A stretch of 64,000 nucleotides of DNA from Bacteroidota bacterium (lineage in GTDB: Bacteria > Bacteroidota > Bacteroidia > Bacteroidales > GCA-2711565), in the NCBI GenBank assembly GCA_018816945.1, contig JAHIVC010000015.1:1-64000 (forward strand), in the 5' to 3' direction. The translations under genes were made by a program, and so were the position numbers. Position 1 is the stretch's first letter; each line of letters opens with the position of its first letter. Of the stretch, positions 1 through 64,000 are shown piece after piece. The notes below the pieces were generated by a model. It was given only the letters and a program-made list of their open reading frames with translations. It was not told the origin of the DNA and ran no database searches.

Positions 1-662
1 ATAATATCAAGATCATATGGGTCGTAAAGTGAGTTTAAAGAATGAAGAATGAGTTTTTTGTCAGCTTTAATTTTGTTTTCAATAATCTTAAAAACAATTC
101 CGTCTTCTCTGGTCAGGATAATGTATGGATAGCCATCCCTTATGGTATTCCAGTCCAAAACAAACTCACCGGTTACAAAAGATTCATCAGGTATGGGTAA
201 CATGGAATCTCCACTAATTTGAAATGTTCGGTATTTTTTTTCACGTGATAAAAATGGTAATTGGAATGTTGGAAGTACTCGGATATAATCCGGATCCGAA
301 AACCCACTTTTGTACCCTGCCTTAGCTTTTTCAGAAACCAGCTCAATGTTTTCATTATTGTATTGGTCAATAGTGGATATAAGAACACGTATGTCACTTC
401 CTTTGATATATGTGTCATAACCTCGTTCAATTTGGGAAAGTTGACTCTCTGAAAGTGTCGTTAAATCAACTTTAACAAGTGTGTCGATCGCTACTTTAAA
501 ATACATTGAAAAACGGATAAGTGCGTTTACACTAGGTTGGGCAACTCCGTTTTCATAACCGCTAAGTGTTGATCGTTTCATCTCAAGGATAAATGCGATG
601 TCGTCCTGAGTGCGCTTTTGTCTTTTGCGAAGAAATTTAATGTTATTTCCGAATGTGTTCAT
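1..662 (-). CDS. XRE-family HTH / S24 (LexA-like) peptidase repressor, truncated by window edge
   Basis: Reading leftwards from ATG at 660-662 gives 220 codons that run off the window, so the C-terminus is missing. Residues about 5-60 form an XRE helix-turn-helix (RTQDDIAFIL...STLSGYENG). Residues about 110-200 are an S24 domain: nucleophile S153 in ISGDSMLP, candidate general-base K192 in REDGIVFK, and an Ala115-Gly116 dipeptide 37 residues before the Ser. This resembles LexA spacing (cleavage site about 35 residues before Ser, Lys 37 after). Seen: domains and motif residues. Inferred: a self-cleaving repressor that controls itself and the divergent dinB gene in response to DNA damage. The intergenic region carries palindromes that could be its operators. 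C2-type phage repressors are the main alternative, but no phage genes are near. Confidence 0.88.
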   Translation of the reverse strand, partial: MNTFGNNIKFLRKRQKRTQDDIAFILEMKRSTLSGYENGVAQPSVNALIRFSMYFKVAIDTLVKVDLTTLSESQLSQIERGYDTYIKGSDIRVLISTIDQYNNENIELVSEKAKAGYKSGFSDPDYIRVLPTFQLPFLSREKKYRTFQISGDSMLPIPDESFVTGEFVLDWNTIRDGYPYIILTREDGIVFKIIENKIKADKKLILHSLNSLYDPYDLDI

Positions 663-769
663 TGTGTTTTCTTATTTAATACAAAAATGTGCTAATTGTC
701 CCGGTTTTATGCAAAAATTATTTTAAGGTATTTTAAAGGTAAATTATTTTCAAATTAATATTTGTAAAT

Positions 770-820
770 GATTAATCTAAATGATTATATTGTAATCATA
801 AAAAAGATTAAAAACTAATC
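770..820. promoter_or_regulatory. Operator cluster of GATTA/TAATC half-sites between the XRE/S24 regulator and dinB
   Basis: Six half-sites lie in 51 bp: GATTA at 770, 783 and 806, and TAATC at 773, 793 and 816. Two pairs form the same dyad, GATTA-N5-TAATC (783-797 and 806-820); the first extends to 7-bp arms ATGATTA/TAATCAT (781-799). A third pair overlaps as GATTAATC (770-777). The dyads are 42-80 bp upstream of the dinB start and about 110-160 bp from the regulator start, a natural place for an autoregulatory repressor to bind. Binding is inferred from position and symmetry only. Confidence 0.55.
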
Positions 821-861
821 AAATATAATACAATAATTTTAATTGTCAAGGTTTTTTTGAA

Positions 862-2073
862 ATGAATGCTGATACTCGTACGATTGTACATCTGGATCTG
901 GATACTTTTTTCGTGTCAGTTGAGCGTTTGCAAAATAGCAAATTGATAGGAAAACCTATACTTATAGGAGGAATTTCGGATAGAGGAGTTGTTGCAAGTT
1001 GCAGTTATGAAGCAAGGGCATATGGCATTCATTCGGCCATGCCAATGAGACTAGCACGTATGCTCTGTAAGCATGCTATTGTGATTAGAGGCGATATGGA
1101 TCAGTATAGTAAATATTCCAGGATGGTAACAAGCATTATTGAAGAAAATGCTCCTTTATATGAAAAAGCTTCGATTGATGAGCATTATATTGATATTACG
1201 GGGATGGATCGTTTTTTCGGAAACTTGAAATGGACAACTGAGCTCAGAAAAAAAGTTATTCATGAAACGGGCTTGCCAATTTCGTTTGGATTGTCCACCA
1301 ATAAAACTGTTTCGAAAATTGCCACAGGAGAAGCAAAGCCCAACGGATTATTGCAGATTCAATCCAGTCAGGTATTGCCATTTTTATTTCCTTTAAGTAT
1401 TCGAAAAATCCCAATGATAGGCGATAAGGCTTATCATTTGCTTCGCTCAATGGGGATTACTACCATAAAAACATTAAGTGTAGTTCCTCCTGAAATGTTG
1501 GAGCATGTCATGGGTAAAAATGGCATTATCATTTGGCGAAAAGCGAATGGAATTGACCCTACTCCTGTTAAGCCATATTCTGAACGGAAATCAATAGGGA
1601 CTGAAAGTACCTTTAATACAGATACCATAGATGTAATTTGGCTTAGACAGAGATTGATTAGTATGGTTGAAAAACTTGCTTTTCAACTGCGCGAAAAGAA
1701 TAAACTGGCATCTGTTATTACTGTAAAAATTAGGTATGCAAACTTCGATACACATACTTTACAAAAGCATATTCCTTATACAACTTTCGACCATATTTTA
1801 ATTAAGGAGGCATTAGAGATGTTCGATCGGCTTTACCAGCGCAGGATGTTGTTGCGTTTAGTTGGTGTTAAGTTAAGTGGATTAGTGGGTGGGTGGCAGC
1901 AATTAAATATGTTTGAAGATACTCCCGAAATGACCTGTCTGTATCAGGCTATGGATCGGATTAAAATGCGTTTTGGCGAAAAATCAATTAAAAGAGCCGT
2001 GGGAATAAAAACTGCCGAAGAGCGTTTGCAAATCGAGGATAAAGAAGAACAAACTTTACTTCTGAGCAAGTAA
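862..2073 (+). CDS. dinB: DNA polymerase IV (Y-family translesion polymerase)
   Basis: The 403-residue length fits the DinB/UmuC family. Catalytic acidic residues are visible: D12 in HLDLDTFF and D106-E107 in SIDEHYID, with F17 in the steric-gate position. The SYEARAYGIHSAMP stretch that binds the incoming nucleotide is at about 48-61. A beta-clamp-binding peptide QLNMF sits at 347-351, followed by a 50-residue tail. Family function is error-prone extension past damaged template bases in the cytoplasm. There is no clear Shine-Dalgarno site; the ATG at 862 begins just before the conserved first strand. It is divergent from the XRE/S24 regulator across a 199-bp spacer with operator-like palindromes, suggesting damage-inducible control. 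The His in DEHY, where many homologues have Ala, is a mild variation. Confidence 0.95.
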   Translation: MNADTRTIVHLDLDTFFVSVERLQNSKLIGKPILIGGISDRGVVASCSYEARAYGIHSAMPMRLARMLCKHAIVIRGDMDQYSKYSRMVTSIIEENAPLYEKASIDEHYIDITGMDRFFGNLKWTTELRKKVIHETGLPISFGLSTNKTVSKIATGEAKPNGLLQIQSSQVLPFLFPLSIRKIPMIGDKAYHLLRSMGITTIKTLSVVPPEMLEHVMGKNGIIIWRKANGIDPTPVKPYSERKSIGTESTFNTDTIDVIWLRQRLISMVEKLAFQLREKNKLASVITVKIRYANFDTHTLQKHIPYTTFDHILIKEALEMFDRLYQRRMLLRLVGVKLSGLVGGWQQLNMFEDTPEMTCLYQAMDRIKMRFGEKSIKRAVGIKTAEERLQIEDKEEQTLLLSK

Positions 2074-2277
2074 GTGAAGTCTAACTCTCTAATGAGTAAA
2101 AAACACGAGAATGCCTCCTCTATATAATTTTTTTGATTGATTTCAACTAATTGCTTATTTAGAATTATGATATATATCATTTGCAAAAATGATAATATTT
2201 GAAAAATCAATTCCATAAAACATTAAATTTGTTATTAAATTAAATAAATCTAAATAAAAACAAGCACTAAGTTAACA

Positions 2278-3459
2278 ATGAAAAAGCTAATTCTACTACT
2301 CTTCTCGAGCATTATGATGCTGAATATAATGCTTGCTCAATCACTTAATGAACCTGCCAACGCAGCTACAAAATTATTGGATCACAATCAGGGAAAACTC
2401 ACTATTGGAGGCTATGGGCAAATCGATTTTAATCAAAAATTTGATAATGCGATACGCTCTAATGGCATACTGGATGTACATCGTATGGTATTATTATTTG
2501 GTTATCAGTTTAGCGATCGCGTTGATTTTGTGACCGAACTTGAGTTTGAACATGTGATAGAAGTTTTTGTCGAGCAAGCGTTTATTCGTTATAAATTAAA
2601 CGAATTTATGGCATTGAGAGCAGGCTTAATTTTAATTCCGATGGGAATCATTAACGAATATCATGAGCCAACTACATTTAATGGTGTTGAAAGACCGAGT
2701 GTAGCCGGTTCAATCATCCCAACAACATGGAGAGAAATTGGTGCAGGATTTAGTGGAAAATTCACTGATATAGGACTTAAATATCAGGCATACATTGTAA
2801 ATGGATTAAATGGATATGACGGTAATTCGAAAATATCGGGTGCAGGAATAAGAAGTGGGCGTCAAAAAGGAGCCGAATCCTATATCAGTTCACCAAACCT
2901 ATCATTTAAGCTTGATTATTTCGGTGTAAATCATTTAAAGCTTGGATTGGCTGGATATTTCGGAAAAACACAATCTACACTGTATAATGGTGCTGATAAA
3001 AACAATAATAATTTCATGATGATGGCAGATTCAACCGTTATTAATTTAAGTGTGATCGGATTAGATTTGCGTTATGAGAACAATGGTTTTTCATTCAGAA
3101 GTGTTTTAATTTATGGGGGATTAGCAAATACAATGGAGTATAATACCTTTACCGGAGGCAATGCAGGGTCGGCAATGCATGGATTTTATGCAGAGGCTGC
3201 CTATGATGTGTTGGTAAATTCTCAGTCAACTGCTAATGGATTAACATTCTTTGTGCGTTACGAAAATTTGAACACACAGTCTAAAGTTGAAAAGAATACA
3301 ACTAAAGACGATAAATACGCGGTTCAGGAGATTATAACAGGAGTAGGATATAAAATTGCAGATGGCGTTGTTTTAAAATCAGATTTCAGATTTTTTAAAA
3401 ACAAAACCGAAAATAAATATTCAAAACAATTTAATGCAGGAGTTGCCGTATGGTTTTAA
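2278..3459 (+). CDS. Outer-membrane porin-like beta-barrel protein (partner of FMN-binding protein)
   Basis: 393 residues with a signal peptide (about 1-20, ending ML-AQ). The rest is a run of amphipathic strands with alternating aromatic and charged residues and a C-terminal Phe (AVWF), typical of an outer-membrane barrel. The opening GKLTIGGYGQIDF and the central PMGIINEYHEPTTF resemble Bacteroidota phosphate-selective-porin-like (OprO/P superfamily) proteins; substrate cannot be read from sequence. Its last 10 bp overlap the ATG of the FMN-binding protein, so the two are translationally coupled. The pairing suggests that the barrel works with a periplasmic flavoprotein, which is inference from context. 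Confidence 0.75.
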   Translation: MKKLILLLFSSIMMLNIMLAQSLNEPANAATKLLDHNQGKLTIGGYGQIDFNQKFDNAIRSNGILDVHRMVLLFGYQFSDRVDFVTELEFEHVIEVFVEQAFIRYKLNEFMALRAGLILIPMGIINEYHEPTTFNGVERPSVAGSIIPTTWREIGAGFSGKFTDIGLKYQAYIVNGLNGYDGNSKISGAGIRSGRQKGAESYISSPNLSFKLDYFGVNHLKLGLAGYFGKTQSTLYNGADKNNNNFMMMADSTVINLSVIGLDLRYENNGFSFRSVLIYGGLANTMEYNTFTGGNAGSAMHGFYAEAAYDVLVNSQSTANGLTFFVRYENLNTQSKVEKNTTKDDKYAVQEIITGVGYKIADGVVLKSDFRFFKNKTENKYSKQFNAGVAVWF

Positions 3460-3995
3460 GACAAAGATTAAATCAGACAATCTTCATATTGCTAATCAGT
3501 GTTTTGGGTTTGCAGGCATTTGCAAGCGAATCAGATGGCTTTAGCCAAAAGTTGGATAAAATAATTAAGAAAGATTTGTTGCTAAAGGATTTCAAAATAG
3601 TGCCATTAACTATTTCTGATGAGCAGTTTGAAAAAGCTGGTGTGAATTTAAAAAGTAATCAGATATTTAGATTAACCGCTGAAGATTTTGATGGATTCTA
3701 TATTATTGAAAAAGCGATGGGTCGCTTTCATGATTTTACTTATGTTATTTTTTTGGGGAAAGGTCTCGAAGTCCTCTTGGTAAGGGTGTTAGTGTACGAG
3801 GAAGAACATGGGGTGGAAATTACTCAAAAAAAATGGCTGCAACAATTTATCGGAAAAACACCTACTGATCATTTGATATTCAAAAAAAATATTGATGCAA
3901 TTTCGGGTGCAACAATTTCAGGGGCTTCGATTACTGAAAGCATTGATCATATTTTCAGGGATGTGAAACTATTAATGGAGCAAAAAGTATTTTAA
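3450..3995 (+). CDS. Exported FMN-binding domain protein with flavinylation motif
   Basis: 181 residues: N-terminal hydrophobic export signal (about 9-26, AFASES) then an FMN_bind domain. The covalent flavin attachment motif is D149-A-I-S-G-A-T155-I-S157, matching the consensus Dxx(S/T)GA(T/S)x(S/T), in which ApbE attaches FMN to the Thr through a phosphoester. Related domains are found in RnfG and NqrC; here the protein is short and has a single domain. The start overlaps the porin stop by 10 bp (ATG at 3450), giving a two-gene unit. No apbE flavin transferase is in the window. Likely role: periplasmic or outer-membrane-associated electron transfer, possibly regulatory; the electron donor is unknown. 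Confidence 0.85.
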   Translation: MVLRQRLNQTIFILLISVLGLQAFASESDGFSQKLDKIIKKDLLLKDFKIVPLTISDEQFEKAGVNLKSNQIFRLTAEDFDGFYIIEKAMGRFHDFTYVIFLGKGLEVLLVRVLVYEEEHGVEITQKKWLQQFIGKTPTDHLIFKKNIDAISGATISGASITESIDHIFRDVKLLMEQKVF

Positions 3996-4057
3996 TAATG
4001 ATTTTTCAAAATAACTCGTTGATTTTTATATTAGCGGGTTATTTTGTTTTTAGTTTA

Positions 4058-4282
4058 TCATTTCTTGAATAAACTGATCACGAATAATAAAACGATGGTA
4101 CCAATCAGCGCTGCGATCAAACTGCCAATTAATCCGGATGAGAGATGGATGCCTAATTCGCTTGGTAACAAACCGCCAATAATGGCATCTGCAATTCCGA
4201 CCAATAAATTAACTCTAACCCCGGATCCTCTACCTTTCAAAAATTGAAAATTGGCTAAAAGGGATTTAGAAATAAATTTCAA
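4058..4282 (-). CDS. GlsB/YeaQ/YmgE-family small membrane protein, N-terminally short
   Basis: 74 residues, largely hydrophobic, with the family-like order KGRGSGVRVNLLVGIADAI then LGIHLSSGLIGSLIAALIGT and a C-terminal membrane helix. The usual first membrane helix (about ten residues) is missing. The only in-frame start after the upstream stop is TTG at 4280-4282, preceded 7 nt away by AAGGTGG, an unusually good ribosome-binding site for this genome. It may be a naturally short or decayed copy. Family members are stress-induced inner-membrane proteins of unknown biochemistry. Confidence 0.6.
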   Translation of the reverse strand: MKFISKSLLANFQFLKGRGSGVRVNLLVGIADAIIGGLLPSELGIHLSSGLIGSLIAALIGTIVLLFVISLFKK

Positions 4283-4450
4283 AGGTAATCCACCTTATTT
4301 CGGTCTATGTAACATATCTTTTTATAAGAATTACATCATTCCCACACTTAAGAACTGTTTGAAAAAAACTTACAATTTTAAATTGACCCATTCCAATACG
4401 TTTCTGTTTTCCTAAACGCTTTGTTTTCATTATATTCAATTTTCAGGCGA

Positions 4451-5344
4451 CTATTTTTCAATTCTAATAGAATAGGTATACGGAATTATTTTTTGCCCGT
4501 GAGTGTGTGCATATATCTTTGTGAATTCAGCACCGAGATATAGTATGATGGCGGAATAATATACCCACATAAAAATCAAAATAACGGAACCAGTAGCACC
4601 ATACCAGGAAGCAATTAAGGAACTTCCGAGATAAGCTCCGATACCAATTTTGCCAATCATAAAAAGGAAGGCGGTATAAGATGCCCCAATGATGCAATCG
4701 AGCATGACCACTTTCCCATCGGGCAATGTTTTAAAAATAACGGTAAATAAAAGTGTAATAACAACGAAAACGGTAAGTAGGTTGATGGCATAAAATAAAT
4801 AGATAGTGTTCTGTGGGAAATATGCTGCTAATTTGTTACTAAGAATATCCATTATCGCATTTATAATTAAACCAACCAACAGTAAAAATCCTACAGAGCC
4901 GACCATAGAAAATGACATCAATCGGTTTTTAAGGAATTTTATTAATCCACGTTTAGGTTTTGCTTTAATGCCCCATATATAATTGATGGAGTCTTGAATT
5001 TCTGAGAACACACCCGATGCCCCAATCAATAAAATGATTGCACCTGCGATAGTAGCAAATGCACTACTGCTCGAAAGTTTTACATTTTTAATTATTTCCT
5101 GTATTTGCAGCGCGGCATCGTTACCAATCAACCCGTTGATTTGTCCGAATATTTCGCCTTGGACGGCTTCTGTTCCAAAAAAGGATCCTGCTAAGCTTAT
5201 AATAATAATAAGCAACGGAGGTAAAGAGAAAATGGTATAAAAGGACAACGCTGCACTTAACTTAATAGCGTCGTCAGCGATAAACCCTTTTACGGTTTCT
5301 TTGAGGAGATAACCAATCTTATTTGCTGAGTTCTTTATTTTCAT
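4451..5344 (-). CDS. YihY/virulence factor BrkB family inner-membrane protein
   Basis: 297 residues with about six membrane helices. The N-terminal block AIKLSAALSFYTIFSLPPLL and the later ASGVFSEIQDSINYIWGIKAKP are the conserved signature of the BrkB/YihY family, as is GAEFTKIYA near the C-terminus. The family was once annotated as RNase BN in error; transport or envelope roles are suspected but unproven. It stands alone on the minus strand, with 122 bp separating it from the barrel-protein gene upstream. Confidence 0.92.
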   Translation of the reverse strand: MKIKNSANKIGYLLKETVKGFIADDAIKLSAALSFYTIFSLPPLLIIIISLAGSFFGTEAVQGEIFGQINGLIGNDAALQIQEIIKNVKLSSSSAFATIAGAIILLIGASGVFSEIQDSINYIWGIKAKPKRGLIKFLKNRLMSFSMVGSVGFLLLVGLIINAIMDILSNKLAAYFPQNTIYLFYAINLLTVFVVITLLFTVIFKTLPDGKVVMLDCIIGASYTAFLFMIGKIGIGAYLGSSLIASWYGATGSVILIFMWVYYSAIILYLGAEFTKIYAHTHGQKIIPYTYSIRIEK

Positions 5345-5466
5345 TGGTAAATTTTTTAATTATTAATGGTTATATGGAACCTAACATTCTATCTTGATTC
5401 ACTTTTTTCGGATTTTTTAAAAAATTAAATGGTCGTTTCATAACCCTTGATAAAAACTATTTTACA

Positions 5467-7302
5467 TTATCGATATATTACTGTTGCCGGTTTACCGATT
5501 TCAAAATCCCGATACCCGAAATCAGATGTTCTAAATGAGTTCATTTTAAAAATATTTTGACCGTTGCCCGGAATTGAAGGATAAAATGCTATGGATATTT
5601 GAAATGTATTAAAAACCAGATAATCATTTTTGATTAATACGCCAAGTCCAATTTGTGAATACACTCTACTGTTTTTAAATCCTTCTGCCACATCTCCAAG
5701 CAAGCCCATCGAAAAAATGAAATAGGGGCCGAAACGGAATCCGATGAATTTCCATGGTGCATAGGATTGTGTTTGCAGGGTAAACAAAAGGCGGCTGGTA
5801 CCAATCAATGAATTGCTATTAAAGCCATCCAGGCCATAACCATCTTGAAGCGTTAGACTATCGCTAGCAAATCGGTTTATACCAATTGTTAGTTGTGGTT
5901 TAACAAACTGCCTGAATTTCCATTTTCCAATTTCAAATAATTCTGTAAAATAATTTACCCCGGCCGTAAAAACACCTTGTTCAACTTTTGATGAATGAAA
6001 GAAAGCCCCATATTCGAAATTGGAACTCAGGTATCCCCATGGATGATAATTCCCAAAAGAGATACGCGCACCAAGATACAAACGTCCGGAATTATTTTTT
6101 ATCTGGTAACCACCCGTAATACTGTATACTTTTCCGATGGGTACATCTTCAATTAAGCCAAATTTAAATATGAATTTATCCTGTACATATTTCCGGGTTG
6201 AGATGCCTATACTTGCCAGATAAAAACTTTCGTCACTGAATGTTTTCAGCGTGTCTAAGGATTCAATTGGTTTTTCGAGATAATGAATTCGATAATATCG
6301 TACAGCGGAAATTAAATTTGTGGTCCGGTTTTCCTCGGTATTACCTTTAAATATCTGAATGGCATTACTTGCCCAGTAATCTTGTGCATTAAATTTTATC
6401 CGCTGCTTAACAAAAACCGAATCGATTGTCCGGATAGAATCATTGTGGAGTTGTTGTGTAAAATATACTCCGCCTGCCCACTTGGCTAAAGGCGAAAAAA
6501 ATGGTCGGTCAATTGCAAAACTTCTGGTCAAATTTTTGAATTGATCAGTACCATAATCCAAGTTTGCGTTGATATAAGTATTGCGTATGTTGGGAATAAA
6601 GTAATTTGTTTTGAAAGCATCATCTCCTGAGGAATGGTACCATGTGTATTCATTTCTAAATTTATGCCCGAACCCTAGAAAATTTTTATCGGTCATAGTA
6701 AACGTGACACGCGAAGATGATAAAGCAACATTGGGAGCAATACTCCAATTATCCAGCTCACGGATAAAAACATCGACCGAATCGGAGTTTTTCGAAACAG
6801 CTTTAACATAAAACGAGACATCGTGCACATATACCTGACTGCGAACCAATCGTTCAGATTCTTTTACCAGTAAAGAATCAAATTTTTGGTTTTGTCGGAT
6901 AAGCAAGAGGTTTCGAATGGTGATATGTTTAGATTTTATATGTAGACTGTTCCCGGTTTTGAATAAAAAGTTTTGGGAGACTTCATTGGTATCAGCAACC
7001 GAATAGCCAAACGGGTCAAGTGTTTCAATGTTAATATGCCTGATAATTTTACCTTCGAAGCTACTATATGGTTTTTGGATTTCTTTTTTATAAACTTTCT
7101 TATCTTTTGAAATGGGGGCAACCGGTTTAAAAACCAAGCGATAAAGAAACTTATTAAACTTGCTCCGATTGGAATAGGATTCAATATTTCCATAAAGCTT
7201 GGTTGAATCAGTTTTGGCAATGGTATCTTGTGCAAAAGCAGTATCAAAAGTGCCAATCGAGATAATAAAAAATATGTAAATATTTTTGGACCACATTTGC
7301 AT
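5467..7302 (-). CDS. BamA/TamA-like (Omp85, surface-antigen D15 type) outer-membrane protein
   Basis: 611 residues. Signal peptide about 1-25 (TAFAQD), then a POTRA-like stretch (about 82-185: GKIIRHINIETLDPFGYSV, then SVDVFIRELDNWSI), followed by a long beta-rich barrel that begins near VTFTMTDKNFLGFGHKF and runs to the C-terminus. Family role: insertion of proteins or transfer of substrates across the outer membrane. It is the last gene of the mlaE-mlaF-mlaD run (62 bp after mlaD), suggesting an outer-membrane partner for the MCE transporter rather than the general BamA. The partner role is inference; the beta-barrel and POTRA reading is from pattern only. Confidence 0.75.
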   Translation of the reverse strand: MQMWSKNIYIFFIISIGTFDTAFAQDTIAKTDSTKLYGNIESYSNRSKFNKFLYRLVFKPVAPISKDKKVYKKEIQKPYSSFEGKIIRHINIETLDPFGYSVADTNEVSQNFLFKTGNSLHIKSKHITIRNLLLIRQNQKFDSLLVKESERLVRSQVYVHDVSFYVKAVSKNSDSVDVFIRELDNWSIAPNVALSSSRVTFTMTDKNFLGFGHKFRNEYTWYHSSGDDAFKTNYFIPNIRNTYINANLDYGTDQFKNLTRSFAIDRPFFSPLAKWAGGVYFTQQLHNDSIRTIDSVFVKQRIKFNAQDYWASNAIQIFKGNTEENRTTNLISAVRYYRIHYLEKPIESLDTLKTFSDESFYLASIGISTRKYVQDKFIFKFGLIEDVPIGKVYSITGGYQIKNNSGRLYLGARISFGNYHPWGYLSSNFEYGAFFHSSKVEQGVFTAGVNYFTELFEIGKWKFRQFVKPQLTIGINRFASDSLTLQDGYGLDGFNSNSLIGTSRLLFTLQTQSYAPWKFIGFRFGPYFIFSMGLLGDVAEGFKNSRVYSQIGLGVLIKNDYLVFNTFQISIAFYPSIPGNGQNIFKMNSFRTSDFGYRDFEIGKPATVIYR

Positions 7303-7364
7303 GAACAGTTTTATCTTTTTCGTTATTCAAGATATTCATCGTTTTCTATAAGGCCATTGGCATA

Positions 7365-8327
7365 TTATTTCTTTTCTTCCATATTTTTTTGTACGTCTGC
7401 TTTCATTCGTTCTTCTGCTTCTTTATGTTTTGCGGCAGCCTTTTCTTTCTTTTTAAAGTACCATCTAAATAAGAAATTATGCTTGAGTGCCTCCATGTTT
7501 TCATCCAATCCTTTGGAGCTGTTTTTGAGGTTTAACATAGTCTGGCTCAAATTTTCAACAAGGGTTGAATCCTGAATCAATCTGCTTATATTTCCGTTTT
7601 CGCTGTTTATTTTAGTCATAACCTCATCAATGTGTTGCGAAAAAATTTCTGCATTTCCGGTCGTTACCTTAATACTCCCCATAATGGCAGATACATCCTG
7701 ACTTACCGCTTCCATTGTTTCATCTAATCCACTAGAGCTTTTTTTAATACTCAATATGGTTTGATTAATATTTTCTGCTATGGTTGAATCCTGGATTAAT
7801 CTCCCGAGTGTTCCGTGTCCGCTGTTTACTTTAATCATAACTTCAGCAAGTTGTTGCGTAATAATTTCGGCATTGCGTGCTGTTATTTGCAAACTTGCCA
7901 TAATAGCATCTGTTTCAACAGGCTCAACCGATAAAAGCTGCTGTTCATCTTTGGCTATAGGAGCATCTGGGCTTCCATAGGTAATGAGTATCAGACGGTC
8001 TCCAATAAGACCTTCTGATCCGATTGCAACTTCACAGTCCGATTTAATAAACTGCTGAACATCCTTTTTAATCAACATATCGACCTTGACTGTTGAATCA
8101 TTAATAATTTTAATTTTATCAACAATACCAACATTAATTCCGGTAAAGCGGACATTATTTCCTACTTGTAATCCGCTTACGTTGTGAAAAGTCGTTGTAA
8201 GTTTAAAAACAGGATTAAATAAATTTTGCTGCTTCCCGATGATAAATATGGCAATTACGAAAAAAGTTAATCCTCCAACAATAAACAATCCTAACCTTAC
8301 TTTAAATTTCTCTGTATGTGTGTCCAT
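7365..8327 (-). CDS. mlaD: MCE-domain lipid-transport protein (MlaD family) with duplicated C-terminal segment
   Basis: 320 residues: one N-terminal membrane helix (about 11-31), one MCE domain (about 40-118, including FHNVSGLQVGNNVRFTGINVG), a helical region and a charged C-terminal tail. MlaD-type proteins form hexameric rings that carry phospholipids between inner membrane and periplasm. Odd feature: residues 142-214 and 215-287 are a tandem duplication with a 73-residue period (both share N-A-E-I, RLIQDST, GLDE-MEA). It lies 37 bp after mlaF and 62 bp before the barrel protein. Confidence 0.92.
   Translation of the reverse strand: MDTHTEKFKVRLGLFIVGGLTFFVIAIFIIGKQQNLFNPVFKLTTTFHNVSGLQVGNNVRFTGINVGIVDKIKIINDSTVKVDMLIKKDVQQFIKSDCEVAIGSEGLIGDRLILITYGSPDAPIAKDEQQLLSVEPVETDAIMASLQITARNAEIITQQLAEVMIKVNSGHGTLGRLIQDSTIAENINQTILSIKKSSSGLDETMEAVSQDVSAIMGSIKVTTGNAEIFSQHIDEVMTKINSENGNISRLIQDSTLVENLSQTMLNLKNSSKGLDENMEALKHNFLFRWYFKKKEKAAAKHKEAEERMKADVQKNMEEKK
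7467..7904 (-). repeat. Two tandem 219-bp in-frame repeats inside the MlaD-like gene
   Basis: Residues 142-214 (7686-7904) and 215-287 (7467-7685) align without gaps, including RLIQDST and GLDE/MEA blocks. The repeats are predicted to be helical and could lengthen the shaft below the MCE ring. Confidence 0.8.
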
Positions 8328-8364
8328 GATTCATTCTTTTTATTAACTGTTGAACTACCAATTT

Positions 8365-9147
8365 TCAATTGAAGAAGGATTTAATTACAGGGTCGGATGA
8401 CTTTTCAAACGATTCCAATTTTCCTTCCTGATAGACTTTACCATCCAATAACATAATTACGCGGTTTGCATTCGTCCGAGCACATGCAATATCGTGTGTG
8501 ATGATGATGGATGAAGTTTTATATTTTTTTTGCACATCATTGATGAGCGAACTTATTTCATATGAAGTTACCGGATCGAGGCCGGTAGTAGGTTCGTCAT
8601 ATAGCATGATCATCGGGTCCACGACGATGGTTCGTGCTAGACTTATTCTTTTTCGCATACCACCCGAAAGTTGCGATGGCATTTTATCCAATGCATCAGG
8701 CAGGCCAACATTTTCTAAAACCTCTTTAACTTTTTCGGCAATCTCTTTTTTAGACAGATTCTTTTTTATTCTCCTTAATGGAAATTCCAGATTCTGCCTC
8801 ACCGTCATGGAATCATACAAGGCTCCACTTTGAAATAAAAAACCAATTCTCTTTCGCAACTCATTCAATTCTTTTCGGCCTAAGCCAGTTACATTATTTT
8901 CAAATACATTGATTGTTCCGCCATCAGAATTCAATAATCCAACAATGCATTTTATTAAAACGGATTTGCCACTGCCCGATTTACCAAGAACCACAAGGTT
9001 TTCGCCATTAAAAAGTTTCAAAGAAATATCTTTCAGTATAACCTGATTGTCAAATGATTTTCTAAGATTTATTATCTCGATAACCGGCTTATCACTTTTT
9101 GCATTAAAGTGAGCATTATTTAAGGTTTCTGTTTGTTTTGTGTTCAT
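8365..9147 (-). CDS. mlaF: ABC transporter ATP-binding protein of the Mla/MCE phospholipid transporter
   Basis: 260 residues with all ATPase motifs: Walker A GKSGSGKS (55-62), Q-loop Q106, signature LSGGMRKR (160-167), Walker B LYDE (D184-E185) and H-loop H218 in IIITHD. The FQSGALYDSMTVRQNLEFPL stretch after the Q-loop is typical of MlaF/Ttg2A. It overlaps mlaE by 4 bp (ATGA at 9144-9147), so translation is coupled. It energises lipid movement through MlaE, working with the MlaD ring encoded next. An N-terminal extension of about 20 residues precedes the nucleotide-binding domain. Confidence 0.95.
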   Translation of the reverse strand: MNTKQTETLNNAHFNAKSDKPVIEIINLRKSFDNQVILKDISLKLFNGENLVVLGKSGSGKSVLIKCIVGLLNSDGGTINVFENNVTGLGRKELNELRKRIGFLFQSGALYDSMTVRQNLEFPLRRIKKNLSKKEIAEKVKEVLENVGLPDALDKMPSQLSGGMRKRISLARTIVVDPMIMLYDEPTTGLDPVTSYEISSLINDVQKKYKTSSIIITHDIACARTNANRVIMLLDGKVYQEGKLESFEKSSDPVIKSFFN

Positions 9148-9986
9148 GATATCAGCATATCGGTTATTTGTGCGGCAATCAGATCTATAATTATCACCAA
9201 GAGAGATGCTAAAACCACGGCTGAATTTGCAGCAATCCCTACACCTTCGGTTCCCCGTCCGGCAGTGTAACCTTTATAGCATCCTACCAATCCGATTACG
9301 GCCCCGAAAAAGAATGATTTTATAACAGCAGGTAAAAAATCAATAAATTCAATATGGCTAAATGCCTGAGAGAAAAATAATGTAAAAGATACATCTCCTT
9401 TAATATTCGCACCTGCCCAACTTCCAATTATACCAAGTGCATCGGCATATAAAATTAATAATGGAATCATAAGGGTTGCTGCTGCCACCCTTGTAACAAC
9501 CAAAAATCGCATAGGATTAATGGAGGATACTTCCATGGCTTCGATTTGTTCGGTCACTTTCATTGAACCCAATTCTGCACCCATTCCCGAACCAATTTTA
9601 CCGGCGCATATCAATGCCGTTATTACAGGTCCCATTTCCCTGATAATTGAAACGGCTATCATTCCGGGAAGCAAAGTAACTGCCCCGAAATCAACAAGTA
9701 CCGGTCGCGATTGAATGGTCAGTACCAAACCCATGATTGCTCCGGTAACTGAAATTAAGGGTAACGATTTATACCCGATTTTAAAACACTGACGAAAAAA
9801 TTCCTTAAATTCAAAATTGCGGGAAAATGTTTCTTTCAGGAGTACCATAATAAACAAGAAAACATCGGCGACATCTTTAAAAAAAATGCTTGCAATTTGC
9901 GTTTTTGCCAGTGTTTTTTCACTCAGCCTTTTAGTTTGGGTCGTTGCAAATCCTTTTACTTTAATAATAGGAATAATTTTTTTCAT
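9144..9986 (-). CDS. mlaE: MlaE-family ABC transporter permease (phospholipid transport)
   Basis: 280 residues; five or six membrane helices. The conserved permease core is present: SLPLISVTGAIMGLVLTIQS, then IREMGPVITALICAGKIGSGMGAELGSM (about 114-141), EQIEAMEVSSINPMRFLVVTR and GTEGVGIAANSAVV near the end. It has an N-terminal extension of about 40 residues before the core. First gene of the operon mlaE-mlaF-mlaD-barrel; the 183-bp upstream region has an exact TAGTTTTG match on the minus strand (10156-10163), a possible but distant promoter element. No MlaA, MlaB or MlaC homologue is nearby, as is usual in Bacteroidota. Confidence 0.95.
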   Translation of the reverse strand: MKKIIPIIKVKGFATTQTKRLSEKTLAKTQIASIFFKDVADVFLFIMVLLKETFSRNFEFKEFFRQCFKIGYKSLPLISVTGAIMGLVLTIQSRPVLVDFGAVTLLPGMIAVSIIREMGPVITALICAGKIGSGMGAELGSMKVTEQIEAMEVSSINPMRFLVVTRVAAATLMIPLLILYADALGIIGSWAGANIKGDVSFTLFFSQAFSHIEFIDFLPAVIKSFFFGAVIGLVGCYKGYTAGRGTEGVGIAANSAVVLASLLVIIIDLIAAQITDMLIS

Positions 9987-10169
9987 AATAAACCATTTGC
10001 TTACATATGAATTTATTTTTGTTCATTAAGTATGTGCCAGCTTGTTTTTCAGGCAGATGATGAACTCCTATTGGCAGGGGTAATTCCTGTCAATTTTCGG
10101 GATATATGTAAGTTTATTTTTTATGGAAAATTCAGGTCCAAAGCACGAATTTTTTCAAAACTATAATTA

Positions 10170-10355
10170 TTAAAGGGCCTCAATAATCTTGTGCAATTCT
10201 TCTTTTGTTTTTCCAAGTTTGATTTGAAGTCTTCCAAGCATCTCCTCTTTCTTGCCCTTTGCATATAACAGGTCATCGTCTGTCAAGATGGCAAATTTCT
10301 GTATAAGTTTGCCTTTTTGGTACTTCCAGTTCCCTTTAGCTTCAGTTGTATTCAT
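10170..10355 (-). CDS. CsbD-family small stress protein
   Basis: 61 residues, hydrophilic and highly charged. The family pattern is clear: N-terminal GNWKYQKGKLIQKFA and then DDDLLYAKGKKEEMLGRLQ, ending GKTKEELHKIIEAL. CsbD proteins are sigma-B or stress induced in other bacteria, with no known biochemical activity. Monocistronic; 183 bp separate it from mlaE. A near match to the -7 element (CATCTTTG) lies about 65 bp upstream. Confidence 0.88.
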   Translation of the reverse strand: MNTTEAKGNWKYQKGKLIQKFAILTDDDLLYAKGKKEEMLGRLQIKLGKTKEELHKIIEAL

Positions 10356-10626
10356 TTTATTTCAATTTTAGTTCCCACAACTGGTGGGTCAGCCATGAAG
10401 ATATTTTCATACTACAAAGATGTATCTAATAAATTCTTACATTATTACACAATTCAAGAAAAGAATTGCATCATTCACACATTATCGAATAAATTGCACT
10501 TTGTATGATTAAATTACTTGAAAGTATTGCCCCCTTTTGTTTTAAAACAGAGAAAACGATGAAAATTGTGAGCAAATGAAAAAAGGCCACAAACTAAATT
10601 AGCTTGTAACCTTTTGATTATAAATG

Positions 10627-10699
10627 TCTCCCGGGGGGGAATCGAACCCACGACCCGTTGATTAAGAGTCAACTGCTCTGCCAACTGAGCTACCGAGAG
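10627..10699 (-). tRNA. tRNA-Lys (anticodon CTT)
   Basis: The minus strand folds as a 73-nt cloverleaf: acceptor CTCTCGG pairs with CCGGGAG (one G-U), discriminator A; T8-A9; D-stem GCTC/GAGC; anticodon stem GTTGA/TCAAC with loop CTCTTAA (anticodon CTT); variable loop GGGTC; T-arm GTGGG-TTCGATT-CCCCC with one T-C mismatch. CCA is not encoded. Confidence 0.93.
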
Positions 10700-10725
10700 A
10701 ATTAATACAAGATTTCAATTTTTAT

Positions 10726-10800
10726 CCTACGACCCTCCCCGACTAAGGTCGGGATGCTCTGCCCTGTCTGCCTTTGGCAGGCAACTGAGCTAACGAGCGG
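10726..10800 (-). pseudogene. Broken tRNA-like sequence with inserted hairpins
   Basis: The minus strand begins like a tRNA (CCGCTCG TTA GCTCAGTT ... GGCAGAGCA) and later has GGGTCGTAGG, the usual variable loop and 5' T-stem. The D-loop is interrupted by about 19 nt containing the hairpin CTGCC-AAA-GGCAG, the anticodon arm is a CCCGA-CCTTAG-TCGGG hairpin with a 6-nt loop, and the T-loop and 3' acceptor strand (expected CGAGCGG) are missing. It lies 27 bp upstream of the tRNA-Lys gene. It cannot form a normal tRNA. Confidence 0.55.
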
Positions 10801-10843
10801 TTTTAAAACAGGGCAAAATTACATTTTTTATATATAATTCTGA

Positions 10844-10851
10844 TATCTTTG
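10844..10851 (+). promoter_or_regulatory. Bacteroidota -7 promoter element of meaB (TATCTTTG)
   Basis: Exact TAnnTTTG. Transcription would start near 10856-10858, which leaves a usable leader for ATG at 10874 but not for TTG at 10862; this decides the meaB start. Confidence 0.6.
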
Positions 10852-10873
10852 TTTAAAAATATTGTCTGTCGAT

Positions 10874-11974
10874 ATGCCTAAACAATCCAAAAATAAAAAC
10901 TCGGCTTTATATGTAAATGAAGGAATTGAGCAGCCTTCATCAATTAACGATTGTGCAGTTCAAAAATTAAAAGAGCAAAATATTCATGAAATTTCGGCAG
11001 ATGAGTATTTTGACGGGATTGAGCAGGGTAATATAATGATTCTGAGCAAGGCCATAACTTTGATCGAAAGTTCGCTTCCATCTCATCATAAAAAGGCTCA
11101 GGAAATTATCGAAAAATGCTTACCGTTATCGGGGAAATCCGTTAGGGTAGGAATTACGGGAGTACCGGGCGTTGGAAAGAGTACTTTCATTGAGGCTCTG
11201 GGCATGTATTTGATTAAGCAAAACAGGAAAATAGCAGTACTTGCTATTGACCCTAGCAGTCAACGAAGCAAAGGAAGTATCCTGGGAGACAAAACCCGTA
11301 TGGAGGACTTGGCAAATCATCCAAATGCCTTTATTCGTCCATCTGCATCATCAGGATCTTTGGGTGGCGTTGCACGAAAAACGAACGAAACCATCATTCT
11401 TTGCGAAGCAGCAGGTTTCGATACAATATTTATAGAAACAGTCGGAGTAGGGCAATCCGAAACAGCAGTTCATTCGATGGTTGATTTCTTCCTGTTGTTG
11501 ATGCTTGCCGGAGCAGGAGATGAACTTCAGGGAATCAAGCGTGGGATTATGGAAATGGCAGATATGATTTTGATTAACAAAGCAGATGGCGATAATATAC
11601 AGAAAGCAAAAAATGCCAAAGTCCAATATGAGAATGCACTTCATTTGTTCCCATTAACTGAATCAGGCTGGTCGCCAAAAGTTGAAACCTGTTCCGCATT
11701 AAATCATAAGGGGATTGAAATTGTTTGGACCAGTATAACAGATTATATTGCTAAGGTTCAGGCAAACGGTTACTTTGCTGCAAATCGCCAAAAACAATCT
11801 ATCCACACCATGATGGATACACTTATGCAAAAACTGGGAGATAGTTTATTTCATCAAAAAGAAATTAAAGATTTGATGGAAATCTGTAAAACTGACATCG
11901 TTAACAATAAGCTTAGTGCATATATTGCTTCTCAGCAAATTCTTGATAAATATTTTGAGTTGATGAAGAAGTAG
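10874..11974 (+). CDS. meaB: Methylmalonyl-CoA mutase-associated GTPase MeaB
   Basis: 366 residues from ATG 10874. G1/Walker A GITGVPGVGKST (about 93-104), DPSSQRSKGSILGDKTRM, the SGSLGGVARKTNE block and the NKAD guanine-specificity motif (LINKADGDN) mark the MeaB/ArgK family of G3E P-loop GTPases. The protein gates cobalamin loading of methylmalonyl-CoA mutase and helps replace inactivated cofactor. Its client enzyme, mutA-mutB, is encoded on the same strand 33 kb away rather than next door. It converges with terC, with only 3 bp between the stop codons. The first 50 residues are a variable extension. Confidence 0.94.
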   Translation: MPKQSKNKNSALYVNEGIEQPSSINDCAVQKLKEQNIHEISADEYFDGIEQGNIMILSKAITLIESSLPSHHKKAQEIIEKCLPLSGKSVRVGITGVPGVGKSTFIEALGMYLIKQNRKIAVLAIDPSSQRSKGSILGDKTRMEDLANHPNAFIRPSASSGSLGGVARKTNETIILCEAAGFDTIFIETVGVGQSETAVHSMVDFFLLLMLAGAGDELQGIKRGIMEMADMILINKADGDNIQKAKNAKVQYENALHLFPLTESGWSPKVETCSALNHKGIEIVWTSITDYIAKVQANGYFAANRQKQSIHTMMDTLMQKLGDSLFHQKEIKDLMEICKTDIVNNKLSAYIASQQILDKYFELMKK

Positions 11975-11977
11975 TGT

Positions 11978-13036
11978 TTATCCTGTAAGAACCTTTTTTT
12001 CAGGTATTATTAAAGATAAAATGATGCTTAAAGAGAGTATCCCCAAAACGACATACAAAGAGTGTGCTGTTTGAAATCCAATTACCTCAAGCCAATGATG
12101 AGCTAATAGCTTAAGTCCAATAAATGTAAGCAAAACAGACAATCCAATTTTCAGAAAGCGGAAATGCCCCATGGCGTTCATCAATAAAAAGAATAGGGAC
12201 CGCAATCCGATAATAGCAAAAATATTCGAAAAGAAAACAATATAAGGATCATGTGTAATCGAAAAAATTGCCGGTACAGAATCAACTGCAAAAATTACAT
12301 CCATGAACTCAATGACTAATAAAACAAGAAATAAAGGGGTGATATATTTTTTACCATCAATTTTAGTAAAGAATTGAGGCCCTTCATAATTTTTTGCTAC
12401 AGAGAAATATCGTGAAGCAAATCGTACAACCGGATGCTTATCTGTATCAACTTTATCACTGTGGTTTCGGGTATAAAACATCTTTACACCGTTAAAGATC
12501 AACAGCACTCCGAACACATATAATATCCAGGAAAATTCCTGAATAAGTGCGGAAGCCGAAAAAATGAAAATAAATCGCATGACAATGGCACCAAATATTC
12601 CCCAAAATAAAATGCGATGATAATAGATCTTTTTTACTCCAAAGGCCATAAAAATCACAATCATCACAAAAACATTATCGATAGATAAAGCCTTCTCTAT
12701 GATATAACCCGTCAGGTATTCAAGCCCAAGGTTGTGTTCATAAAGTTTAACAGCCTCAGTAAAACCCATCCCATCAACTTTAATAGGATGCTGATAATTT
12801 TGTATAATTTGTTTAAGCTGATCTATATCGGTAATACCGTGAATTAAACTTCCTTGCGAAATAATAAAGATATAAAACCCCAGTGCAAGGCCTACCCACA
12901 AAACTGTCCAGACCAAAGATTCTTTAAGCGAAATTATATGACTTTTTTTATTAAATACCGCCAAATCGATGATTAAAATCGTCGTAATGAATATAAGAAA
13001 AAACGTAAAAAATAAAACTTCGCTAAGATTGTGCAT
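11978..13036 (-). CDS. TerC/Alx-family integral membrane protein
   Basis: 352 residues with about eight or nine membrane helices. Family hallmarks: LEYLTGYIIEKALSIDNVFV (about 109-128), HRILFWGIFGAIVMR, and VLLVIEFMDVIFAVDSVPAIF (about 237-258), where the acidic Asp/Glu residues within helices are thought to bind metal. Alx/TerC proteins are linked to manganese or calcium export and tellurite resistance, but the transported ion here is unknown. The mid-protein loop 190-235 (HSDKVDTDKHPVVRFASRYF) is typical of the Alx branch. It is monocistronic and convergent with meaB. Confidence 0.92.
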   Translation of the reverse strand: MHNLSEVLFFTFFLIFITTILIIDLAVFNKKSHIISLKESLVWTVLWVGLALGFYIFIISQGSLIHGITDIDQLKQIIQNYQHPIKVDGMGFTEAVKLYEHNLGLEYLTGYIIEKALSIDNVFVMIVIFMAFGVKKIYYHRILFWGIFGAIVMRFIFIFSASALIQEFSWILYVFGVLLIFNGVKMFYTRNHSDKVDTDKHPVVRFASRYFSVAKNYEGPQFFTKIDGKKYITPLFLVLLVIEFMDVIFAVDSVPAIFSITHDPYIVFFSNIFAIIGLRSLFFLLMNAMGHFRFLKIGLSVLLTFIGLKLLAHHWLEVIGFQTAHSLYVVLGILSLSIILSLIIPEKKVLTG

Positions 13037-13136
13037 TTTTAAAAATTAATGAGAAAGCAAAATTACTCAAAGAAATCAATACTTAATTAAAATAAAATGT
13101 TTGATCAATTTGCTGAATTTATACACTGAATTTTAG

Positions 13137-13144
13137 TAAGTTTG
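13137..13144 (+). promoter_or_regulatory. -7 promoter element upstream of glutamine synthetase (TAAGTTTG)
   Basis: Exact TAnnTTTG, 35 bp before the ATG at 13180. A TTTG at 13109-13112 is 24 bp upstream, slightly beyond normal -33 spacing. Confidence 0.5.
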
Positions 13145-13179
13145 CCGTCCAGTTTTTAACCTATAAAAAACATTTGATT

Positions 13180-14685
13180 ATGAGAGATTCTATTGAAATG
13201 AATCCAAATCCATTGGTTCAGTATTTAAACAAATACCCCCAAGATTTCACCAAGGCTGATTTAATTAAATACATCGAAGACAACAATATTGAGATGGTGA
13301 ATTTTAGGTATGTGGGATGGGATATGCGACTTAAAACTTTGAATTTTATTATTAACGACCGACATCACCTTGATGCTATTCTAACGGCAGGCGAACGTGT
13401 TGATGGAAGTAGTTTGTTTTCGTTTATGGAAGCCGGATCAAGTGATTTGTATGTTATTCCGCGATATAGTACTGCTTTTTTGAATCCATTTAACGAAATT
13501 CCTACTGTAGATATTTTGTGTTCTTATTACACGAAAGATGGAGTGCCTTTTGAGAGTTCACCGGAATATGTACTTCGAAAAGCGCATGAAACCTTAATTG
13601 AAAAAACCGGATATTCATTTGAAGTAATGGGAGAATTGGAATATTACGTTATTAGTGATAAGGAAGATTTGTTTCAGGCAGAGGATCAAAAAGGGTATCA
13701 CGAATCATATCCATTCGCAAAATGGGGAGGGTTTAGGGAGAATGCAATGAAAGCGATAGCCCAATGTGGTGGTTATATAAAATACGGACATGCTGAAGTT
13801 GGTAATTTCACACTTGGTGATAAAATATATGAACAGAATGAAATTGAATTTTTGCCTACTAAATTAGAAGAAGCAGCTGATCAACTCATCATTGCAAAAT
13901 GGATATTGCGAAGTATGGCAAATCAATACGGTGTTGATCTAACCTTTGCTCCCAAAATCACTACTGGTAAAGCAGGCAGTGGAATGCACATACATACAAA
14001 ATTAGTTAAAGATGGGAAAACTGCCATGGTAAAAGATGGCGGAGGTTTGAGTGATGTGGCCAAAAAAGCAATTGCAGGATATTTAACCTTAGCCCCATCA
14101 TTGACCGCATTCGGAAATACAAATCCCACTTCATATTTTAGATTGGTACCTCATCAGGAAGCGCCAACTAATATTTGCTGGGGCGATCGAAATCGTTCAG
14201 TTCTGGTAAGAGTTCCGCTAGGCTGGTCTGGTAAAAATAACATGATCAAACATGCCAATCCACAAGAACCGGATATTGAATTTGATTTTAGCAACAAACA
14301 AACCGTAGAGTTCAGATGTCCTGACGGGTCAGCAGATATTCATTTGTTGTTGGCGGGGCTTGCAGTTGCAGTTCGTCATGGTTTAGAAATGGAGAATGCA
14401 CTTGAAGTTGCTAAAAACACTTATGTTGATGTTAATATTTTCAACGAAGATTATAAAGACAAATTAGATCAGCTTGCTAAATTACCTGCATCATGCTATG
14501 AATCAGCTTTACAGTTAGAAAGGCAAGCTGAAATTTACACAAAAGATGGTGTATTCACCCAAAACACTATTGATTGGATGGTTAAATATCTGAAGTCATT
14601 TAATGACCAGAATTTAAGAGCTGAGCTGGGAAAAGATGAAGAAAAAATCATGAAAGTTGTAGATAAGTATTTCTATTGCGGATAG
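13180..14685 (+). CDS. glnA: Glutamine synthetase (type I-like)
   Basis: 501 residues from ATG 13180 (a TTG two codons earlier is unlikely). N-terminal beta-grasp region (to about 110: VNFRYVGWDMRLKTLNF), then the catalytic domain with metal ligand Glu in VMGELEYYV, GHAEVG-NFTLG, the His-containing GSGMHIHTKL, and substrate/ATP-binding NPTSYFRLVPHQEAPTNICWGDRNRSVLVR and EFRCPDGSADIHLLL. It makes glutamine from glutamate, ammonia and ATP. The Tyr of the GSI-beta adenylylation loop is not evident. Stand-alone gene, 21 bp from the convergent UPF0104 gene. Confidence 0.93.
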   Translation: MRDSIEMNPNPLVQYLNKYPQDFTKADLIKYIEDNNIEMVNFRYVGWDMRLKTLNFIINDRHHLDAILTAGERVDGSSLFSFMEAGSSDLYVIPRYSTAFLNPFNEIPTVDILCSYYTKDGVPFESSPEYVLRKAHETLIEKTGYSFEVMGELEYYVISDKEDLFQAEDQKGYHESYPFAKWGGFRENAMKAIAQCGGYIKYGHAEVGNFTLGDKIYEQNEIEFLPTKLEEAADQLIIAKWILRSMANQYGVDLTFAPKITTGKAGSGMHIHTKLVKDGKTAMVKDGGGLSDVAKKAIAGYLTLAPSLTAFGNTNPTSYFRLVPHQEAPTNICWGDRNRSVLVRVPLGWSGKNNMIKHANPQEPDIEFDFSNKQTVEFRCPDGSADIHLLLAGLAVAVRHGLEMENALEVAKNTYVDVNIFNEDYKDKLDQLAKLPASCYESALQLERQAEIYTKDGVFTQNTIDWMVKYLKSFNDQNLRAELGKDEEKIMKVVDKYFYCG

Positions 14686-14705
14686 TCAACTTCAAACGAG
14701 TATAA

Positions 14706-15773
14706 TTACTTTTCTTTTACTGCATCTTTTATTTGGTAAACCCTACGTATCCAACCAGGTAATACAATTGCCCCAAGAATAATGTAGGGATAATAGCTTA
14801 ATAGTCTCCAGAGTAAAGCCAACGCTGGTGATAGTCCCAATGGAATAAATTCTCCAAGGAAATCGGTGAAAATATATTCTGCTACTCCACTTCCTCCGGG
14901 AGTCGGACTGATAAGCAGGATAACCCACATTACCAATTGTCGCCCATAAATTAATAGGTGGTCGTTAACAGCAATAAATCCTAAAATAATCGCATTTACT
15001 ACCCAAAAACGTGCTGTCCAGGAAAACACGGTTGCTATAAATGCCTTGGTCCAAAATAGCAGTGATTTTCCTTTAAGCTCTTTTGAGGTTGCCATGATTT
15101 GATTACCAGTATCTACGGCTTTACTTTTCCATTTTTTCAAGAAAGGTATTTTGGTTAACCGAATCAACACCCATTTTAAACCTCTTGGATTAATAAAAAT
15201 CCCATAAACGATGATGGCTTGAAGTAAGATGATAAAAAGGTATCCGGCTATGAAAACCCCGAACATGCCCAAATCCGCATTTAAAAAAGAAAATCCGATA
15301 TCCCCAAAAAAGATTTTATCGTAGCCAACAACGAGTATGATAATTGGGACAAAAAGGATATAAAAAAGTTCATCGAGGAGAGAAGTGACCAAGACTACAG
15401 CCGTTGTTCTACCCATGTTAATTCCTTCTTTGTTGACGATAAAGAGCGCCACAGCCGAACCTCCAACTACCGATGGCGTAATCGAGGATGCAAATTCCCA
15501 GAGCATAATTACCTGATAGCTTCGTTTCCAGCTTAGCTGTTTATCAGTTAAAAGACGAATCCGGTACATATAAGCAAGATGCCTTACAGCCATTAATAGT
15601 AAAGCAACAAAGATCCAAAAGGTAGTGATCCAGGTCCAATGAGCATCTCTGAAGACCTGCATATCAAAATCCTGAAAAATCAAAAAAGCAGCTACTCCCA
15701 TTCCAATAATTACCGGCATAATAATTTTTTTGAAATGAAAATGCTTTAATATGCTATGTGCTTCCTCAGTCAT
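14706..15773 (-). CDS. UPF0104 / lysylphosphatidylglycerol synthase TM-domain (flippase-like) protein
   Basis: 355 residues from ATG at 15773; a TTG seven codons further upstream is less likely. About eight membrane helices. Conserved stretches WEFASSITPSVVGGSAVALF (about 84-103) and LLISPTPGGSGVAEYIF (about 282-298) are the signature of the MprF-type flippase domain. The C-terminal lysyl-transferase domain of MprF is absent, so lipid flipping or a related transport is more likely than lipid aminoacylation. Substrate unknown. Convergent with glutamine synthetase. Confidence 0.85.
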   Translation of the reverse strand: MTEEAHSILKHFHFKKIIMPVIIGMGVAAFLIFQDFDMQVFRDAHWTWITTFWIFVALLLMAVRHLAYMYRIRLLTDKQLSWKRSYQVIMLWEFASSITPSVVGGSAVALFIVNKEGINMGRTTAVVLVTSLLDELFYILFVPIIILVVGYDKIFFGDIGFSFLNADLGMFGVFIAGYLFIILLQAIIVYGIFINPRGLKWVLIRLTKIPFLKKWKSKAVDTGNQIMATSKELKGKSLLFWTKAFIATVFSWTARFWVVNAIILGFIAVNDHLLIYGRQLVMWVILLISPTPGGSGVAEYIFTDFLGEFIPLGLSPALALLWRLLSYYPYIILGAIVLPGWIRRVYQIKDAVKEK

Positions 15774-15995
15774 AATTAATTTTTCGAGATGCAAATGTAA
15801 ACATTGATTCTAAAGTGTTGATGGAATTTGCAAAAACATATTCACAGACTATTAACTCAATAGGCTTTAATTAAACTGCCACAAAGGCAGTTGGTTAAAA
15901 ATAATAATGACATAATGGCGTTTATTTACAATGTATTTGCAATGGTACAGGATTTGAAAAAGGGTAAAGAAATAAAAAATTACACATTAAAATAT

Positions 15996-16001
15996 AGGAG
16001 G
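15996..16001 (+). promoter_or_regulatory. Strong Shine-Dalgarno site (AGGAGG) of hsp20
   Basis: Perfect AGGAGG, 7 nt before the ATG at 16009. Almost no other gene in the window has one, so this heat-shock gene may be translated at an unusually high rate. Confidence 0.75.
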
Positions 16002-16008
16002 AAAAACA

Positions 16009-16428
16009 ATGAACTTAATAAAATTTAACAACCAGCCACGATTTACAAATCTTTTTGATCATGTAATGTTTAACGATGTTTTAGCCAATGATTATCATGC
16101 CAATTATTGCCGAAAACCAGCAACCAATATCATTGAAAATGAAGATAATTTTGAGCTGAGTTTGGCTGTACCGGGATTAGAAAAAGACGATATCAAAATT
16201 GATTTGGAAGACAATCTGTTAACAATTTCAGCAGAAAAAGAAGTAAAAACTGAAAACGTAAACTTTTCAAGAAAAGAATTTGCTTATCACAGTTTTAGCA
16301 GAGCTTTTACTTTGCCTAAAACAGTGGAAGCTGATAAAATTAAAGCAGATTATAAAAACGGGATTTTGAATATCATTATTCCCAAAATTGAAGAAGCTAA
16401 ATTGAAGAAAGCAATTCAGATTTCATAA
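16009..16428 (+). CDS. Hsp20/alpha-crystallin family small heat-shock protein
   Basis: 139 residues, the family's normal length. An N-terminal arm (1-35) precedes the alpha-crystallin domain (about 36-130: PATNIIENEDNFELSLAVPGLEKDDIKIDLEDN), which has the AxxxNGxLxxxxP signature as DYKNGILNIIIPK, and a short C-terminal tail with KKAIQIS, close to the I-x-I/V anchor. It is an ATP-independent holdase that binds unfolding proteins. Preceded by AGGAGG and followed by a hairpin terminator, so it is its own transcription unit. Confidence 0.95.
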   Translation: MNLIKFNNQPRFTNLFDHVMFNDVLANDYHANYCRKPATNIIENEDNFELSLAVPGLEKDDIKIDLEDNLLTISAEKEVKTENVNFSRKEFAYHSFSRAFTLPKTVEADKIKADYKNGILNIIIPKIEEAKLKKAIQIS

Positions 16429-16448
16429 TTTAAAGTTTAGGTTAATGC

Positions 16449-16485
16449 AAAGGGGTTACCGCAGTGTGCGAGTACCCCTTTTTTT
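16449..16485 (+). terminator. Rho-independent terminator after hsp20
   Basis: AAAGGGGT (16449-16456) pairs with ACCCCTTT (16474-16481) across a 17-nt loop, followed by a T-run to 16485. It sits between convergent genes. Confidence 0.8.
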
Positions 16486-16490
16486 GCATA

Positions 16491-17915
16491 TTATTTAAAA
16501 TTTCTATAAACCTTTCTCAACCCCAAATAAAGTTTATTCCCACTTTTGCCTTTTATGATCTTTTGAATGGATTGAGCCATGATCCGTCCGCTATCAAGCA
16601 ACACATTTTTCTCGTCGTGAGTTAGGGCATGATAAAATCCATTTTTCCCGGCTAGTTCAATGGCTTTTAAACGATCGTCAAAAGGAAATTCCGGAGTTTC
16701 AAAAATAATACGTGGGCGAAAATTGTGATATCGATAAGGTTCTACATCGGTAAGCAGTTTACCATGTTCCTCTACAAATTCCCATAATAAGGAATCGCGA
16801 TAAGGCAAGGCTGTATAAAATTCAACGCCGGTCAAATTAGAAGTTCTGGCAAATTCAATCGATTCTTTTACGCTTTCCAAAGTGTCGCCCGGATTGCCGA
16901 TCATAAATTGCCCCATCACATCAATCCCGGCTTTGCGAAGCATTTGGATTCCTGCATAAATTTTTTCCCTGGTGGTATTTTTGTTCATCCGTTTCAACAC
17001 TTCGTCATTAGCCGATTCAATCCCGACACTTACATTGTAGCACCCCGATTTGAACATCAAATCTGCAACTTCCTGTGTAACCAAATCAACCCGAATGGAG
17101 GTTGACCAGATGATCCCAAGTTTTTTCTCAATTAATAAATTACAAAATTCGATTACTCTTTTAGCGTCAATATTAAAACTATCGTCGTTAAAAATGATTG
17201 TTTTTCGCCCAAAATGCTTGATTAAAAACCTAATTTCAGCAAAAATATTTTCGGGTGAACGCTTGCGCCATTTATGGGTCCATAGTGAAGAAGAATTGCA
17301 GAACACGCAATTATAGGGACAACCTCTACTTGTTGTCAATCGGTGCTGATGATATTTCTTCATCTCAAACAAATCATAGGCGGGAAAAGGAATTTCATCA
17401 ATATTTAAAATCAGTGATCGGGGTGTATTGATGTAAATTTTTTCCGATTCATTTTTGTAGATTAATCCATGGATGCTTTCAAGTTCTTTCTCCCCTTTAA
17501 AATAAGCGATAAGCTCAGAAAAAGTTTGTTCACCTTCGCCATAAATGGCAAAATCAAAAGGATAGCCCGATAAACATCTTTCTTTTTCAGTTGAGGCGTG
17601 GCTGCCTCCAATACAAATGGGTGTTTCGGGATAAGATTGTTTTAGTTTTTCAGCCATTTCAATGGCTTCGTCAAAAACCTGACTTGAAGCAGTGAAAGCA
17701 AAAAGATCGTATGCCTGACTAAAAAAATTCTCGAAATCTTTTCTATGGGCGATTCTGGTATCCAACAACTTGAACTCTAAATCCAAATGATGTTGCCGGG
17801 CATAAGAAGCCAAATAACCTAACCCAAGATGAATGGCAGCATCTTTTAAGTTTCGGTTGGGATTGATTAGTCCGATTCTCAACTTTTTTGAGAGATGTAA
17901 TCTGGTTAAAGCCAT
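16491..17915 (-). CDS. B12-binding-domain radical SAM protein
   Basis: 474 residues. An N-terminal cobalamin-binding-like Rossmann domain (about 10-140; IGLINPN..., CIGGSHAST, YGEGEQTF) is followed by a radical SAM core with the cluster motif C199-PYN-C203-VF-C206 in TTSRGCPYNCVFCNSS. GIESANDEVLKRMNKNTTREKI and GQFMIGNPGDTLES are typical of the BchE/HpnP-like group. No DxHxxG is present, as in most of this class, so B12 may bind base-off. Substrate unknown; methylation or rearrangement of a lipid or polysaccharide precursor is possible because sugar-nucleotide genes follow 45 bp upstream. Convergent with hsp20. Confidence 0.88.
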   Translation of the reverse strand: MALTRLHLSKKLRIGLINPNRNLKDAAIHLGLGYLASYARQHHLDLEFKLLDTRIAHRKDFENFFSQAYDLFAFTASSQVFDEAIEMAEKLKQSYPETPICIGGSHASTEKERCLSGYPFDFAIYGEGEQTFSELIAYFKGEKELESIHGLIYKNESEKIYINTPRSLILNIDEIPFPAYDLFEMKKYHQHRLTTSRGCPYNCVFCNSSSLWTHKWRKRSPENIFAEIRFLIKHFGRKTIIFNDDSFNIDAKRVIEFCNLLIEKKLGIIWSTSIRVDLVTQEVADLMFKSGCYNVSVGIESANDEVLKRMNKNTTREKIYAGIQMLRKAGIDVMGQFMIGNPGDTLESVKESIEFARTSNLTGVEFYTALPYRDSLLWEFVEEHGKLLTDVEPYRYHNFRPRIIFETPEFPFDDRLKAIELAGKNGFYHALTHDEKNVLLDSGRIMAQSIQKIIKGKSGNKLYLGLRKVYRNFK

Positions 17916-17960
17916 TTTTAAATGTTTTTCAATAAAAGTTGATCCCGGATTTAGATAAAA

Positions 17961-19019
17961 CTAGAATCTATTTTCCGAATATTGTTCTTCGTAATATTTT
18001 AAATAAGATCCCGAAGTAACATTGTTCAACCAATTTTCATTCTCAAGATACCAGTCGATGGTTTTTTCTATTCCTTCTTCAAACTGTAAACTGGGTTTCC
18101 AGCCCAACTCTTTTTGTAGTTTAGAAGAATCGATGGCATAACGCAAATCATGACCAGCGCGGTCTTTTACATAAGTGATCAATTTTTCTGAGCTTCCTTC
18201 TTGACGACCCAATTTTTGATCCATTTTTTTACACATCAATTTGATCAAATCAATATTGGTCCATTCATTATTTCCCCCAATATTATAAGTCTCTCCGTTT
18301 TTTCCTTTATGGAAAACTAAATCGATAGCACGTGCATGATCTTCAACATACAGCCAATCGCGGATATTTTCACCTTTTCCGTAAACCGGCAAAGGTTTAT
18401 TGTTTTTAATGTTATGGATGAATAGCGGAATCAATTTTTCAGGAAACTGAAAACCACCATAATTATTCGAACAATTTGAAATTACCGTTGGAAGCCCAAA
18501 AGTATCGTTATAGGCTCTAACCAAATGATCGGAACTTGCCTTGGATGCTGAGTATGGACTATGCGGATCGTAAGCGGTAGTTTCTGTGAAAAGCCCTGTT
18601 TCACCCAGTGAGCCATAAACCTCATCAGTAGAAATGTGATAAAATAATTTCCCCTCCATTTGATCTTTCCAGCTATGTTTTGCAGCATTTAGCAAATTTA
18701 CCGTACCAACAATATTGGTGAAAATAAATTCCATTGGATTTGAAATGGATCGATCAACATGCGATTCGGCCGCAAGGTGGATAACCCCGTCAAATTTTCT
18801 TTCTTCAAACAATTTCTGAATAAAATCGCCGTCAACGATATCGCCTTTAACGAATTCATAATTCGGAGCTTTTTCGATATCGGTTAAATTTGCCAAATTC
18901 CCTGCATAGGTAAGTTTGTCAAGATTAACTATTTTGTACTCAGGATATTTATTTACGAATAATCGCACCAGATGCGATCCAATAAAACCTGCTCCTCCTG
19001 TAATTAAGATAGTCTTCAT
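17961..19019 (-). CDS. rfbB: dTDP-glucose 4,6-dehydratase
   Basis: 352 residues from ATG 19019, which lies 2 bp after the galE stop; an upstream ATG at 19055 would put 12 extra residues inside galE and ahead of the Rossmann strand. NAD-binding GGAGFIGSH follows the start directly; STDEVYG, the catalytic YSASKASSDH (Tyr and Lys) and NCSNNYGGFQFPEKLIP match RmlB. It converts dTDP-glucose to dTDP-4-keto-6-deoxyglucose. Part of the minus-strand run wbpE-wbpD-galE-rfbB. rmlA, rmlC and rmlD are not in the window. Confidence 0.95.
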   Translation of the reverse strand: MKTILITGGAGFIGSHLVRLFVNKYPEYKIVNLDKLTYAGNLANLTDIEKAPNYEFVKGDIVDGDFIQKLFEERKFDGVIHLAAESHVDRSISNPMEFIFTNIVGTVNLLNAAKHSWKDQMEGKLFYHISTDEVYGSLGETGLFTETTAYDPHSPYSASKASSDHLVRAYNDTFGLPTVISNCSNNYGGFQFPEKLIPLFIHNIKNNKPLPVYGKGENIRDWLYVEDHARAIDLVFHKGKNGETYNIGGNNEWTNIDLIKLMCKKMDQKLGRQEGSSEKLITYVKDRAGHDLRYAIDSSKLQKELGWKPSLQFEEGIEKTIDWYLENENWLNNVTSGSYLKYYEEQYSENRF

Positions 19020-19021
19020 AC

Positions 19022-20038
19022 TTAGTTTTCTTTTAGTTTTTTCTCCCACTTCCATGCAGAAAGGGTCATTTCATCTAATGTTTTTTGAGCTTTCCAGCCC
19101 AATTCAACATTTGCAAAATTGGTGTCGGCCCAAACTTGCTCAACATCCCCGGCCCTTCGACCAACAATTTTATAATTGAGTTTCTGTCCTGATACTTTTT
19201 CAAAAGATTTGATTACCTCCAACACCGAATAACCATTTCCGGTTCCTAAATTAAAATACTCAAATGTTTTTTTCATTTTTTGATTAACCATTCGCTCAAC
19301 GGCAATCACATGCGCTTTTGCCAAATCAACAATGTGTATGTAGTCGCGAATAGCTGTTCCGTCAGGGGTATTATAATCGTCGCCAAACACGCTCAATTGT
19401 TGACGAGTACCGATGGCTGTTTGCGTAATATAAGGCATCAAACAGTTGGGAACTCCCAAGGGAAGTTCGCCAATGATGGCACTTTCGTGAGCCCCAATTG
19501 GATTGAAGTACCGCAAAGCAATGCCTTTTATATTGGATGATTTAACGGTGTCAAAAATAATTTCTTCGGAAATTTGTTTGGTGTTTCCGTAAGGTGATTC
19601 TGCTTTTTGGATAGGTGCATCTTCACTCACAGGAAGTTTTTCAGGTTGACCATAAACCGTGCAACTTGACGAAAATACCAGATTCACAATCCCATTATCT
19701 TTCATCGATTGTAGAATGTTCACCAACGAAAAAAGATTGTTGTGATAATATTTTAGCGGTAAATCCACCGATTCTCCAACTGCCTTAAAAGCCGCAAAAT
19801 GGATGATGCCATCAATATCGGAATTTCGTTTAAAAAAGTCAACTGTTTTTTGCGAATCAGCTAAATCAAAATTTTCGAAAGCCGGTTTAATCCCGCTAAT
19901 TTTTTCAATGGCATCCAGCACCTTAATGTTTGAATTGGAAAGGTTGTCAACGATGATCACTTCGTATCCTTTTTGTTGAAGTTCAACACAGGTATGCGAT
20001 CCGATATAACCTGTTCCTCCGGTTACCAGTATCTTCAT
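19022..20038 (-). CDS. galE: UDP-glucose 4-epimerase
   Basis: 338 residues, the classic GalE length. GGTGYIGSH at 7-15 binds NAD; SSSCTVYGQPEKLPV and SPYGNTKQISEE hold the catalytic Ser/Tyr/Lys set; ALRYFNPIGAHESAIIGE and GTAIRDYIHIVDLAKAH are GalE-specific. It interconverts UDP-glucose and UDP-galactose (possibly the N-acetyl forms) to supply surface-polysaccharide sugars. It is 34 bp from the acetyltransferase gene and 2 bp from rfbB, in an operon reading right to left. Confidence 0.96.
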   Translation of the reverse strand: MKILVTGGTGYIGSHTCVELQQKGYEVIIVDNLSNSNIKVLDAIEKISGIKPAFENFDLADSQKTVDFFKRNSDIDGIIHFAAFKAVGESVDLPLKYYHNNLFSLVNILQSMKDNGIVNLVFSSSCTVYGQPEKLPVSEDAPIQKAESPYGNTKQISEEIIFDTVKSSNIKGIALRYFNPIGAHESAIIGELPLGVPNCLMPYITQTAIGTRQQLSVFGDDYNTPDGTAIRDYIHIVDLAKAHVIAVERMVNQKMKKTFEYFNLGTGNGYSVLEVIKSFEKVSGQKLNYKIVGRRAGDVEQVWADTNFANVELGWKAQKTLDEMTLSAWKWEKKLKEN

Positions 20039-20072
20039 GAATAATTATTTTTTAATGATGATTGTTGATCTC

Positions 20073-20648
20073 TCATAATTTCAAAATCTTATCATCAAGA
20101 AGTTGATATTTTTTTTTGCTTTCCACACATTCGGCAATGCCATTTTCATCAAATACTAATCGATGCCCATATTCGCTTACCCAACCTATTTGCTTTGATG
20201 GATTACCAATAACCAGTGCGTAAGGTTTGACATCTTTAGTCACAACGGCTCCTGCACCAATCATTGCATATTCACCCATTTCAATTCCACAAATAATGGT
20301 TGCATTTGCGCCAATACTGGCCCCTTTCCGAATAAAGGTCTTTTCGTATTGATCCTTCCTTATGATGGCACTTCTTGGATTTTTAATATTCGTAAAAACC
20401 ATAGAAGGGCCTAAAAACACATCATCCTCACAAACCACCCCTGAATAAATTGAAACATTATTTTGAACTTTGACGTTTTTACCCAAAATCACTTCTGGGG
20501 AAACAACAACGTTCTGTCCAATATTGCAATTTTCACCAAGGATACAATTTGACATGATGTGTGAAAAATGCCAGATTTTAGTGCCTGCACCTATTTGGCA
20601 GCCTTCGTCGATAACAGTGCTTGGGTGAGCAAAAAAATCAGTTGACAT
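20073..20648 (-). CDS. WbpD-like sugar-nucleotide N-acetyltransferase (left-handed beta-helix)
   Basis: 191 residues with hexapeptide repeats (I/V-G-x-x-x) from about 10 to 150, such as IGAGTKIWHFSHIM, ILGENCNIGQNVVV and IGAGAVVTKDVKPYALVIGNP. The order and length match WbpD/WlbB, the N-acetyltransferase that makes UDP-2,3-diacetamido-2,3-dideoxy-glucuronate from the 3-amino precursor. The DegT aminotransferase encoded 3 bp away is the expected WbpE partner and supplies the amino group, which supports the reading. Other sugar O/N-acetyltransferases share this fold. Confidence 0.88.
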   Translation of the reverse strand: MSTDFFAHPSTVIDEGCQIGAGTKIWHFSHIMSNCILGENCNIGQNVVVSPEVILGKNVKVQNNVSIYSGVVCEDDVFLGPSMVFTNIKNPRSAIIRKDQYEKTFIRKGASIGANATIICGIEMGEYAMIGAGAVVTKDVKPYALVIGNPSKQIGWVSEYGHRLVFDENGIAECVESKKKYQLLDDKILKL

Positions 20649-20651
20649 GTT

Positions 20652-21782
20652 TTATTTATTTACAAATTCCAATACAGATTCAGTAATAAATGCAATTTGT
20701 TCGTCATCAATTTCAGTATGCATAGGTAAAGATAATACTCTTTTGCAAACATCTTCAGTAACCGGGAAATCACCTTCTTTATACCGTGGGTCCTGATATG
20801 CTTTTTGCAAATGAAGCGGCACCGGGTAATAAATTGGAGCAGGGATTCCTTTAGATTCTAAATATTCGTGAAGCCCTTCCCTGTCAATATTTTTTGTGAG
20901 CAAAGTATATTGATGGAAAACATGGGTTGATTGTGCAAATTGTGCAGGTACCTGCAAATTCTTGCACTTAGAGAACGCCTGGTTATAAGCATTAGCAGCT
21001 TTATTTCTGGCTTCTGAGTATTCATTCAAATATTTCAATTTAACATTCAAGATAGCCGCCTGAATGCTATCAAGTCTTGAGTTTACCCCAATTAAATCGT
21101 GGTAATATCTAACCACCATTCCATGATTTGCAATAATTCGGCACTGATTGGCTAATTCATCATCATTAGTAAATATTGCTCCACCGTCACCATAAGCACC
21201 AAGGTTTTTAGAAGGGAAGAAAGAAGTACATCCAACTTCACCAATGGTTCCGGCTTTCTTGATTTCCCCATTTTTAAAGGTATAATCCGCACCAATAGCC
21301 TGACAAGCATCTTCAATTACTTTTAAATTAAATTCGGCGGCAATTTCCATGATTGCATCCATATCGGCACATTGTCCGAATAGATGAACAGGAACGATCG
21401 CCTTGGTTTTAGTGGTTATCGCTTTGCGAACAGAATCCGGATCGATATTAAAAGTGTTCGGATCGATGTCGACCAGAACCGGAGTAAGTCCTAATAAAGC
21501 AATAACTTCAGCAGTGGCAATAAAGGTAAAAGAAGTTGTGATTACTTCATCACCCGGTTTGAGGCCTAAAGCCATCATTGCAATTTGTAATGCATCGGTA
21601 CCGTTGGCGCATGGAATTACATGCTTAACTCCTAAATACTTTTCTAAATTCGACTGAAAGGTTTTAACGGCTGGTCCGTTAATAAACGCAGTAGTATCAA
21701 GCACTTCATGAATCGCACCATCAATTTCTCCTTTAATCTTCTCATACTGACCCTTCAGGTCAACCATATTAATTTTCTTCAT
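20652..21782 (-). CDS. DegT/DnrJ/EryC1/StrS-family aminotransferase (WbpE-like)
   Basis: 376 residues. PLP-dependent sugar aminotransferase with Schiff-base Lys192 in FFPSKNLGAYGDGG; CANGTDALQIAM near 58 binds phosphate and IEDACQAIGA contains the Asp that holds the PLP nitrogen. Next to a WbpD-like acetyltransferase, it is likely the 3-transaminase of the UDP-2,3-diacetamido sugar pathway. First gene of the right-to-left operon continuing through the acetyltransferase (3-bp gap), galE and rfbB. The WbpA/WbpB dehydrogenases needed upstream in the pathway are not in the window. Confidence 0.9.
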   Translation of the reverse strand: MKKINMVDLKGQYEKIKGEIDGAIHEVLDTTAFINGPAVKTFQSNLEKYLGVKHVIPCANGTDALQIAMMALGLKPGDEVITTSFTFIATAEVIALLGLTPVLVDIDPNTFNIDPDSVRKAITTKTKAIVPVHLFGQCADMDAIMEIAAEFNLKVIEDACQAIGADYTFKNGEIKKAGTIGEVGCTSFFPSKNLGAYGDGGAIFTNDDELANQCRIIANHGMVVRYYHDLIGVNSRLDSIQAAILNVKLKYLNEYSEARNKAANAYNQAFSKCKNLQVPAQFAQSTHVFHQYTLLTKNIDREGLHEYLESKGIPAPIYYPVPLHLQKAYQDPRYKEGDFPVTEDVCKRVLSLPMHTEIDDEQIAFITESVLEFVNK

Positions 21783-22167
21783 TCTGTTTTTTAATTTTAG
21801 GTTATTATTGAAGGAAAAAATTGAAAATTTCCTTCAGTTTGTCTTTTAAGGTGTAAAATTAGGGATATTTACTAAATGAAGAATAAATAATTAAGTTAGA
21901 TGAATATTTAGTTAATAAAGTAGCTTGAATAATTTCTGTAATTTCTAAAATTGCAAAGATTAGGTAAATTTATAATACCTTTGATAGTGCTATTTTGCGA
22001 TTTAATATTTTATAAAACGAGCATGTTCGTAAATCGCGATCAAGGATGAAAATTTCACATGCAAGCTCCCTGCCCGAATCTTTTCGTTCAGGCGGGCATC
22101 CGACCAAGCTGTATGCACCTGCCTGTCAGCAGACAGGGCAGGCAAGTTTAATAATATTTATTTACAG
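21783..22167. other. 385-bp divergent spacer between sugar operon and waaA
   Basis: AT-rich, no protein gene. Contains an exact TAnnTTTG (TACCTTTG, 21976-21983, plus strand), possibly the waaA promoter with a long leader, and a GC-rich palindromic repeat pair at 22071-22142. Confidence 0.6.
22071..22142. repeat. GC-rich palindromic repeats (REP-like)
   Basis: TGCCCG (22071-22076) pairs with CGGGCA (22093-22098), and CCTGCCTGTC (22118-22127) pairs with GACAGGGCAGG (22132-22142, one bulged G). The second is related to hairpins at 10726-10800 and 46745-46763. Confidence 0.7.
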
Positions 22168-23406
22168 ATGAAATTCTTATATAATTTTCTCATTTCAGTG
22201 TTCTACTTTGCAATTATAATTGCCTCTTTGGTAAATAAAAAAGCAAAAAAATGGTTAAATGGCAGAAAAAACGTTTTTGAATCGCTACTATATTCGGTTG
22301 CGGCAGGAGATGAGATTATCTGGATTCATTGTGCTTCACTTGGCGAATTTGAACAAGGCCGACCCATTATAGAAGGCCTCAAAAAAGCGCATCCGAATTA
22401 TAAGATTTTACTTAGTTTTTTCTCACCGTCAGGTTATGAAATAAGAAAAAATTATGAGTATGCGGATATTGTTACTTATCTTCCTTTAGACACATATTCA
22501 AATGCAAAGAAATTTATTAGTATTATTAATCCCAAGCTTGTAATTTTTGTAAAATATGAGTTTTGGTTTAATTATCTGGCAGAACTTAAAAAGCAAAGAA
22601 TCCCGGTCATTTTTATTTCTTCCATTTTTAGGCCCGATCAATACTTTTTCAAATCTTATAGCAGTTGGTTTAGGAAGGCATTAAAGAATATCGACCATTT
22701 TTTTGTTCAGAATGAAGAATCAAAAGAGCTACTTCAAAATATTGGAATTAATCAGGTGACCACTTGTGGTGATACCCGTTTCGACCGGGTATATCAATTG
22801 GCACAGAATCCATTGAAATTTGAAATCATCAATCTATTTAAGGGAGAAAGTAAATTGATAGTTGCCGGGAGTACCTGGCCTCAAGATGAAGAGCAACTCA
22901 TCCCGATCATAAACAAGTTTCCAGAAATAAAATTTATTATCGCTCCACATGAGGTACATCCTTCCAGAATTGAACAAATTCAGAAAAAAATCGGCTCGAA
23001 AGCAGGATTACTTTCAAGTGCCAAAATAAATGAGCTTGATAATTACAACGTTTTGATAGTCGATAGTATTGGGGTACTTGCGCATGTATATCAGTACGCA
23101 ACTATTGCCTATATTGGCGGTGGATTCAAAACCGGACTACACAATATTCAGGAACCCGTGACTTTCGGTATTCCGGTAGTTTTTGGGCCTAAGTTTCAAA
23201 AATTTCAGGAAGCCAATGATTTGATTAAATTGAAAGGTGCTTTTTCAATCAAAAACAGTAATGAACTCCTTGAAATTTTCTCAAATTTGATCGTCATTAA
23301 GGATCTGTATCAGAATGCTTGTCAAACAAATAAGAATTACGTAAATCAAAGTGTTGGGGCTTCCAAAATAATATTGAATTACCTGAATGAATTATTAGAA
23401 AATTAA
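22168..23406 (+). CDS. waaA: 3-deoxy-D-manno-octulosonic acid (Kdo) transferase
   Basis: 412 residues; N-terminal membrane anchor (about 1-22), then a two-domain GT-B glycosyltransferase of family GT30. WIHCASLGEFEQGRPIIEGL with the catalytic Glu, SPSGYEIRKNY, FVKYEFWFNY, AGSTWPQDE, and GGGFKTGLHNIQEPVTFGIPVVFGP near the C-terminus are family signatures. It adds Kdo from CMP-Kdo to lipid A precursor at the inner-membrane face, showing that the organism makes LPS. 22 bp before the aminopeptidase gene. Confidence 0.95.
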   Translation: MKFLYNFLISVFYFAIIIASLVNKKAKKWLNGRKNVFESLLYSVAAGDEIIWIHCASLGEFEQGRPIIEGLKKAHPNYKILLSFFSPSGYEIRKNYEYADIVTYLPLDTYSNAKKFISIINPKLVIFVKYEFWFNYLAELKKQRIPVIFISSIFRPDQYFFKSYSSWFRKALKNIDHFFVQNEESKELLQNIGINQVTTCGDTRFDRVYQLAQNPLKFEIINLFKGESKLIVAGSTWPQDEEQLIPIINKFPEIKFIIAPHEVHPSRIEQIQKKIGSKAGLLSSAKINELDNYNVLIVDSIGVLAHVYQYATIAYIGGGFKTGLHNIQEPVTFGIPVVFGPKFQKFQEANDLIKLKGAFSIKNSNELLEIFSNLIVIKDLYQNACQTNKNYVNQSVGASKIILNYLNELLEN

Positions 23407-23428
23407 GAATTTATATAAAACGAGAAAA

Positions 23429-24862
23429 ATGATAAAAGTTAATTGTGCAAAAAAGTATGGGACCAATAGTAGTTTGGTAATCTTAATATCCGACCTTAAA
23501 CAATTGCCAAAGGATCTCTTAAATAAAGGCGAAATCGCATTTATCAAAAAAAGCTTTGAGCAGGAAATTAAAAGTGTTGAGCTTAATAAAATGTCGTATT
23601 GGATTTTCATCCAAATGATTGATCCGAAAAAAGATTTGAACAGCACAAGTGAGAATGCCAGAAAATCGGGGGATAAATTATTAGAAGTCATCAATATACA
23701 CAAGCTCACAAGTGTTTCTGTTCTCGATTACACCAAGAATGAACTTTTGGCGCTTCCTTTTGCTGAAGGGATGTCGTTGGGGAATTATCAATTCTTAAAA
23801 TATTTCAAAGAAAAGACAAAAAAGCAAAATGCGCTGTCGGAAATTAAAATTATTTCAAATATTATCGACCCCAAAAGCATCGGGCAATTGAATATTTTAA
23901 CCGAAGCAAATGCAATTGCAAGGACTTTGGTCAATGAGCCTGTTTCTTATTTAACCGCTGAAAAGTTATCAGAAGAGATTAAACAAATTTTTAGCGAGAC
24001 TAATGTAAAGGTTGAGGTCCTAAATAAAAAGAAGATTGAAAGCCTGAAAATGGGAGGTTTATTGGCCGTCAATAAAGGGAGTATTGATCCCCCGACTTTT
24101 AATATTATTGAATACAAACCCGAAACTGTTGTGAATCAAAAACCTTATGTTTTTGTGGGCAAAGGGGTAGTTTATGATACCGGTGGGATGAATATTAAAA
24201 CGGAAGATCATATGAATGATATGAAATGCGATATGGCAGGCGGAGCAGCCGTTACTGGTGCCATCTATGCAATTGCAAAAGCAAAACTTCCGGTATATGT
24301 TATTGGCTTAATCCCGGCCACCGATAATCGCCCTGATGGAAATGCTTATGTAAGCGGAGATGTTATTTATATGCATAACGGAACCAGTGTTGAAGTACTA
24401 AATACGGACGCTGAAGGCAGAATAATTCTTGCTGATGCCCTTTCTTACGCAAAAAAATATGAGCCTGAACTCGTCATTGATTTAGCAACATTAACAGGTG
24501 CTGCACAGCGAGCTATCGGGCATAATGGATCTGTAGCCATGGGAACTAAGTCGGAAAACGAAATGAAATTATTGTTGGAAAGCGGGTACCGGGTTCATGA
24601 ACGCATTGTTGAATTTCCCTTTTGGGAAGAATATGATGAGGAAATAAAATCTTCGATAGCCGATATCAAAAATCTTGGAGGTCCAACAGCCGGAGCCATT
24701 ACGGCAGGAAAGTTCTTAGCTCATTTTACCGATTATCCTTACATCCATCTGGATATTGCAGGAACCGCATTTTTAAATAAAAAGGATAGCTACCGCGGAC
24801 TCGGAGGTACAGGTGTTGGGGTTCGGCTCTTGTTCGATTTCATCAAACATAAAATTAAGTAA
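23429..24862 (+). CDS. Leucyl aminopeptidase (M17 family)
   Basis: 477 residues. An N-terminal macro-like domain (to about 150) precedes the catalytic domain: metal and catalytic residues K245 and D250 (GKGVVYDTGG), D268 (KCDMAGG) and the NTDAEGR signature at 325-331 with D327 and E329. Dizinc or manganese aminopeptidases of this family form cytoplasmic hexamers that trim N-terminal residues from peptides. No signal peptide. It follows waaA by 22 bp, though the functions appear unrelated. Confidence 0.94.
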   Translation: MIKVNCAKKYGTNSSLVILISDLKQLPKDLLNKGEIAFIKKSFEQEIKSVELNKMSYWIFIQMIDPKKDLNSTSENARKSGDKLLEVINIHKLTSVSVLDYTKNELLALPFAEGMSLGNYQFLKYFKEKTKKQNALSEIKIISNIIDPKSIGQLNILTEANAIARTLVNEPVSYLTAEKLSEEIKQIFSETNVKVEVLNKKKIESLKMGGLLAVNKGSIDPPTFNIIEYKPETVVNQKPYVFVGKGVVYDTGGMNIKTEDHMNDMKCDMAGGAAVTGAIYAIAKAKLPVYVIGLIPATDNRPDGNAYVSGDVIYMHNGTSVEVLNTDAEGRIILADALSYAKKYEPELVIDLATLTGAAQRAIGHNGSVAMGTKSENEMKLLLESGYRVHERIVEFPFWEEYDEEIKSSIADIKNLGGPTAGAITAGKFLAHFTDYPYIHLDIAGTAFLNKKDSYRGLGGTGVGVRLLFDFIKHKIK

Positions 24863-24965
24863 ATTGCCTGATAATTTTGTATTTAGACAGGCTGCTCAAA
24901 TATGAGGGAGCGTCAAAAAAAATTAATATCTCTTAAACCAAAAAGTAGTTGAGATAATTAAATAT

Positions 24966-24973
24966 TATCTTTG
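24966..24973 (+). promoter_or_regulatory. -7 promoter element of pdxA (TATCTTTG)
   Basis: Exact TAnnTTTG. A start near 24979 rules out TTG at 24971 and supports ATG at 24998. Confidence 0.6.
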
Positions 24974-24997
24974 CAATTCCTTTTAAATAATATAAAA

Positions 24998-26077
24998 ATG
25001 AGTGAAATTGAGGAAACAGAAAATGTGATCAGGGTTGGAATTTCGCATGGAGATATCAACGGAATTGGATATGAGGTTATCATTAAATCGTTTCGCGATC
25101 CCCGTATTTTGGAGTTGTTCACCCCCGTGGTTTATGGGTCATCAAGAGCAGCATCTTATCACCGAAAAGCGATAAACCTTCAAGAGTTTAGTTTTAACAT
25201 AATTAAGTCGGCCGATCAAATAAGCCCCTTGAAAGCAAATTTGATCAATTGCTGTGAGAGAGAAGTGAAAATTGAACTGGGCAAATCAAGAAATGATGCA
25301 GGGGAACTTGCACTGCAATCGTTAGAAGAAGCTGTTGCAGGTTTGAAAAATAAAGATATTCAAATATTGGTAACGGCACCAATTAATAAACATAATATTC
25401 AATCCAACGGATTTAAATTTCCGGGACATACTGAATATTTAGCTGAGAATTTTGGCAATCAAACCCCTTTAATGTTAATGGTTTGTGATAGTATAAGACT
25501 AGGTGTTGTCACTGGTCATATTCCACTTAAGGATGTTTCTGCTACTTTAACCATTGATTTAATTATGGAAAAAGTACAAATCATGAACGAGAGTTTAAAA
25601 ATTGATTTTGGAATCCGCAAACCAAAAATTGCCATACTTGGTTTAAATCCGCATGCCGGTGATGAAGGATTACTCGGAACTGAAGATATAGAGGTAATTT
25701 TACCAGCAATCAGGAAGGCGTTTGATGAAAATATATTAGCTTATGGTCCCTATCCGGCAGATGGATTTTTTGGATCTCAATCCTATAAAAACTTTGATGG
25801 GGTGCTGGCCATGTATCACGATCAGGGATTGATTGCTTTTAAAACCCTGGCATTTGAAAGTGGTGTAAATTATACCGCAGGACTTTCAATTGTTCGAACA
25901 TCTCCGGCGCATGGCACTGCTTATGATATTGCCGGTAAAAACTTAGCTTCAAGTGAGTCTTTTATAAGTGCCATCTATCTTGGAATTGAAATCTATAAAA
26001 ACAGGTTAATGCATCAGGAATTAGTTAAAAATCCGCTGATAACAACCGAACAAGAAACTAATAATTCGGCAAACTAA
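24998..26077 (+). CDS. pdxA: 4-hydroxythreonine-4-phosphate dehydrogenase
   Basis: 359 residues from ATG 24998. PdxA motifs in order: RVGISHGDINGIGYEVI, the TAPINKHNI and GHTEYLAE blocks with a metal-binding His, GLNPHAGDEGLLG, the YHDQGLIAFKTLAFESGVNYTAGL region with a metal-binding His/Asp, and RTSPAHGTAYDIAGKN. It oxidises and decarboxylates 4-phosphohydroxy-threonine in DXP-independent-of-salvage vitamin B6 synthesis (the PdxA-PdxJ route). It is followed 6 bp later by murF-alr, whose racemase half needs PLP, so the operon couples cofactor supply with cell-wall D-Ala supply; that link is inference. Confidence 0.96.
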   Translation: MSEIEETENVIRVGISHGDINGIGYEVIIKSFRDPRILELFTPVVYGSSRAASYHRKAINLQEFSFNIIKSADQISPLKANLINCCEREVKIELGKSRNDAGELALQSLEEAVAGLKNKDIQILVTAPINKHNIQSNGFKFPGHTEYLAENFGNQTPLMLMVCDSIRLGVVTGHIPLKDVSATLTIDLIMEKVQIMNESLKIDFGIRKPKIAILGLNPHAGDEGLLGTEDIEVILPAIRKAFDENILAYGPYPADGFFGSQSYKNFDGVLAMYHDQGLIAFKTLAFESGVNYTAGLSIVRTSPAHGTAYDIAGKNLASSESFISAIYLGIEIYKNRLMHQELVKNPLITTEQETNNSAN

Positions 26078-26083
26078 ACAGCC

Positions 26084-28582
26084 ATGCCAAATTCAGATTA
26101 TCAAATAAAGGAGATCGTAAAGATCGTTCAAGGGGATTTTTATCCCGGAACAGAAAAAGATTCTATTGTCAGAGATATTCTGATTGATAGCAGAAGACTG
26201 ATATCTCCTGTGCGTTGTATGTTCATAGCACTCAGTAGTAAAAGGAACAATGGGCATCTTTATATTAAGGAGCTTTACGATAAGGGCATTCGTCATTTCA
26301 TGGTCACAAAATTACCTGATGATATCAAATCATTTAAGGAAGCCAATTTTATAAGGGTAAAGAATACCCTTGATGCTTTGCAGTTTTTAACAGCATTCCA
26401 TCGTAAAAGGTTTGATATTCCGGTGATTGGCATTACAGGAAGTAATGGGAAGACAATTATTAAAGAATGGCTTTATCAATTATTGCGAACAGATAAAAAT
26501 ATTATCAGAAGCCCAAAAAGTTATAATTCTCAAATTGGAGTGCCATTGTCTGTTTGGCAAATGAATGATGAGCATGAGTTGGCGATTTTTGAAGCCGGAA
26601 TTTCCGAGACTGAGGAAATGGAAAAGCTTCGTAAAATTATTGAGCCGAATATTGGATTGTTTACAAATGTGGGTCATGCTCATGATGAAAACTTCATCAA
26701 TCTTCAGCAAAAGGCCGGGGAAAAACTTAAGCTATTTACAAAGGTTGATGTTTTAATTTATTGTGTTGATCATTCAGAAATTCAGGGAGTAATTATACGA
26801 TCTGAAATCCTGAACAGGATTAAATCCTTCACCTGGAGTTATAAGGGAGAGGCTGATTTGCATAATCTTTCTGTTATAAAACAAAATAATATTACAGTTA
26901 TTTCAGGAAAATTCAATGACAAAGACATTCAGATACAGATTCCATTTATCGATGATGCATCCATTGAAAATGCAGTTCATTGCTGGGCAGTCATGCTTTA
27001 CATGGGATACAACCAATCCGTAATCTCAGAACGGATGCTACAGCTTTCTCCAATTGCAATGCGGTTGGAGATGAAGGAAGGTATTAACAATTGTTCAATC
27101 ATTAACGATAGTTATAATTCAGATATTAATTCGTTAAGTATCGCGTTGGATTTTCTGAAACAACAAAAACAACATACCAAAAGAACGGTAATTCTGTCTG
27201 ATCTGCTTCAAAGTGGACGAAGTGAATTGGATTTATATGGTTATATCTCGGAATTATTGGAGAGCAAAGGAATTCAAAAACTAATTGGAATCGGAGATGC
27301 CATTAGTAATAGTAGGGATCGATTTAAAATGGAGAAATATTTCTTTTCAAGTACGGAAGATTTCTTAAATAAATTTCCATTTACTTCGTTCAACCATGAA
27401 ACAATATTGCTAAAAGGGGCCCGGTTTTTCGAATTTGAACAGATTAGTAGGGCCTTGCAACAAAAAGCGCATGAAACCGTTTTGGAAATCAATTTAAATT
27501 CACTCATCAACAATCTGAATTTTTATCGAAACAAATTAAAAAATCCGGCGACTAAAATCATGGCAATGGTTAAAGCTTTTTCCTATGGTAGTGGAAGTTT
27601 CGAAATAGCCAATGCCTTGCAATTTCACCATGTTGATTATTTGACGGTTGCTTATTCGGATGAAGGCGTAGAATTACGTAAAGCCGGAATCAATACTCCC
27701 ATCATGGTTATGAATCCGGATTGGCAAAGTTTTGACAGCATCATTAAGTACAATTTAGAACCCGAAATATATAGCTTCCGAATTCTTAGTTTGCTCGAAA
27801 AATCGATCAGAGAAAATATTATCCCTGCGAATAAACCAGTTAAAATCCATATTAAACTTGACACAGGAATGCATCGTTTGGGTTTTGAAGAGCATGATAT
27901 AGCGCAATTGTTGGAGCGATTAAAACAAAATAAATCAATTTACCTTCAATCCGTTTTTTCCCATTTGGCAGGCAGTCAGGATAAGGCATTCGACGATTTT
28001 ACGCAACTGCAAATCTCCCGTTTTCAAAAAATGAGCAAGGAGATTATTTCACATGCCGATGATCATCCGGTACTTTGCCATATTCTTAACTCAGCCGGAA
28101 TTAGCCGTTTTCCGGATGCCCAATTCGACATGGTACGATTAGGGATTGGACTTTATGGTATTTCAACCGATAAGTTAGAACAAGCAGAACTTGAAAATGT
28201 GAGTACCTTAAAATCTACCATTTCACAAATCAAACGAATAAAAGTTAACGAAACTGTAGGGTATAATCGTTCCGGCAAAGCAAAAAAGGAAATGATCATC
28301 GCAATTATACCTGTAGGGTATGCCGATGGATTAAGCATGAGCTTAGGTAATGGGGTTGGAAAGTTATGGTTGAACGATAAGTTTGCTCCCATTATTGGCA
28401 ACATTTGCATGGATATGTGCATGATCGATATTTCTGACATTACAGCTATTGAAGGTGATGAAGTGATTATTTTTGGCGAGAATTATCCGATTTGGGAAAT
28501 GGCAGAAAGTATCAAAACCATCCCCTATGAAATTTTGACCGGGATTTCGCGCAGAGTTAAGCGGATTTATTTTCAGGAATAA
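26084..28582 (+). CDS. murF-alr: Bifunctional MurF (UDP-MurNAc-tripeptide:D-Ala-D-Ala ligase) - alanine racemase fusion
   Basis: 832 residues. MurF half (about 1-455): ATP-binding GITGSNGKT at 116-124, then the central and C-terminal Mur ligase domains (EAGISETEEME, NDSYNSDINSL). Racemase half (about 464-832): PLP Lys497 in MVKAFSYGSG, IKLDTGMHRLGF, and the catalytic Tyr in VGYNRSGKA, ending with the beta-domain GISRRVKRIYF. One protein thus makes D-Ala and adds D-Ala-D-Ala to the wall precursor. This fusion is characteristic of Bacteroidota. ATG is 6 bp after the pdxA stop. Confidence 0.96.
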   Translation: MPNSDYQIKEIVKIVQGDFYPGTEKDSIVRDILIDSRRLISPVRCMFIALSSKRNNGHLYIKELYDKGIRHFMVTKLPDDIKSFKEANFIRVKNTLDALQFLTAFHRKRFDIPVIGITGSNGKTIIKEWLYQLLRTDKNIIRSPKSYNSQIGVPLSVWQMNDEHELAIFEAGISETEEMEKLRKIIEPNIGLFTNVGHAHDENFINLQQKAGEKLKLFTKVDVLIYCVDHSEIQGVIIRSEILNRIKSFTWSYKGEADLHNLSVIKQNNITVISGKFNDKDIQIQIPFIDDASIENAVHCWAVMLYMGYNQSVISERMLQLSPIAMRLEMKEGINNCSIINDSYNSDINSLSIALDFLKQQKQHTKRTVILSDLLQSGRSELDLYGYISELLESKGIQKLIGIGDAISNSRDRFKMEKYFFSSTEDFLNKFPFTSFNHETILLKGARFFEFEQISRALQQKAHETVLEINLNSLINNLNFYRNKLKNPATKIMAMVKAFSYGSGSFEIANALQFHHVDYLTVAYSDEGVELRKAGINTPIMVMNPDWQSFDSIIKYNLEPEIYSFRILSLLEKSIRENIIPANKPVKIHIKLDTGMHRLGFEEHDIAQLLERLKQNKSIYLQSVFSHLAGSQDKAFDDFTQLQISRFQKMSKEIISHADDHPVLCHILNSAGISRFPDAQFDMVRLGIGLYGISTDKLEQAELENVSTLKSTISQIKRIKVNETVGYNRSGKAKKEMIIAIIPVGYADGLSMSLGNGVGKLWLNDKFAPIIGNICMDMCMIDISDITAIEGDEVIIFGENYPIWEMAESIKTIPYEILTGISRRVKRIYFQE

Positions 28583-28647
28583 ATGGGAACTGCATATTTA
28601 ATCGAAATAGTTGCATTTACCGGAATAAATCATAACTTTAATGCTGT

Positions 28648-28682
28648 TTTGGATTTAATTACTAAAAATTTAAGTAATTTTG
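28648..28682 (+). promoter_or_regulatory. Promoter of the acidic membrane protein gene (TTTG-N23-TAATTTTG)
   Basis: -33-like TTTG at 28648-28651 and exact -7 TAATTTTG at 28675-28682, 20 bp before the ATG at 28703. Spacing is at the long end for Bacteroidota promoters. Confidence 0.5.
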
Positions 28683-28702
28683 TATTCTATTAATGAATTA
28701 AA

Positions 28703-29182
28703 ATGGAAGACTTTATATATGTTCTGGTTGGTGTGGCTTGGGTAGCTTATTCGATTTATAACCAAGGCCAAAAGCAGAAACGTAAACAGGAGTCTAAGTC
28801 CGAAGTTAGATCAGATGAGGTTTATTCTAAAACTGAAAGTAAATTCGAATCCATTTTAAATGAGAAGTTTAATTTTGAGAGTCTTTTCGAGGTCGAAGAA
28901 AGCAAAGAGGATTATTTAGATAGTCAATTTTCGGAACTTGATGTTGTAGAAGAAGTGGAGAAATATTCGTTCAACAAATCTGAAGCCGAAGGTGTTTCAG
29001 CTTTTAGGACAAAGCAGGAAGTAGGTCCAAACCAAGTTATAAGAAACGAAACTGAATACCACGAGGAAGACGATATGATGAATAATCTGATAGGTGATTT
29101 ATTAAACGATAGAGGTGAATTTGATGTGAGAAAAGCAGTCATTTATTCTGAGATTCTTAATCCTCCTTATATTAAGATTTAA
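28703..29182 (+). CDS. Conserved Bacteroidota acidic membrane-anchored protein of unknown function
   Basis: 159 residues: one N-terminal membrane helix (about 4-18, FIYVLVGVAWVAYSIY), a basic segment (QKQKRKQESK), a long acidic low-complexity middle rich in Glu and Ser, and a short conserved C-terminal block (about 138-159, RGEFDVRKAVIYSEILNPPY). I recognise the FD-RKAVIYSEIL tail as recurrent in Bacteroidota proteins with no assigned role. The layout (anchor, linker, short motif) suggests a membrane-tethered docking peptide, which is only inference. Own promoter; stands between murF-alr and greA. Confidence 0.75.
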   Translation: MEDFIYVLVGVAWVAYSIYNQGQKQKRKQESKSEVRSDEVYSKTESKFESILNEKFNFESLFEVEESKEDYLDSQFSELDVVEEVEKYSFNKSEAEGVSAFRTKQEVGPNQVIRNETEYHEEDDMMNNLIGDLLNDRGEFDVRKAVIYSEILNPPYIKI

Positions 29183-29285
29183 GGTAGCATAATTGAAAAA
29201 TAATCATTACAGTATAAAAAGAGTTCAATGATTTATTGTTTTTACAAAAATTTTGAGGACACACAAGGCTTAGTTGGCCAAGGCG

Positions 29286-29359
29286 CATAAATTGTATTGT
29301 TAATTTATGCCATCAATTTTATTATTTATATAGAAAGACCTTAGTTTAGGGTCTTTTTT
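29286..29359 (+). terminator. Two hairpins in the greA leader; the second is an intrinsic terminator
   Basis: Hairpin 1: CATAAATT (29286-29293) with AATTTATG (29302-29309). Hairpin 2: AAAGACC (29334-29340) with GGTCTTT (29350-29356), followed by T's to 29359. The terminator ends 23 bp before the greA ATG, so it either ends the upstream transcript or attenuates greA. Confidence 0.7.
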
Positions 29360-29382
29360 ATCTGCTTACAAAAAATGAAATT

Positions 29383-29856
29383 ATGTCAGACATTAGGTAT
29401 TATACAGAGGAAGGGTTGCAAAAATTAAAGAATGAGTTGGAGCAACTAATGGTGATCGAACGTCCATTAATATCCAAACAAATTGCGGAAGCAAGGGACA
29501 AGGGCGATTTATCTGAAAATGCGGAATATGATGCTGCAAAAAATGCCCAAGGCATGCTGGAATTAAAAATTTCCAAATTGCAGGAGATGATCAGTAATGT
29601 CCGCATTATTGACGAATCAAAACTTGATAATTCAAAAGTGTTGATCCTATCGAGAGTAAGGCTTAGAAATTTGCAAAATAATGCAGAAATGTCTTATGTA
29701 CTTGTACCTGAGAAGGAGGCAGATTTAAAAAGTGGCAAACTCTCCGTTACCTCACCGATTGCTAAAGGTTTGTTGGGGAAAAGTGTAGGTGAGCAAGCTC
29801 AAATTTCAGTTCCTGCAGGCAGTATTATTTTTGAAATTCTTGAAATCTCGAGATAA
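29383..29856 (+). CDS. greA: Transcription elongation factor GreA
   Basis: 157 residues, the standard length. N-terminal coiled coil (about 5-75: YYTEEGLQKLKNELEQL, then ARDKGDLSENAEYDAAKNAQ with the acidic tip DLSENAEYD) and a C-terminal FKBP-like domain. It inserts into the RNA polymerase secondary channel and stimulates cleavage of backtracked RNA. 17 bp upstream of the HIT-protein gene. The terminator-like hairpin just upstream of its start resembles in placement the attenuator of E. coli greA. Confidence 0.96.
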   Translation: MSDIRYYTEEGLQKLKNELEQLMVIERPLISKQIAEARDKGDLSENAEYDAAKNAQGMLELKISKLQEMISNVRIIDESKLDNSKVLILSRVRLRNLQNNAEMSYVLVPEKEADLKSGKLSVTSPIAKGLLGKSVGEQAQISVPAGSIIFEILEISR

Positions 29857-29873
29857 TTATAAAATATAAAATT

Positions 29874-30278
29874 ATGGCATCCATTTTTACCAAAATTATT
29901 AAGGGTGAAATCCCTTCATATAAAGTGGCCGAAGATGAGCATTTTTATGCCTTCCTTGATATTAATCCTTTATCAAAAGGTCATACCCTTGTGGTTCCGA
30001 AGCAAGAAATTGATTATATTTTTGATTTGGACGATCAGTATTTAGGAGCTTTGCACATTTTCTCCAAAAAAGTATCAAAAGCCATTTCAGAGGTTATCCC
30101 TTCGAAAAGGATAGGTGTTGTTGTTTATGGTTTGGATGTACCACATGCCCATATTCACCTTATCCCATTAATTGAGGGTAATGAAATTAATTTTAATAGT
30201 GAAAAGGTAAAACTCAGTCCCGAACAAATGATTGAAATTGCGAAAAAGATTTTAGCAGCTTTTTCAGCAAAACATTAA
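29874..30278 (+). CDS. HIT-family nucleotide-binding hydrolase (HinT-like)
   Basis: 134 residues. Starts ASIFTKIIKGEIPSYKVAEDE, as in Hint proteins, with FLDINPLSKGHTLVVPK and the catalytic histidine triad HAHIHLIPL. Such proteins hydrolyse nucleoside phosphoramidates and aminoacyl-adenylates in the cytoplasm; the biological substrate is not evident. Co-oriented with greA with a 17-bp gap, probably one transcript. Confidence 0.94.
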   Translation: MASIFTKIIKGEIPSYKVAEDEHFYAFLDINPLSKGHTLVVPKQEIDYIFDLDDQYLGALHIFSKKVSKAISEVIPSKRIGVVVYGLDVPHAHIHLIPLIEGNEINFNSEKVKLSPEQMIEIAKKILAAFSAKH

Positions 30279-30308
30279 TTCAATTTTTAAAGAAACTAAA
30301 AAGAGGTT

Positions 30309-30356
30309 CTGTCGAGACTTGCATTGAGCTTGTCGAAATGTAGTCGAGACTTGGCA
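30309..30356. repeat. Copy of dispersed TCGAGAC...GTCGAAA repeat
   Basis: TCGAGACTTG occurs at 30312 and again at 30344, flanking TTGAGCTTGTCGAAATG. The same pattern occurs at 37558-37587 and, on the other strand and diverged, at 34477-34512. It lies between convergent genes. Confidence 0.6.
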
Positions 30357-30363
30357 TCATTTC

Positions 30364-32265
30364 TTAATAAGCCCTTTCGTTACGTCCTTCAATATAATTA
30401 ATGAATGATCGGTTCACAACACGATTTCCTCCGGGAGTCGGGTAGTTTCCGGTAAAATACCAATCTCCCAAATGATTTGGGATGGCTTCATGCAAATCTT
30501 CAATGGTTTGATAAATCACCTGAACTTTAGCTTTTAAGTCTTTATGGGTAAGCATTTGAGCTATTTTTTCGGAGATTTGTTCGGCTGTAAATGGTTTGTA
30601 AATATTTTTAACATAATTTACCACCTGTTCCTTTGGGAGCTTATCCTGAGCCTTACATTTATTATAAACTTCATTGATGATGTGATTTTGCCTGGTGTCG
30701 CCCAATAATTCAATCACGGCCCTGAAAGCAATAAAATCATTGAGTTTCGCCATATCAATGCCATAACAATCAGGATAACGAATTTGTGGGGCCGAAGAAG
30801 CAACAATGATCTTTTTTGGATTTAATCGGTCAAGAATACGAAGGATACTTTGTTTAAGGGTGGTTCCCCTAACAATCGAATCATCAATTACAACCAGGTT
30901 ATCAGTATCTTTAGTCACCGTTCCATAAGTCACATCATAAACGTGCGCTACCAGATCATCGCGCTGGGTATCCTGTGTGATAAAAGTCCTGAGCTTTAAA
31001 TCTTTTACGGCTACTTTTTCAATTTGTGGTTTTAACTTAAATATTTCCTTGAGCTTTTCCGGAGTCGCATCTTTGCCAAGTTGAAGGATCTTTTCAGTTT
31101 TGATACCGTCGCAGAAATTGTCCATTTCCTCCATTAATCCCCTGAAAGCCACAGAAGCCGTATTTGGGATATAGGAAAAAACCGTTTTATCAAGTTTGTA
31201 GTCAACAGCCTTTAAAATAGCTGGTGTGAGCAAGCTTCCAAGTTTTTTTCGTTCTTTATAAATATCTTCATCTGTACCCCTTGAAAAATAAATTCGTTCG
31301 AACGAACAAGCTTTTTTAGGCAAAGCCTCAGTATAAGGATGAGTTCCGGTTGTGCCATCTTTTTTAACAATAAGTGCATGCCCTGGTTGTAATTCTTTAA
31401 TCTGGTCGGTTTGCAAATTGAACGCGGTTTGAATTACGGGACGCTCAGAAGCAGCGATAACAATTTCATCATCATGATAAAAGAATGCAGGTCTGATGCC
31501 TGAAGGATCGCGCATTACAAAAGCATCGCCATGGCCGATCATTCCGGTTATTACAAAACCCCCATCCCAATCGCGCGAAGCACGGCCTAAGACATTTAAT
31601 ACATCAAGGTCTTTGGCAATTAATTCAGAAATGTCTTTTTGAAGATGTCCGTCATTTTTAAATTTCCGATAAAGTTTGTCATTTTCCTCATCAATAAAAT
31701 GACCTATTTTTTCCAAAATGGTAACCGTATCGGAAGTTTCGACAGGCGATTGGCCATAGGCGATCAACTCTGCAAATAATTGATCCATATTGGTTAAATT
31801 GAAATTCCCGGCAATGGCTAAATTGCGGGTTTTCCAGTTATTCCTTCTGATGAATGGGTGAAGTGATGAGGGAGTATTTCCACCAAAGGTACCATAGCGT
31901 AAGTGGCCAATATATAATTCGCTAATGAAAGGTACGTTATGTTTAAGCCAGCCTATATCGTTTAATCGTGCAGGATGACTTTTTTTAATCAGTTCCATTT
32001 GATCATAGACCTGTCCGAAAATCTCCTTAAGTGCAGTTGGTGAATTTGAGCGTATCCGATTGATGTATTTATGCCCGGGAGGCATGTCAAATTTAATATT
32101 TGCAATACCTGCACCATCCTGGCCACGGTTGTGTTGCTTCTGCATCAGCAAATAAAGCTTGTTAAAACCATAGAAAGCGGTCCCGTATTTTTCCAGATAA
32201 AACTCCAATGGTTTCAATAAACGAACAAAGGCGATTCCACATTCATGCTTTATAGCATCACTCAT
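30364..32265 (-). CDS. PurF-like amidophosphoribosyltransferase (long Bacteroidota form)
   Basis: 633 residues. N-terminal class II glutamine amidotransferase domain: Cys9 in MSDAIKHECGIAF, then QKQHNRGQDGAGIAN and the GHLRYGTFGGN block. C-terminal phosphoribosyltransferase domain with PRPP loop VVIDDSIVRGTTLKQSI. It is about 130 residues longer than E. coli PurF. Cys9 is preceded by eight residues, so a propeptide must be removed to expose it if the Ntn mechanism holds, as in B. subtilis PurF. Reaction would be PRPP plus glutamine to phosphoribosylamine; a separate role for this paralogue group is possible. A TATTTTTG -7 element lies at 32288-32295. Confidence 0.85.
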   Translation of the reverse strand: MSDAIKHECGIAFVRLLKPLEFYLEKYGTAFYGFNKLYLLMQKQHNRGQDGAGIANIKFDMPPGHKYINRIRSNSPTALKEIFGQVYDQMELIKKSHPARLNDIGWLKHNVPFISELYIGHLRYGTFGGNTPSSLHPFIRRNNWKTRNLAIAGNFNLTNMDQLFAELIAYGQSPVETSDTVTILEKIGHFIDEENDKLYRKFKNDGHLQKDISELIAKDLDVLNVLGRASRDWDGGFVITGMIGHGDAFVMRDPSGIRPAFFYHDDEIVIAASERPVIQTAFNLQTDQIKELQPGHALIVKKDGTTGTHPYTEALPKKACSFERIYFSRGTDEDIYKERKKLGSLLTPAILKAVDYKLDKTVFSYIPNTASVAFRGLMEEMDNFCDGIKTEKILQLGKDATPEKLKEIFKLKPQIEKVAVKDLKLRTFITQDTQRDDLVAHVYDVTYGTVTKDTDNLVVIDDSIVRGTTLKQSILRILDRLNPKKIIVASSAPQIRYPDCYGIDMAKLNDFIAFRAVIELLGDTRQNHIINEVYNKCKAQDKLPKEQVVNYVKNIYKPFTAEQISEKIAQMLTHKDLKAKVQVIYQTIEDLHEAIPNHLGDWYFTGNYPTPGGNRVVNRSFINYIEGRNERAY

Positions 32266-32363
32266 AATTGCAAATTTTAATGAACTACAAAAATAATCAT
32301 TTATTAAAATGCTTTTGCCCTTCGTGAATAAGTTTTATTTTTATGCTCTTTTAAAATGAGATT

Positions 32364-32813
32364 ATGATTAAGATTCGTGAAGCAAATAAAACAGATATTC
32401 CATTTATTGTTGACTTTCAGTTGATCATGGCGATGGAATCGGAAGGAATGGAACTGGAATTGGAAGTATTGCAAAATGGAGTGAGTGCTGTTTTTGATGA
32501 CCCTGGTAAAGGTAAATACTATGTTGCTGAATATAATGGCGAGGTTGTAGGCTCAATGTTAAACACATTCGAATGGAGCGATTGGCGAAATGGAACGATT
32601 ATTTGGTTTCAATCGGTTTATGTGAAACCCGAATTCCGCAAACTTGGAATCTTTAAAGAGATGTACCTGCATATAAAACAAAGAGTAATTAATGACGATT
32701 CGATGAAAGGCATGCGTTTGTACGTTGATAGCGGAAACGAAAGAGCTCAGAAAGTATATCAGGCAATTGGAATGACGGGTGATCATTACGATACTTATGA
32801 ATGGATGAAATAA
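32364..32813 (+). CDS. GNAT-family N-acetyltransferase
   Basis: 149 residues with the GNAT fold: N-terminal IKIREANKTDIPFIVDFQ, central strand VGSMLNTFEWSDWR, acetyl-CoA-binding VYVKPEFRKLGIFKEMYLHIK (about 91-111, in place of the usual R/QxxGxG/A) and a C-terminal LYVDSGNERAQKVYQAIGM. The acceptor cannot be inferred. It precedes the exported dipeptidase by 15 bp, so they are probably co-transcribed. Confidence 0.9.
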   Translation: MIKIREANKTDIPFIVDFQLIMAMESEGMELELEVLQNGVSAVFDDPGKGKYYVAEYNGEVVGSMLNTFEWSDWRNGTIIWFQSVYVKPEFRKLGIFKEMYLHIKQRVINDDSMKGMRLYVDSGNERAQKVYQAIGMTGDHYDTYEWMK

Positions 32814-32828
32814 TAAAATCAAATCTAT

Positions 32829-34430
32829 ATGAAATTTACAAAATCAATATTTGGATTGGCAGCAATGATATTTCTGTCGGGTTCAATTTATGCACAAGTT
32901 GATAAAAGCGATTGGGAAGGAAATACACCTGATGGATGTACCTCGATTACGGTTGGGAAAAAAGCCACCATCGATGGATCGGTAATTACTTCACATACTG
33001 ACGATAGTCACAGAACCCGATCATGGATGAATATCATCCCTGCTCAAAAGCATAAGAAAGGAAGCACTACACCTATGTTTAAAAGATTGGCCAATGATAA
33101 TTTTAAAATGCCAACCTATGAGCATAAAGAAATAGGATCTATCCCACAGGTTTCAGAAACATATGGGTTTATTAATACTGCTTATCCTTGCATGAATACC
33201 GAACAGCTCGCAATGGGTGAGTCTACTTTTGGTGGACGCGAAGAATTGATTTCTGATAATGGACTGATTGATTGTCAGCGATTATGCCAGTTAATGCTTG
33301 AAAGATGCACCACTGCTCGCGATGCCATAAAAATGGCTGATGAGTTGACTAAAAAATATGGTTGGAATGATGCGGGCGAAGCATTGACCATTGCTGACAC
33401 CAAAGAAGTCTGGCATTTCGAAATTGTTGGACCGGGTAAGGGAAAAACAGGAGCAGTTTGGGTTGCCCAACGAGTGCCAGATGATCATGTCTCGGTAAAC
33501 GTAAATGCTTCAACTATAAAAGAAATTGATTTAAATCAGCCTGATTATTTCATGGCCTCCGAAAATATTTTTGAGGTAGCCAAAGCAAATGGTTGGTGGA
33601 ACCCAGAAAAAGAAACTTTCAGGTTTTGTTATGCCTATGCTCCGGAAAGCAGAACTTCCATGGCTTCAAGAAGAAGGGAATGGAGGGTTTTTGATTTATT
33701 GGCGCCATCTTTAAAATTGGATCCGAATGCCGAAAATTATCCATTTTCAGTTAAACCTGATGAATTGGTAACTTTAGAAAAATTGGTTACTATTTTTCAG
33801 GATACCTATGAAGGAACGCCTTTTGACATGACCAGAGATTTACAGGTTGCTGATGATAAGGGGAATATGGTTAAGTCTCCATTAGCAAATCCTCAAATGC
33901 CTTATGATGAAAACAAATTGTTCAGAATCAACGGTGGCTGGGGCTGGAGAGGCGAACGGAATATTGCTCGTTGGTACACCATGTATGCAACCATCATTCA
34001 ATGTCGTGATTGGTTGCCTAACCATATTGGAGGCGTGGTATGGCTGGCTCAGGATAATGTGGCAACTTCCATTTACATTCCGGTATATAGCGGAGTAAAT
34101 GATTTGCCCGAATCATATAAAACTCCGGGTAGGCCGAATGGTTATACGATGAAAAGTGCCTGGTGGGCATTTAATCGCTTAGGTACACTTGCTTCTCAGC
34201 GCTGGGGCGATATGCGTCATGATGTGGATGCCGTTTGGAAACCCATGCAAAAAGAACTTTTTGACAAACAGCAAAGCTTCGAGCAGGAGGCGGTTAAAAT
34301 CTATAAAAAAGATCCAAGATCTCTTGATAAATTCTTAACGGATTATACCATGCTTCATGGTGAAAAAGTAGTAAGTAAAGCATGGGATCTTGGGGATTTT
34401 CTTTGGACTAAATACGACGAATTATTTTAA
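32829..34430 (+). CDS. Exported C69-family dipeptidase (PepD-like)
   Basis: 533 residues. Signal peptide 1-22 (IYAQ), a short propeptide, then nucleophile Cys37 in GCTSITVGKKATIDGSVITSHTDD, matching family C69/U34 Ntn hydrolases that self-process to expose the Cys. GWNDAGEALTIADTKEVWHFEIVGPGKG and WVAQRVPDDHVSVNVN are conserved. Periplasmic or surface peptide degradation fits its place among other exported peptidases in this window (M14, S9, M24). Downstream is 427 bp of non-coding DNA. Confidence 0.9.
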   Translation: MKFTKSIFGLAAMIFLSGSIYAQVDKSDWEGNTPDGCTSITVGKKATIDGSVITSHTDDSHRTRSWMNIIPAQKHKKGSTTPMFKRLANDNFKMPTYEHKEIGSIPQVSETYGFINTAYPCMNTEQLAMGESTFGGREELISDNGLIDCQRLCQLMLERCTTARDAIKMADELTKKYGWNDAGEALTIADTKEVWHFEIVGPGKGKTGAVWVAQRVPDDHVSVNVNASTIKEIDLNQPDYFMASENIFEVAKANGWWNPEKETFRFCYAYAPESRTSMASRRREWRVFDLLAPSLKLDPNAENYPFSVKPDELVTLEKLVTIFQDTYEGTPFDMTRDLQVADDKGNMVKSPLANPQMPYDENKLFRINGGWGWRGERNIARWYTMYATIIQCRDWLPNHIGGVVWLAQDNVATSIYIPVYSGVNDLPESYKTPGRPNGYTMKSAWWAFNRLGTLASQRWGDMRHDVDAVWKPMQKELFDKQQSFEQEAVKIYKKDPRSLDKFLTDYTMLHGEKVVSKAWDLGDFLWTKYDELF

Positions 34431-34857
34431 TCATTGAGGCTCATCTATTCGGGTGGGAATTGATCTGATTCTGTTCTCGACATACTTCGGCTGGCTCAGT
34501 ACAAGCGCTCGAACAGACATAAAATGTTTGGAAAACTATAATTTGGCAGGCATCTCGATCTTTTTAAGAGGTGACCTGGACTCCAATGTTCTCGACAGCC
34601 AGCCAAATTAAGCGGAACTAGAAGTATTTAGCTTATCAATTTTTATCCGTCATTGGATGTAAACTATCGTGTGGTTTATAATTTTGTTTACATCCTGTTC
34701 ATTGATATAAATAAACAGTTTAAATATCTAAACAATTAAGAACTTCCTCTATATTTCCGTTCCTACAACAAAACTATTCACCTCATTCAGATTTAGGCAT
34801 CTTTAATTTCATTATTATTGTATCTGACAAACCAGATATTTTCAAAAACCAAATAAA
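34431..34857. other. 427-bp spacer with repeat remnants
   Basis: No protein gene. It contains a copy of the TCGAGAC/GTCGAAA dispersed repeat in the opposite orientation (34477-34512) and an inverted repeat TAATTTGGC (34539-34547) / GCCAAATTA (34602-34610). The remainder is AT-rich and probably includes the M14 gene promoter, with no clear TAnnTTTG. Confidence 0.6.
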
Positions 34858-37509
34858 ATGAAAAATGTTACCAGACTTGTCGGCATGTTAGTTGTCGCAT
34901 TAATAATGAGTTTCGCATTCAGTGGAAATCTTTATTCTCAATCAAATTCTAAAATTACAAATCCGGAAGATTATTTTGGATTTAAACCCGGAGCAGATAG
35001 AATGCTCTTCACCTATGAACAACTAATCTCTTATCTTCAAAAAATTGATGAGCAATCTGATAAAATCAAATTGGTTGACATTGGAAAATCACCCATGGGA
35101 AAACCAATGTATATTGCTTTTCTTTCTTCCGCAGAAAATATTGCAAAGTTGGATGAACTTAAAGAAATTAATAAAAAATTGGCATTGAATGCTGATTTAT
35201 CAATAAATGAACGAGCCCAATTGATTAAAAATGGAAAGGTTTTCGTATTGGGAACACTTTCAATGCACTCAGGTGAAGTTGGTCCGGCCCAAGCATCTCC
35301 ACTCATAGCTTATGAATTAATCACCAGTAAAGAAGAAGGTGTTTTGAAATGGTTGGATGACGCGGTTTACATGATGGTTCCAAATCATAATCCTGATGGG
35401 ATGGATATGATCGTCGAAAACTATCTAAAATACAAAGGCACCAAATATGAAGGTAGTTCAATGCCGGGAGTATATCATAAATATGTGGGTCATGATAATA
35501 ATCGTGATTTTATCACCCTTTCGCAATCGGATAATGCTGCCATTGCTGCCATTTACAATTTAACATGGTATCCTCAGGTGCTGGTCGAAAAGCACCAAAT
35601 GGGCTCTACCGGTATTAGGTATTTTGTCGCTCCGCCGCACGATCCGATCGCTGAAAATATAGATGCCGGCATCTGGAATTGGGTAGGTTTGTTTGGCTCT
35701 AATCTGATAAAAGACATGACAAAGGATGGACTTAAAGGGGTTGGCCAACATACCATTTTCGACATGTATTGGCCTGGATCTACCGAAACTGCCCTGTGGA
35801 AAAATGTGATTGGTTTATTAACTGAAGGTGCCAGTGCGAAAACCGCAACGCCAATTTTTATCGAACCCAACGAACTATCAGTAGGAGGGAAAGGTTTATC
35901 GGAATACAAAAAAAGCATTAACATGCCCGAACCCTGGCCAGGTGGATGGTGGAGACTTGGAGATCTTGTTGATTACGAAATATCATCCACTAAATCTATC
36001 TTGAGAACAGCATCAACTTATCGAAAAGAAATTCTGGAATTCAGAAATGACATGGCAATTACAGAAGTAAATAAAGGGAAAACCGAAGCACCTTATTACT
36101 ATATCTTACCCCAAAAACAACATGATTACAGTGAGCTGGTTAATCTGGCACATCTATTAAATGAGCATGGTGTGAATGTTTATAAATTAAAAAAAAATAT
36201 GACCATTGAAGGAACCAATTATATTGCAGGAGATCTTGTGGTCCCATTGGCGCAGCCTTTCCGTGCCTTCATTAAAGAAGTTCTGGAAGCACAGGAATTT
36301 CCATTACGACATTATACCCCGGGTGGTGAAATCATCGAACCTTATGATATAACATCATGGTCATTGCCCTTGCATCGCGGAGTTCAATCCAATGAAATTA
36401 ACTCATTCATTGATTTAATGGATAAAATTGAATTGCTCGCGGAAGAACATGCACGTTTAAAAGTTGAGGTTAAGGATTTCAAAGCCTTATTGTTTAGTGC
36501 CAATAGCAACGAAAGTTATAAAATGGCATTTACTGCTTTAAATAACAATGCAAAGATTGAACGTCTGGAAGAAAATTATGTATTTGAAGGAATAACATAT
36601 CCTAAAGGAAGTTTCCTGATTCACTCAAATTCGATAAAAGACGACACCTATGTAAAATTATATAACCGATTAAATGTTAAACCTGCCCTATTGGATGAAA
36701 TTCCTAATGTGAAAGCAAGAATCTTGAAAAATCCAAGAGTTGCCTTAATTGAAACATATATGCACGATATGGATGCAGGATGGACCCGCTATGTTTTCGA
36801 TACTTATAAAGTAAATTATTCGGTTTTAAAACCTCATGAACTTGATAAAGCCAAACTGAGTGAAAATTTTGATGTGATTGTTTTTCCAAACAACAATAAA
36901 TCTATTTTAATGACCGGTAAATATGCTTCAGTTGGTGGCAGTTATTCACCGTCCAGTTATCCGCCAGAATATGCCAAAGGGATGGAGAAAGATGGATTGA
37001 ATCAGTTGATGAAATTTGTTGATGCAGGAGGTATTATCGTATCATGGGAGGCTTCGATAGAATTATTTAATGGAACTTTATCCATCGATAAAGGCAAAGA
37101 AGGAAAAGAGGATTTCCGTCTTCCATTTAGGGAAATTGGGGCAGATCTTAAAAACGCTGGGCTTTATTGCCCCGGTTCACTTGTAAAAGTAAATTTGCTG
37201 CAAGATCATCCCTTAACTTATGGAATGCCTTCCGAATTAGGGGTATTTTTCAGAGGTTATCCGGTTTTTCAAACTTCGGTTCCAAGTTTCGATACTGATA
37301 GAAGAGTTATCGGGACTTTTCCTGAAAAAGGAATTTTTATGAGTGGATACATTGAAAAGGAAGAATTATTGGCAAATAAAAGTGCTTTGATTTGGTTGGG
37401 AAAAGGAAAAGGGCAATTTGTTTTGTTTGGTTTTAATCCTCAATTCAGAGCTTCAACTCAGGGAGCTTTTAAGTTATTGTTTAACTCTTTGTTGCTTCCA
37501 AAATTGTAA
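34858..37509 (+). CDS. Exported M14-family zinc carboxypeptidase
   Basis: 883 residues. Signal peptide about 1-28 (NLYSQ). Peptidase M14 domain (about 50-380): zinc ligands H137 and E140 in SMHSGEVG, the substrate-anchoring NNRDF block, and a further His in EKHQMG. The large C-terminal part (about 440-883) includes a flavodoxin/glutamine-amidotransferase-like fold (LIETYMHDMDAGWTRYVFD, then GFNPQFRASTQGAFKLLFNSLL), common to the Bacteroidota form. It probably trims peptides outside the cytoplasm. The end is followed at once by a small inverted-repeat element. Confidence 0.88.
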   Translation: MKNVTRLVGMLVVALIMSFAFSGNLYSQSNSKITNPEDYFGFKPGADRMLFTYEQLISYLQKIDEQSDKIKLVDIGKSPMGKPMYIAFLSSAENIAKLDELKEINKKLALNADLSINERAQLIKNGKVFVLGTLSMHSGEVGPAQASPLIAYELITSKEEGVLKWLDDAVYMMVPNHNPDGMDMIVENYLKYKGTKYEGSSMPGVYHKYVGHDNNRDFITLSQSDNAAIAAIYNLTWYPQVLVEKHQMGSTGIRYFVAPPHDPIAENIDAGIWNWVGLFGSNLIKDMTKDGLKGVGQHTIFDMYWPGSTETALWKNVIGLLTEGASAKTATPIFIEPNELSVGGKGLSEYKKSINMPEPWPGGWWRLGDLVDYEISSTKSILRTASTYRKEILEFRNDMAITEVNKGKTEAPYYYILPQKQHDYSELVNLAHLLNEHGVNVYKLKKNMTIEGTNYIAGDLVVPLAQPFRAFIKEVLEAQEFPLRHYTPGGEIIEPYDITSWSLPLHRGVQSNEINSFIDLMDKIELLAEEHARLKVEVKDFKALLFSANSNESYKMAFTALNNNAKIERLEENYVFEGITYPKGSFLIHSNSIKDDTYVKLYNRLNVKPALLDEIPNVKARILKNPRVALIETYMHDMDAGWTRYVFDTYKVNYSVLKPHELDKAKLSENFDVIVFPNNNKSILMTGKYASVGGSYSPSSYPPEYAKGMEKDGLNQLMKFVDAGGIIVSWEASIELFNGTLSIDKGKEGKEDFRLPFREIGADLKNAGLYCPGSLVKVNLLQDHPLTYGMPSELGVFFRGYPVFQTSVPSFDTDRRVIGTFPEKGIFMSGYIEKEELLANKSALIWLGKGKGQFVLFGFNPQFRASTQGAFKLLFNSLLLPKL

Positions 37510-37515
37510 CATTCA

Positions 37516-37689
37516 AGGGGCTATCCAAAAAGTACAGAGTTACTCAAAATAGTTACATCGAGACGTCCGTTGAGCATCGTCGAAACAAGTTGAGATGTTT
37601 GGTTATCAATAGAATCAAGATTTCGACATTTATCCGCCTTTGGCGGAAGCTCAATCTGACTGATTAAAAAGACTTTTTGGACAGCCCCT
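37516..37689. mobile_element. MITE-like element with 18-bp terminal inverted repeats
   Basis: AGGGGCTATCCAAAAAGT at 37516-37533 and its inverted copy at 37672-37689 (reads AGGGGCTGTCCAAAAAGT on the minus strand; 17 of 18 identical) bound a 174-bp non-coding segment. Inside are a copy of the TCGAGAC/GTCGAAA repeat and a CCGCC-TTT-GGCGG hairpin (37634-37646). Termini of this form (GGGGCTGTCCAAAA) occur on Bacteroidota insertion sequences. No target-site duplication is obvious. Confidence 0.7.
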
Positions 37690-37719
37690 CGTATATTAAT
37701 TATAGTATCAGATTCTTTT

Positions 37720-38688
37720 TTATCTGTATTTCAAAGAAACCCTTCCATCCGAAGTAGTTAGGCTAACAGGAATCCCGCCTCCTTTAACTCGCCCTTCAAT
37801 TTTATGTTTGCCTCTGCTTCCTGAAAAGTCTGAAAATTCGGTGTAAATATTTTCGCCTCTCAGATAAATATCCATCCCAAGATTATCAGGTATAACCACA
37901 TCAATGTTCCCATCGCTGGTGCTTAATTTAAGTTCTCCTTTTAAATGGATCAATTCTCCTTTGATGCTTCCATCAGAAGTACTTCCTTTTAAAGAGCCAC
38001 TTAATTCATGAAATTCAATCGATCCGTCTGAAGTTCCAACCTGGGTTCTTCCTTCTACATTCTCTATGTAAATATCACCATCACTTGTCTTACAAAATGT
38101 ATTTCCTGTAATGCTAACTGCTGTAATATCACCATCACTCGTGCTGAGATCTGTTTCTCCATTAATTTTACGTGCTTTGATATTCCCATCGGAAGTATGT
38201 GCATATACGGAGCCGTCGATATTATAAACCTCAATATTTCCATCACTTGTCTTGCAAATTTGATCGCCGATAAAACCACCAATATCAATGCTTCCATCTG
38301 AAGTTTGTAAATCACCTAAAGTGTTTATTGGTGCAAATACTTCGAATGAAACATCCAGACGGTTTCGCCAATCCCGCCAATTTTGATTGCGATGCCGAAC
38401 ACGAATTTCAATTCTATTGCCACTTTGATCCACAATTAAATCCAGTTCTCTTTCCAGTTCAGTGCGATCAATTCTGATAAAATGATTGTTTTTCTTCACA
38501 ATAAAATAGACCTCAACCGTATTTCCATCGTAAGGGGTTAAATGTATAAATCCATCACTGGTTACCAGTTTTAGCTGTGTTTCGCCATTTACCTTAAATA
38601 CTTCTTTAAAAGAGTAATTAAAGTTTTGGGCAATCATTGATGTAACTGATAATAATAAGGATAGACTTAGAATCACTAATTTTTTCAT
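37720..38688 (-). CDS. DUF4097-type exported beta-repeat protein (ten TSDG motifs)
   Basis: 322 residues from ATG 38688 (a TTG seven codons earlier is less likely). Signal peptide about 1-20 (SMIAQN). The body is a repeated beta-strand solenoid in which TSDG followed by S/N/D-I/V recurs about every 18-23 residues, ten times in all, as in the DUF4097 'adhesin-like' family. It probably forms a right-handed beta-helix in the periplasm or on the surface. No catalytic motif is visible and the function is unknown. The MITE-like element lies immediately downstream. Confidence 0.85.
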   Translation of the reverse strand: MKKLVILSLSLLLSVTSMIAQNFNYSFKEVFKVNGETQLKLVTSDGFIHLTPYDGNTVEVYFIVKKNNHFIRIDRTELERELDLIVDQSGNRIEIRVRHRNQNWRDWRNRLDVSFEVFAPINTLGDLQTSDGSIDIGGFIGDQICKTSDGNIEVYNIDGSVYAHTSDGNIKARKINGETDLSTSDGDITAVSITGNTFCKTSDGDIYIENVEGRTQVGTSDGSIEFHELSGSLKGSTSDGSIKGELIHLKGELKLSTSDGNIDVVIPDNLGMDIYLRGENIYTEFSDFSGSRGKHKIEGRVKGGGIPVSLTTSDGRVSLKYR

Positions 38689-38801
38689 ATCAATATGTTT
38701 TTTGTACAATCATTTGACGCCCTTGGGCCTAAAATGTTACACCCAAAGCTGATCAATATTTAGTTTTCTGAAATTTAATAAAAACGGAAGTGGAAATATT
38801 T

Positions 38802-39041
38802 TTATTCGTTTTTTAATTGTTCGAACTGCTCTTCAGAAATTTCCTTACCATGATTACAGATTGAACAATGATAAAAATATTTTGTTTTATATGGAAAAAC
38901 CGGGAGGAAGAACAATGAGAAATGATCGGTGGTTTTGGTGATGAACCAACGGGAGTTATTATTGCAGTGATAGCAATGCTCCGTTTTTGTTAACTGATAT
39001 TGCTTTTTATGTTTATCGCCAAATCCGAAAATTACAAACAT
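38802..39041 (-). CDS. Small zinc-ribbon protein
   Basis: 79 residues with two CxxC knuckles, C23-YH-C26 and C59-SI-C62, separated by a hydrophobic segment (FSLFFLPVFPYKTKYFYHC). The arrangement matches zinc-ribbon families related to zinc_ribbon_15/LITAF-like proteins, in which the hydrophobic middle may touch a membrane. Four cysteines suffice for one zinc. Function unknown. It is divergent from the yfcC-like gene. Confidence 0.75.
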   Translation of the reverse strand: MFVIFGFGDKHKKQYQLTKTEHCYHCNNNSRWFITKTTDHFSLFFLPVFPYKTKYFYHCSICNHGKEISEEQFEQLKNE

Positions 39042-39165
39042 TTTTTTAATGATTATTTTTGAATGATTAATGAATAATGTTCACAAAAATAGAATTAATC
39101 TACATTTAACTAATCATTGACCATTAATCATTTTTCATTATTTTAGCATACCTAAAAAAATAACC

Positions 39166-40776
39166 ATGCTCAAAAAGAAAAGAATTCCGCACACCTACGT
39201 AATCGTTTTTTATATCATCGTTATCGCTGCAATTTGTACCTGGTTTGTTCCGGGCGGTGAGTTTCAAAGAGAAAAGAAAATTTTACCGGATGGTTCAAGC
39301 AAAACGGTGATCGTTCCCGGATCATTTCATTACATCGATAGTGAACCCCAAACCTGGCAAATCTTTTCATCCATCTTTGATGGGTTTGTCGATAAAGCTG
39401 ATATTATCGCACTTATACTGCTTATAGGTGGATCCTTCTGGATTATGAATGCCAGTAAAGCCATTGATATTGCGATCTTGTCTTTTTTGGAGTTTACCAA
39501 GAAACTGGAAAATGTAAAACTGATAAAAGCCATTGGTGTAAATAATATAGTATTAACCATGATTATGCTCATGTTTAGTACATTGGGGGCAGTTTTTGGG
39601 ATGAGTGAAGAAACTATCGCCTTTGTGATTATTTTCGTTCCCTTGGCAATTAGCATGGGCTATGATTCTATTGTGGGTGTGTGCCTTTGTTTTGTTGCGG
39701 CAGGATTGGGATTTGCAGGTGCCATGCTAAATCCATTTACCATTGGAATTGCACAGGGTTTGTCTGATGTACCTTTATTCTCAGGATTAGAATATCGATT
39801 CTTTTGTTGGATTGTCATCAATTTTGTTGGAATAGGATTTATCTTAACTTATGCAGCTAAAATCAAAAAAAATCCAAAAAAATCTTTGGTTTATGAAGAG
39901 GACCAAATGTGGAGGGACAGGGCAGCCGAAGGTATCGGTGAGGCAAGCAGCCGTGCTTCAATAGCAGCCTGGATCACCTTTATCGGAATTTTAGTGGTGA
40001 TGACAATTTATAGCTTCTCCCATACCTGGACGGTATTAAGTGTTGGAGGGGCAGATTCAAGCCTGAATTGGCCAATCATTCCAATTCTAACTGTTTTATT
40101 CGCTTTAGGCGGAGTGATGTCTTTACGAAAGTCGGCCCAGCTTTTTGTCCTGCATTTATTGATCTTCACTATTTTCTATCTTATTATTGGAGTAATGGGC
40201 TACCAATGGTATATCATGGAAATTTCGACTTTGTTTTTGGTGATGGGATTGGCCAGTGGAATCGCCATGAATTACAACCCGAACAAAATCGTAAAACTAT
40301 TTATCGATGGATCTAGTGATATTTTATCTGCGGCTTTTGTTGTTGGCTTAGCAGGAGGTATTATCATCATCCTACAAAATGGGAAGATCATTGATTCCAT
40401 GTTGTATTCGGTTGCCGAATCCATGAATAACCTGGGTAAGTTTGGATCTATTAGCGTCATGTATGGGATTCAGAATTTAATTAATATATTTATTCCTTCA
40501 GGATCAGCAAAGGCTGCTTTAACCATGCCTATCATGGCTCCATTTTCTGACCTGATCGGCGTTTCCCGACAGGCCACCATCATGGCCTACCAGTTTGGTG
40601 ATGGATTTACCAATATGATTACCCCAACCTCCGGAATTTTAATTGGCGTTTTAGGAGTAGCTAAAATCCCGTATGAGAAATGGGTGAAATGGGTTACTCC
40701 TCTGATGATTATTCTAATAGTATTAGGACTACTGCTTTTGATACCTACAGTAACGATGGATTTAAACGGATTTTAA
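39166..40776 (+). CDS. YfcC-family membrane carrier (C4-dicarboxylate/basic amino acid antiporter superfamily)
   Basis: 536 residues with about twelve membrane helices. The N-terminal IPHTYVIVFYIIVIAAICTWFVPGGEFQR, the FGMSEETIAFVIIFVPLAISMGYDSIVGV block and the C-terminal FIPSGSAKAALTMPIMAPFSDLIGVSRQ are conserved in the YfcC/DcuC-like family PF03606, which includes carriers for C4-dicarboxylates and for arginine/ornithine. Substrate is not determined by sequence. The cupin gene starts 2 bp after its stop, so the two are co-expressed. Confidence 0.87.
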   Translation: MLKKKRIPHTYVIVFYIIVIAAICTWFVPGGEFQREKKILPDGSSKTVIVPGSFHYIDSEPQTWQIFSSIFDGFVDKADIIALILLIGGSFWIMNASKAIDIAILSFLEFTKKLENVKLIKAIGVNNIVLTMIMLMFSTLGAVFGMSEETIAFVIIFVPLAISMGYDSIVGVCLCFVAAGLGFAGAMLNPFTIGIAQGLSDVPLFSGLEYRFFCWIVINFVGIGFILTYAAKIKKNPKKSLVYEEDQMWRDRAAEGIGEASSRASIAAWITFIGILVVMTIYSFSHTWTVLSVGGADSSLNWPIIPILTVLFALGGVMSLRKSAQLFVLHLLIFTIFYLIIGVMGYQWYIMEISTLFLVMGLASGIAMNYNPNKIVKLFIDGSSDILSAAFVVGLAGGIIIILQNGKIIDSMLYSVAESMNNLGKFGSISVMYGIQNLINIFIPSGSAKAALTMPIMAPFSDLIGVSRQATIMAYQFGDGFTNMITPTSGILIGVLGVAKIPYEKWVKWVTPLMIILIVLGLLLLIPTVTMDLNGF

Positions 40777-40777
40777 T

Positions 40778-41137
40778 ATGGCAAAACTTATCAAGGCTCC
40801 AACAATTATTGAAGCCGCAGGCAACAAACCAAAAATCATTCAGGAGTTTATCGGCAGGGTAAATTCCAACACTAAGGATTTAAGTATTGCCCGAATGCAA
40901 AGCCCACAAGGATGGGTTGAGCCCGGACAAACTCCCGAGTTTGACGAATACACCGTGGTTTTAAAAGGGATTCTCAATGTTAAAACTAAAACCAAAAATT
41001 ACGAGGTAAAGGCCGGATCGGCCATCATTATTGAAAAAGGAGAGTGGGTACAGTATTCAACACCCACCGAAGGAGCTGAATACATTGCAGTTTGTTTGCC
41101 TGCTTTCTCCCCGGACACCGTGCATAGGGATAAGTAA
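40778..41137 (+). CDS. Small cupin-domain protein
   Basis: 119 residues. One conserved cupin barrel: EPGQTPEFDEYTVVLKGILNVKTK resembles motif 1 (with the usual metal histidines replaced by Gln/Glu/Asp), and AGSAIIIEKGEWVQYSTP resembles motif 2. The altered metal-binding residues suggest a ligand-binding or metal-independent role rather than a dioxygenase. It directly follows the YfcC-like carrier, so it may sense or process the transported compound; this is inference. Confidence 0.82.
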   Translation: MAKLIKAPTIIEAAGNKPKIIQEFIGRVNSNTKDLSIARMQSPQGWVEPGQTPEFDEYTVVLKGILNVKTKTKNYEVKAGSAIIIEKGEWVQYSTPTEGAEYIAVCLPAFSPDTVHRDK

Positions 41138-41245
41138 ATCTGCTGTTTTGTATTTCAATTCTATGTTTTCGTAGAATGTTTGCAAAACTATACCTGTGCC
41201 TAAATCTTAATTTCTAAATTTACTCTCAAATTAAAACCAAACCCT

Positions 41246-43372
41246 ATGAAACGAATTATTTTATTGTTCGCCACCTTTTGCTTTTTAATGATCTCGAATT
41301 TTTCAAATGCCCAGCAGCTTGAACTGCCCAGGATTTTAAAATGGCTGGATGACGAAAATTATCTGGAATTAAAAACGGAAGCCAAGGTTTCCAAAGTGTA
41401 TAAAGTAAATGCTAAATCCGGCAAATCTGTGTTATTTGAAGATCTGAGTTATGAAGATGTTGTTAAAAAGAATCTTCCTGAAGGCTTTACTTTGGATCGC
41501 GCTGCGATAACTACCGAAGACTATAAAAGTGTTGCATTGATTAAGGATAATAATCTTTATTATTATTCCCGGATTAAAAATAAGTTTAAAGCACTAACCG
41601 ACAATCCATCAGCAGAGGTAACCCCAGAGTTTTCTCCTGATGAAAACAGAATTGCTTTTACCCGCGATCATGATCTATATTATATAGATATTGAATCAGG
41701 GCTTGAACATCGACTTACCAATGATGCAACCGATGTAATTTATAATGGGTATTCATCATGGGTTTATATGGAAGAAATTTTGGGAAGAGCTACCGCACAT
41801 CAGGCATTTTGGTGGTCGCCCGACAGCAAAAAAATTGCATTTCTTAGATTCGATGACACTAAAGTTCCAATGTTTCCGCTTTATCGTGCAGATGGAATTC
41901 ATGGCGAACTTGAACTTACACGTTATCCAAAAGTGGGTGATCCAAATCCGGAAGTAAAATTAGGAGTTATTGATCTGGAAACTAAAAAACTTACCTGGTT
42001 CGATTGTAATTGCGATGAAGATAAATACATTGCATTTCCTGTCTGGACCAATGATTCAAAGAAATTCTTTTATCAAACCCATAACCGCGAGCAGAACAAT
42101 TTGAAAATTTATCTTGTAGATCTGGCTAGTGGCGAAAAGAAAGAAATCTACAACGAAAAACAAGAAAAATATATCGAGTTTTATACCGATTTGTATTCTT
42201 TAAAAGATGGAACAGGTTTTATTGTAAGAAGTGATAAAAGTGGATGGAATAATTTATATCATTACACTTTAGAAGGGAAACTCGTTCATCAAATTACGAA
42301 TGTAAATTGGAGGGTAAATGGTATTGATAATGTAGATGAGAAAAAGGGCGTAGTTTATTTTATGGGAACAGGCGAAAAATCAATTGAGAATCATCTTTTT
42401 AGTGTAAATATGGATGGGAGCAAATTAACGCAACTGACCAAAGAAGCTGGAACACACCGTGCCATGATTTCGCCAAACAATCAATATTTTATCGATACCT
42501 ATAGCAATATTAGCACTCCCACCCGAAGAGAATTATTCAAAGCCGATGGTAAATTTGTGCGCTTTCTTGGAGCCGATAAAGGTGCTGATCCTGCCAAAGG
42601 AGAAATAGCTAAAGTTGAAATATTTACCATTCCTAACCCCGATGGTTTTGACATGCCTGCCTGGTGGGTGCTACCCGAAGGATTTGATCCTGCAAAAAAA
42701 TATGGAGTTGTGTTCCAAATTTATGGGGGTCCTGACAGTAAAAATGTGAACAATCGCTACACCAATCCGCAAGAGAATTACCTTACAGAAAATGGGATTA
42801 TCCGTTTTGCTGTTGACCATCGAGGTTCAGGGCATTTTGGCAAAAAGGGCCTGAATGAATTTTACGGTCATTTGGGAAGCATCGATATTCAGGATTATAT
42901 TGTGGCAGTAAAATGGTTGATTGCACAAGGTTTTGTTGATGAAACTAAGATTGGCATCACCGGCGGAAGTTATGGCGGATACATGACCGCTATTGCCTTG
43001 ACCAAGGGTTCGGATTACTTTACGCATGGTTTTGGGAGCTCTGCTGTTATTGATTGGCGATTGTACGACAATGTTTATACCGAGCGTTATATGGGCACGC
43101 TTGAAAAAAATAAGGATTTGTACGAAGCCGGAAATGTAAATAATTTCGCCGATCGTTTAAAAGGTAAATTATTTATGATTCACGGAACCATGGACGATAA
43201 TGTTCACATGCAAAATATTATACAATTTGTTGATACCTTGACTGAGTTGAAAAAAGATTTTCAATTCATGTTATATCCAAATGGGCGACATGGCTGGGGC
43301 GGCAACAAAAGGGTTCATTCAACAAATTTACAGAAGCAGTTCTGGTTGGATAATTTAACTCCAGATAAATAA
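41246..43372 (+). CDS. Exported S9-family prolyl peptidase (dipeptidyl-peptidase IV-like)
   Basis: 708 residues. Signal peptide about 1-22 (NAQQ). N-terminal beta-propeller (about 60-470) carrying the Glu pair in WVYMEEILGR that holds the substrate N-terminus in DPP-IV, then an alpha/beta-hydrolase domain with nucleophile S575 (GGSYGGYM), Asp at 650/651 (GTMDDNVH) and H682 (GRHGWGG). It releases X-Pro dipeptides from peptides in the periplasm. A strong terminator follows 4 bp after the stop. Confidence 0.94.
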   Translation: MKRIILLFATFCFLMISNFSNAQQLELPRILKWLDDENYLELKTEAKVSKVYKVNAKSGKSVLFEDLSYEDVVKKNLPEGFTLDRAAITTEDYKSVALIKDNNLYYYSRIKNKFKALTDNPSAEVTPEFSPDENRIAFTRDHDLYYIDIESGLEHRLTNDATDVIYNGYSSWVYMEEILGRATAHQAFWWSPDSKKIAFLRFDDTKVPMFPLYRADGIHGELELTRYPKVGDPNPEVKLGVIDLETKKLTWFDCNCDEDKYIAFPVWTNDSKKFFYQTHNREQNNLKIYLVDLASGEKKEIYNEKQEKYIEFYTDLYSLKDGTGFIVRSDKSGWNNLYHYTLEGKLVHQITNVNWRVNGIDNVDEKKGVVYFMGTGEKSIENHLFSVNMDGSKLTQLTKEAGTHRAMISPNNQYFIDTYSNISTPTRRELFKADGKFVRFLGADKGADPAKGEIAKVEIFTIPNPDGFDMPAWWVLPEGFDPAKKYGVVFQIYGGPDSKNVNNRYTNPQENYLTENGIIRFAVDHRGSGHFGKKGLNEFYGHLGSIDIQDYIVAVKWLIAQGFVDETKIGITGGSYGGYMTAIALTKGSDYFTHGFGSSAVIDWRLYDNVYTERYMGTLEKNKDLYEAGNVNNFADRLKGKLFMIHGTMDDNVHMQNIIQFVDTLTELKKDFQFMLYPNGRHGWGGNKRVHSTNLQKQFWLDNLTPDK

Positions 43373-43376
43373 AAGT

Positions 43377-43408
43377 AAAAAAGGCTCCAAATTTGGGAGC
43401 CTTTTTTT
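43377..43408 (+). terminator. Rho-independent terminator after the S9 peptidase gene
   Basis: AAAAAAGGCTCC (43377-43388) pairs with GGAGCC (43396-43401) plus the T-run at 43402-43408; loop AAATTTG. Confidence 0.9.
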
Positions 43409-43496
43409 GAGAAATTAAATCTGGCGGGCATTTCGATACGTTCAGCAATGCGGAACACTCAATGCCCTTTTTTCAATGCACCCTGAGTGAGGAAAA

Positions 43497-43526
43497 GGGA
43501 TGGCTTCCCATTTGGGAAGCCATCCC
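43497..43526. repeat. 30-bp palindrome with 14-bp perfect arms
   Basis: GGGATGGCTTCCCA (43497-43510) and TGGGAAGCCATCCC (43513-43526) are exact reverse complements around a TT centre. No T-run follows on either side, so it is not an obvious terminator. Confidence 0.85.
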
Positions 43527-43541
43527 AAGAACAACTTGAAT

Positions 43542-43651
43542 TTTGACTTCTCCCATTAAGGATTTTGACTTCTCTCATTCCGGGTTTTGACTTCTCTCAT
43601 TCCGGGTTTTGACTTCTCTCATTTTGGGGTTTAACTTCTCGTGCTAGGCGG
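43542..43651. repeat. Five tandem copies of a 22-bp repeat (TTTGACTTCTCTCATTCC-like)
   Basis: Units start at 43542, 43564, 43586, 43608 and 43630. Units 2 and 3 are identical; unit 4 differs at the 3' end (ATTTTGGGG), unit 1 in several positions and unit 5 most. There are no spacers and no cas genes. Confidence 0.9.
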
Positions 43652-43789
43652 AATTACAAATTTCGATTAAACTGTCTAAAAAACACAACTCAGCGAAGCT
43701 AAATCTCTTTCAACCGAATAATCATCAATCCAATTTTGGATGTTGCTTATGACTTGAGAAACTTAATATTAACGAATAAAAGGATGTAC

Positions 43790-44278
43790 TTATTTAATAT
43801 AATTGGAAGCATCAAGTTTTGTAACGGTCCAGTCGTTGAAAAAACCAATCAATTTCTTTTTGTCGTATGATTTTTCAAGCTCAAGATAAGCAGAATTTTG
43901 GGTATGGATTCTTTGCCCATCCTGATCTAAAATTACAATAACCGGAAACCCTAATCTTTGAGGAAATTCTAATTTCGACAGCACGGGCATATTGGTATGT
44001 TCCTTATCGTAGTTCACTTTAACCACCTCGTAATTATCATAAAGTGCAGCTTTTATTTCAGCATCTTCGTTAATAAATTTATTCAGTCGCAAGCACCATG
44101 GGCACCAATTGCCTCCAATAACAATCAATACATGTTTGTTTTTTTGTTTTGCCATTTCAACGGCTTTTTTGATATCAGCAGCAGCATCTGCATTTTCATC
44201 ATAAACTTTTTCGGTCTGTGCTTGTGCAAATAGTAAAGTCATTGCAAACACCAATGTTAGTATAATTTGCTTTTTCAT
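43790..44278 (-). CDS. Exported thioredoxin-fold protein (CPWC)
   Basis: 162 residues. Signal peptide 1-20 (AQAQ) and a thioredoxin-like domain with redox motif C59-PW-C62 in GGNWCPWCLRLNKF; cis-Pro in LGFPVIVILDQDGQ. The NENADAAADIKKAVEMAKQKNKHVLIV lead resembles DUF255/thioredoxin_7 proteins. Likely periplasmic disulfide reductase or isomerase; partner unknown. Faces the mutA gene head to head across 183 bp. Confidence 0.9.
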   Translation of the reverse strand: MKKQIILTLVFAMTLLFAQAQTEKVYDENADAAADIKKAVEMAKQKNKHVLIVIGGNWCPWCLRLNKFINEDAEIKAALYDNYEVVKVNYDKEHTNMPVLSKLEFPQRLGFPVIVILDQDGQRIHTQNSAYLELEKSYDKKKLIGFFNDWTVTKLDASNYIK

Positions 44279-44375
44279 AGCTCTCTTTTTTATTCATGGC
44301 GAATTTAATACAATTCTTTATTCTATCAATATGATAAAAATCATTGTGAAATAATTAACAATATTTTGGTTGCAT

Positions 44376-44408
44376 TTTGATTTAAGGAAATATTTTATTG
44401 TAACTTTG
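44376..44408 (+). promoter_or_regulatory. Promoter of mutA (TTTG-N21-TAACTTTG)
   Basis: -33-like TTTG at 44376-44379, 21-bp spacer, exact -7 TAACTTTG at 44401-44408; expected start near 44414, giving a leader of about 48 nt to ATG 44462. It is the best-spaced promoter on the plus strand in the window. Confidence 0.7.
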
Positions 44409-44461
44409 CAGCCATTTTTGACGGAAACAACATATTATTAAAGAATTGTGAACTAAAAAAT

Positions 44462-46327
44462 ATGAATTCAAAAGAAACAAATTCCAAAAAATTATTTCAG
44501 GAATTTCCTTCTGTATCAACCTCCGAATGGGAAGACATCATCATTAAAGACCTGAAAGGAGCTGATTACGATAAAAAGCTCGTGTGGAATACCAATGAAG
44601 GAATTAAGATAAAACCGTATTATCGTGCCGAGGACCTTGAAAACATTCAGCATATGGGTTCTTACCCGGGTGAATTTCCTTATGTAAGAGGTAATTCGAC
44701 CGATAATAATAACTGGTTAATACGTCAGGATATTATTGTCGACGATATAAAGGAAGCCAACGAAAAAGCATTGTTTGTGCTCGGCAGAGGGGTAGAATCA
44801 ATCGGGTTTATTCTTACTGAAATTTTATCGGTTAAAGAATTCCGTGCTTTACTTATTGGGATAATTCCAGAGGTAGTAGAAATTAACCTCATTTGTGCTT
44901 CTCATTTCAGCGAGGTTCTGACTAATTTCATTGCTGCCCTAAAAGAAAAAAAGGCGAATTTAAGCGAGGTGAAGGGTTCGATTACATACAATCCATTGAC
45001 CGATATGGTTTTAACGGGCATGAGTGCCGACTTGCGTGAAGCAAAAGAAATCATGGAATTAACCAGTAATCTGCCGAAATTCAGAACATTGGTAGTGCAT
45101 GGTAGTATTTTTCATAATTCAGGGGCTTCGGCTGTTGAAGAATTGGGTTTTTCATTGGCTACTGCTGCCGAATATTTGAATCAACTTACAGAAAAAGGAA
45201 TCTCAATCGATGAACTTGCCCCGAAAATGAGATTTGATTTTGCAGTAGGGGGTAATTATTTCATGGAAATTGCAAAAATACGTGCAGCAAGAATGTTGTG
45301 GGCAAAAATGGTGGCTGCTTATTATCCAAAAGATTTAGAAGTTGCAAAGATGTTTGTTCACTCAACCACATCCTCCTGGAATAAAACCGTTTATGATCCT
45401 TATGTAAATATGCTCCGTACAACTACCGAGGCTATGTCGTCGGTGATTGGAGGAACAGATTCATTAACTGTTAATGCGTTTGACGAATCTTTTCAAACTC
45501 CTGGTGAATTTGGTGAACGCATTGCCCGTAACCAGCAATTATTATTAAAGGAGGAATCCTATTTAGATAAAGTAGCAGATCCTGCAGCAGGTTCATATTA
45601 TATAGAAACTTTGACTGCTTCTATTGCTGAGGAAGCATGGAAAATTTTTCTGGCAACAGAGGAAAAAGGTGGTTTTATCGAAGCCTTGAAAGCCGGTTTT
45701 GTTCAGGATACCATTTATGCTACTGCTCAAAAACGAGATCAGGATATTGCAAATCGCAGGGAAATTTTTCTGGGGACCAACCAATTCCCGAATTTCAATG
45801 AAAAACTGGAGTTGAACCTTGAAGAAGATATCTTTGAAGCCGCTGATTTTAGTTCTCAAAAATCGAGGAATAAAACCCTAAAACCTTATAGGGGTGCCCA
45901 GGCTTTTGAAGCCTTACGTTATAAAACAGATCTGTTTGCCAGAGAGAATAAGCGTCCCCTGGCATTTATGCTTACTTATGGAAATGTTGGCATGCGTAAA
46001 GCAAGAGCAACTTTCGCCAGCAATTTCTTCGCCTGTGCAGGTTTTGAGGTGATGGATACCAATGGTTTTAAATCAGCCGAAGAAGGCGTAAAAGCAGCTA
46101 AAGCAGCCAAAGCAGAGATCATTGTTGTTTGTAGTTCAGATGAAGAATATACAGCGTTGGCACCGGCAGTAAAAGCCCTTTCCGGAGATGAAATCGTTGT
46201 AGTAGCCGGATATCCAAAAGAAATTATCGAAGATTTGAAAGCGATAGGCATTCAACATTTCATTCATGTAAAATCGAATGTGTTGGAAACGTTGAAACAA
46301 TTTCAGGCTGAGTTGGGGATTAAGTGA
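44462..46327 (+). CDS. mutA: Methylmalonyl-CoA mutase small (beta) subunit
   Basis: 621 residues. The N-terminal (beta/alpha)8 barrel region is recognisable ([58 protein letters not shown]). The C-terminal B12-like domain (about 500-621) lacks DxHxxG, as expected for the non-catalytic subunit of the heterodimer. With MutB it interconverts methylmalonyl-CoA and succinyl-CoA. In most genomes mutB follows directly; here a small four-helix-bundle gene is inserted in between. Confidence 0.95.
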   Translation: MNSKETNSKKLFQEFPSVSTSEWEDIIIKDLKGADYDKKLVWNTNEGIKIKPYYRAEDLENIQHMGSYPGEFPYVRGNSTDNNNWLIRQDIIVDDIKEANEKALFVLGRGVESIGFILTEILSVKEFRALLIGIIPEVVEINLICASHFSEVLTNFIAALKEKKANLSEVKGSITYNPLTDMVLTGMSADLREAKEIMELTSNLPKFRTLVVHGSIFHNSGASAVEELGFSLATAAEYLNQLTEKGISIDELAPKMRFDFAVGGNYFMEIAKIRAARMLWAKMVAAYYPKDLEVAKMFVHSTTSSWNKTVYDPYVNMLRTTTEAMSSVIGGTDSLTVNAFDESFQTPGEFGERIARNQQLLLKEESYLDKVADPAAGSYYIETLTASIAEEAWKIFLATEEKGGFIEALKAGFVQDTIYATAQKRDQDIANRREIFLGTNQFPNFNEKLELNLEEDIFEAADFSSQKSRNKTLKPYRGAQAFEALRYKTDLFARENKRPLAFMLTYGNVGMRKARATFASNFFACAGFEVMDTNGFKSAEEGVKAAKAAKAEIIVVCSSDEEYTALAPAVKALSGDEIVVVAGYPKEIIEDLKAIGIQHFIHVKSNVLETLKQFQAELGIK

Positions 46328-46332
46328 GCTAA

Positions 46333-46384
46333 GATACAAGACGCAAGACACAAGACGTTAGATGCTAGAAAACAGACAATAGAG
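46333..46384 (+). repeat. Degenerate heptanucleotide array (GAYRCAA-like), seven units
   Basis: Consecutive 7-mers GATACAA, GACGCAA, GACACAA, GACGTTA, GATGCTA, GAAAACA, GACAATA run from 46333 to 46381 and end 3 bp before the ATG of the four-helix-bundle gene. All begin with GA. Confidence 0.75.
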
Positions 46385-46741
46385 ATGCATAATTTTTTAG
46401 AATTGAAGGTATGGCAGAAGTCCAGAGAATTGGTAAAGAAGATTTACCAGTCAACGGTTGATTTTCCAACCGTTGAAAAATTTGTCTTGGAATCCCAGAT
46501 TAAAAGATCTGCGATATCAATTTCTTCAAATATTGCTGAAGGAGCTGGCAGAGAGACATCAAAAGAGTTTAGTAGGTTTCTAGATATCGCCTCCGGATCT
46601 GCTTTTGAACTTGAGTCACAAATTATACTTGCTTTGGATTTAGAGTTCATCAATCCGAAAGCTGGAGAAACGCTGATAAATGACATTAAAGAAATACAAA
46701 AAATGATAAATGGATTTAAAGTTTCGTTGATCAAGTCTTGA
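46385..46741 (+). CDS. Four-helix-bundle protein (S23/23S rRNA intervening-sequence protein family)
   Basis: 118 residues, all helical. The family pattern is clear: LELKVWQKSRELVKKIYQ at the start, FPTVEKFVLESQIKRSAISISSNIAEGAGRETSKEFSRFLDIA in the middle and SAFELESQIILALDLEFI. Members occur in intervening sequences of 23S rRNA genes and, as Avd, in diversity-generating retroelements; they form pentamers and bind nucleic acid in the Avd case. Here it stands alone between mutA and mutB, bordered by heptad repeats of opposite orientation and a GC-rich palindrome. No reverse transcriptase is in the window. Likely an inserted cassette; function unknown. Confidence 0.9.
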   Translation: MHNFLELKVWQKSRELVKKIYQSTVDFPTVEKFVLESQIKRSAISISSNIAEGAGRETSKEFSRFLDIASGSAFELESQIILALDLEFINPKAGETLINDIKEIQKMINGFKVSLIKS

Positions 46742-46744
46742 TAC

Positions 46745-46784
46745 CCTGCCTGCGGCAGGCAGGTTGCATCTTGATACTTGAGTC
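46745..46784 (-). repeat. GC-rich palindrome plus inverted heptad units downstream of the four-helix-bundle gene
   Basis: CCTGCCTGC (46745-46753) and GCAGGCAGG (46755-46763) form a perfect palindrome. TTGCATC, TTGATAC, TTGAGTC (46764-46784) follow; on the minus strand they read GACTCAA, GTATCAA, GATGCAA, the same motif as the array at 46333-46384 but inverted. Confidence 0.75.
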
Positions 46785-46798
46785 TAAAAAAATAAATC

Positions 46799-48955
46799 AT
46801 GAAACCAAATTATAAAGAAATTAACATCAAGAGTCAGGAAAAACAATCAATGACGGCAAGCGGATGGGAAAAAGCAAACCATATTGCAAACGATTGGAAA
46901 ACTCCTGAGCAAATCGACATAAAAACAGCTTTCACCAAAGCCGATTTGGAGGGCATGGAGCATTTGAATTATGCTGCCGGAAAAGCACCATTTTTGCGTG
47001 GGCCATACTCTACCATGTTCGTAATGCGACCATGGACCATTCGACAATATGCGGGATTTTCTACAGCAGAAGAATCCAATGCATTTTATCGCAGAAACCT
47101 TGCTGCCGGTCAAAAAGGCTTATCCGTTGCATTCGACCTGGCCACTCACCGTGGTTATGATTCCGATCATGAAAGGGTGGAAGGCGATGTTGGTAAAGCG
47201 GGGGTAGCTATCGATTCGATCCTGGATATGAAAATTCTTTTTGATCAAATCCCTTTGGATAAAATGTCGGTTTCGATGACCATGAATGGTGCGGTTTTGC
47301 CTGTTTTGGCATTTTATATTGTTTCAGGCTTGGAGCAAGGCGTTCCATTGGATCAATTAAGCGGAACCATCCAAAATGATATTTTGAAGGAATTTATGGT
47401 GCGTAATACCTACATATATCCTCCTTTACCATCTATGAAAATCATAGCAGATATCTTTGAATACACTTCTAAAAATATGCCGAAGTTTAATTCGATCTCC
47501 ATTTCCGGTTACCACATGCAAGAGGCTGGTGCAACTGCTGATATTGAATTGGCTTATACCTTGGCCGACGGATTAGAATATTTGAGGGCAGGGGTAAATG
47601 CCGGAATGGACATAGATACATTCGCCCCTCGTCTATCATTTTTCTGGGCTGTTGGGATGAATCATTTTATGGAAATAGCCAAAATGAGAGCTGCCCGAAT
47701 GCTTTGGGCGAAGATTGTTAAACAGTTTAATCCAAAAAATCCTAAGTCAATGGCACTTCGAACCCACAGCCAGACTTCAGGTTGGAGCTTAACCGAACAG
47801 GATCCATACAATAATGTGGGACGTACTTGTATCGAAGCAATGGCTGCGGCACTTGGTCACACCCAATCATTGCATACCAACGCTTTGGATGAGGCCATTG
47901 CTTTGCCAACTGATGCTTCAGCGCGTATTGCACGAAATACACAGATTTATATTCAAGAAGAAACCAATATTTGTAAAACGGTCGATCCTTGGGCAGGTTC
48001 TTATTATGTTGAAAAATTAACCCATGAAATCGCACATAAGGCGTGGGAACTAATCGAAGAAGTTGAAGCGTTGGGCGGTATGGCAAAAGCGATTGAAACA
48101 GGATTGCCAAAAATGCGTATAGAAGAAGCATCTGCAAGAAAACAAGCACGTATTGATGCAAAAAAAGATACGATTGTTGGGATCAACAAATATAGATTGG
48201 ATAAACAGGATCCCATCGAAACCTTGGAGGTTGACAATACGGCGGTTCGTTTATCGCAAATTAAGAGATTGAAGAAATTACGTGCCGAACGAAATAATGA
48301 AGAAGTTGAACTTGCCTTAAATGCAATTACTAAAGCTTGTGAAACAGGTGAAGGAAATTTATTAGCTTTGGCAGTTGATGCAGCTCAGAAAAGGGCTTCG
48401 TTAGGTGAAATTTCAGATGCATGCGAAAAAATATTTGGGAGGTATAAAGCCGTGATAAGATCAATTTCAGGAGTATATTCATCAGAATCGGGTGATGACG
48501 GGCAATTCAAAAAAGCCTGTGAAATGGCCGATCAGTTTGCCGAATTGGAAGGTCGTCGCCCACGAATTATGATTGCCAAAATGGGCCAGGATGGTCACGA
48601 CCGAGGCGAAAAGGTTGTGGCAACAGGTTATGCCGACATGGGATTTGATGTGGACATCGGTCCATTGTTCCAAACACCGGCCGAATCGGCCCGCCAGGCT
48701 GTTGAAAATGATGTGCATATATTGGGCGTATCAAGTTTAGCCGCCGGACATAAAACTTTGGTTCCTCAGGTAATTAAAGAACTAAAAAAATTAGGTCGTG
48801 AAGATATCATGGTAATTGTTGGAGGAGTAATCCCTGCTCAGGATTATGAGTTTTTATACAAGGCTGGTGCCGTTGCTATTTTTGGTCCCGGAACCGTGGT
48901 TTCCGAATCCGGCATTAAGATGCTGGAGATTTTGATTGATTCAAGAAAAAGATAG
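46799..48955 (+). CDS. mutB: Methylmalonyl-CoA mutase large (alpha, catalytic) subunit
   Basis: 718 residues. N-terminal barrel binds CoA and substrate ([41 protein letters not shown]), and the C-terminal cobalamin domain has D598-G-H600-DRG, His600 being the lower axial cobalt ligand, followed by [22 protein letters not shown]. Adenosylcobalamin-dependent isomerisation of methylmalonyl-CoA and succinyl-CoA, used in propionate metabolism. Partner of MutA upstream and of MeaB at 10.9 kb. A terminator follows. Confidence 0.97.
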
Positions 48956-48982
48956 ATTAATAATTATATTATTGAAGATAAG

Positions 48983-49011
48983 CAGCTCTCAAGAAATTGG
49001 GGGCTGTTTTT
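48983..49011 (+). terminator. Terminator after mutB
   Basis: CAGCTCTC (48983-48990) pairs with GGGGGCTG (48999-49006, two G-T pairs) and is followed by TTTTT. Confidence 0.65.
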
Positions 49012-49031
49012 ATATAAAGACAGAAGATGTT

Positions 49032-49066
49032 AGCAAATAGCCAAAAGCTAAAAGCCAACTGCCAAA
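49032..49066. repeat. Five-unit heptanucleotide array (AGCCAAA)
   Basis: 7-mers AGCAAAT, AGCCAAA, AGCTAAA, AGCCAAC, TGCCAAA in a row, just after the mutB terminator. Same unit length as the array at 46333 but a different motif. Confidence 0.7.
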
Positions 49067-49135
49067 TTTTGTAACTTAGCAAGAATGGAAAATCCTATCA
49101 AACAACTATCTCCTATTTTTGGATAAAATTATGCA

Positions 49136-50002
49136 ATGAAAGGAAGAGGAGAAACCATCAAAGATTATCAGGAGCGCATTAACAAGGTGCTGGTTTATAT
49201 CAGCGAACATCTGGATGAAAAACTGGAACTTGAAAAACTGGCTGCAATGTCAAATTTTTCTGTATTTCATTTTCATCGGATTTTTAGGGCATTCCTGAAT
49301 GAGCCACTTGGAACATTTGTAACGCGTTTACGATTGGATTATGCAGCAAAATTATTGGAATTTGGTACCGACCCGATAAGTGAAATTGCATATAAAGTTG
49401 GATTTGAGGTTCCTTCTTCTTTAAACAAAGCTTTTAAGAAACGATTCGGCGTTACACCTGTGGAATTCCGTGAAACAAAAAAGGCTTTGATCCCTTTCGA
49501 TTTTATTCATTTAAACAGTAAGGCTATGGAACTAAATTTAAAACCACAGATTAAAGAAATTAATGAGAAAAAAGTAATTTATGTTCAAGCAATTGGCAAA
49601 TATGCTGATTCGGCGGGAAAAGCATGGGATCAATTATGCGAATTCATGAAGCAGGAAAAATTATTTACGTTTGGATTAGAAACTATTGGAATTGGACATG
49701 ATGACCCCAGTGTGACCGACAGTGATAAACTTCGGTATGATGCATGCATGACTATAAAAAAAGATGTTCAACCAAAGGGAAACATTGGCGTGAAAGTCAT
49801 TGCCGGGGGAAAGTATGCCATCTTCAAATACAAAGGTCCTTATACCAATCTTGAGCAGGTTTATAATTATATTTTCAAGAATTGGTTACCTGCTTCAAAT
49901 TATGAGTTAGAAGATAAGCCATGTTTTGAAAAGTATTTAAACAATCCCGAAAAACATAAACCTGAAAACTACAAAACACACATCTATGTGCCATTGAAAT
50001 AG
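49136..50002 (+). CDS. AraC-family transcriptional regulator with GyrI-like effector-binding domain
   Basis: 288 residues. N-terminal AraC HTH pair (about 10-110): LEKLAAMSNFSVFHFHRIFRAFLNEPLGTFVTRLRLDYAAKLL then ISEIAYKVGFEVPSSLNKAFKKRFGVTP. C-terminal GyrI/AraE_bind-like domain (about 130-288), the layout of the Rob/SoxS-like group that binds hydrophobic or toxic small molecules. Its targets are not visible; it stands alone, divergent from none. Likely senses a small compound, possibly for drug or stress tolerance. Confidence 0.92.
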   Translation: MKGRGETIKDYQERINKVLVYISEHLDEKLELEKLAAMSNFSVFHFHRIFRAFLNEPLGTFVTRLRLDYAAKLLEFGTDPISEIAYKVGFEVPSSLNKAFKKRFGVTPVEFRETKKALIPFDFIHLNSKAMELNLKPQIKEINEKKVIYVQAIGKYADSAGKAWDQLCEFMKQEKLFTFGLETIGIGHDDPSVTDSDKLRYDACMTIKKDVQPKGNIGVKVIAGGKYAIFKYKGPYTNLEQVYNYIFKNWLPASNYELEDKPCFEKYLNNPEKHKPENYKTHIYVPLK

Positions 50003-50179
50003 AGCTTGGTCAGGATTTTTCGACAATTGATATCCCCAAAGAATTAGGAGGATGGCAGCCATAAATAAAAGGATGCCATCCCTAATGTCTGTACTTTATA
50101 AGAGTGCTACGTATTATTTCTTCCACAGGTACTTTGTTATTTCGTAATTTTATACTTCCTATTTTAAAAATCGAAACCC

Positions 50180-53029
50180 ATGAAATTTCTCAAGAAGTTT
50201 TTTAAGTGGCTGGCAATTATTCTTTTTAGTTTAGTTGTTCTGATGTTTGTCGTTCCAATCATATTTAAAGGGAAATTGATCAAATTAGCCAAAATCGAAA
50301 TCAATAAAAATGTTAATGCAACAGTTGAATTTGGTGATTTTAGCCTTAGCCTGTTCACAGCTTTTCCTAATGCCAATTTTGTTATGCATGATTTGAGCAT
50401 AAAAGGATTGGGCGATTTTGAGATGGATACGCTATTGCAATTTAACAAGTTAGAGTTGAGGGTTGGATTGTTCAGTTTGGGGTCGAACCAATTGAGTATT
50501 AGTTCTATTTTACTTGACCATCTTTCCATTAAAACCAAGGTTTTAAAAAATGGGCAAGTGAACTGGGATATTGCAAAAGAAAGTACGGCAACCACCGGCA
50601 ATGAGCAGGAAGCTTCAAGTTTCAAACTGAATTTAAAGCGGATCAAAATCAATAACGGCGAATTTGTTTATGATGATGAGGAAATGAACTTACTTACCCA
50701 AGTAAAGGACATTCAGGGAATTCTTTCGGGTGATATGGTTGCTGACATTGCTAACCTTCGGGCAGAGATTTCTTCAAATGATTTCACGCTTACTTATGGC
50801 GGAATAAATTATATAAGCAGTGCCAAAATAGAAGCGAAGGGCGGAATTGAAACCGATCTGGCTAATTCAAAATACACTTTTACCCAAAACGAAATTTTAC
50901 TGAATGATTTGGCTCTGCTTTTTAACGGAAGCATCGAAATGCCGGCTGAAGATATTACGATAAAATTGGACATTGTTGCAAAACAAAATGATTTCAAAAG
51001 CTTTTTATCGATGATCCCTGCTATTTACAATAACAATTTTAAAGATATTGAGGCCACTGGCACGATGGGAATAAATGCCAAAATAGAGGGCGTTTATAAT
51101 GAAAAGCAGATGCCGGGTTTCGAGGTGGCATTAAATATTGATGAAGGAATGTTCAAGTACCCCGATCTACCCGGATCGGTTAAAAACGTGAATGTTGATT
51201 TAAACATAAACAATAAGGATGGAGTGATGGACCACACGATAATAGATCTCAGAAAACTGCATCTTGATTTTGCGGGTAACCCCATTGATGCGCAATTGTT
51301 GGTTATAAATCCGATGAGCGACCCCAATATTAGCGGTATGTTAAACGGAAGGATTGATCTGGAGAACCTTAAAAATATCATTCCATTAAAAGAAACCGAA
51401 TTGAAAGGAATCATTAATTCTGCAGTTGATTTTAAAGGAAAAATCTCATCAGTTGAAGAAGGGAATTATGCCGATTTTTTAGCAAGTGGGGAGATTAAGG
51501 CTAATGGACTTTTCTATAAAAGCACAACACTTCCCGAAGGTTTAGCCCTAAACGATGCCTTACTTGAATTCAAACCCCAATATCTTGATCTCAAATCATT
51601 TGATGCACAATTCGGGAAAAGTGATTTTCAAATGAAAGGGAAAGTTGAAAATTATCTGGCTTATTTTTTTAAAGATGAAGCCTTGAAAGGAAATTTCACT
51701 TTTAGCTCAAATCTTCTTGATTTGAATGAATTAATGGCCGCCAATAGTGATGAAGATCAGCAGGATTCACCAGTAAGCGTTTTTGAAGTTCCGGCGAATA
51801 TTGATTTTACACTTTCATCAACCATTAAAAAAGTTTTGTACCAAAAAATTGAAATAAATGATGTAAAAGGAAGTATTGCCGTAAAGGATTCAAAAGTTGA
51901 GCTGAAAAATGTAATGATGAATATGCTTGACGGAAACATTACAATGGATGGATTTTATGAAACAATCGATATTGCCAATCCTAAAATAAATTTTAGTTTG
52001 GGGATTAATGAAATCGATCTGGGAAAGACGTTTAAGAATTTTAATACCTTTAAACTCCTTGCTCCGATTGCGGAAAACTGTCTGGGGAAATTTTCGGCTA
52101 GCATCAATAATTACAGCTGTATATTGAAAAACAATCTGATGCCTGATTTGAATACCATCAATGCCAATGGAAAAATCAACAGCAAAAACATTCAACTCAA
52201 TAATGCGGCTATTTTTAATCAAATTAGCAGCTTGCTGAAATCCGACGACTATAAATCTTTTAATTTGAAAGACCTCGTATTGAGTTTTTTAATTAAAGAC
52301 GGGATGGTTGAAGTGAAGCCATTTGTTACAAAAATCAAAAACACGACAACAACTATCAGCGGGTATCATGGAGTTGACCAAGCGATTAATTATAATTTGA
52401 AATTTTCAATTCCCCGTTCAGATTTTGGTGGGGCAAACCAGGTGTTAACCGATCTTCTTTCGAATGCGGAAAGTACAGGTTTGGATTTTAAAATGGCTGA
52501 TTTTATTGATATAAATGCTGCAATTACCGGAAGTATCACAAACCCGAAAATCACCCTTGATTTGGGAAAAGCAGGACAAAGCATCGTAGCAAATGTTAAG
52601 GAGCAGGTAAATGAAAAAATAGATGCGACTAAACAGGAAGCAATTCAAAAAGCACAGGATCAGGCCGATAAAATAATGGCCCTAGCCAATGAAAAAGCTT
52701 CACAATTAATCGCGATTGCAGATAGCAGTACCGCACAGATTAAAAGGTCGGCTAAAATTTTGGCTGACAAAGTACGATCTGAAGCAGAAACTGAAGCAAA
52801 AAAAATAGAAGAAAAAGCCGCTGGGCAAAATGAGTTATTACAAATAGCTGCTAAAAAGGGTGCCGACATAGTTCGTTCGGAAGCTGAGAAGAAGGCTGTA
52901 AAAATTGAAGAAGAGGCTGCTGTAAAAACGGATCAATTAATGCAAAAAGCAAATATTGAAGCCGATATTTTAAAGAATAAAGCAAAGAATGAAGGAGATG
53001 CTTTAATCGAAAAAGCGAAAGGATTGTAA
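50180..53029 (+). CDS. AsmA-like envelope protein with coiled-coil C-terminal tail
   Basis: 949 residues: N-terminal membrane anchor (about 10-30), then a long repetitive beta-groove region of the AsmA/TamB type (VNATVEFGDFSLSLFTAFPNANFVMHDLSIKG; later LKGIINSAVDFKGKISS) to about residue 800. AsmA-family proteins are thought to bridge the envelope and move phospholipid. The last 150 residues are an Ala-, Lys- and Glu-rich helix (ATKQEAIQKAQDQADKI through EGDALIEKAKGL) predicted to form a coiled coil, which is absent from E. coli AsmA. Single-gene unit. Confidence 0.88.
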   Translation: MKFLKKFFKWLAIILFSLVVLMFVVPIIFKGKLIKLAKIEINKNVNATVEFGDFSLSLFTAFPNANFVMHDLSIKGLGDFEMDTLLQFNKLELRVGLFSLGSNQLSISSILLDHLSIKTKVLKNGQVNWDIAKESTATTGNEQEASSFKLNLKRIKINNGEFVYDDEEMNLLTQVKDIQGILSGDMVADIANLRAEISSNDFTLTYGGINYISSAKIEAKGGIETDLANSKYTFTQNEILLNDLALLFNGSIEMPAEDITIKLDIVAKQNDFKSFLSMIPAIYNNNFKDIEATGTMGINAKIEGVYNEKQMPGFEVALNIDEGMFKYPDLPGSVKNVNVDLNINNKDGVMDHTIIDLRKLHLDFAGNPIDAQLLVINPMSDPNISGMLNGRIDLENLKNIIPLKETELKGIINSAVDFKGKISSVEEGNYADFLASGEIKANGLFYKSTTLPEGLALNDALLEFKPQYLDLKSFDAQFGKSDFQMKGKVENYLAYFFKDEALKGNFTFSSNLLDLNELMAANSDEDQQDSPVSVFEVPANIDFTLSSTIKKVLYQKIEINDVKGSIAVKDSKVELKNVMMNMLDGNITMDGFYETIDIANPKINFSLGINEIDLGKTFKNFNTFKLLAPIAENCLGKFSASINNYSCILKNNLMPDLNTINANGKINSKNIQLNNAAIFNQISSLLKSDDYKSFNLKDLVLSFLIKDGMVEVKPFVTKIKNTTTTISGYHGVDQAINYNLKFSIPRSDFGGANQVLTDLLSNAESTGLDFKMADFIDINAAITGSITNPKITLDLGKAGQSIVANVKEQVNEKIDATKQEAIQKAQDQADKIMALANEKASQLIAIADSSTAQIKRSAKILADKVRSEAETEAKKIEEKAAGQNELLQIAAKKGADIVRSEAEKKAVKIEEEAAVKTDQLMQKANIEADILKNKAKNEGDALIEKAKGL

Positions 53030-53178
53030 TTTCTAGAAATAGTTTTACAAATGTTTTAAATCATTTCCAGCCTGCAGTTAGAACATAACAGATTCTTATA
53101 ATATGGATTATCGGTTTAAGATTATCTCTCTTTTATTTTTATCTTTAAACCTTTAAATTAATCTAATCTTCAACTCTC

Positions 53179-54501
53179 ATGAAAAACCTAATCCTTTTCC
53201 TATTCGCATTTCTGTTTCTTCAAACCCAGGCACAAATCCTTTTAGAAAAAGAACGATCTGAAATCAGGGATGAAATGATTGAGGATCGTTTGGTCAATCT
53301 CCTGCCACAATTAATGGATCGTGCGGATATCGACATGTGGATAATCATGTCTCGTGAATATAACGAAGATCCTGTGATTAGAAGCATGCTACCCTCCAAA
53401 TGGTTTGCCGCTCGCAGAAGAACGATGCTGGTTTTTTATAGAGATAAAACAAATAATCTGACTGAGCGATTAGCCGTTTCGACTTATGATGTTGGAAAGC
53501 ATATAAAAACAGCATGGGATAAAAATAAGTTTTCCAATCAATGGGATGCATTAAGAGATATTATTGTGCAGCGAAACCCTAAAAAAATCGGCCTGAATTT
53601 TTCAGAACACACTGGAATTGCTGACGGACTGGTTTTGACAGATTACAATGAATTAATGATGGTTTTACCGGATGAGTATCAATCGAAAATAGTTTCAGCT
53701 GAAAATTTAGCTATCGCCTGGATTGAAACCCGAACTCCCAAAGAAATGAAATATTTTACCCAGTTAGTTGGAATCACACATCAGGTTATTGCTGAAGCAT
53801 TTTCCAATTCAGTGATAATACCGGGTAAAACAACCACTGAAGATGTACAATGGTGGATTAGGGATAAAATTACAGCGTTGGGTTTAGAAACATGGTTCCA
53901 TCCTACTATTGATATTCAGCGTTCAAATGCTAAATTGGAAAGTTTTATAAATGTATTCACAAAGGATAATGGTGGAGAAGTGATCGTACCCGGAGATTTA
54001 TTGCATTGCGATGTTGGCATCCAATATCTGGGTTTGAATTCGGATGTACAGGAGCATGCCTATGTTTTAAGACCAGGTGAGGATGAGGTGCCTGAATTCT
54101 TGCTATCGGCCATGGCTAAAGGCAATCGCTTACAGGATATATTTACTTCCAATTTTATTACCGGGAAGACTGGGAATGAAATCTTCTTTGCATCAATAAA
54201 ACAGGCCAAAGCTGAAGGAATTAATCCATCCATCTATTCTCATCCATTAGGTTTGTATGGGCATTCGGCCGGAGCAGTATTTGGGATGTGGGATCAGCAA
54301 GACGGTGTGCCTGGCACGGGTGATTACCCCTTGTTTGAAAACACAGCTTATGCCATCGAGTTAAATGTGAAAGTATTTTTGCCTGAATGGGATCGGGAAA
54401 TCCGCATCATGCTTGAAGAAGATGGCTTCTGGGCAGAAGATGGTTTCAGGTATATCAATGGACGTCAAACAGAGATTTTTAAGATTTATCCACAACAGTA
54501 A
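53179..54501 (+). CDS. Exported M24-family metallopeptidase (Xaa-Pro peptidase-like)
   Basis: 440 residues. Signal peptide about 1-18 (QTQAQ). N-terminal creatinase-like domain (to about 180) and a pita-bread catalytic domain with dimetal ligands in the usual order: Asp in LLHCDVGIQY, Asp in LNSDVQEHAY, His in SHPLGLYGHSAG, Glu in AIELNVKV and Glu in IMLEEDGFW. Related enzymes remove residues preceding Pro; this exported form would complement the S9 and C69 peptidases. No neighbour in the same operon. Confidence 0.88.
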   Translation: MKNLILFLFAFLFLQTQAQILLEKERSEIRDEMIEDRLVNLLPQLMDRADIDMWIIMSREYNEDPVIRSMLPSKWFAARRRTMLVFYRDKTNNLTERLAVSTYDVGKHIKTAWDKNKFSNQWDALRDIIVQRNPKKIGLNFSEHTGIADGLVLTDYNELMMVLPDEYQSKIVSAENLAIAWIETRTPKEMKYFTQLVGITHQVIAEAFSNSVIIPGKTTTEDVQWWIRDKITALGLETWFHPTIDIQRSNAKLESFINVFTKDNGGEVIVPGDLLHCDVGIQYLGLNSDVQEHAYVLRPGEDEVPEFLLSAMAKGNRLQDIFTSNFITGKTGNEIFFASIKQAKAEGINPSIYSHPLGLYGHSAGAVFGMWDQQDGVPGTGDYPLFENTAYAIELNVKVFLPEWDREIRIMLEEDGFWAEDGFRYINGRQTEIFKIYPQQ

Positions 54502-54633
54502 AATCTAAATTTCATTTTTAACTTTTTATTAACAATCTTTTATTCAAAGGGTTGAATATTTTTGTTATTTTTACTCATTCTAAATAATGATATTTAGGAA
54601 CAAAAGAATTAACAAATTTTAAAAGTATAGAAA

Positions 54634-55200
54634 ATGAGAAATATTAAATATATCATTCTGTCGTTGATTGTATTTGGCGCAGTCAATCTAATGGGACAAT
54701 CACAGCAAATAACCGGCGAAAAGGTCAGTATTAAATGGACTGGAAATAAAGTTGGGGGTTCGCATTATGGAACAATTGATTTGAAAGAGGGGAATTTGAA
54801 ATGGGATCATGATCAAATTACTTCTGGTAAATTTGTAGTGGATATGCAAAGCATTAAAAACATTGATTTAACTGATGCCGGATATAATAAAAAACTGGTT
54901 GACCATCTTAAGTCATCTGATTTTTTCGGAGTTGAAGAATTTCCCGAGGCGGTATTGGAGATAACCGAAGGCACTGTTTTGTCAATAAACAAATATAAAC
55001 TAATGGCAAACCTGACAATCCGCGGAATTACGCATCCAATTGAATTTGATGCTTTAAAAGAGGGTGATAAGTTGATGGCAAAATTAACGATAGACAGAAG
55101 TAAGTACGAAGTAAAATACAGGTCAAAATCATTCTTTCAGAATCTAGGGGACAAATTAATTTATGATGATTTCACACTCGAAATCGTGGTTACTAAATAA
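54634..55200 (+). CDS. YceI-family lipid/isoprenoid-binding protein
   Basis: 188 residues. Signal peptide about 1-21 (LMGQSQ) and a YceI lipocalin-like domain: VSIKWTGNKVGGSHYGTIDLKEGNLKWD, then SGKFVVDMQSIKNIDLTD and a C-terminal RSKYEVKYRSKSFFQNLGDKLIYDDF. The family holds polyisoprenoid lipids in an extended beta-barrel in the periplasm. Monocistronic. Confidence 0.93.
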   Translation: MRNIKYIILSLIVFGAVNLMGQSQQITGEKVSIKWTGNKVGGSHYGTIDLKEGNLKWDHDQITSGKFVVDMQSIKNIDLTDAGYNKKLVDHLKSSDFFGVEEFPEAVLEITEGTVLSINKYKLMANLTIRGITHPIEFDALKEGDKLMAKLTIDRSKYEVKYRSKSFFQNLGDKLIYDDFTLEIVVTK

Positions 55201-55417
55201 ATATTAATCTTATCAGTCAGGGTATAACGCTTCATAGGGTTAACATAGAAAAAATTAATGAAAAGTTTTGTTATGAAGAATCCGGAACTAATTACTCCGG
55301 ATTTTTTATTTGTATTCCACAAAAGCTTAAAGGAGATGCTTATTCAAATATTTGCGTATTGATATAAACATAAGCTTCGCTTGACAAATCTCAATCAACT
55401 AATTCGGATGACTTGTC

Positions 55418-55425
55418 TATATTTG
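55418..55425 (+). promoter_or_regulatory. -7 promoter element of the small membrane protein gene (TATATTTG)
   Basis: Exact TAnnTTTG, 18 bp before ATG 55444; supports that start over TTG at 55381. Confidence 0.55.
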
Positions 55426-55443
55426 TACTACAAAGATCGGATT

Positions 55444-55794
55444 ATGTTCACTAAACAATCAACCCGTCGGAATATTACTTTAATTATTGCTTTTGCAGTA
55501 TTCTGGGTATTTTTAGGGGGATTGCTTAATTTTCATGCGAACAGAATTTTGGGTACCGAACTCACTGATCATGCCTATCCGGCAATAAAACCCAAAACCA
55601 AAGAGAATACATTTCAAGTTTCCGATATTACAAAAGCAGCAAATCATCTTGATTTTTTTACCCTAACAAATAATTTCGATCTATCCAATTTATTGCTCCC
55701 GACAGCGCTTGTTAAAAAGCAGGAAATTGCAGTGGCTATCGTTCTAGAAGTTAGGCCTTACCAGTTCGGCTTACGGGCCCCTCCTTCACTATAA
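55444..55794 (+). CDS. Small single-pass membrane protein of unknown function
   Basis: 116 residues from ATG 55444. A membrane helix at about 10-29 (ITLIIAFAVFWVFLGGLLNF) follows a short basic N-terminus. The remainder is mostly polar and ends VRPYQFGLRAPPSL. I do not recognise the family. It could be a bitopic protein with a periplasmic domain of about 85 residues; no catalytic motif is visible. It is followed by 481 bp without a protein gene. Confidence 0.6.
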   Translation: MFTKQSTRRNITLIIAFAVFWVFLGGLLNFHANRILGTELTDHAYPAIKPKTKENTFQVSDITKAANHLDFFTLTNNFDLSNLLLPTALVKKQEIAVAIVLEVRPYQFGLRAPPSL

Positions 55795-55922
55795 ATTTCA
55801 TAATTATTTTGTTTAGGCTATCCTAAATGAATACTTGCTTTGCATAAAAAGCAAATAGCAGAATTGTATTTAAGAAATTTAATAGTAAACAAATTGATCA
55901 TCAGTCAGATATAATAAGAAAT

Positions 55923-56113
55923 AAATCAGGTATGGCTTTTATGTCGTAGTTTAAGCCTGCCTGATTTCATTCGTCGATTATTGAAATAATGAAAATTACA
56001 CTACATAATTCGATGTTATTGAGATAAGAACTATCTCAAGCTTGGGTTAACACTATTTTTACTGACGGTTGTTTATTCGGGGATGCAAGCACAATGGCTT
56101 GCATCCTTTTTTT
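55923..56113 (+). ncRNA. Candidate structured non-coding RNA ending in an intrinsic terminator
   Basis: Hairpins: AAATCAGG/CCTGATTT with inner GGCTT/AAGCC (55923-55967), TTGAGATA-AGAAC-TATCTCAA (56019-56039), and a 10-bp terminator stem (56081-56106) with T7. The only ORF is 12 codons (MKITLHNSMLLR, from 55989). No TAnnTTTG was found ahead of it, so it could instead be the 3' region of the 55444 gene. Not matched to a known RNA family. Confidence 0.35.
56081..56113 (+). terminator. Strong intrinsic terminator
   Basis: GGATGCAAGC (56081-56090) pairs perfectly with GCTTGCATCC (56097-56106), 6-nt loop, followed by T7 (56107-56113). Confidence 0.9.
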
Positions 56114-56125
56114 ATTCGTGAAACT

Positions 56126-56275
56126 CAGATTTCAAAAACAGCCTGTCCCGCAGTTTATGCGGGATAGTGAATTGAAATCTGTAAGATGAACGAATCCCGA
56201 TGTAGTCGGAGGGTATAATACCCCGCAGCTCTGCTGCTGAATTTGTTTCTCCCGAATTCTCGGGACTTTGGGGTT
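56126..56275. repeat. Cluster of nested palindromes (REP-like)
   Basis: Nested hairpin: CAGATTTCA (56126-56134) with TGAAATCTG (56173-56181), enclosing TCCCGCA-GTTTA-TGCGGGA (56146-56164). Then GGGTAT-A-ATACCC (centre about 56213), GCAGC-TCT-GCTGC and CCCGA-ATTC-TCGGG. No coding capacity. Confidence 0.75.
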
Positions 56276-57001
56276 TCATACCCGTGATTGATCGAGGTTA
56301 TCCTGAATAATCAACATTTTAGAATTTAACTCATAAGCTGTCAATTTCCCAAATCCTTCTTTGTTTTTGAGGTAAACACCATTATCAAGATTTATACTCA
56401 GTGTATCTTCATTCTGAATGGATTGACGAATAACATCAATGTGAACGGGTACATGCCCGTGAATAATCAAGCGCTTGCCAATCTTCAATGGATCAACATC
56501 AAAATCGCGGGTCCAAAGCATATCGAATATATCTTCAAAAGGATCTTCAATTTTGAAATTTAATCCTGCATGAACTAAAATGTGTTTTTTTAAAAGGATA
56601 TAATTTTTTAAGCCTTTGATCCAATCTGAATATAAAGTTGGGATTTTGTTCATCTCAATTTCCCCAAAGCTCTGCATAAATTTATCACCTCCGTGCGCGA
56701 ACCATTCACTTTTAAATCTATTTTTGCGGCCAAACTTTATAAGTTGCTTTCGTGAGGGCTCATGATCAAGTGCCCTTAAAAAATATTCTTCATGATTTCC
56801 TTTCAAATAAGATGTTTTGTATCCATCATTTTTTAAGGACATCAAATAATCGATAACTCCTTTTGAATCTGGTCCACGATCAATGTAATCGCCCAGAAAA
56901 TACAATTCATCTTGTTTTTGGGGCTGAATTTGGACCTTAATTAATTGCTTCAATGATTGAGCGCAACCATGAATATCCGGGATGACCCATTGTTTTATCA
57001 T
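56276..57001 (-). CDS. Metallophosphoesterase (PrpE/serine-threonine-phosphatase-like)
   Basis: 241 residues of the calcineurin-like fold: first metal motif DIHG (8-11, VIPDIHGCAQSLKQL), GDYIDRGPDSKGVIDYL, and GNHEEYFL, with later histidines in VHAGL and IIHGHVPVH. The order matches the bacterial PrpE/ApaH/PP1-like group. Substrate may be a phosphoprotein or dinucleoside polyphosphate. Divergent from gpmI. Confidence 0.92.
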   Translation of the reverse strand: MIKQWVIPDIHGCAQSLKQLIKVQIQPQKQDELYFLGDYIDRGPDSKGVIDYLMSLKNDGYKTSYLKGNHEEYFLRALDHEPSRKQLIKFGRKNRFKSEWFAHGGDKFMQSFGEIEMNKIPTLYSDWIKGLKNYILLKKHILVHAGLNFKIEDPFEDIFDMLWTRDFDVDPLKIGKRLIIHGHVPVHIDVIRQSIQNEDTLSINLDNGVYLKNKEGFGKLTAYELNSKMLIIQDNLDQSRV

Positions 57002-57051
57002 GAGATAGACTTCCGAGAGTTTAATAATACTAAAGTTAAATGTAAAAATTC

Positions 57052-57059
57052 TACCTTTG
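57052..57059 (+). promoter_or_regulatory. -7 promoter element of gpmI (TACCTTTG)
   Basis: Exact TAnnTTTG, 32 bp before ATG 57092. Confidence 0.6.
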
Positions 57060-57091
57060 ATAACAAATATATTTAATAAAAGAATTACATA

Positions 57092-58615
57092 ATGAAGAAT
57101 ACGAAACGCTTAATTTTGATCATTCTGGATGGATGGGGATTGGGGAAAAAAGATAAAGCAAATGCGATATATAATGCAGATACCCCATTTTTTGATTCGC
57201 TTATGAAGGATTATCCAAATTCAAAATTGCTAGCATGTGGTGAGAGTGTCGGGTTACCGGATGGTCAAATGGGGAATTCGGAAGTTGGTCACCTGAACAT
57301 AGGTGCCGGTCGAAAAATATATCACGATTTAGTGCGCATTAATAAGGAAATTGAATCAAATGACATAAAAAGCAATAAGCAGTTAAATGAGGCTTTTAGC
57401 TATGCGCTTAACCAAAAGAAAAAACTCCATTTTGTGGGTTTGGTATCTGATGGTGGCGTACACTCTTTGGACATGCATTTATATAAACTTTGCGAATTGG
57501 CTTCTGATTTTGGGTTAAAAGAGGTTTTTATTCATGCAATCACTGATGGTCGTGATACAGATCCCAGAAGCGGATATGGTCTTATCGAATCATTACTAAA
57601 AAACATCAGTGGTACAACTGCTAAAATTGCAAGTTTAATTGGCCGATATTATTCGATGGATCGCGATAAAAGATGGGAAAGGATCAAAAAAGGCTATGAT
57701 CTTATGGTTAAGGGACAAGGAGAGAAATCAAGGGATATTCTAAATTCGATTCAAAAATCTTATGATAACGGGTTGACAGATGAATTCATTGTTCCCATAG
57801 TAATGGTTGATGAAAATCAGAATCCTATTGCACAAATTAAAGAAGGCGATGTGGTGATCTGTTTTAATTTCAGAACTGATCGTTTACGACAATTAACCAT
57901 TGCGCTCACTCAGGAAGATTTTCCGGAGCAATCAATGAAAAAGTTAAACCTGAAGTATTATACCATGTCGAATTATGATAAAAGCTTTAAAGGGATTCAG
58001 GTAATTTATGATAAGCAGGATGTTTCTAATACTTTGGGCGAAGTTCTTGCTAAGAATGGGAAAAAGCAATTGAGGATTGCAGAAACCGAAAAATATGCAC
58101 ATGTCACTTACTTCTTTTCAGGTGGTAGAGAAGCATTATTTGATGATGAAGAGAGAATCATGGTTTCATCGCCAAAAGTTGCTACTTATGATTTACAACC
58201 GGAGATGAGTGCTCCTGAAGTAGCTGATAAAATCGTTGTAGAATTGAATAAGCAGAAATTTGATTTTATTTGCTTGAATTATGCCAATGGCGATATGGTT
58301 GGCCACACCGGTATTTATGAGGCTATTTTAAAGGCAGCTTCAACAGTCGATAAATGCTTGCAAAAAACCGTTGAAGCAGCACAGGCTAATGATTATAGTA
58401 TTATTGTAACAGCTGATCATGGGAATGCTGATCATGCATTAAATGAGAATGGTACTCCTAATACGGCACATTCATTAAATCCGGTGCCATGTATTTTAAT
58501 TGGCGAAGGTGATGTTGTAATCAAAGATGGTGTTTTAGCTGATTTGGCTCCAACAATTATAAAGATACTAGGCATTGAACAACCGACAAACATGACCGGT
58601 TCAAGTTTAATATAA
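57092..58615 (+). CDS. gpmI: 2,3-bisphosphoglycerate-independent phosphoglycerate mutase
   Basis: 507 residues, the family length. Alkaline-phosphatase-like fold with ILDGWGL (first metal Asp), phospho-accepting S63 in GQMGNSEVGHLNIGAGR, HAITDGRDTDPRSG and GRYYSMDRDKRWER for substrate binding, and the C-terminal metal motif TADHGNADHAL. It interconverts 3- and 2-phosphoglycerate in glycolysis and gluconeogenesis using manganese. The deacetylase gene begins 9 bp after its stop. Confidence 0.97.
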   Translation: MKNTKRLILIILDGWGLGKKDKANAIYNADTPFFDSLMKDYPNSKLLACGESVGLPDGQMGNSEVGHLNIGAGRKIYHDLVRINKEIESNDIKSNKQLNEAFSYALNQKKKLHFVGLVSDGGVHSLDMHLYKLCELASDFGLKEVFIHAITDGRDTDPRSGYGLIESLLKNISGTTAKIASLIGRYYSMDRDKRWERIKKGYDLMVKGQGEKSRDILNSIQKSYDNGLTDEFIVPIVMVDENQNPIAQIKEGDVVICFNFRTDRLRQLTIALTQEDFPEQSMKKLNLKYYTMSNYDKSFKGIQVIYDKQDVSNTLGEVLAKNGKKQLRIAETEKYAHVTYFFSGGREALFDDEERIMVSSPKVATYDLQPEMSAPEVADKIVVELNKQKFDFICLNYANGDMVGHTGIYEAILKAASTVDKCLQKTVEAAQANDYSIIVTADHGNADHALNENGTPNTAHSLNPVPCILIGEGDVVIKDGVLADLAPTIIKILGIEQPTNMTGSSLI

Positions 58616-58624
58616 GATCATCAG

Positions 58625-59254
58625 TTGAAACTCCATATTAATACGACTGGTTTAATTCGGCATTTATATCCCAAGCAGTTAATTTGGGAAATGCCTGACT
58701 ATGACAAAAAGATTTATCTCACATTTGATGATGGCCCAACCCCTGATATAACAGATGTACTGTTAGATATTTTGAAGGATTATGGAGCAAAAGCAACGTT
58801 TTTCTGTTTAGGTAAAAATGTTGTGGAGAATAAGATTTTATTTGATCGAATCCGGAAGGAAGGGCATCAGATTGGGAACCATACCTGGGATCACCTGAAC
58901 GGGAAAAAAGCAGAAATCGGTGAATATATTGCTTCGATAAGTAAAACACAAGAGATAATTAATTCAAAACTATTCAGGCCACCCTATGGGAGGATCACAA
59001 AGGAGCAAGCAAATCTAATTTCAAATAAATTCAAAATTATCATGTGGTCGGTATTAAGTCGTGATTTTGACCTAAAGCAAAGCAAGGAAAAATGCTTATC
59101 TACGGTGCTAAAACATACCAAAGCCGGATCAATCATTGTATTTCATGATAGTATGAAAGCCTCAAGCCAAATGCTTTATGCTGTGCCAAGGGTGTTGGAT
59201 TATTATCAAAAAAAAGGATTTGAATTTTCGACCATTAATGATGAACTGGTATAA
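58625..59254 (+). CDS. Polysaccharide deacetylase family protein (NodB domain)
   Basis: 209 residues from a TTG at 58625. The in-frame gpmI stop lies 9 bp before it, and the next Met (58691) is only 11 residues before the first catalytic strand, so TTG is the best start. NodB motifs: TFDDGP (33-38) with D35 and metal-ligand D36, metal ligands H86 and H90 in GNHTWDH, RPPYG (substrate Pro/Arg) and VFHDS with the catalytic His. It likely removes acetyl groups from peptidoglycan or another polysaccharide; no signal peptide is visible, so localisation is uncertain. Confidence 0.87.
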   Translation: MKLHINTTGLIRHLYPKQLIWEMPDYDKKIYLTFDDGPTPDITDVLLDILKDYGAKATFFCLGKNVVENKILFDRIRKEGHQIGNHTWDHLNGKKAEIGEYIASISKTQEIINSKLFRPPYGRITKEQANLISNKFKIIMWSVLSRDFDLKQSKEKCLSTVLKHTKAGSIIVFHDSMKASSQMLYAVPRVLDYYQKKGFEFSTINDELV

Positions 59255-59348
59255 TTAGCAGGATGGACGATTTAAATCAGATACGGATAATATTTCGACT
59301 TAATACTAACGGATTTTTTCACATCTTTGTAAATATATTTAAAGAATA

Positions 59349-61163
59349 TTGAACACACTTCAAAAAATATACCTGATCATTTTTATGCTTTCGTTGGCAT
59401 TTATTGTAACTCAGTGTGCCAATCCTGTTGCTCCACAAGGAGGTCCAAAAGATGAAACACCGCCCAGAATTCTTGAAATGGATCCACCAAATTATTCAAC
59501 CCTGTTTAATGGCAAGCAATTAGCGGTTAGTTTCAACGAATATGTTAAGCTAAATAATTTAACCAATCAGTTAATGATTTCGCCTCCTTTATCAAAAACA
59601 CCTCGCATCAAAATAAAAGGCAAATCTGTCATAATTGAAATTGATGAGCAATTAAGAGATAGTACAACCTATACTTTCTTCTTTGGGGATGCGATTGTTG
59701 ACATTACAGAGTCGAACCCAATCAAGAACTTTGAATATGTTTTTTCTACAGGTACTCTGTTGGACTCAATGGCAGTGAAGGGAAAAGTGATGGATGCTGC
59801 AGACATGAAACCCAAAGATGGGGTTGCGGTTTTATTATACATTCCGGATGTTGATAGTATCCCGAACGATTCACTTCCAATTTTAAGCCGTCCCGTATAT
59901 GTTTCACGAACGAATAAAGAGGGTGAGTTTGAATTAAATAATTTAAGAAATATACCCTATAAGATAGTGGCCCTTTCTGATAAAAACAGCAATTATCTTT
60001 ACGATCTGCCCAATGAGGAAATTGCATTTTCAGATACCCTTATCATACCTGCTTTTTTAGGGCGAAAGGTTTATAAATCAGCAACTGACTCAGTGAAAAT
60101 GGACAGTACCAAATTTGAAAAGCCAAAAGCTAAAGATGCGGAAATTGGATTATCAAAAAGAGAGGTACTCAGTGGCTCTGATTCAACCGCAAACACGTTA
60201 ATTCCTCAACAGAATGTCAATCCAAATTATAAACCAATAGAGTTGTTTATGTTTATTGAGGTCGATTCTACACAGCAGATCATTGAATCTTCGGTTTCAA
60301 AGGGTTCACTTATAACTTTTCGACTTAAATACCCATGTAGCGAATTCCAGATTAACCCTTTAAATTTCTTTCCAATCTCATCGTGGAATCAATTAGAAAC
60401 GAATAGAACAAATGATACTATTTTGTGTTGGGTGCATCCTGATATGCCGGATTCACTTCAAGTTGAATTTGTAGCCGATTCAAGAATACTTGATACTTTG
60501 GATTTTGTTCTAAATAAGGTAAATCCGAATGCAAAGATTGATACAACCAAGATTCAACGCTTGAGTTTCAATACTAATATTTCAGCTGGCAAGATAGGTC
60601 TAAATAAAAATCTGGTTTTTGAAAGTGAATATCCTTTGGTAAATTATGATTTTTCGGGAGTTAGTTGGTTTGAAGATACTTTAGTTGGAACGCCTCCAAT
60701 CGTTTTTTCAAATTCAGTGAAAAGAATTTTCTCCTTTGATCGTGTGCTGAATGATAAAGTAAAATACAAACTTATCATTCCTGACTCTGCTATGATGGAT
60801 GTTAAGGGCAGAATAAATGACAGCATCATCCTTGAGTTCGAAACACGTAAAAAGGAAGAATATGCTACTATTGTCATTAAAACTATACTTAGCGATACAA
60901 CCCAACAATGGATAGTTCAGCTTATGGATGCTCAAGATTTAGTAGTTGGACAGAAAATTGTTAAACCAAATGAACCTCTCACCTTCGACTACATTTTACC
61001 AGCGAAATATAAATTAAGGGCCATTTTAGATGAGAATAAAAATGGCCGCTGGGACACAGGTAATTATATGATGCACAGGCAAGCCGAAAAAATCCTGGTA
61101 TTTAATACTGAATTTGACGTGAGAGCAAATTGGCTGACAGAGCAAAACTGGGAATTGAAATAA
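59349..61163 (+). CDS. Ig-like-domain lipoprotein (SbsA/Big-type N-terminus)
   Basis: 604 residues from a TTG at 59349; the in-frame stop 9 bp upstream leaves no earlier start. Lipoprotein signal with Cys23 (SLAFIVTQCANP), unusual Gln at -1. Then the NPVAPQGGPKDETPPRI start common in Bacteroidota lipoproteins and an Ig-like (SbsA_Ig) domain to about 130 (NYSTLFNGKQLAVSFNEYVKLNNL), a carboxypeptidase-regulatory-like beta region and a further Ig-like domain after 450. Surface-exposed structural role is likely; no enzyme motif seen. Converges with arsR with 2 bp between stops. Confidence 0.85.
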   Translation: MNTLQKIYLIIFMLSLAFIVTQCANPVAPQGGPKDETPPRILEMDPPNYSTLFNGKQLAVSFNEYVKLNNLTNQLMISPPLSKTPRIKIKGKSVIIEIDEQLRDSTTYTFFFGDAIVDITESNPIKNFEYVFSTGTLLDSMAVKGKVMDAADMKPKDGVAVLLYIPDVDSIPNDSLPILSRPVYVSRTNKEGEFELNNLRNIPYKIVALSDKNSNYLYDLPNEEIAFSDTLIIPAFLGRKVYKSATDSVKMDSTKFEKPKAKDAEIGLSKREVLSGSDSTANTLIPQQNVNPNYKPIELFMFIEVDSTQQIIESSVSKGSLITFRLKYPCSEFQINPLNFFPISSWNQLETNRTNDTILCWVHPDMPDSLQVEFVADSRILDTLDFVLNKVNPNAKIDTTKIQRLSFNTNISAGKIGLNKNLVFESEYPLVNYDFSGVSWFEDTLVGTPPIVFSNSVKRIFSFDRVLNDKVKYKLIIPDSAMMDVKGRINDSIILEFETRKKEEYATIVIKTILSDTTQQWIVQLMDAQDLVVGQKIVKPNEPLTFDYILPAKYKLRAILDENKNGRWDTGNYMMHRQAEKILVFNTEFDVRANWLTEQNWELK

Positions 61164-61165
61164 TG

Positions 61166-61465
61166 CTAATCTTCGTTACAACGATTGATGCATTCAATAA
61201 TTTCAGTTAAGCTAATATTTTTCAAAGAATAAAAAATCTTTTTGCCTTCTCTTTTTGAGACTAAAACACCTTTATTTTTTAGGATGTTTAAGTGGTGAGA
61301 TGCCGAGGCTTGTTCAATTTTTAACTTTTCGTAAATTTCAGTCACACTTAATTTTGGGCTATCGTTGAGTAAATCTAGTATTGCAATTCGCATTGGATGA
61401 GCTATTGCACGTAGTTTACTGGCAGCCATTTCTAGTTTGTTGATGTCGATTAATAAGTTTCCCAT
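61166..61465 (-). CDS. ArsR-family winged-helix transcriptional regulator
   Basis: 99 residues. Winged HTH: KLRAIAHPMRIAILDLLNDSPKLSVTEIYEKLKIEQASASHHLNILKNKGVLVSKREGKKIFYSL, with recognition helix ASASHHL at about 52-58. Cysteine pairs for metal sensing (ELCVCDL type) are absent; only Cys92 and Cys96 near the end (CINRCNED). The inducer is therefore unclear. A clear promoter and an ATATACAT/ATGTATAT dyad lie upstream, suggesting autoregulation. Confidence 0.92.
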   Translation of the reverse strand: MGNLLIDINKLEMAASKLRAIAHPMRIAILDLLNDSPKLSVTEIYEKLKIEQASASHHLNILKNKGVLVSKREGKKIFYSLKNISLTEIIECINRCNED

Positions 61466-61482
61466 AGTTTTAATGTTTTTGA

Positions 61483-61528
61483 CAAAATTATGAAATAATA
61501 TACATCAATTCCAACTAAATATGTATAT
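61483..61528 (-). promoter_or_regulatory. arsR promoter with overlapping dyad operator
   Basis: On the minus strand: TTG (61512-61514), 21-bp spacer and exact TAATTTTG (61483-61490), 18 bp from the ATG. The dyad ATATACAT (61498-61505) / ATGTATAT (61521-61528) spans the spacer and -33 region, so bound regulator would block transcription. Confidence 0.6.
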
Positions 61529-61563
61529 ATATCATAAAATGAAAACTTTGTTTGTTCGCTACA

Positions 61564-63186
61564 CTAGCAAAATAATGAGGTAAATACGAATTTATTGCCA
61601 TCAAAAAGACCTTTATCACTTAACTTAAGTTCGGGTATCACTAGCAATGCCATGAATGAAAGCGTCATAAACGGAGCTTTGAACCCTGAACCCAGAAGTT
61701 TTGCTTCCTGTTCGAGTTGATCATAATCTTTTGCAACTTTAAAACCATTATTATTTGACATTATCCCTGCAACCGGAAGTGGTAAAAAAATTTCTTTATC
61801 AGTATTGATTAAAGAAATGCCGCCTTTATTTTTAATCAACAAATTTATGGCTTTGACAATTTCAGAATCATTTACGCCTACCGCAATTATATTATGACTA
61901 TCATGAGCCACTGTTGAGGCAATTGCACCTTCTTTAAATCCAAAGTTTTTTATAAAACCTACTGACGGAACACTTTCTTCATAACGGTTAAGGACAACTA
62001 TTTTTAAAATATCACGGGAAGTATCACTCACTACTTTATTATTTCTAATAAGAGGGCTAAATTCAAGTTTTTTAGTAATTAATTGCCCTTCAATGGCTTC
62101 TATTACTTTAATATTGCCAGCTTGAGCCATTATCTCAATATCAGAAGTTTTAATAGGTTTTGCTTTGAAATGATTTGGGGCACTATCCATTACTTCTTTA
62201 ATAAATGATTTACCATTCTCTGCTACTAAACTCCCGTCAATGTAGGTTTGCAAAACATTAAAGTCGATCAGGTTGTCAACAATAATTAGATCTGCCAAAT
62301 CATTTTTTTGCAACAACCCGACTTCTAAATTATAGTGTTTCACGGGGTTGTAAATACAACTTCTCAATACTAAGATTGGATCGTAACCAAATACAATTGC
62401 TCTCTTAATAAGTAGATTTATGTGACCTTTTAATAAATCATTTGGATGTTTATCATCAGAGCAAAACATAATTTGATCAGGATATTCAGTGATGAGCGGG
62501 ATGAGCATATCGAAATTTTTTGCGGCGCTTCCCTCTCTTATCAGCACTTTCATTCCAAGTTTGATTTTTTCAAGTCCTTCATCAACGGTAAAGCATTCAT
62601 GATCGGTTGAGATTCCTTCACTTATATATTTTTTGAGATCGGCACCGCTTAATCCGGGTGCATGACCATCCACCGGTTTGTTAAATTTTTTAGCGATTGA
62701 TAGTTTGGAGACAACCTCCTTATCGTTAAAAAGCACACCTGGAAAGTTCATCATTTCAGAAAGGTATTTTATTTCAGAACGACTTAATAATTCTTCAGTT
62801 TCCTGAACACCCAAAACAGCTCCGGCAGATTCAAAACTAGTGGCAGGCACACAGCTTGGAGCGCCAAAAAAGAATTTAAAGGGAACCTTCTCTCCATTCT
62901 TAATCATGTAATCCACACCTTCAATTCCAAGGACATTTGCTATTTCATGAGGATCAGAAACCGTGGCAACAGTGCCATGTATAACTGCTATTCTTGCAAA
63001 TTCTGAAGGAGATAACATTGAACTTTCGATATGGATATGGGCGTCAATCAAACCCGGTAAAATAAATTGGGTTTCATTAACCGGTTCTTCAGATATGTTT
63101 ATGATGCGGTTGCTTTCAATTGATATTTTTCCTTGAAAAATTCTTTGTGAAACGACATCCACAATATTCCCTGATAGTATTTTCAT
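61564..63186 (-). CDS. ade: Adenine deaminase
   Basis: 540 residues from ATG 63186. A longer reading from 63273 is rejected because that ATG lies within a terminator hairpin. Amidohydrolase metal motif D48-A-H50-I-H52 (GLIDAHIHIESSMLSP), DPHEIANVLGIEGVDYMI, DGHAPGLSGADLKKYISEGISTDHE and FCSDDKHPND supply metal and catalytic residues. AVAHDSHNIIAVG and the C-terminal domain are characteristic of Ade. Converts adenine to hypoxanthine and ammonia in purine salvage. A -7 element TAGATTTG (63208-63215) is 22 bp upstream. Confidence 0.95.
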   Translation of the reverse strand: MKILSGNIVDVVSQRIFQGKISIESNRIINISEEPVNETQFILPGLIDAHIHIESSMLSPSEFARIAVIHGTVATVSDPHEIANVLGIEGVDYMIKNGEKVPFKFFFGAPSCVPATSFESAGAVLGVQETEELLSRSEIKYLSEMMNFPGVLFNDKEVVSKLSIAKKFNKPVDGHAPGLSGADLKKYISEGISTDHECFTVDEGLEKIKLGMKVLIREGSAAKNFDMLIPLITEYPDQIMFCSDDKHPNDLLKGHINLLIKRAIVFGYDPILVLRSCIYNPVKHYNLEVGLLQKNDLADLIIVDNLIDFNVLQTYIDGSLVAENGKSFIKEVMDSAPNHFKAKPIKTSDIEIMAQAGNIKVIEAIEGQLITKKLEFSPLIRNNKVVSDTSRDILKIVVLNRYEESVPSVGFIKNFGFKEGAIASTVAHDSHNIIAVGVNDSEIVKAINLLIKNKGGISLINTDKEIFLPLPVAGIMSNNNGFKVAKDYDQLEQEAKLLGSGFKAPFMTLSFMALLVIPELKLSDKGLFDGNKFVFTSLFC

Positions 63187-63207
63187 ATTACTCGTTATTG
63201 ATTGTAA

Positions 63208-63215
63208 CAAATCTA
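63208..63215 (-). promoter_or_regulatory. -7 promoter element of ade (TAGATTTG on minus strand)
   Basis: Exact TAnnTTTG, ahead of ATG 63186 and downstream of the terminator at 63264-63294, confirming the shorter start. Confidence 0.6.
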
Positions 63216-63263
63216 CAAAATAAGTGGATAAGGATAGAATGTGAGGAAATCGAACTAAATAGA

Positions 63264-63294
63264 AAAAAGGCATTCTCCCTCAGAATGCCTTTTT
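63264..63294 (-). terminator. Bidirectional-type terminator between the lipoprotein gene and ade
   Basis: AAAAAGGCATTCT (63264-63276) pairs perfectly with AGAATGCCTTTTT (63282-63294), loop CCCTC. It has T-runs on both strands; with the minus-strand lipoprotein gene upstream it would end that transcript. Confidence 0.85.
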
Positions 63295-63306
63295 AGTAAT
63301 TACCTA

Positions 63307-63339
63307 TGATGTAAGAATAAGTAAAATTGTCTTACATCA
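63307..63339. repeat. Perfect 10-bp inverted repeat in the lipoprotein 3' region
   Basis: TGATGTAAGA (63307-63316) and TCTTACATCA (63330-63339), loop of 13. No T-run, so it is unlikely to terminate transcription by itself. Confidence 0.7.
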
Positions 63340-63450
63340 CTTTATACCATTAATGATAAAATGTCGCATGTAAAAAATTAAATTTTTTATTGGAATAAGC
63401 TAATAAACTTATGTTAAAGGGATTAAAATGGTAAAAAGTTTTCAAACCTT

Positions 63451-63999
63451 CTAATTTCCTAAAGGATTAGCAGTTATTGTGGCATTAATTGTAACCTCAA
63501 TTGTGAATTCTACATCATCAACATTTGTATGCCCGTCAACGAAGATTGTAAATATATTTTTATCACCTAGAATATCTTGAACCTTTATCCATTGGTTGGA
63601 TTCATTGCCCAGGGTTAAAACTTTTCCTAAACTTATAAGTTCATTTGTGAAATTCCATGAAGTATTTTTTGTTTCTGAAAAAATAGAAATACTTGCCGTT
63701 TCAATGATCACAGGCTTGCTAATACTTAAAACCTTTGCTGAAATGGAAGTTATTTCAATATCTTTTATTTTATGGGCGTATTTTAAAAATTCGGCATTGC
63801 TATTGGGATCAATAGTTGCAGAAGTACTAAATACTCCTTCTGTCTGTTTTAACCCATTTTTGGGCAGAACTATTGCATCTAATTCCACGGAATATTCCGT
63901 ATTAAAAGTAACATCCAATAAACTGGCTAATTTCTTACAACCACTTGATGTTATCATAATTATAATAATAAAGGGGATGAGATATTTAACATTTTTCAT
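63451..63999 (-). CDS. Putative lipoprotein of unknown function
   Basis: 182 residues. N-terminal hydrophobic segment and lipobox ending at Cys21 (MITSSGC-KK). The mature part is Ser-, Thr- and Ile-rich with alternating beta-strand pattern (KDIEITSISAKVLSISKPVIIETASISIF). I do not recognise a family. Complete within the window: ATG at 63999 is one base from the right edge. A terminator (63264-63294) follows after 156 bp. Confidence 0.75.
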   Translation of the reverse strand: MKNVKYLIPFIIIIMITSSGCKKLASLLDVTFNTEYSVELDAIVLPKNGLKQTEGVFSTSATIDPNSNAEFLKYAHKIKDIEITSISAKVLSISKPVIIETASISIFSETKNTSWNFTNELISLGKVLTLGNESNQWIKVQDILGDKNIFTIFVDGHTNVDDVEFTIEVTINATITANPLGN

Positions 64000-64000
64000 G

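Follow-up and report, generated by a model that had tools for sequence, protein, structure and literature searches.

A four-helix-bundle (S23) gene between heptad arrays in the mutA-mutB operon of a Bacteroidota bacterium probably belongs to a family of minimal mobile cassettes

The window, by which we mean the whole stretch of 64,000 nucleotides of a Bacteroidota genome (G000) that was analysed, carries a small gene between the two methylmalonyl-CoA mutase genes mutA and mutB (Table 1). The initial annotation had named it a four-helix-bundle gene of the S23/IVP family, and profile searches bore this out, with matches to PF05635 (23S_rRNA_IVP; E 2.6e-39, 134.1 bits compared to a curated cut-off of 33.8) and to TIGR02436 (four helix bundle; 121.6 bits compared to a curated cut-off of 24), while the mutA product scored 590.6 bits with the small-subunit model TIGR00642, slightly below its cut-off of 617. 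Between the two arms of short repeats which flank the gene, the only open reading frames of 80 or more amino acids are the S23 gene itself and one antisense to it (46444-46800), and no transposase or recombinase was found among open reading frames of this size inside the cassette. An Rfam search of positions 44000-50000 gave no match up to E 0.5, and the cassette does not lie in an rRNA helix but between mutA and mutB. The closest relative found, L125 from HGW-Bacteroidetes-17, has the same cassette in the same place, with a gene product that is 93% identical.

Table 1. Genes and repeat features at the mutA-mutB junction of the window
Feature	Position	Strand	Basis or remark
mutA, methylmalonyl-CoA mutase small subunit, upstream host gene	44462..46327	+	ORF and profile match
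5' arm, seven 7-bp units starting GA	46333..46381	+	units 1-3 strongly alike, last four weak
four-helix-bundle gene (S23 / 23S_rRNA_IVP), 118 aa	46385..46741	+	profile matches PF05635, TIGR02436
3' arm, inner two heptads, GTATCAA and GACTTGA on reverse strand	46731..46744	-	by eye; overlap gene end; uninterrupted counterpart in L125
19-bp REP-like palindrome, 9-bp arms, 1-nt centre	46745..46763	.	exactly between two heptads; absent in L125
3' arm, outer three heptads, GACTCAA, GTATCAA and GATGCAA on reverse strand	46764..46784	-	sequence reading
mutB, methylmalonyl-CoA mutase large subunit, downstream host gene	46799..48955	+	ORF and profile match

The upstream array had been described as seven GA-starting units of 7 bp ending 3 bp before the ATG, and this holds, with GAG lying between the arm and the start codon. 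Compared with itself at a lag of 7, the arm matches at 28 of 42 positions (4-17 matches at lags 3-6 and 8-11), a value reached by 3 of 21,317 segments of 49 nt taken at every third position of the 64 kb, and 49-mers with GA at all seven unit starts number 3 on the plus strand and 0 on the minus strand. In L125 only the first part of this arm is present, its last 27 nt being absent. On the downstream side, where a palindrome and three inverted units had been proposed as the border, the three units stand and two more were found, making five inverted units of which two overlap the 3' end of the gene and three lie past the palindrome, but the palindrome is ruled out as a cassette end as it sits at a unit boundary inside the 3' arm and is missing from the continuous 3' arm of L125. 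Because L125 has the same cassette without it, the palindrome is best read as an insertion separate from the cassette. Exact copies of it number 11 in G000, 11 in G003 and 3 in G001 (0 for a control pattern) and none were found in G002, G004 and G005; Y1 transposase (PF01797) matches occur in all 6 searched genomes of the genus and such transposases may account for the palindromes, with no tie to the cassette seen.

The match between the window copy's own arms is weak (score 9, reached in 135 of 2000 shuffles, and with the longer 3' arm reached in 643 of 5000) and not significant alone, while the arms of L125 match significantly (score 13, 0 of 5000 shuffles). The predicted RNA fold of the window cassette nevertheless pairs the arms around the gene (z -3.18, 0 of 100 shuffles), and so a stem of terminal inverted repeats around the S23 reading frame is found in the arms of L125 and in the fold of the window copy. 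Elsewhere in the window there are two further period-7 arrays, at 49024-49070 and 39107-39143, which have no four-helix-bundle gene, and a 22-bp tandem repeat at 43541-43640 (4.5 copies, 89% matches) downstream of a reading frame ending at 43372.

PF05635 is matched in at least 44 of the 60 genomes searched, G000 counted, and G000 itself has 25 matches, of which 24 are above the cut-off and two are pieces of one broken gene. The initial annotation had raised the possibility that heptads flank other copies of the gene as well, and they do. A set of 128 four-helix-bundle genes with full flanks was assembled from many genomes, 60 regions among the matches listed being used and 8 four-helix-bundle and 3 GxxExxY genes dropped for having less than 200 nt of flank. 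A period-7 or period-8 array lies on at least one side of 103 of the 128, compared to at most 10 of 165 control genes, these controls coming from 11 arbitrarily chosen stretches of G000 and not from many genomes. Arrays were found upstream of 82, downstream of 79 and on both sides of 58 of the 128 (5, 5 and 0 of the 165 controls respectively), and when the set was restricted to G000, from which the controls come, an array was found at 17 of 23 genes and on both sides of 10 of 23. By lag, 77 of the 128 genes have an array at lag 7 and 32 at lag 8, with 0-7 at the remaining lags from 5 to 12, compared to 10 of 165 controls at lag 7 and 0-5 at the others. At the threshold used, no array was found for 25 of the 128 genes.

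By inspection, most copies are flanked by short tandem units, mostly of 7 bp, whose word frequently recurs in reverse complement across the gene, and the word differs between most copies. This rules out a single heptad word as a signature of the family, and of the initially proposed inverted heptad borders the inverted arms therefore stand, but not as classical terminal inverted repeats. The pattern AAGANNN, for example, occurs 51 times in G000, spread over 11 contigs with 32 occurrences on contig C29 (22 for a reversed-pattern control), and the window copy is the only four-helix-bundle match which any of these adjoins. Contig 29 starts within a 398-nt heptad array of the AAGATAC / AAGATTC type (L110:1-398), where a very long array has probably interrupted the assembly.

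Across 822 kb of G000, in regions picked around these genes and known arrays and so not a genome average, arrays number 59 at lag 7, 32 at lag 8, 38 at lag 14 (twice 7) and 0-8 at lags 4-6 and 9-13. When the threshold was relaxed and arrays were merged, 33 of the resulting 108 fall within 250 bp of a four-helix-bundle gene, which is 2.3% of the 822 kb, and the arbitrarily chosen stretches (L114-L124, 220 kb) hold 12 of the 108. The other 75 of the 108 lie away from any such gene, and among 66 array clusters so placed only 11 form a strong hairpin; heptad arrays therefore exist beyond the S23 gene, and that they are always hairpins is ruled out.

The two arms of one copy resemble each other more than they resemble the arms of other copies. 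Alignment of each upstream arm with the reverse complement of the downstream arm of the same copy gave a mean score of 22.3, compared to 11.9 when arms were swapped between copies, and the own score exceeded the swapped 95th percentile in 78 and all 30 swaps in 65 of the 128 copies. Direct (non-inverted) matching of own arms gave a mean of 18.4 and exceeded the swapped 95th percentile in 26 of 128, being raised because some flanks carry units in both directions. Predicted RNA duplexes agree, at -44.2 kcal/mol for own arms compared to -27.1 kcal/mol for swapped arms, with 74 of 142 below all 12 swaps.

The arms also follow the protein. Among pairs of copies which come from different genomes and have non-homologous flanks (119 genes), an arm score of 20 or more was found for 148 of 4023 pairs below 30% protein identity, 61 of 1506 at 30-40%, 51 of 666 at 40-50%, 50 of 269 at 50-60%, 25 of 71 at 60-80% and 3 of 3 above 80%. 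The arms thus travel together with the gene, since their similarity climbs with protein identity at unrelated sites. A Mantel test, in which same-genome pairs were included, showed that 1 of 200 permutations reached the observed arm-protein correlation. Taken over all pairs this correlation has a Spearman value of 0.09, which is small, and the arms therefore evolve much faster than the protein. Genes with fewer than 85 profile positions were excluded here, leaving 119 for the Mantel test and the flank pairs and, where incomplete flanks could be allowed, 127 for the protein tree and the residue counts.

The S23 protein is under purifying selection, dN/dS being 0.08-0.22 in all 7 pairs compared (6 with G001 and one, the window gene at 0.22, with L125; dS was above 1 in two). 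The L102 (contig 10) and L104 (contig 27) copies of G000, at 0.12 and 0.08 compared to G001, are strongly diverged four-helix-bundle genes with no array found, kept in place in G001, and are candidates for domesticated copies. Several polar residues are near-invariant in the 127 aligned rows (E75 99%, E52 98%, Q38 98%, S45 97%, N49 88%, R41 82%) and may act in binding or catalysis. Of the family motif reported as GxxRxxxSxxxNxxE (PMC3936711), the window protein has RxxxSxxxNxxE as R41, S45, N49 and E52, and the first motif position is Q38 rather than G. The solved relatives 2gsc and 2rld were each deposited with five chains and the Xanthomonas relative is reported as a pentamer (PMC4990558). 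The family is reported to be homologous to Avd (PMC10053308), and the Avd models gave sub-cut-off matches (NF033474 at 35.1 bits compared to 80, E 1.3e-8; PF22296 at 32 compared to 40).

If the cassette is mobile, then the mutA-mutB junction should be empty in some relatives, as the initial annotation had pointed out, and empty junctions are common. Of 80 mutA loci examined, 66 have mutB downstream, and at these 66 junctions there are 29 gaps shorter than 60 nt, 13 four-helix-bundle genes (L127 included) and 5 GxxExxY genes, the remaining 19 being 17 gene-less gaps which were tested for hairpins, one run of N and one gap of 3.7 kb. Heptad hairpins (lag 7 of at least 16 of 21 and a hairpin above all 60 shuffles) are present at 5 of the 17 gene-less junctions (L126, L132, L133, L141 and L144), and at a further four (L128, L145, L161 and L169) the hairpin exceeds all shuffles but no lag-7 array is present. 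On the protein tree of 127 rows, which has few columns, the mutA-mutB position needs at least 2 changes (5-7 in bootstraps), and because of this, provided that the tree is correct, there was more than one entry into the junction, although most of the mutA-mutB group could descend from one old insertion followed by losses. Sixteen of the 127 genes sit at this junction, a share inflated by the fetching of loci by mutA.

The GxxExxY (TIGR04256) genes found between mutA and mutB (L140:5890-6282, L183:3614-3931, L190:5931-6323, L195:2916-3302 and L201:3722-4210) have inverted arms of irregular units, for example ACACAAAG / CTTTGTGT. Their own arms match inverted in 17 of 35 and directly in 11 of 35 cases, and arrays were found in 0 of 35 at lag 7, 5 at lag 8 and 4 at lag 9. 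With no lag-7 array among the 35 they are not supported as the same element as the S23 cassette, and the GxxExxY gene appears to be another small-gene cassette, which occupies sites of the same type.

Other sites also differ between sister genomes, all of which are draft assemblies in which mis-assembly or mis-binning at repeats is possible. In a second operon, running from an enoyl-CoA hydratase to an electron-transfer flavoprotein (names assigned by eye), 4 of 7 junctions are in differing states among 4-6 genomes of the genus, these states being the gene, a decayed gene, gene-less arrays or an empty junction of 7-51 nt with no heptads seen. At the ACAD-ETFB junction the arms are TTGTTTCAT / ATGAAACAA in G000 and TGTTCAATTG / CAATTGAACA in G003, both arms having been altered in step. 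The HBD-thiolase junction holds a decayed four-helix-bundle gene (L094:8112-8492), the frame of which is broken by an internal tandem duplication; this site is a gene-less array in G001 and a short empty junction in G003, G004 and G005.

A further 18 sites of G000 were probed against G001, where 10 could be located, their flanks being mostly 88-94% identical. Five of these 10 are conserved (L087 (75%), L092, L100 (87%), L102 and L104). At L101 the cassette is inverted between its own arms in the sister genome with collinear flanks, and an assembly flip is unlikely here because the left arm, at about 50 nt, can be spanned by reads. At L096 the copy is replaced in G001 by a different four-helix-bundle gene with different arms, L098 is a gene-less hairpin of another word in G001, at L090 the gene is lost and frayed arms remain, and the L088 site is rearranged. 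Filled and other states were compared by eye at about 75-90% identity, gain is not always separable from loss in these comparisons, and the heptads blur the edges at which target-site duplications would be seen.

The family is not confined to Bacteroidota. By tblastn, S23 genes were found in 30 plasmid records, of which 15 were taken, picked for spread; with a Riemerella record (L343) left outside the count, the 14 copies comprise 11 from Cyanobacteriota and one each from Pseudomonadota, Gemmatimonadota and Spirochaetota. Arrays lie upstream of 12, downstream of 11 and on both sides of 9 of these 14, and with Riemerella included the own inverted match beats all 14 swaps in 11 of the 15 copies, the direct match being stronger than the inverted in 3 (L331, L342 and L344). 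The plasmid copies sit between cas6 and cas4, cmr2 and cmr3, nrdB and nrdA, and other pairs, the heptad-armed genes of cyanobacterial plasmids L331, L335 and L337 accounting for two cas6-cas4 positions and one cmr2-cmr3 position. Eighteen IVP genes have been reported in cas loci (PMC3936711) and a second survey lists the family with CRISPR loci (PMC10910872). Our data suggest that this published association may reflect insertion and not function, the insertion of cassettes being able to explain why the family is listed there. Small S23-family genes annotated between cas or metabolic genes may likewise be insertions and not partners, and therefore guilt by association can mislead.

We consider that the window feature probably belongs to a family of minimal mobile DNA cassettes, each roughly 0.45-0.55 kb and with one S23/four-helix-bundle gene, lying between arrays of 7-bp (sometimes 8-bp) units which are mostly inverted on the far side. 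The small mobile cassette suggested by the initial annotation is thus supported by comparison of sequences, through the arrays, the arm matching and the differences between sites. Its ends are best read as defined by the period and the mutual match of the arms and not by a fixed sequence, and arms which track each other without a fixed sequence are unlike the terminal repeats bound by transposases.

An RNA-level origin of the arms was weighed against this, in which the feature would be an intervening sequence of the mRNA, its arms under selection to pair as an RNA stem from which RNase III could excise the loop with the gene, and mobility would be secondary. The stem of the Coxiella S23 intervening sequence (IVS) is reported to be cut by RNase III (PMC4990558), the fold of the window copy pairs its arms around the gene as described above, copies between two co-directional neighbours are in excess (96 of 121, compared to 322 of 540 background triples of G000; 7 of the 128 genes without two called neighbours were excluded) and the arrays are strand-biased, purines making up over half of 59 of 82 upstream arrays and under half of 49 of 79 downstream arrays. 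However, 25 of the 121 copies are antiparallel to one or both neighbours, one copy lies antisense in a sister genome, and the arms show no preference for the transcript strand. G.U compared to A.C mismatches (sense) in aligned arms were 161 and 205 (95 loci), 125 and 156 (70 loci) and 90 and 90 (the 43 strongest), and with earlier settings 213 and 325, 197 and 292, and 148 and 196; the sense duplex was stronger than the antisense in 65 and weaker in 77 of 142. Selection for an RNA stem as the source of arm matching is thus unsupported, the G.U test, which is weakened by heptad redundancy, being even or opposite in direction, and we hold this explanation to be rather unlikely. Some RNA role of the cassette is nonetheless possible, because the fold pairs the arms, co-directional neighbours are in excess and upstream arrays lean towards purine. 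It is unlikely, too, that the heptad hairpin is the mobile entity and the gene a passenger in some copies, with the gene-less hairpin as the basic form: gene-less dyad arrays do occur at 5 of 17 mutA-mutB junctions and, by eye, at operon junctions of sister genomes, and GxxExxY genes share the mutA-mutB junction with another kind of inverted arms, but arms follow the protein at unrelated sites, the protein is under purifying selection and arrays are concentrated at S23 genes.

The arrays could in principle be ordinary heptamer slippage in intergenic regions where a small host gene lies by chance, as one survey found heptamers to be the most frequent of the longer simple repeats in the majority of genomes (Mrazek 2007, cited in PMC4679880), 75 of the 108 arrays are away from the gene and the controls also peak at lag 7; this is improbable given the arrays on both sides of 58 of 128 genes (10 of 23 in the control genome itself) and none of 165 controls, the excess of within-copy over between-copy arm matching and the sites which differ between relatives. 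For retro-mobility on the model of diversity-generating retroelements, by an Avd-like protein together with a reverse transcriptase in trans, there is the fold family common to Avd (PMC10053308), yet no RVT_1 match was found in G000 (99.5% complete), G001, G002, G003 and G005 (G004 has 2, and 30 of the 60 genomes searched have one); the link to retroelements and a genome-encoded reverse transcriptase which the initial annotation had brought up is therefore unsupported in G000, and we regard this route as very improbable. We think it scarcely credible that the gene encodes an accessory subunit of its host operon, of methylmalonyl-CoA mutase here and of CRISPR-Cas elsewhere. The inflated mutA-mutB share of the tree genes and the reported cas loci would fit such a role, but 13 of 66 mutA-mutB junctions hold the gene, the others holding other genes or none, and the same family sits between unrelated genes, 169 of 7021 gene pairs sharing homologous flanks.

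For the mobile cassette, we suggest that a DNA-level process would keep the arms alike, through slippage within an array together with template switching or conversion between the arms as a quasi-palindrome. Template switching at quasi-palindromes is an established DNA process, and a process at this level is preferred over RNA pairing because the arm mismatches show no transcript-strand preference for G.U. With less confidence, the S23 protein might be the element's own factor, binding the arms as hairpins or single strands, and host replication or recombination enzymes might cut and join the cassette. The rRNA IVS would be the same type of element landed in an rRNA helix.

S23 IVSs in rRNA have been known for decades with no agreed function or way of moving, and the heptamer repeats of bacteria have no agreed origin. 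Similar cassettes with other repeat words occur in several bacterial phyla, and may provide a link between the two. More tentatively, the cassettes could be a new class of minimal autonomous mobile element of about 0.5 kb, whose sole product is a ring-forming S23 protein of 12-14 kDa, which would use operon junctions and rRNA helices to spread across many phyla, the known heptamer arrays of cyanobacteria, Xanthomonas and Beggiatoaceae being its remnants. If the cassette reading is right, S23 IVSs and bacterial heptamer repeats may be parts of one type of element. This could then be studied in ordinary operons, where sister genomes naturally provide sites that are filled, empty, inverted or without the gene. 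In the open-access literature searched, no paper was found which connects S23 genes with heptad arms and with mobility outside rRNA.

Among known systems, the cassettes differ from insertion sequences and transposons with terminal inverted repeats in having no terminal sequence common to all copies, as the arm scores within and between copies show. MITE and REP elements are short, intergenic and built of inverted repeats. The cassettes are like them in this, and the 19-bp palindrome is itself REP-like, but the cassette codes for a conserved protein and its arm sequence is not common to most copies. With the Avd protein of diversity-generating retroelements (bAvd, PF22296 / NF033474) the S23 protein shares a four-helix-bundle family, but here it stays below the Avd cut-offs in a genome without an RVT_1 match.

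Published heptamer repeats include TAACTGA in Beggiatoaceae, Cyanobacteria and Bacteroidetes (PMC4679880), and GGGAATC in Xanthomonas and GGGGA(C/T)T in Nostoc, the Xanthomonas heptamers forming 70-75 inverted pairs per genome and being described as generally unlinked to mobile elements (PMC4692102). They resemble the arms in their 7-bp length, in being largely intergenic and often upstream of starts, and in that some form inverted pairs, but the available text of these studies treats one word each and names no carrier gene, whereas the cassettes have many words per genome and one gene family. The closest counterpart is the S23 IVS in the 23S rRNA of Coxiella burnetii, where two or three GACAGAT heptamers and a GACAGAA precede the S23 ATG and a 28-bp terminal inverted repeat forms the stem, and for which a mobile element was already suspected by earlier authors (cited in PMC4990558); CPR rRNA insertions carry the S23 family too (PMC11270868). 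Like the cassette, the Coxiella IVS carries a single S23 gene looped out between terminal inverted repeats which pair as a stem, and it has tandem heptamers immediately upstream of the ATG (their number varying by strain in Coxiella), a patchy spread and a similar size (428-444 nt; PMC4990558). Unlike it, the cassettes lie in protein operons in many copies per genome with differing heptad words, and their protein is under purifying selection, whereas Coxiella S23 is reported to be decaying and probably not made (PMC4990558). The cassette is best read as a minimal mobile element that is built like the S23 intervening sequence known from rRNA but lies in protein operons.
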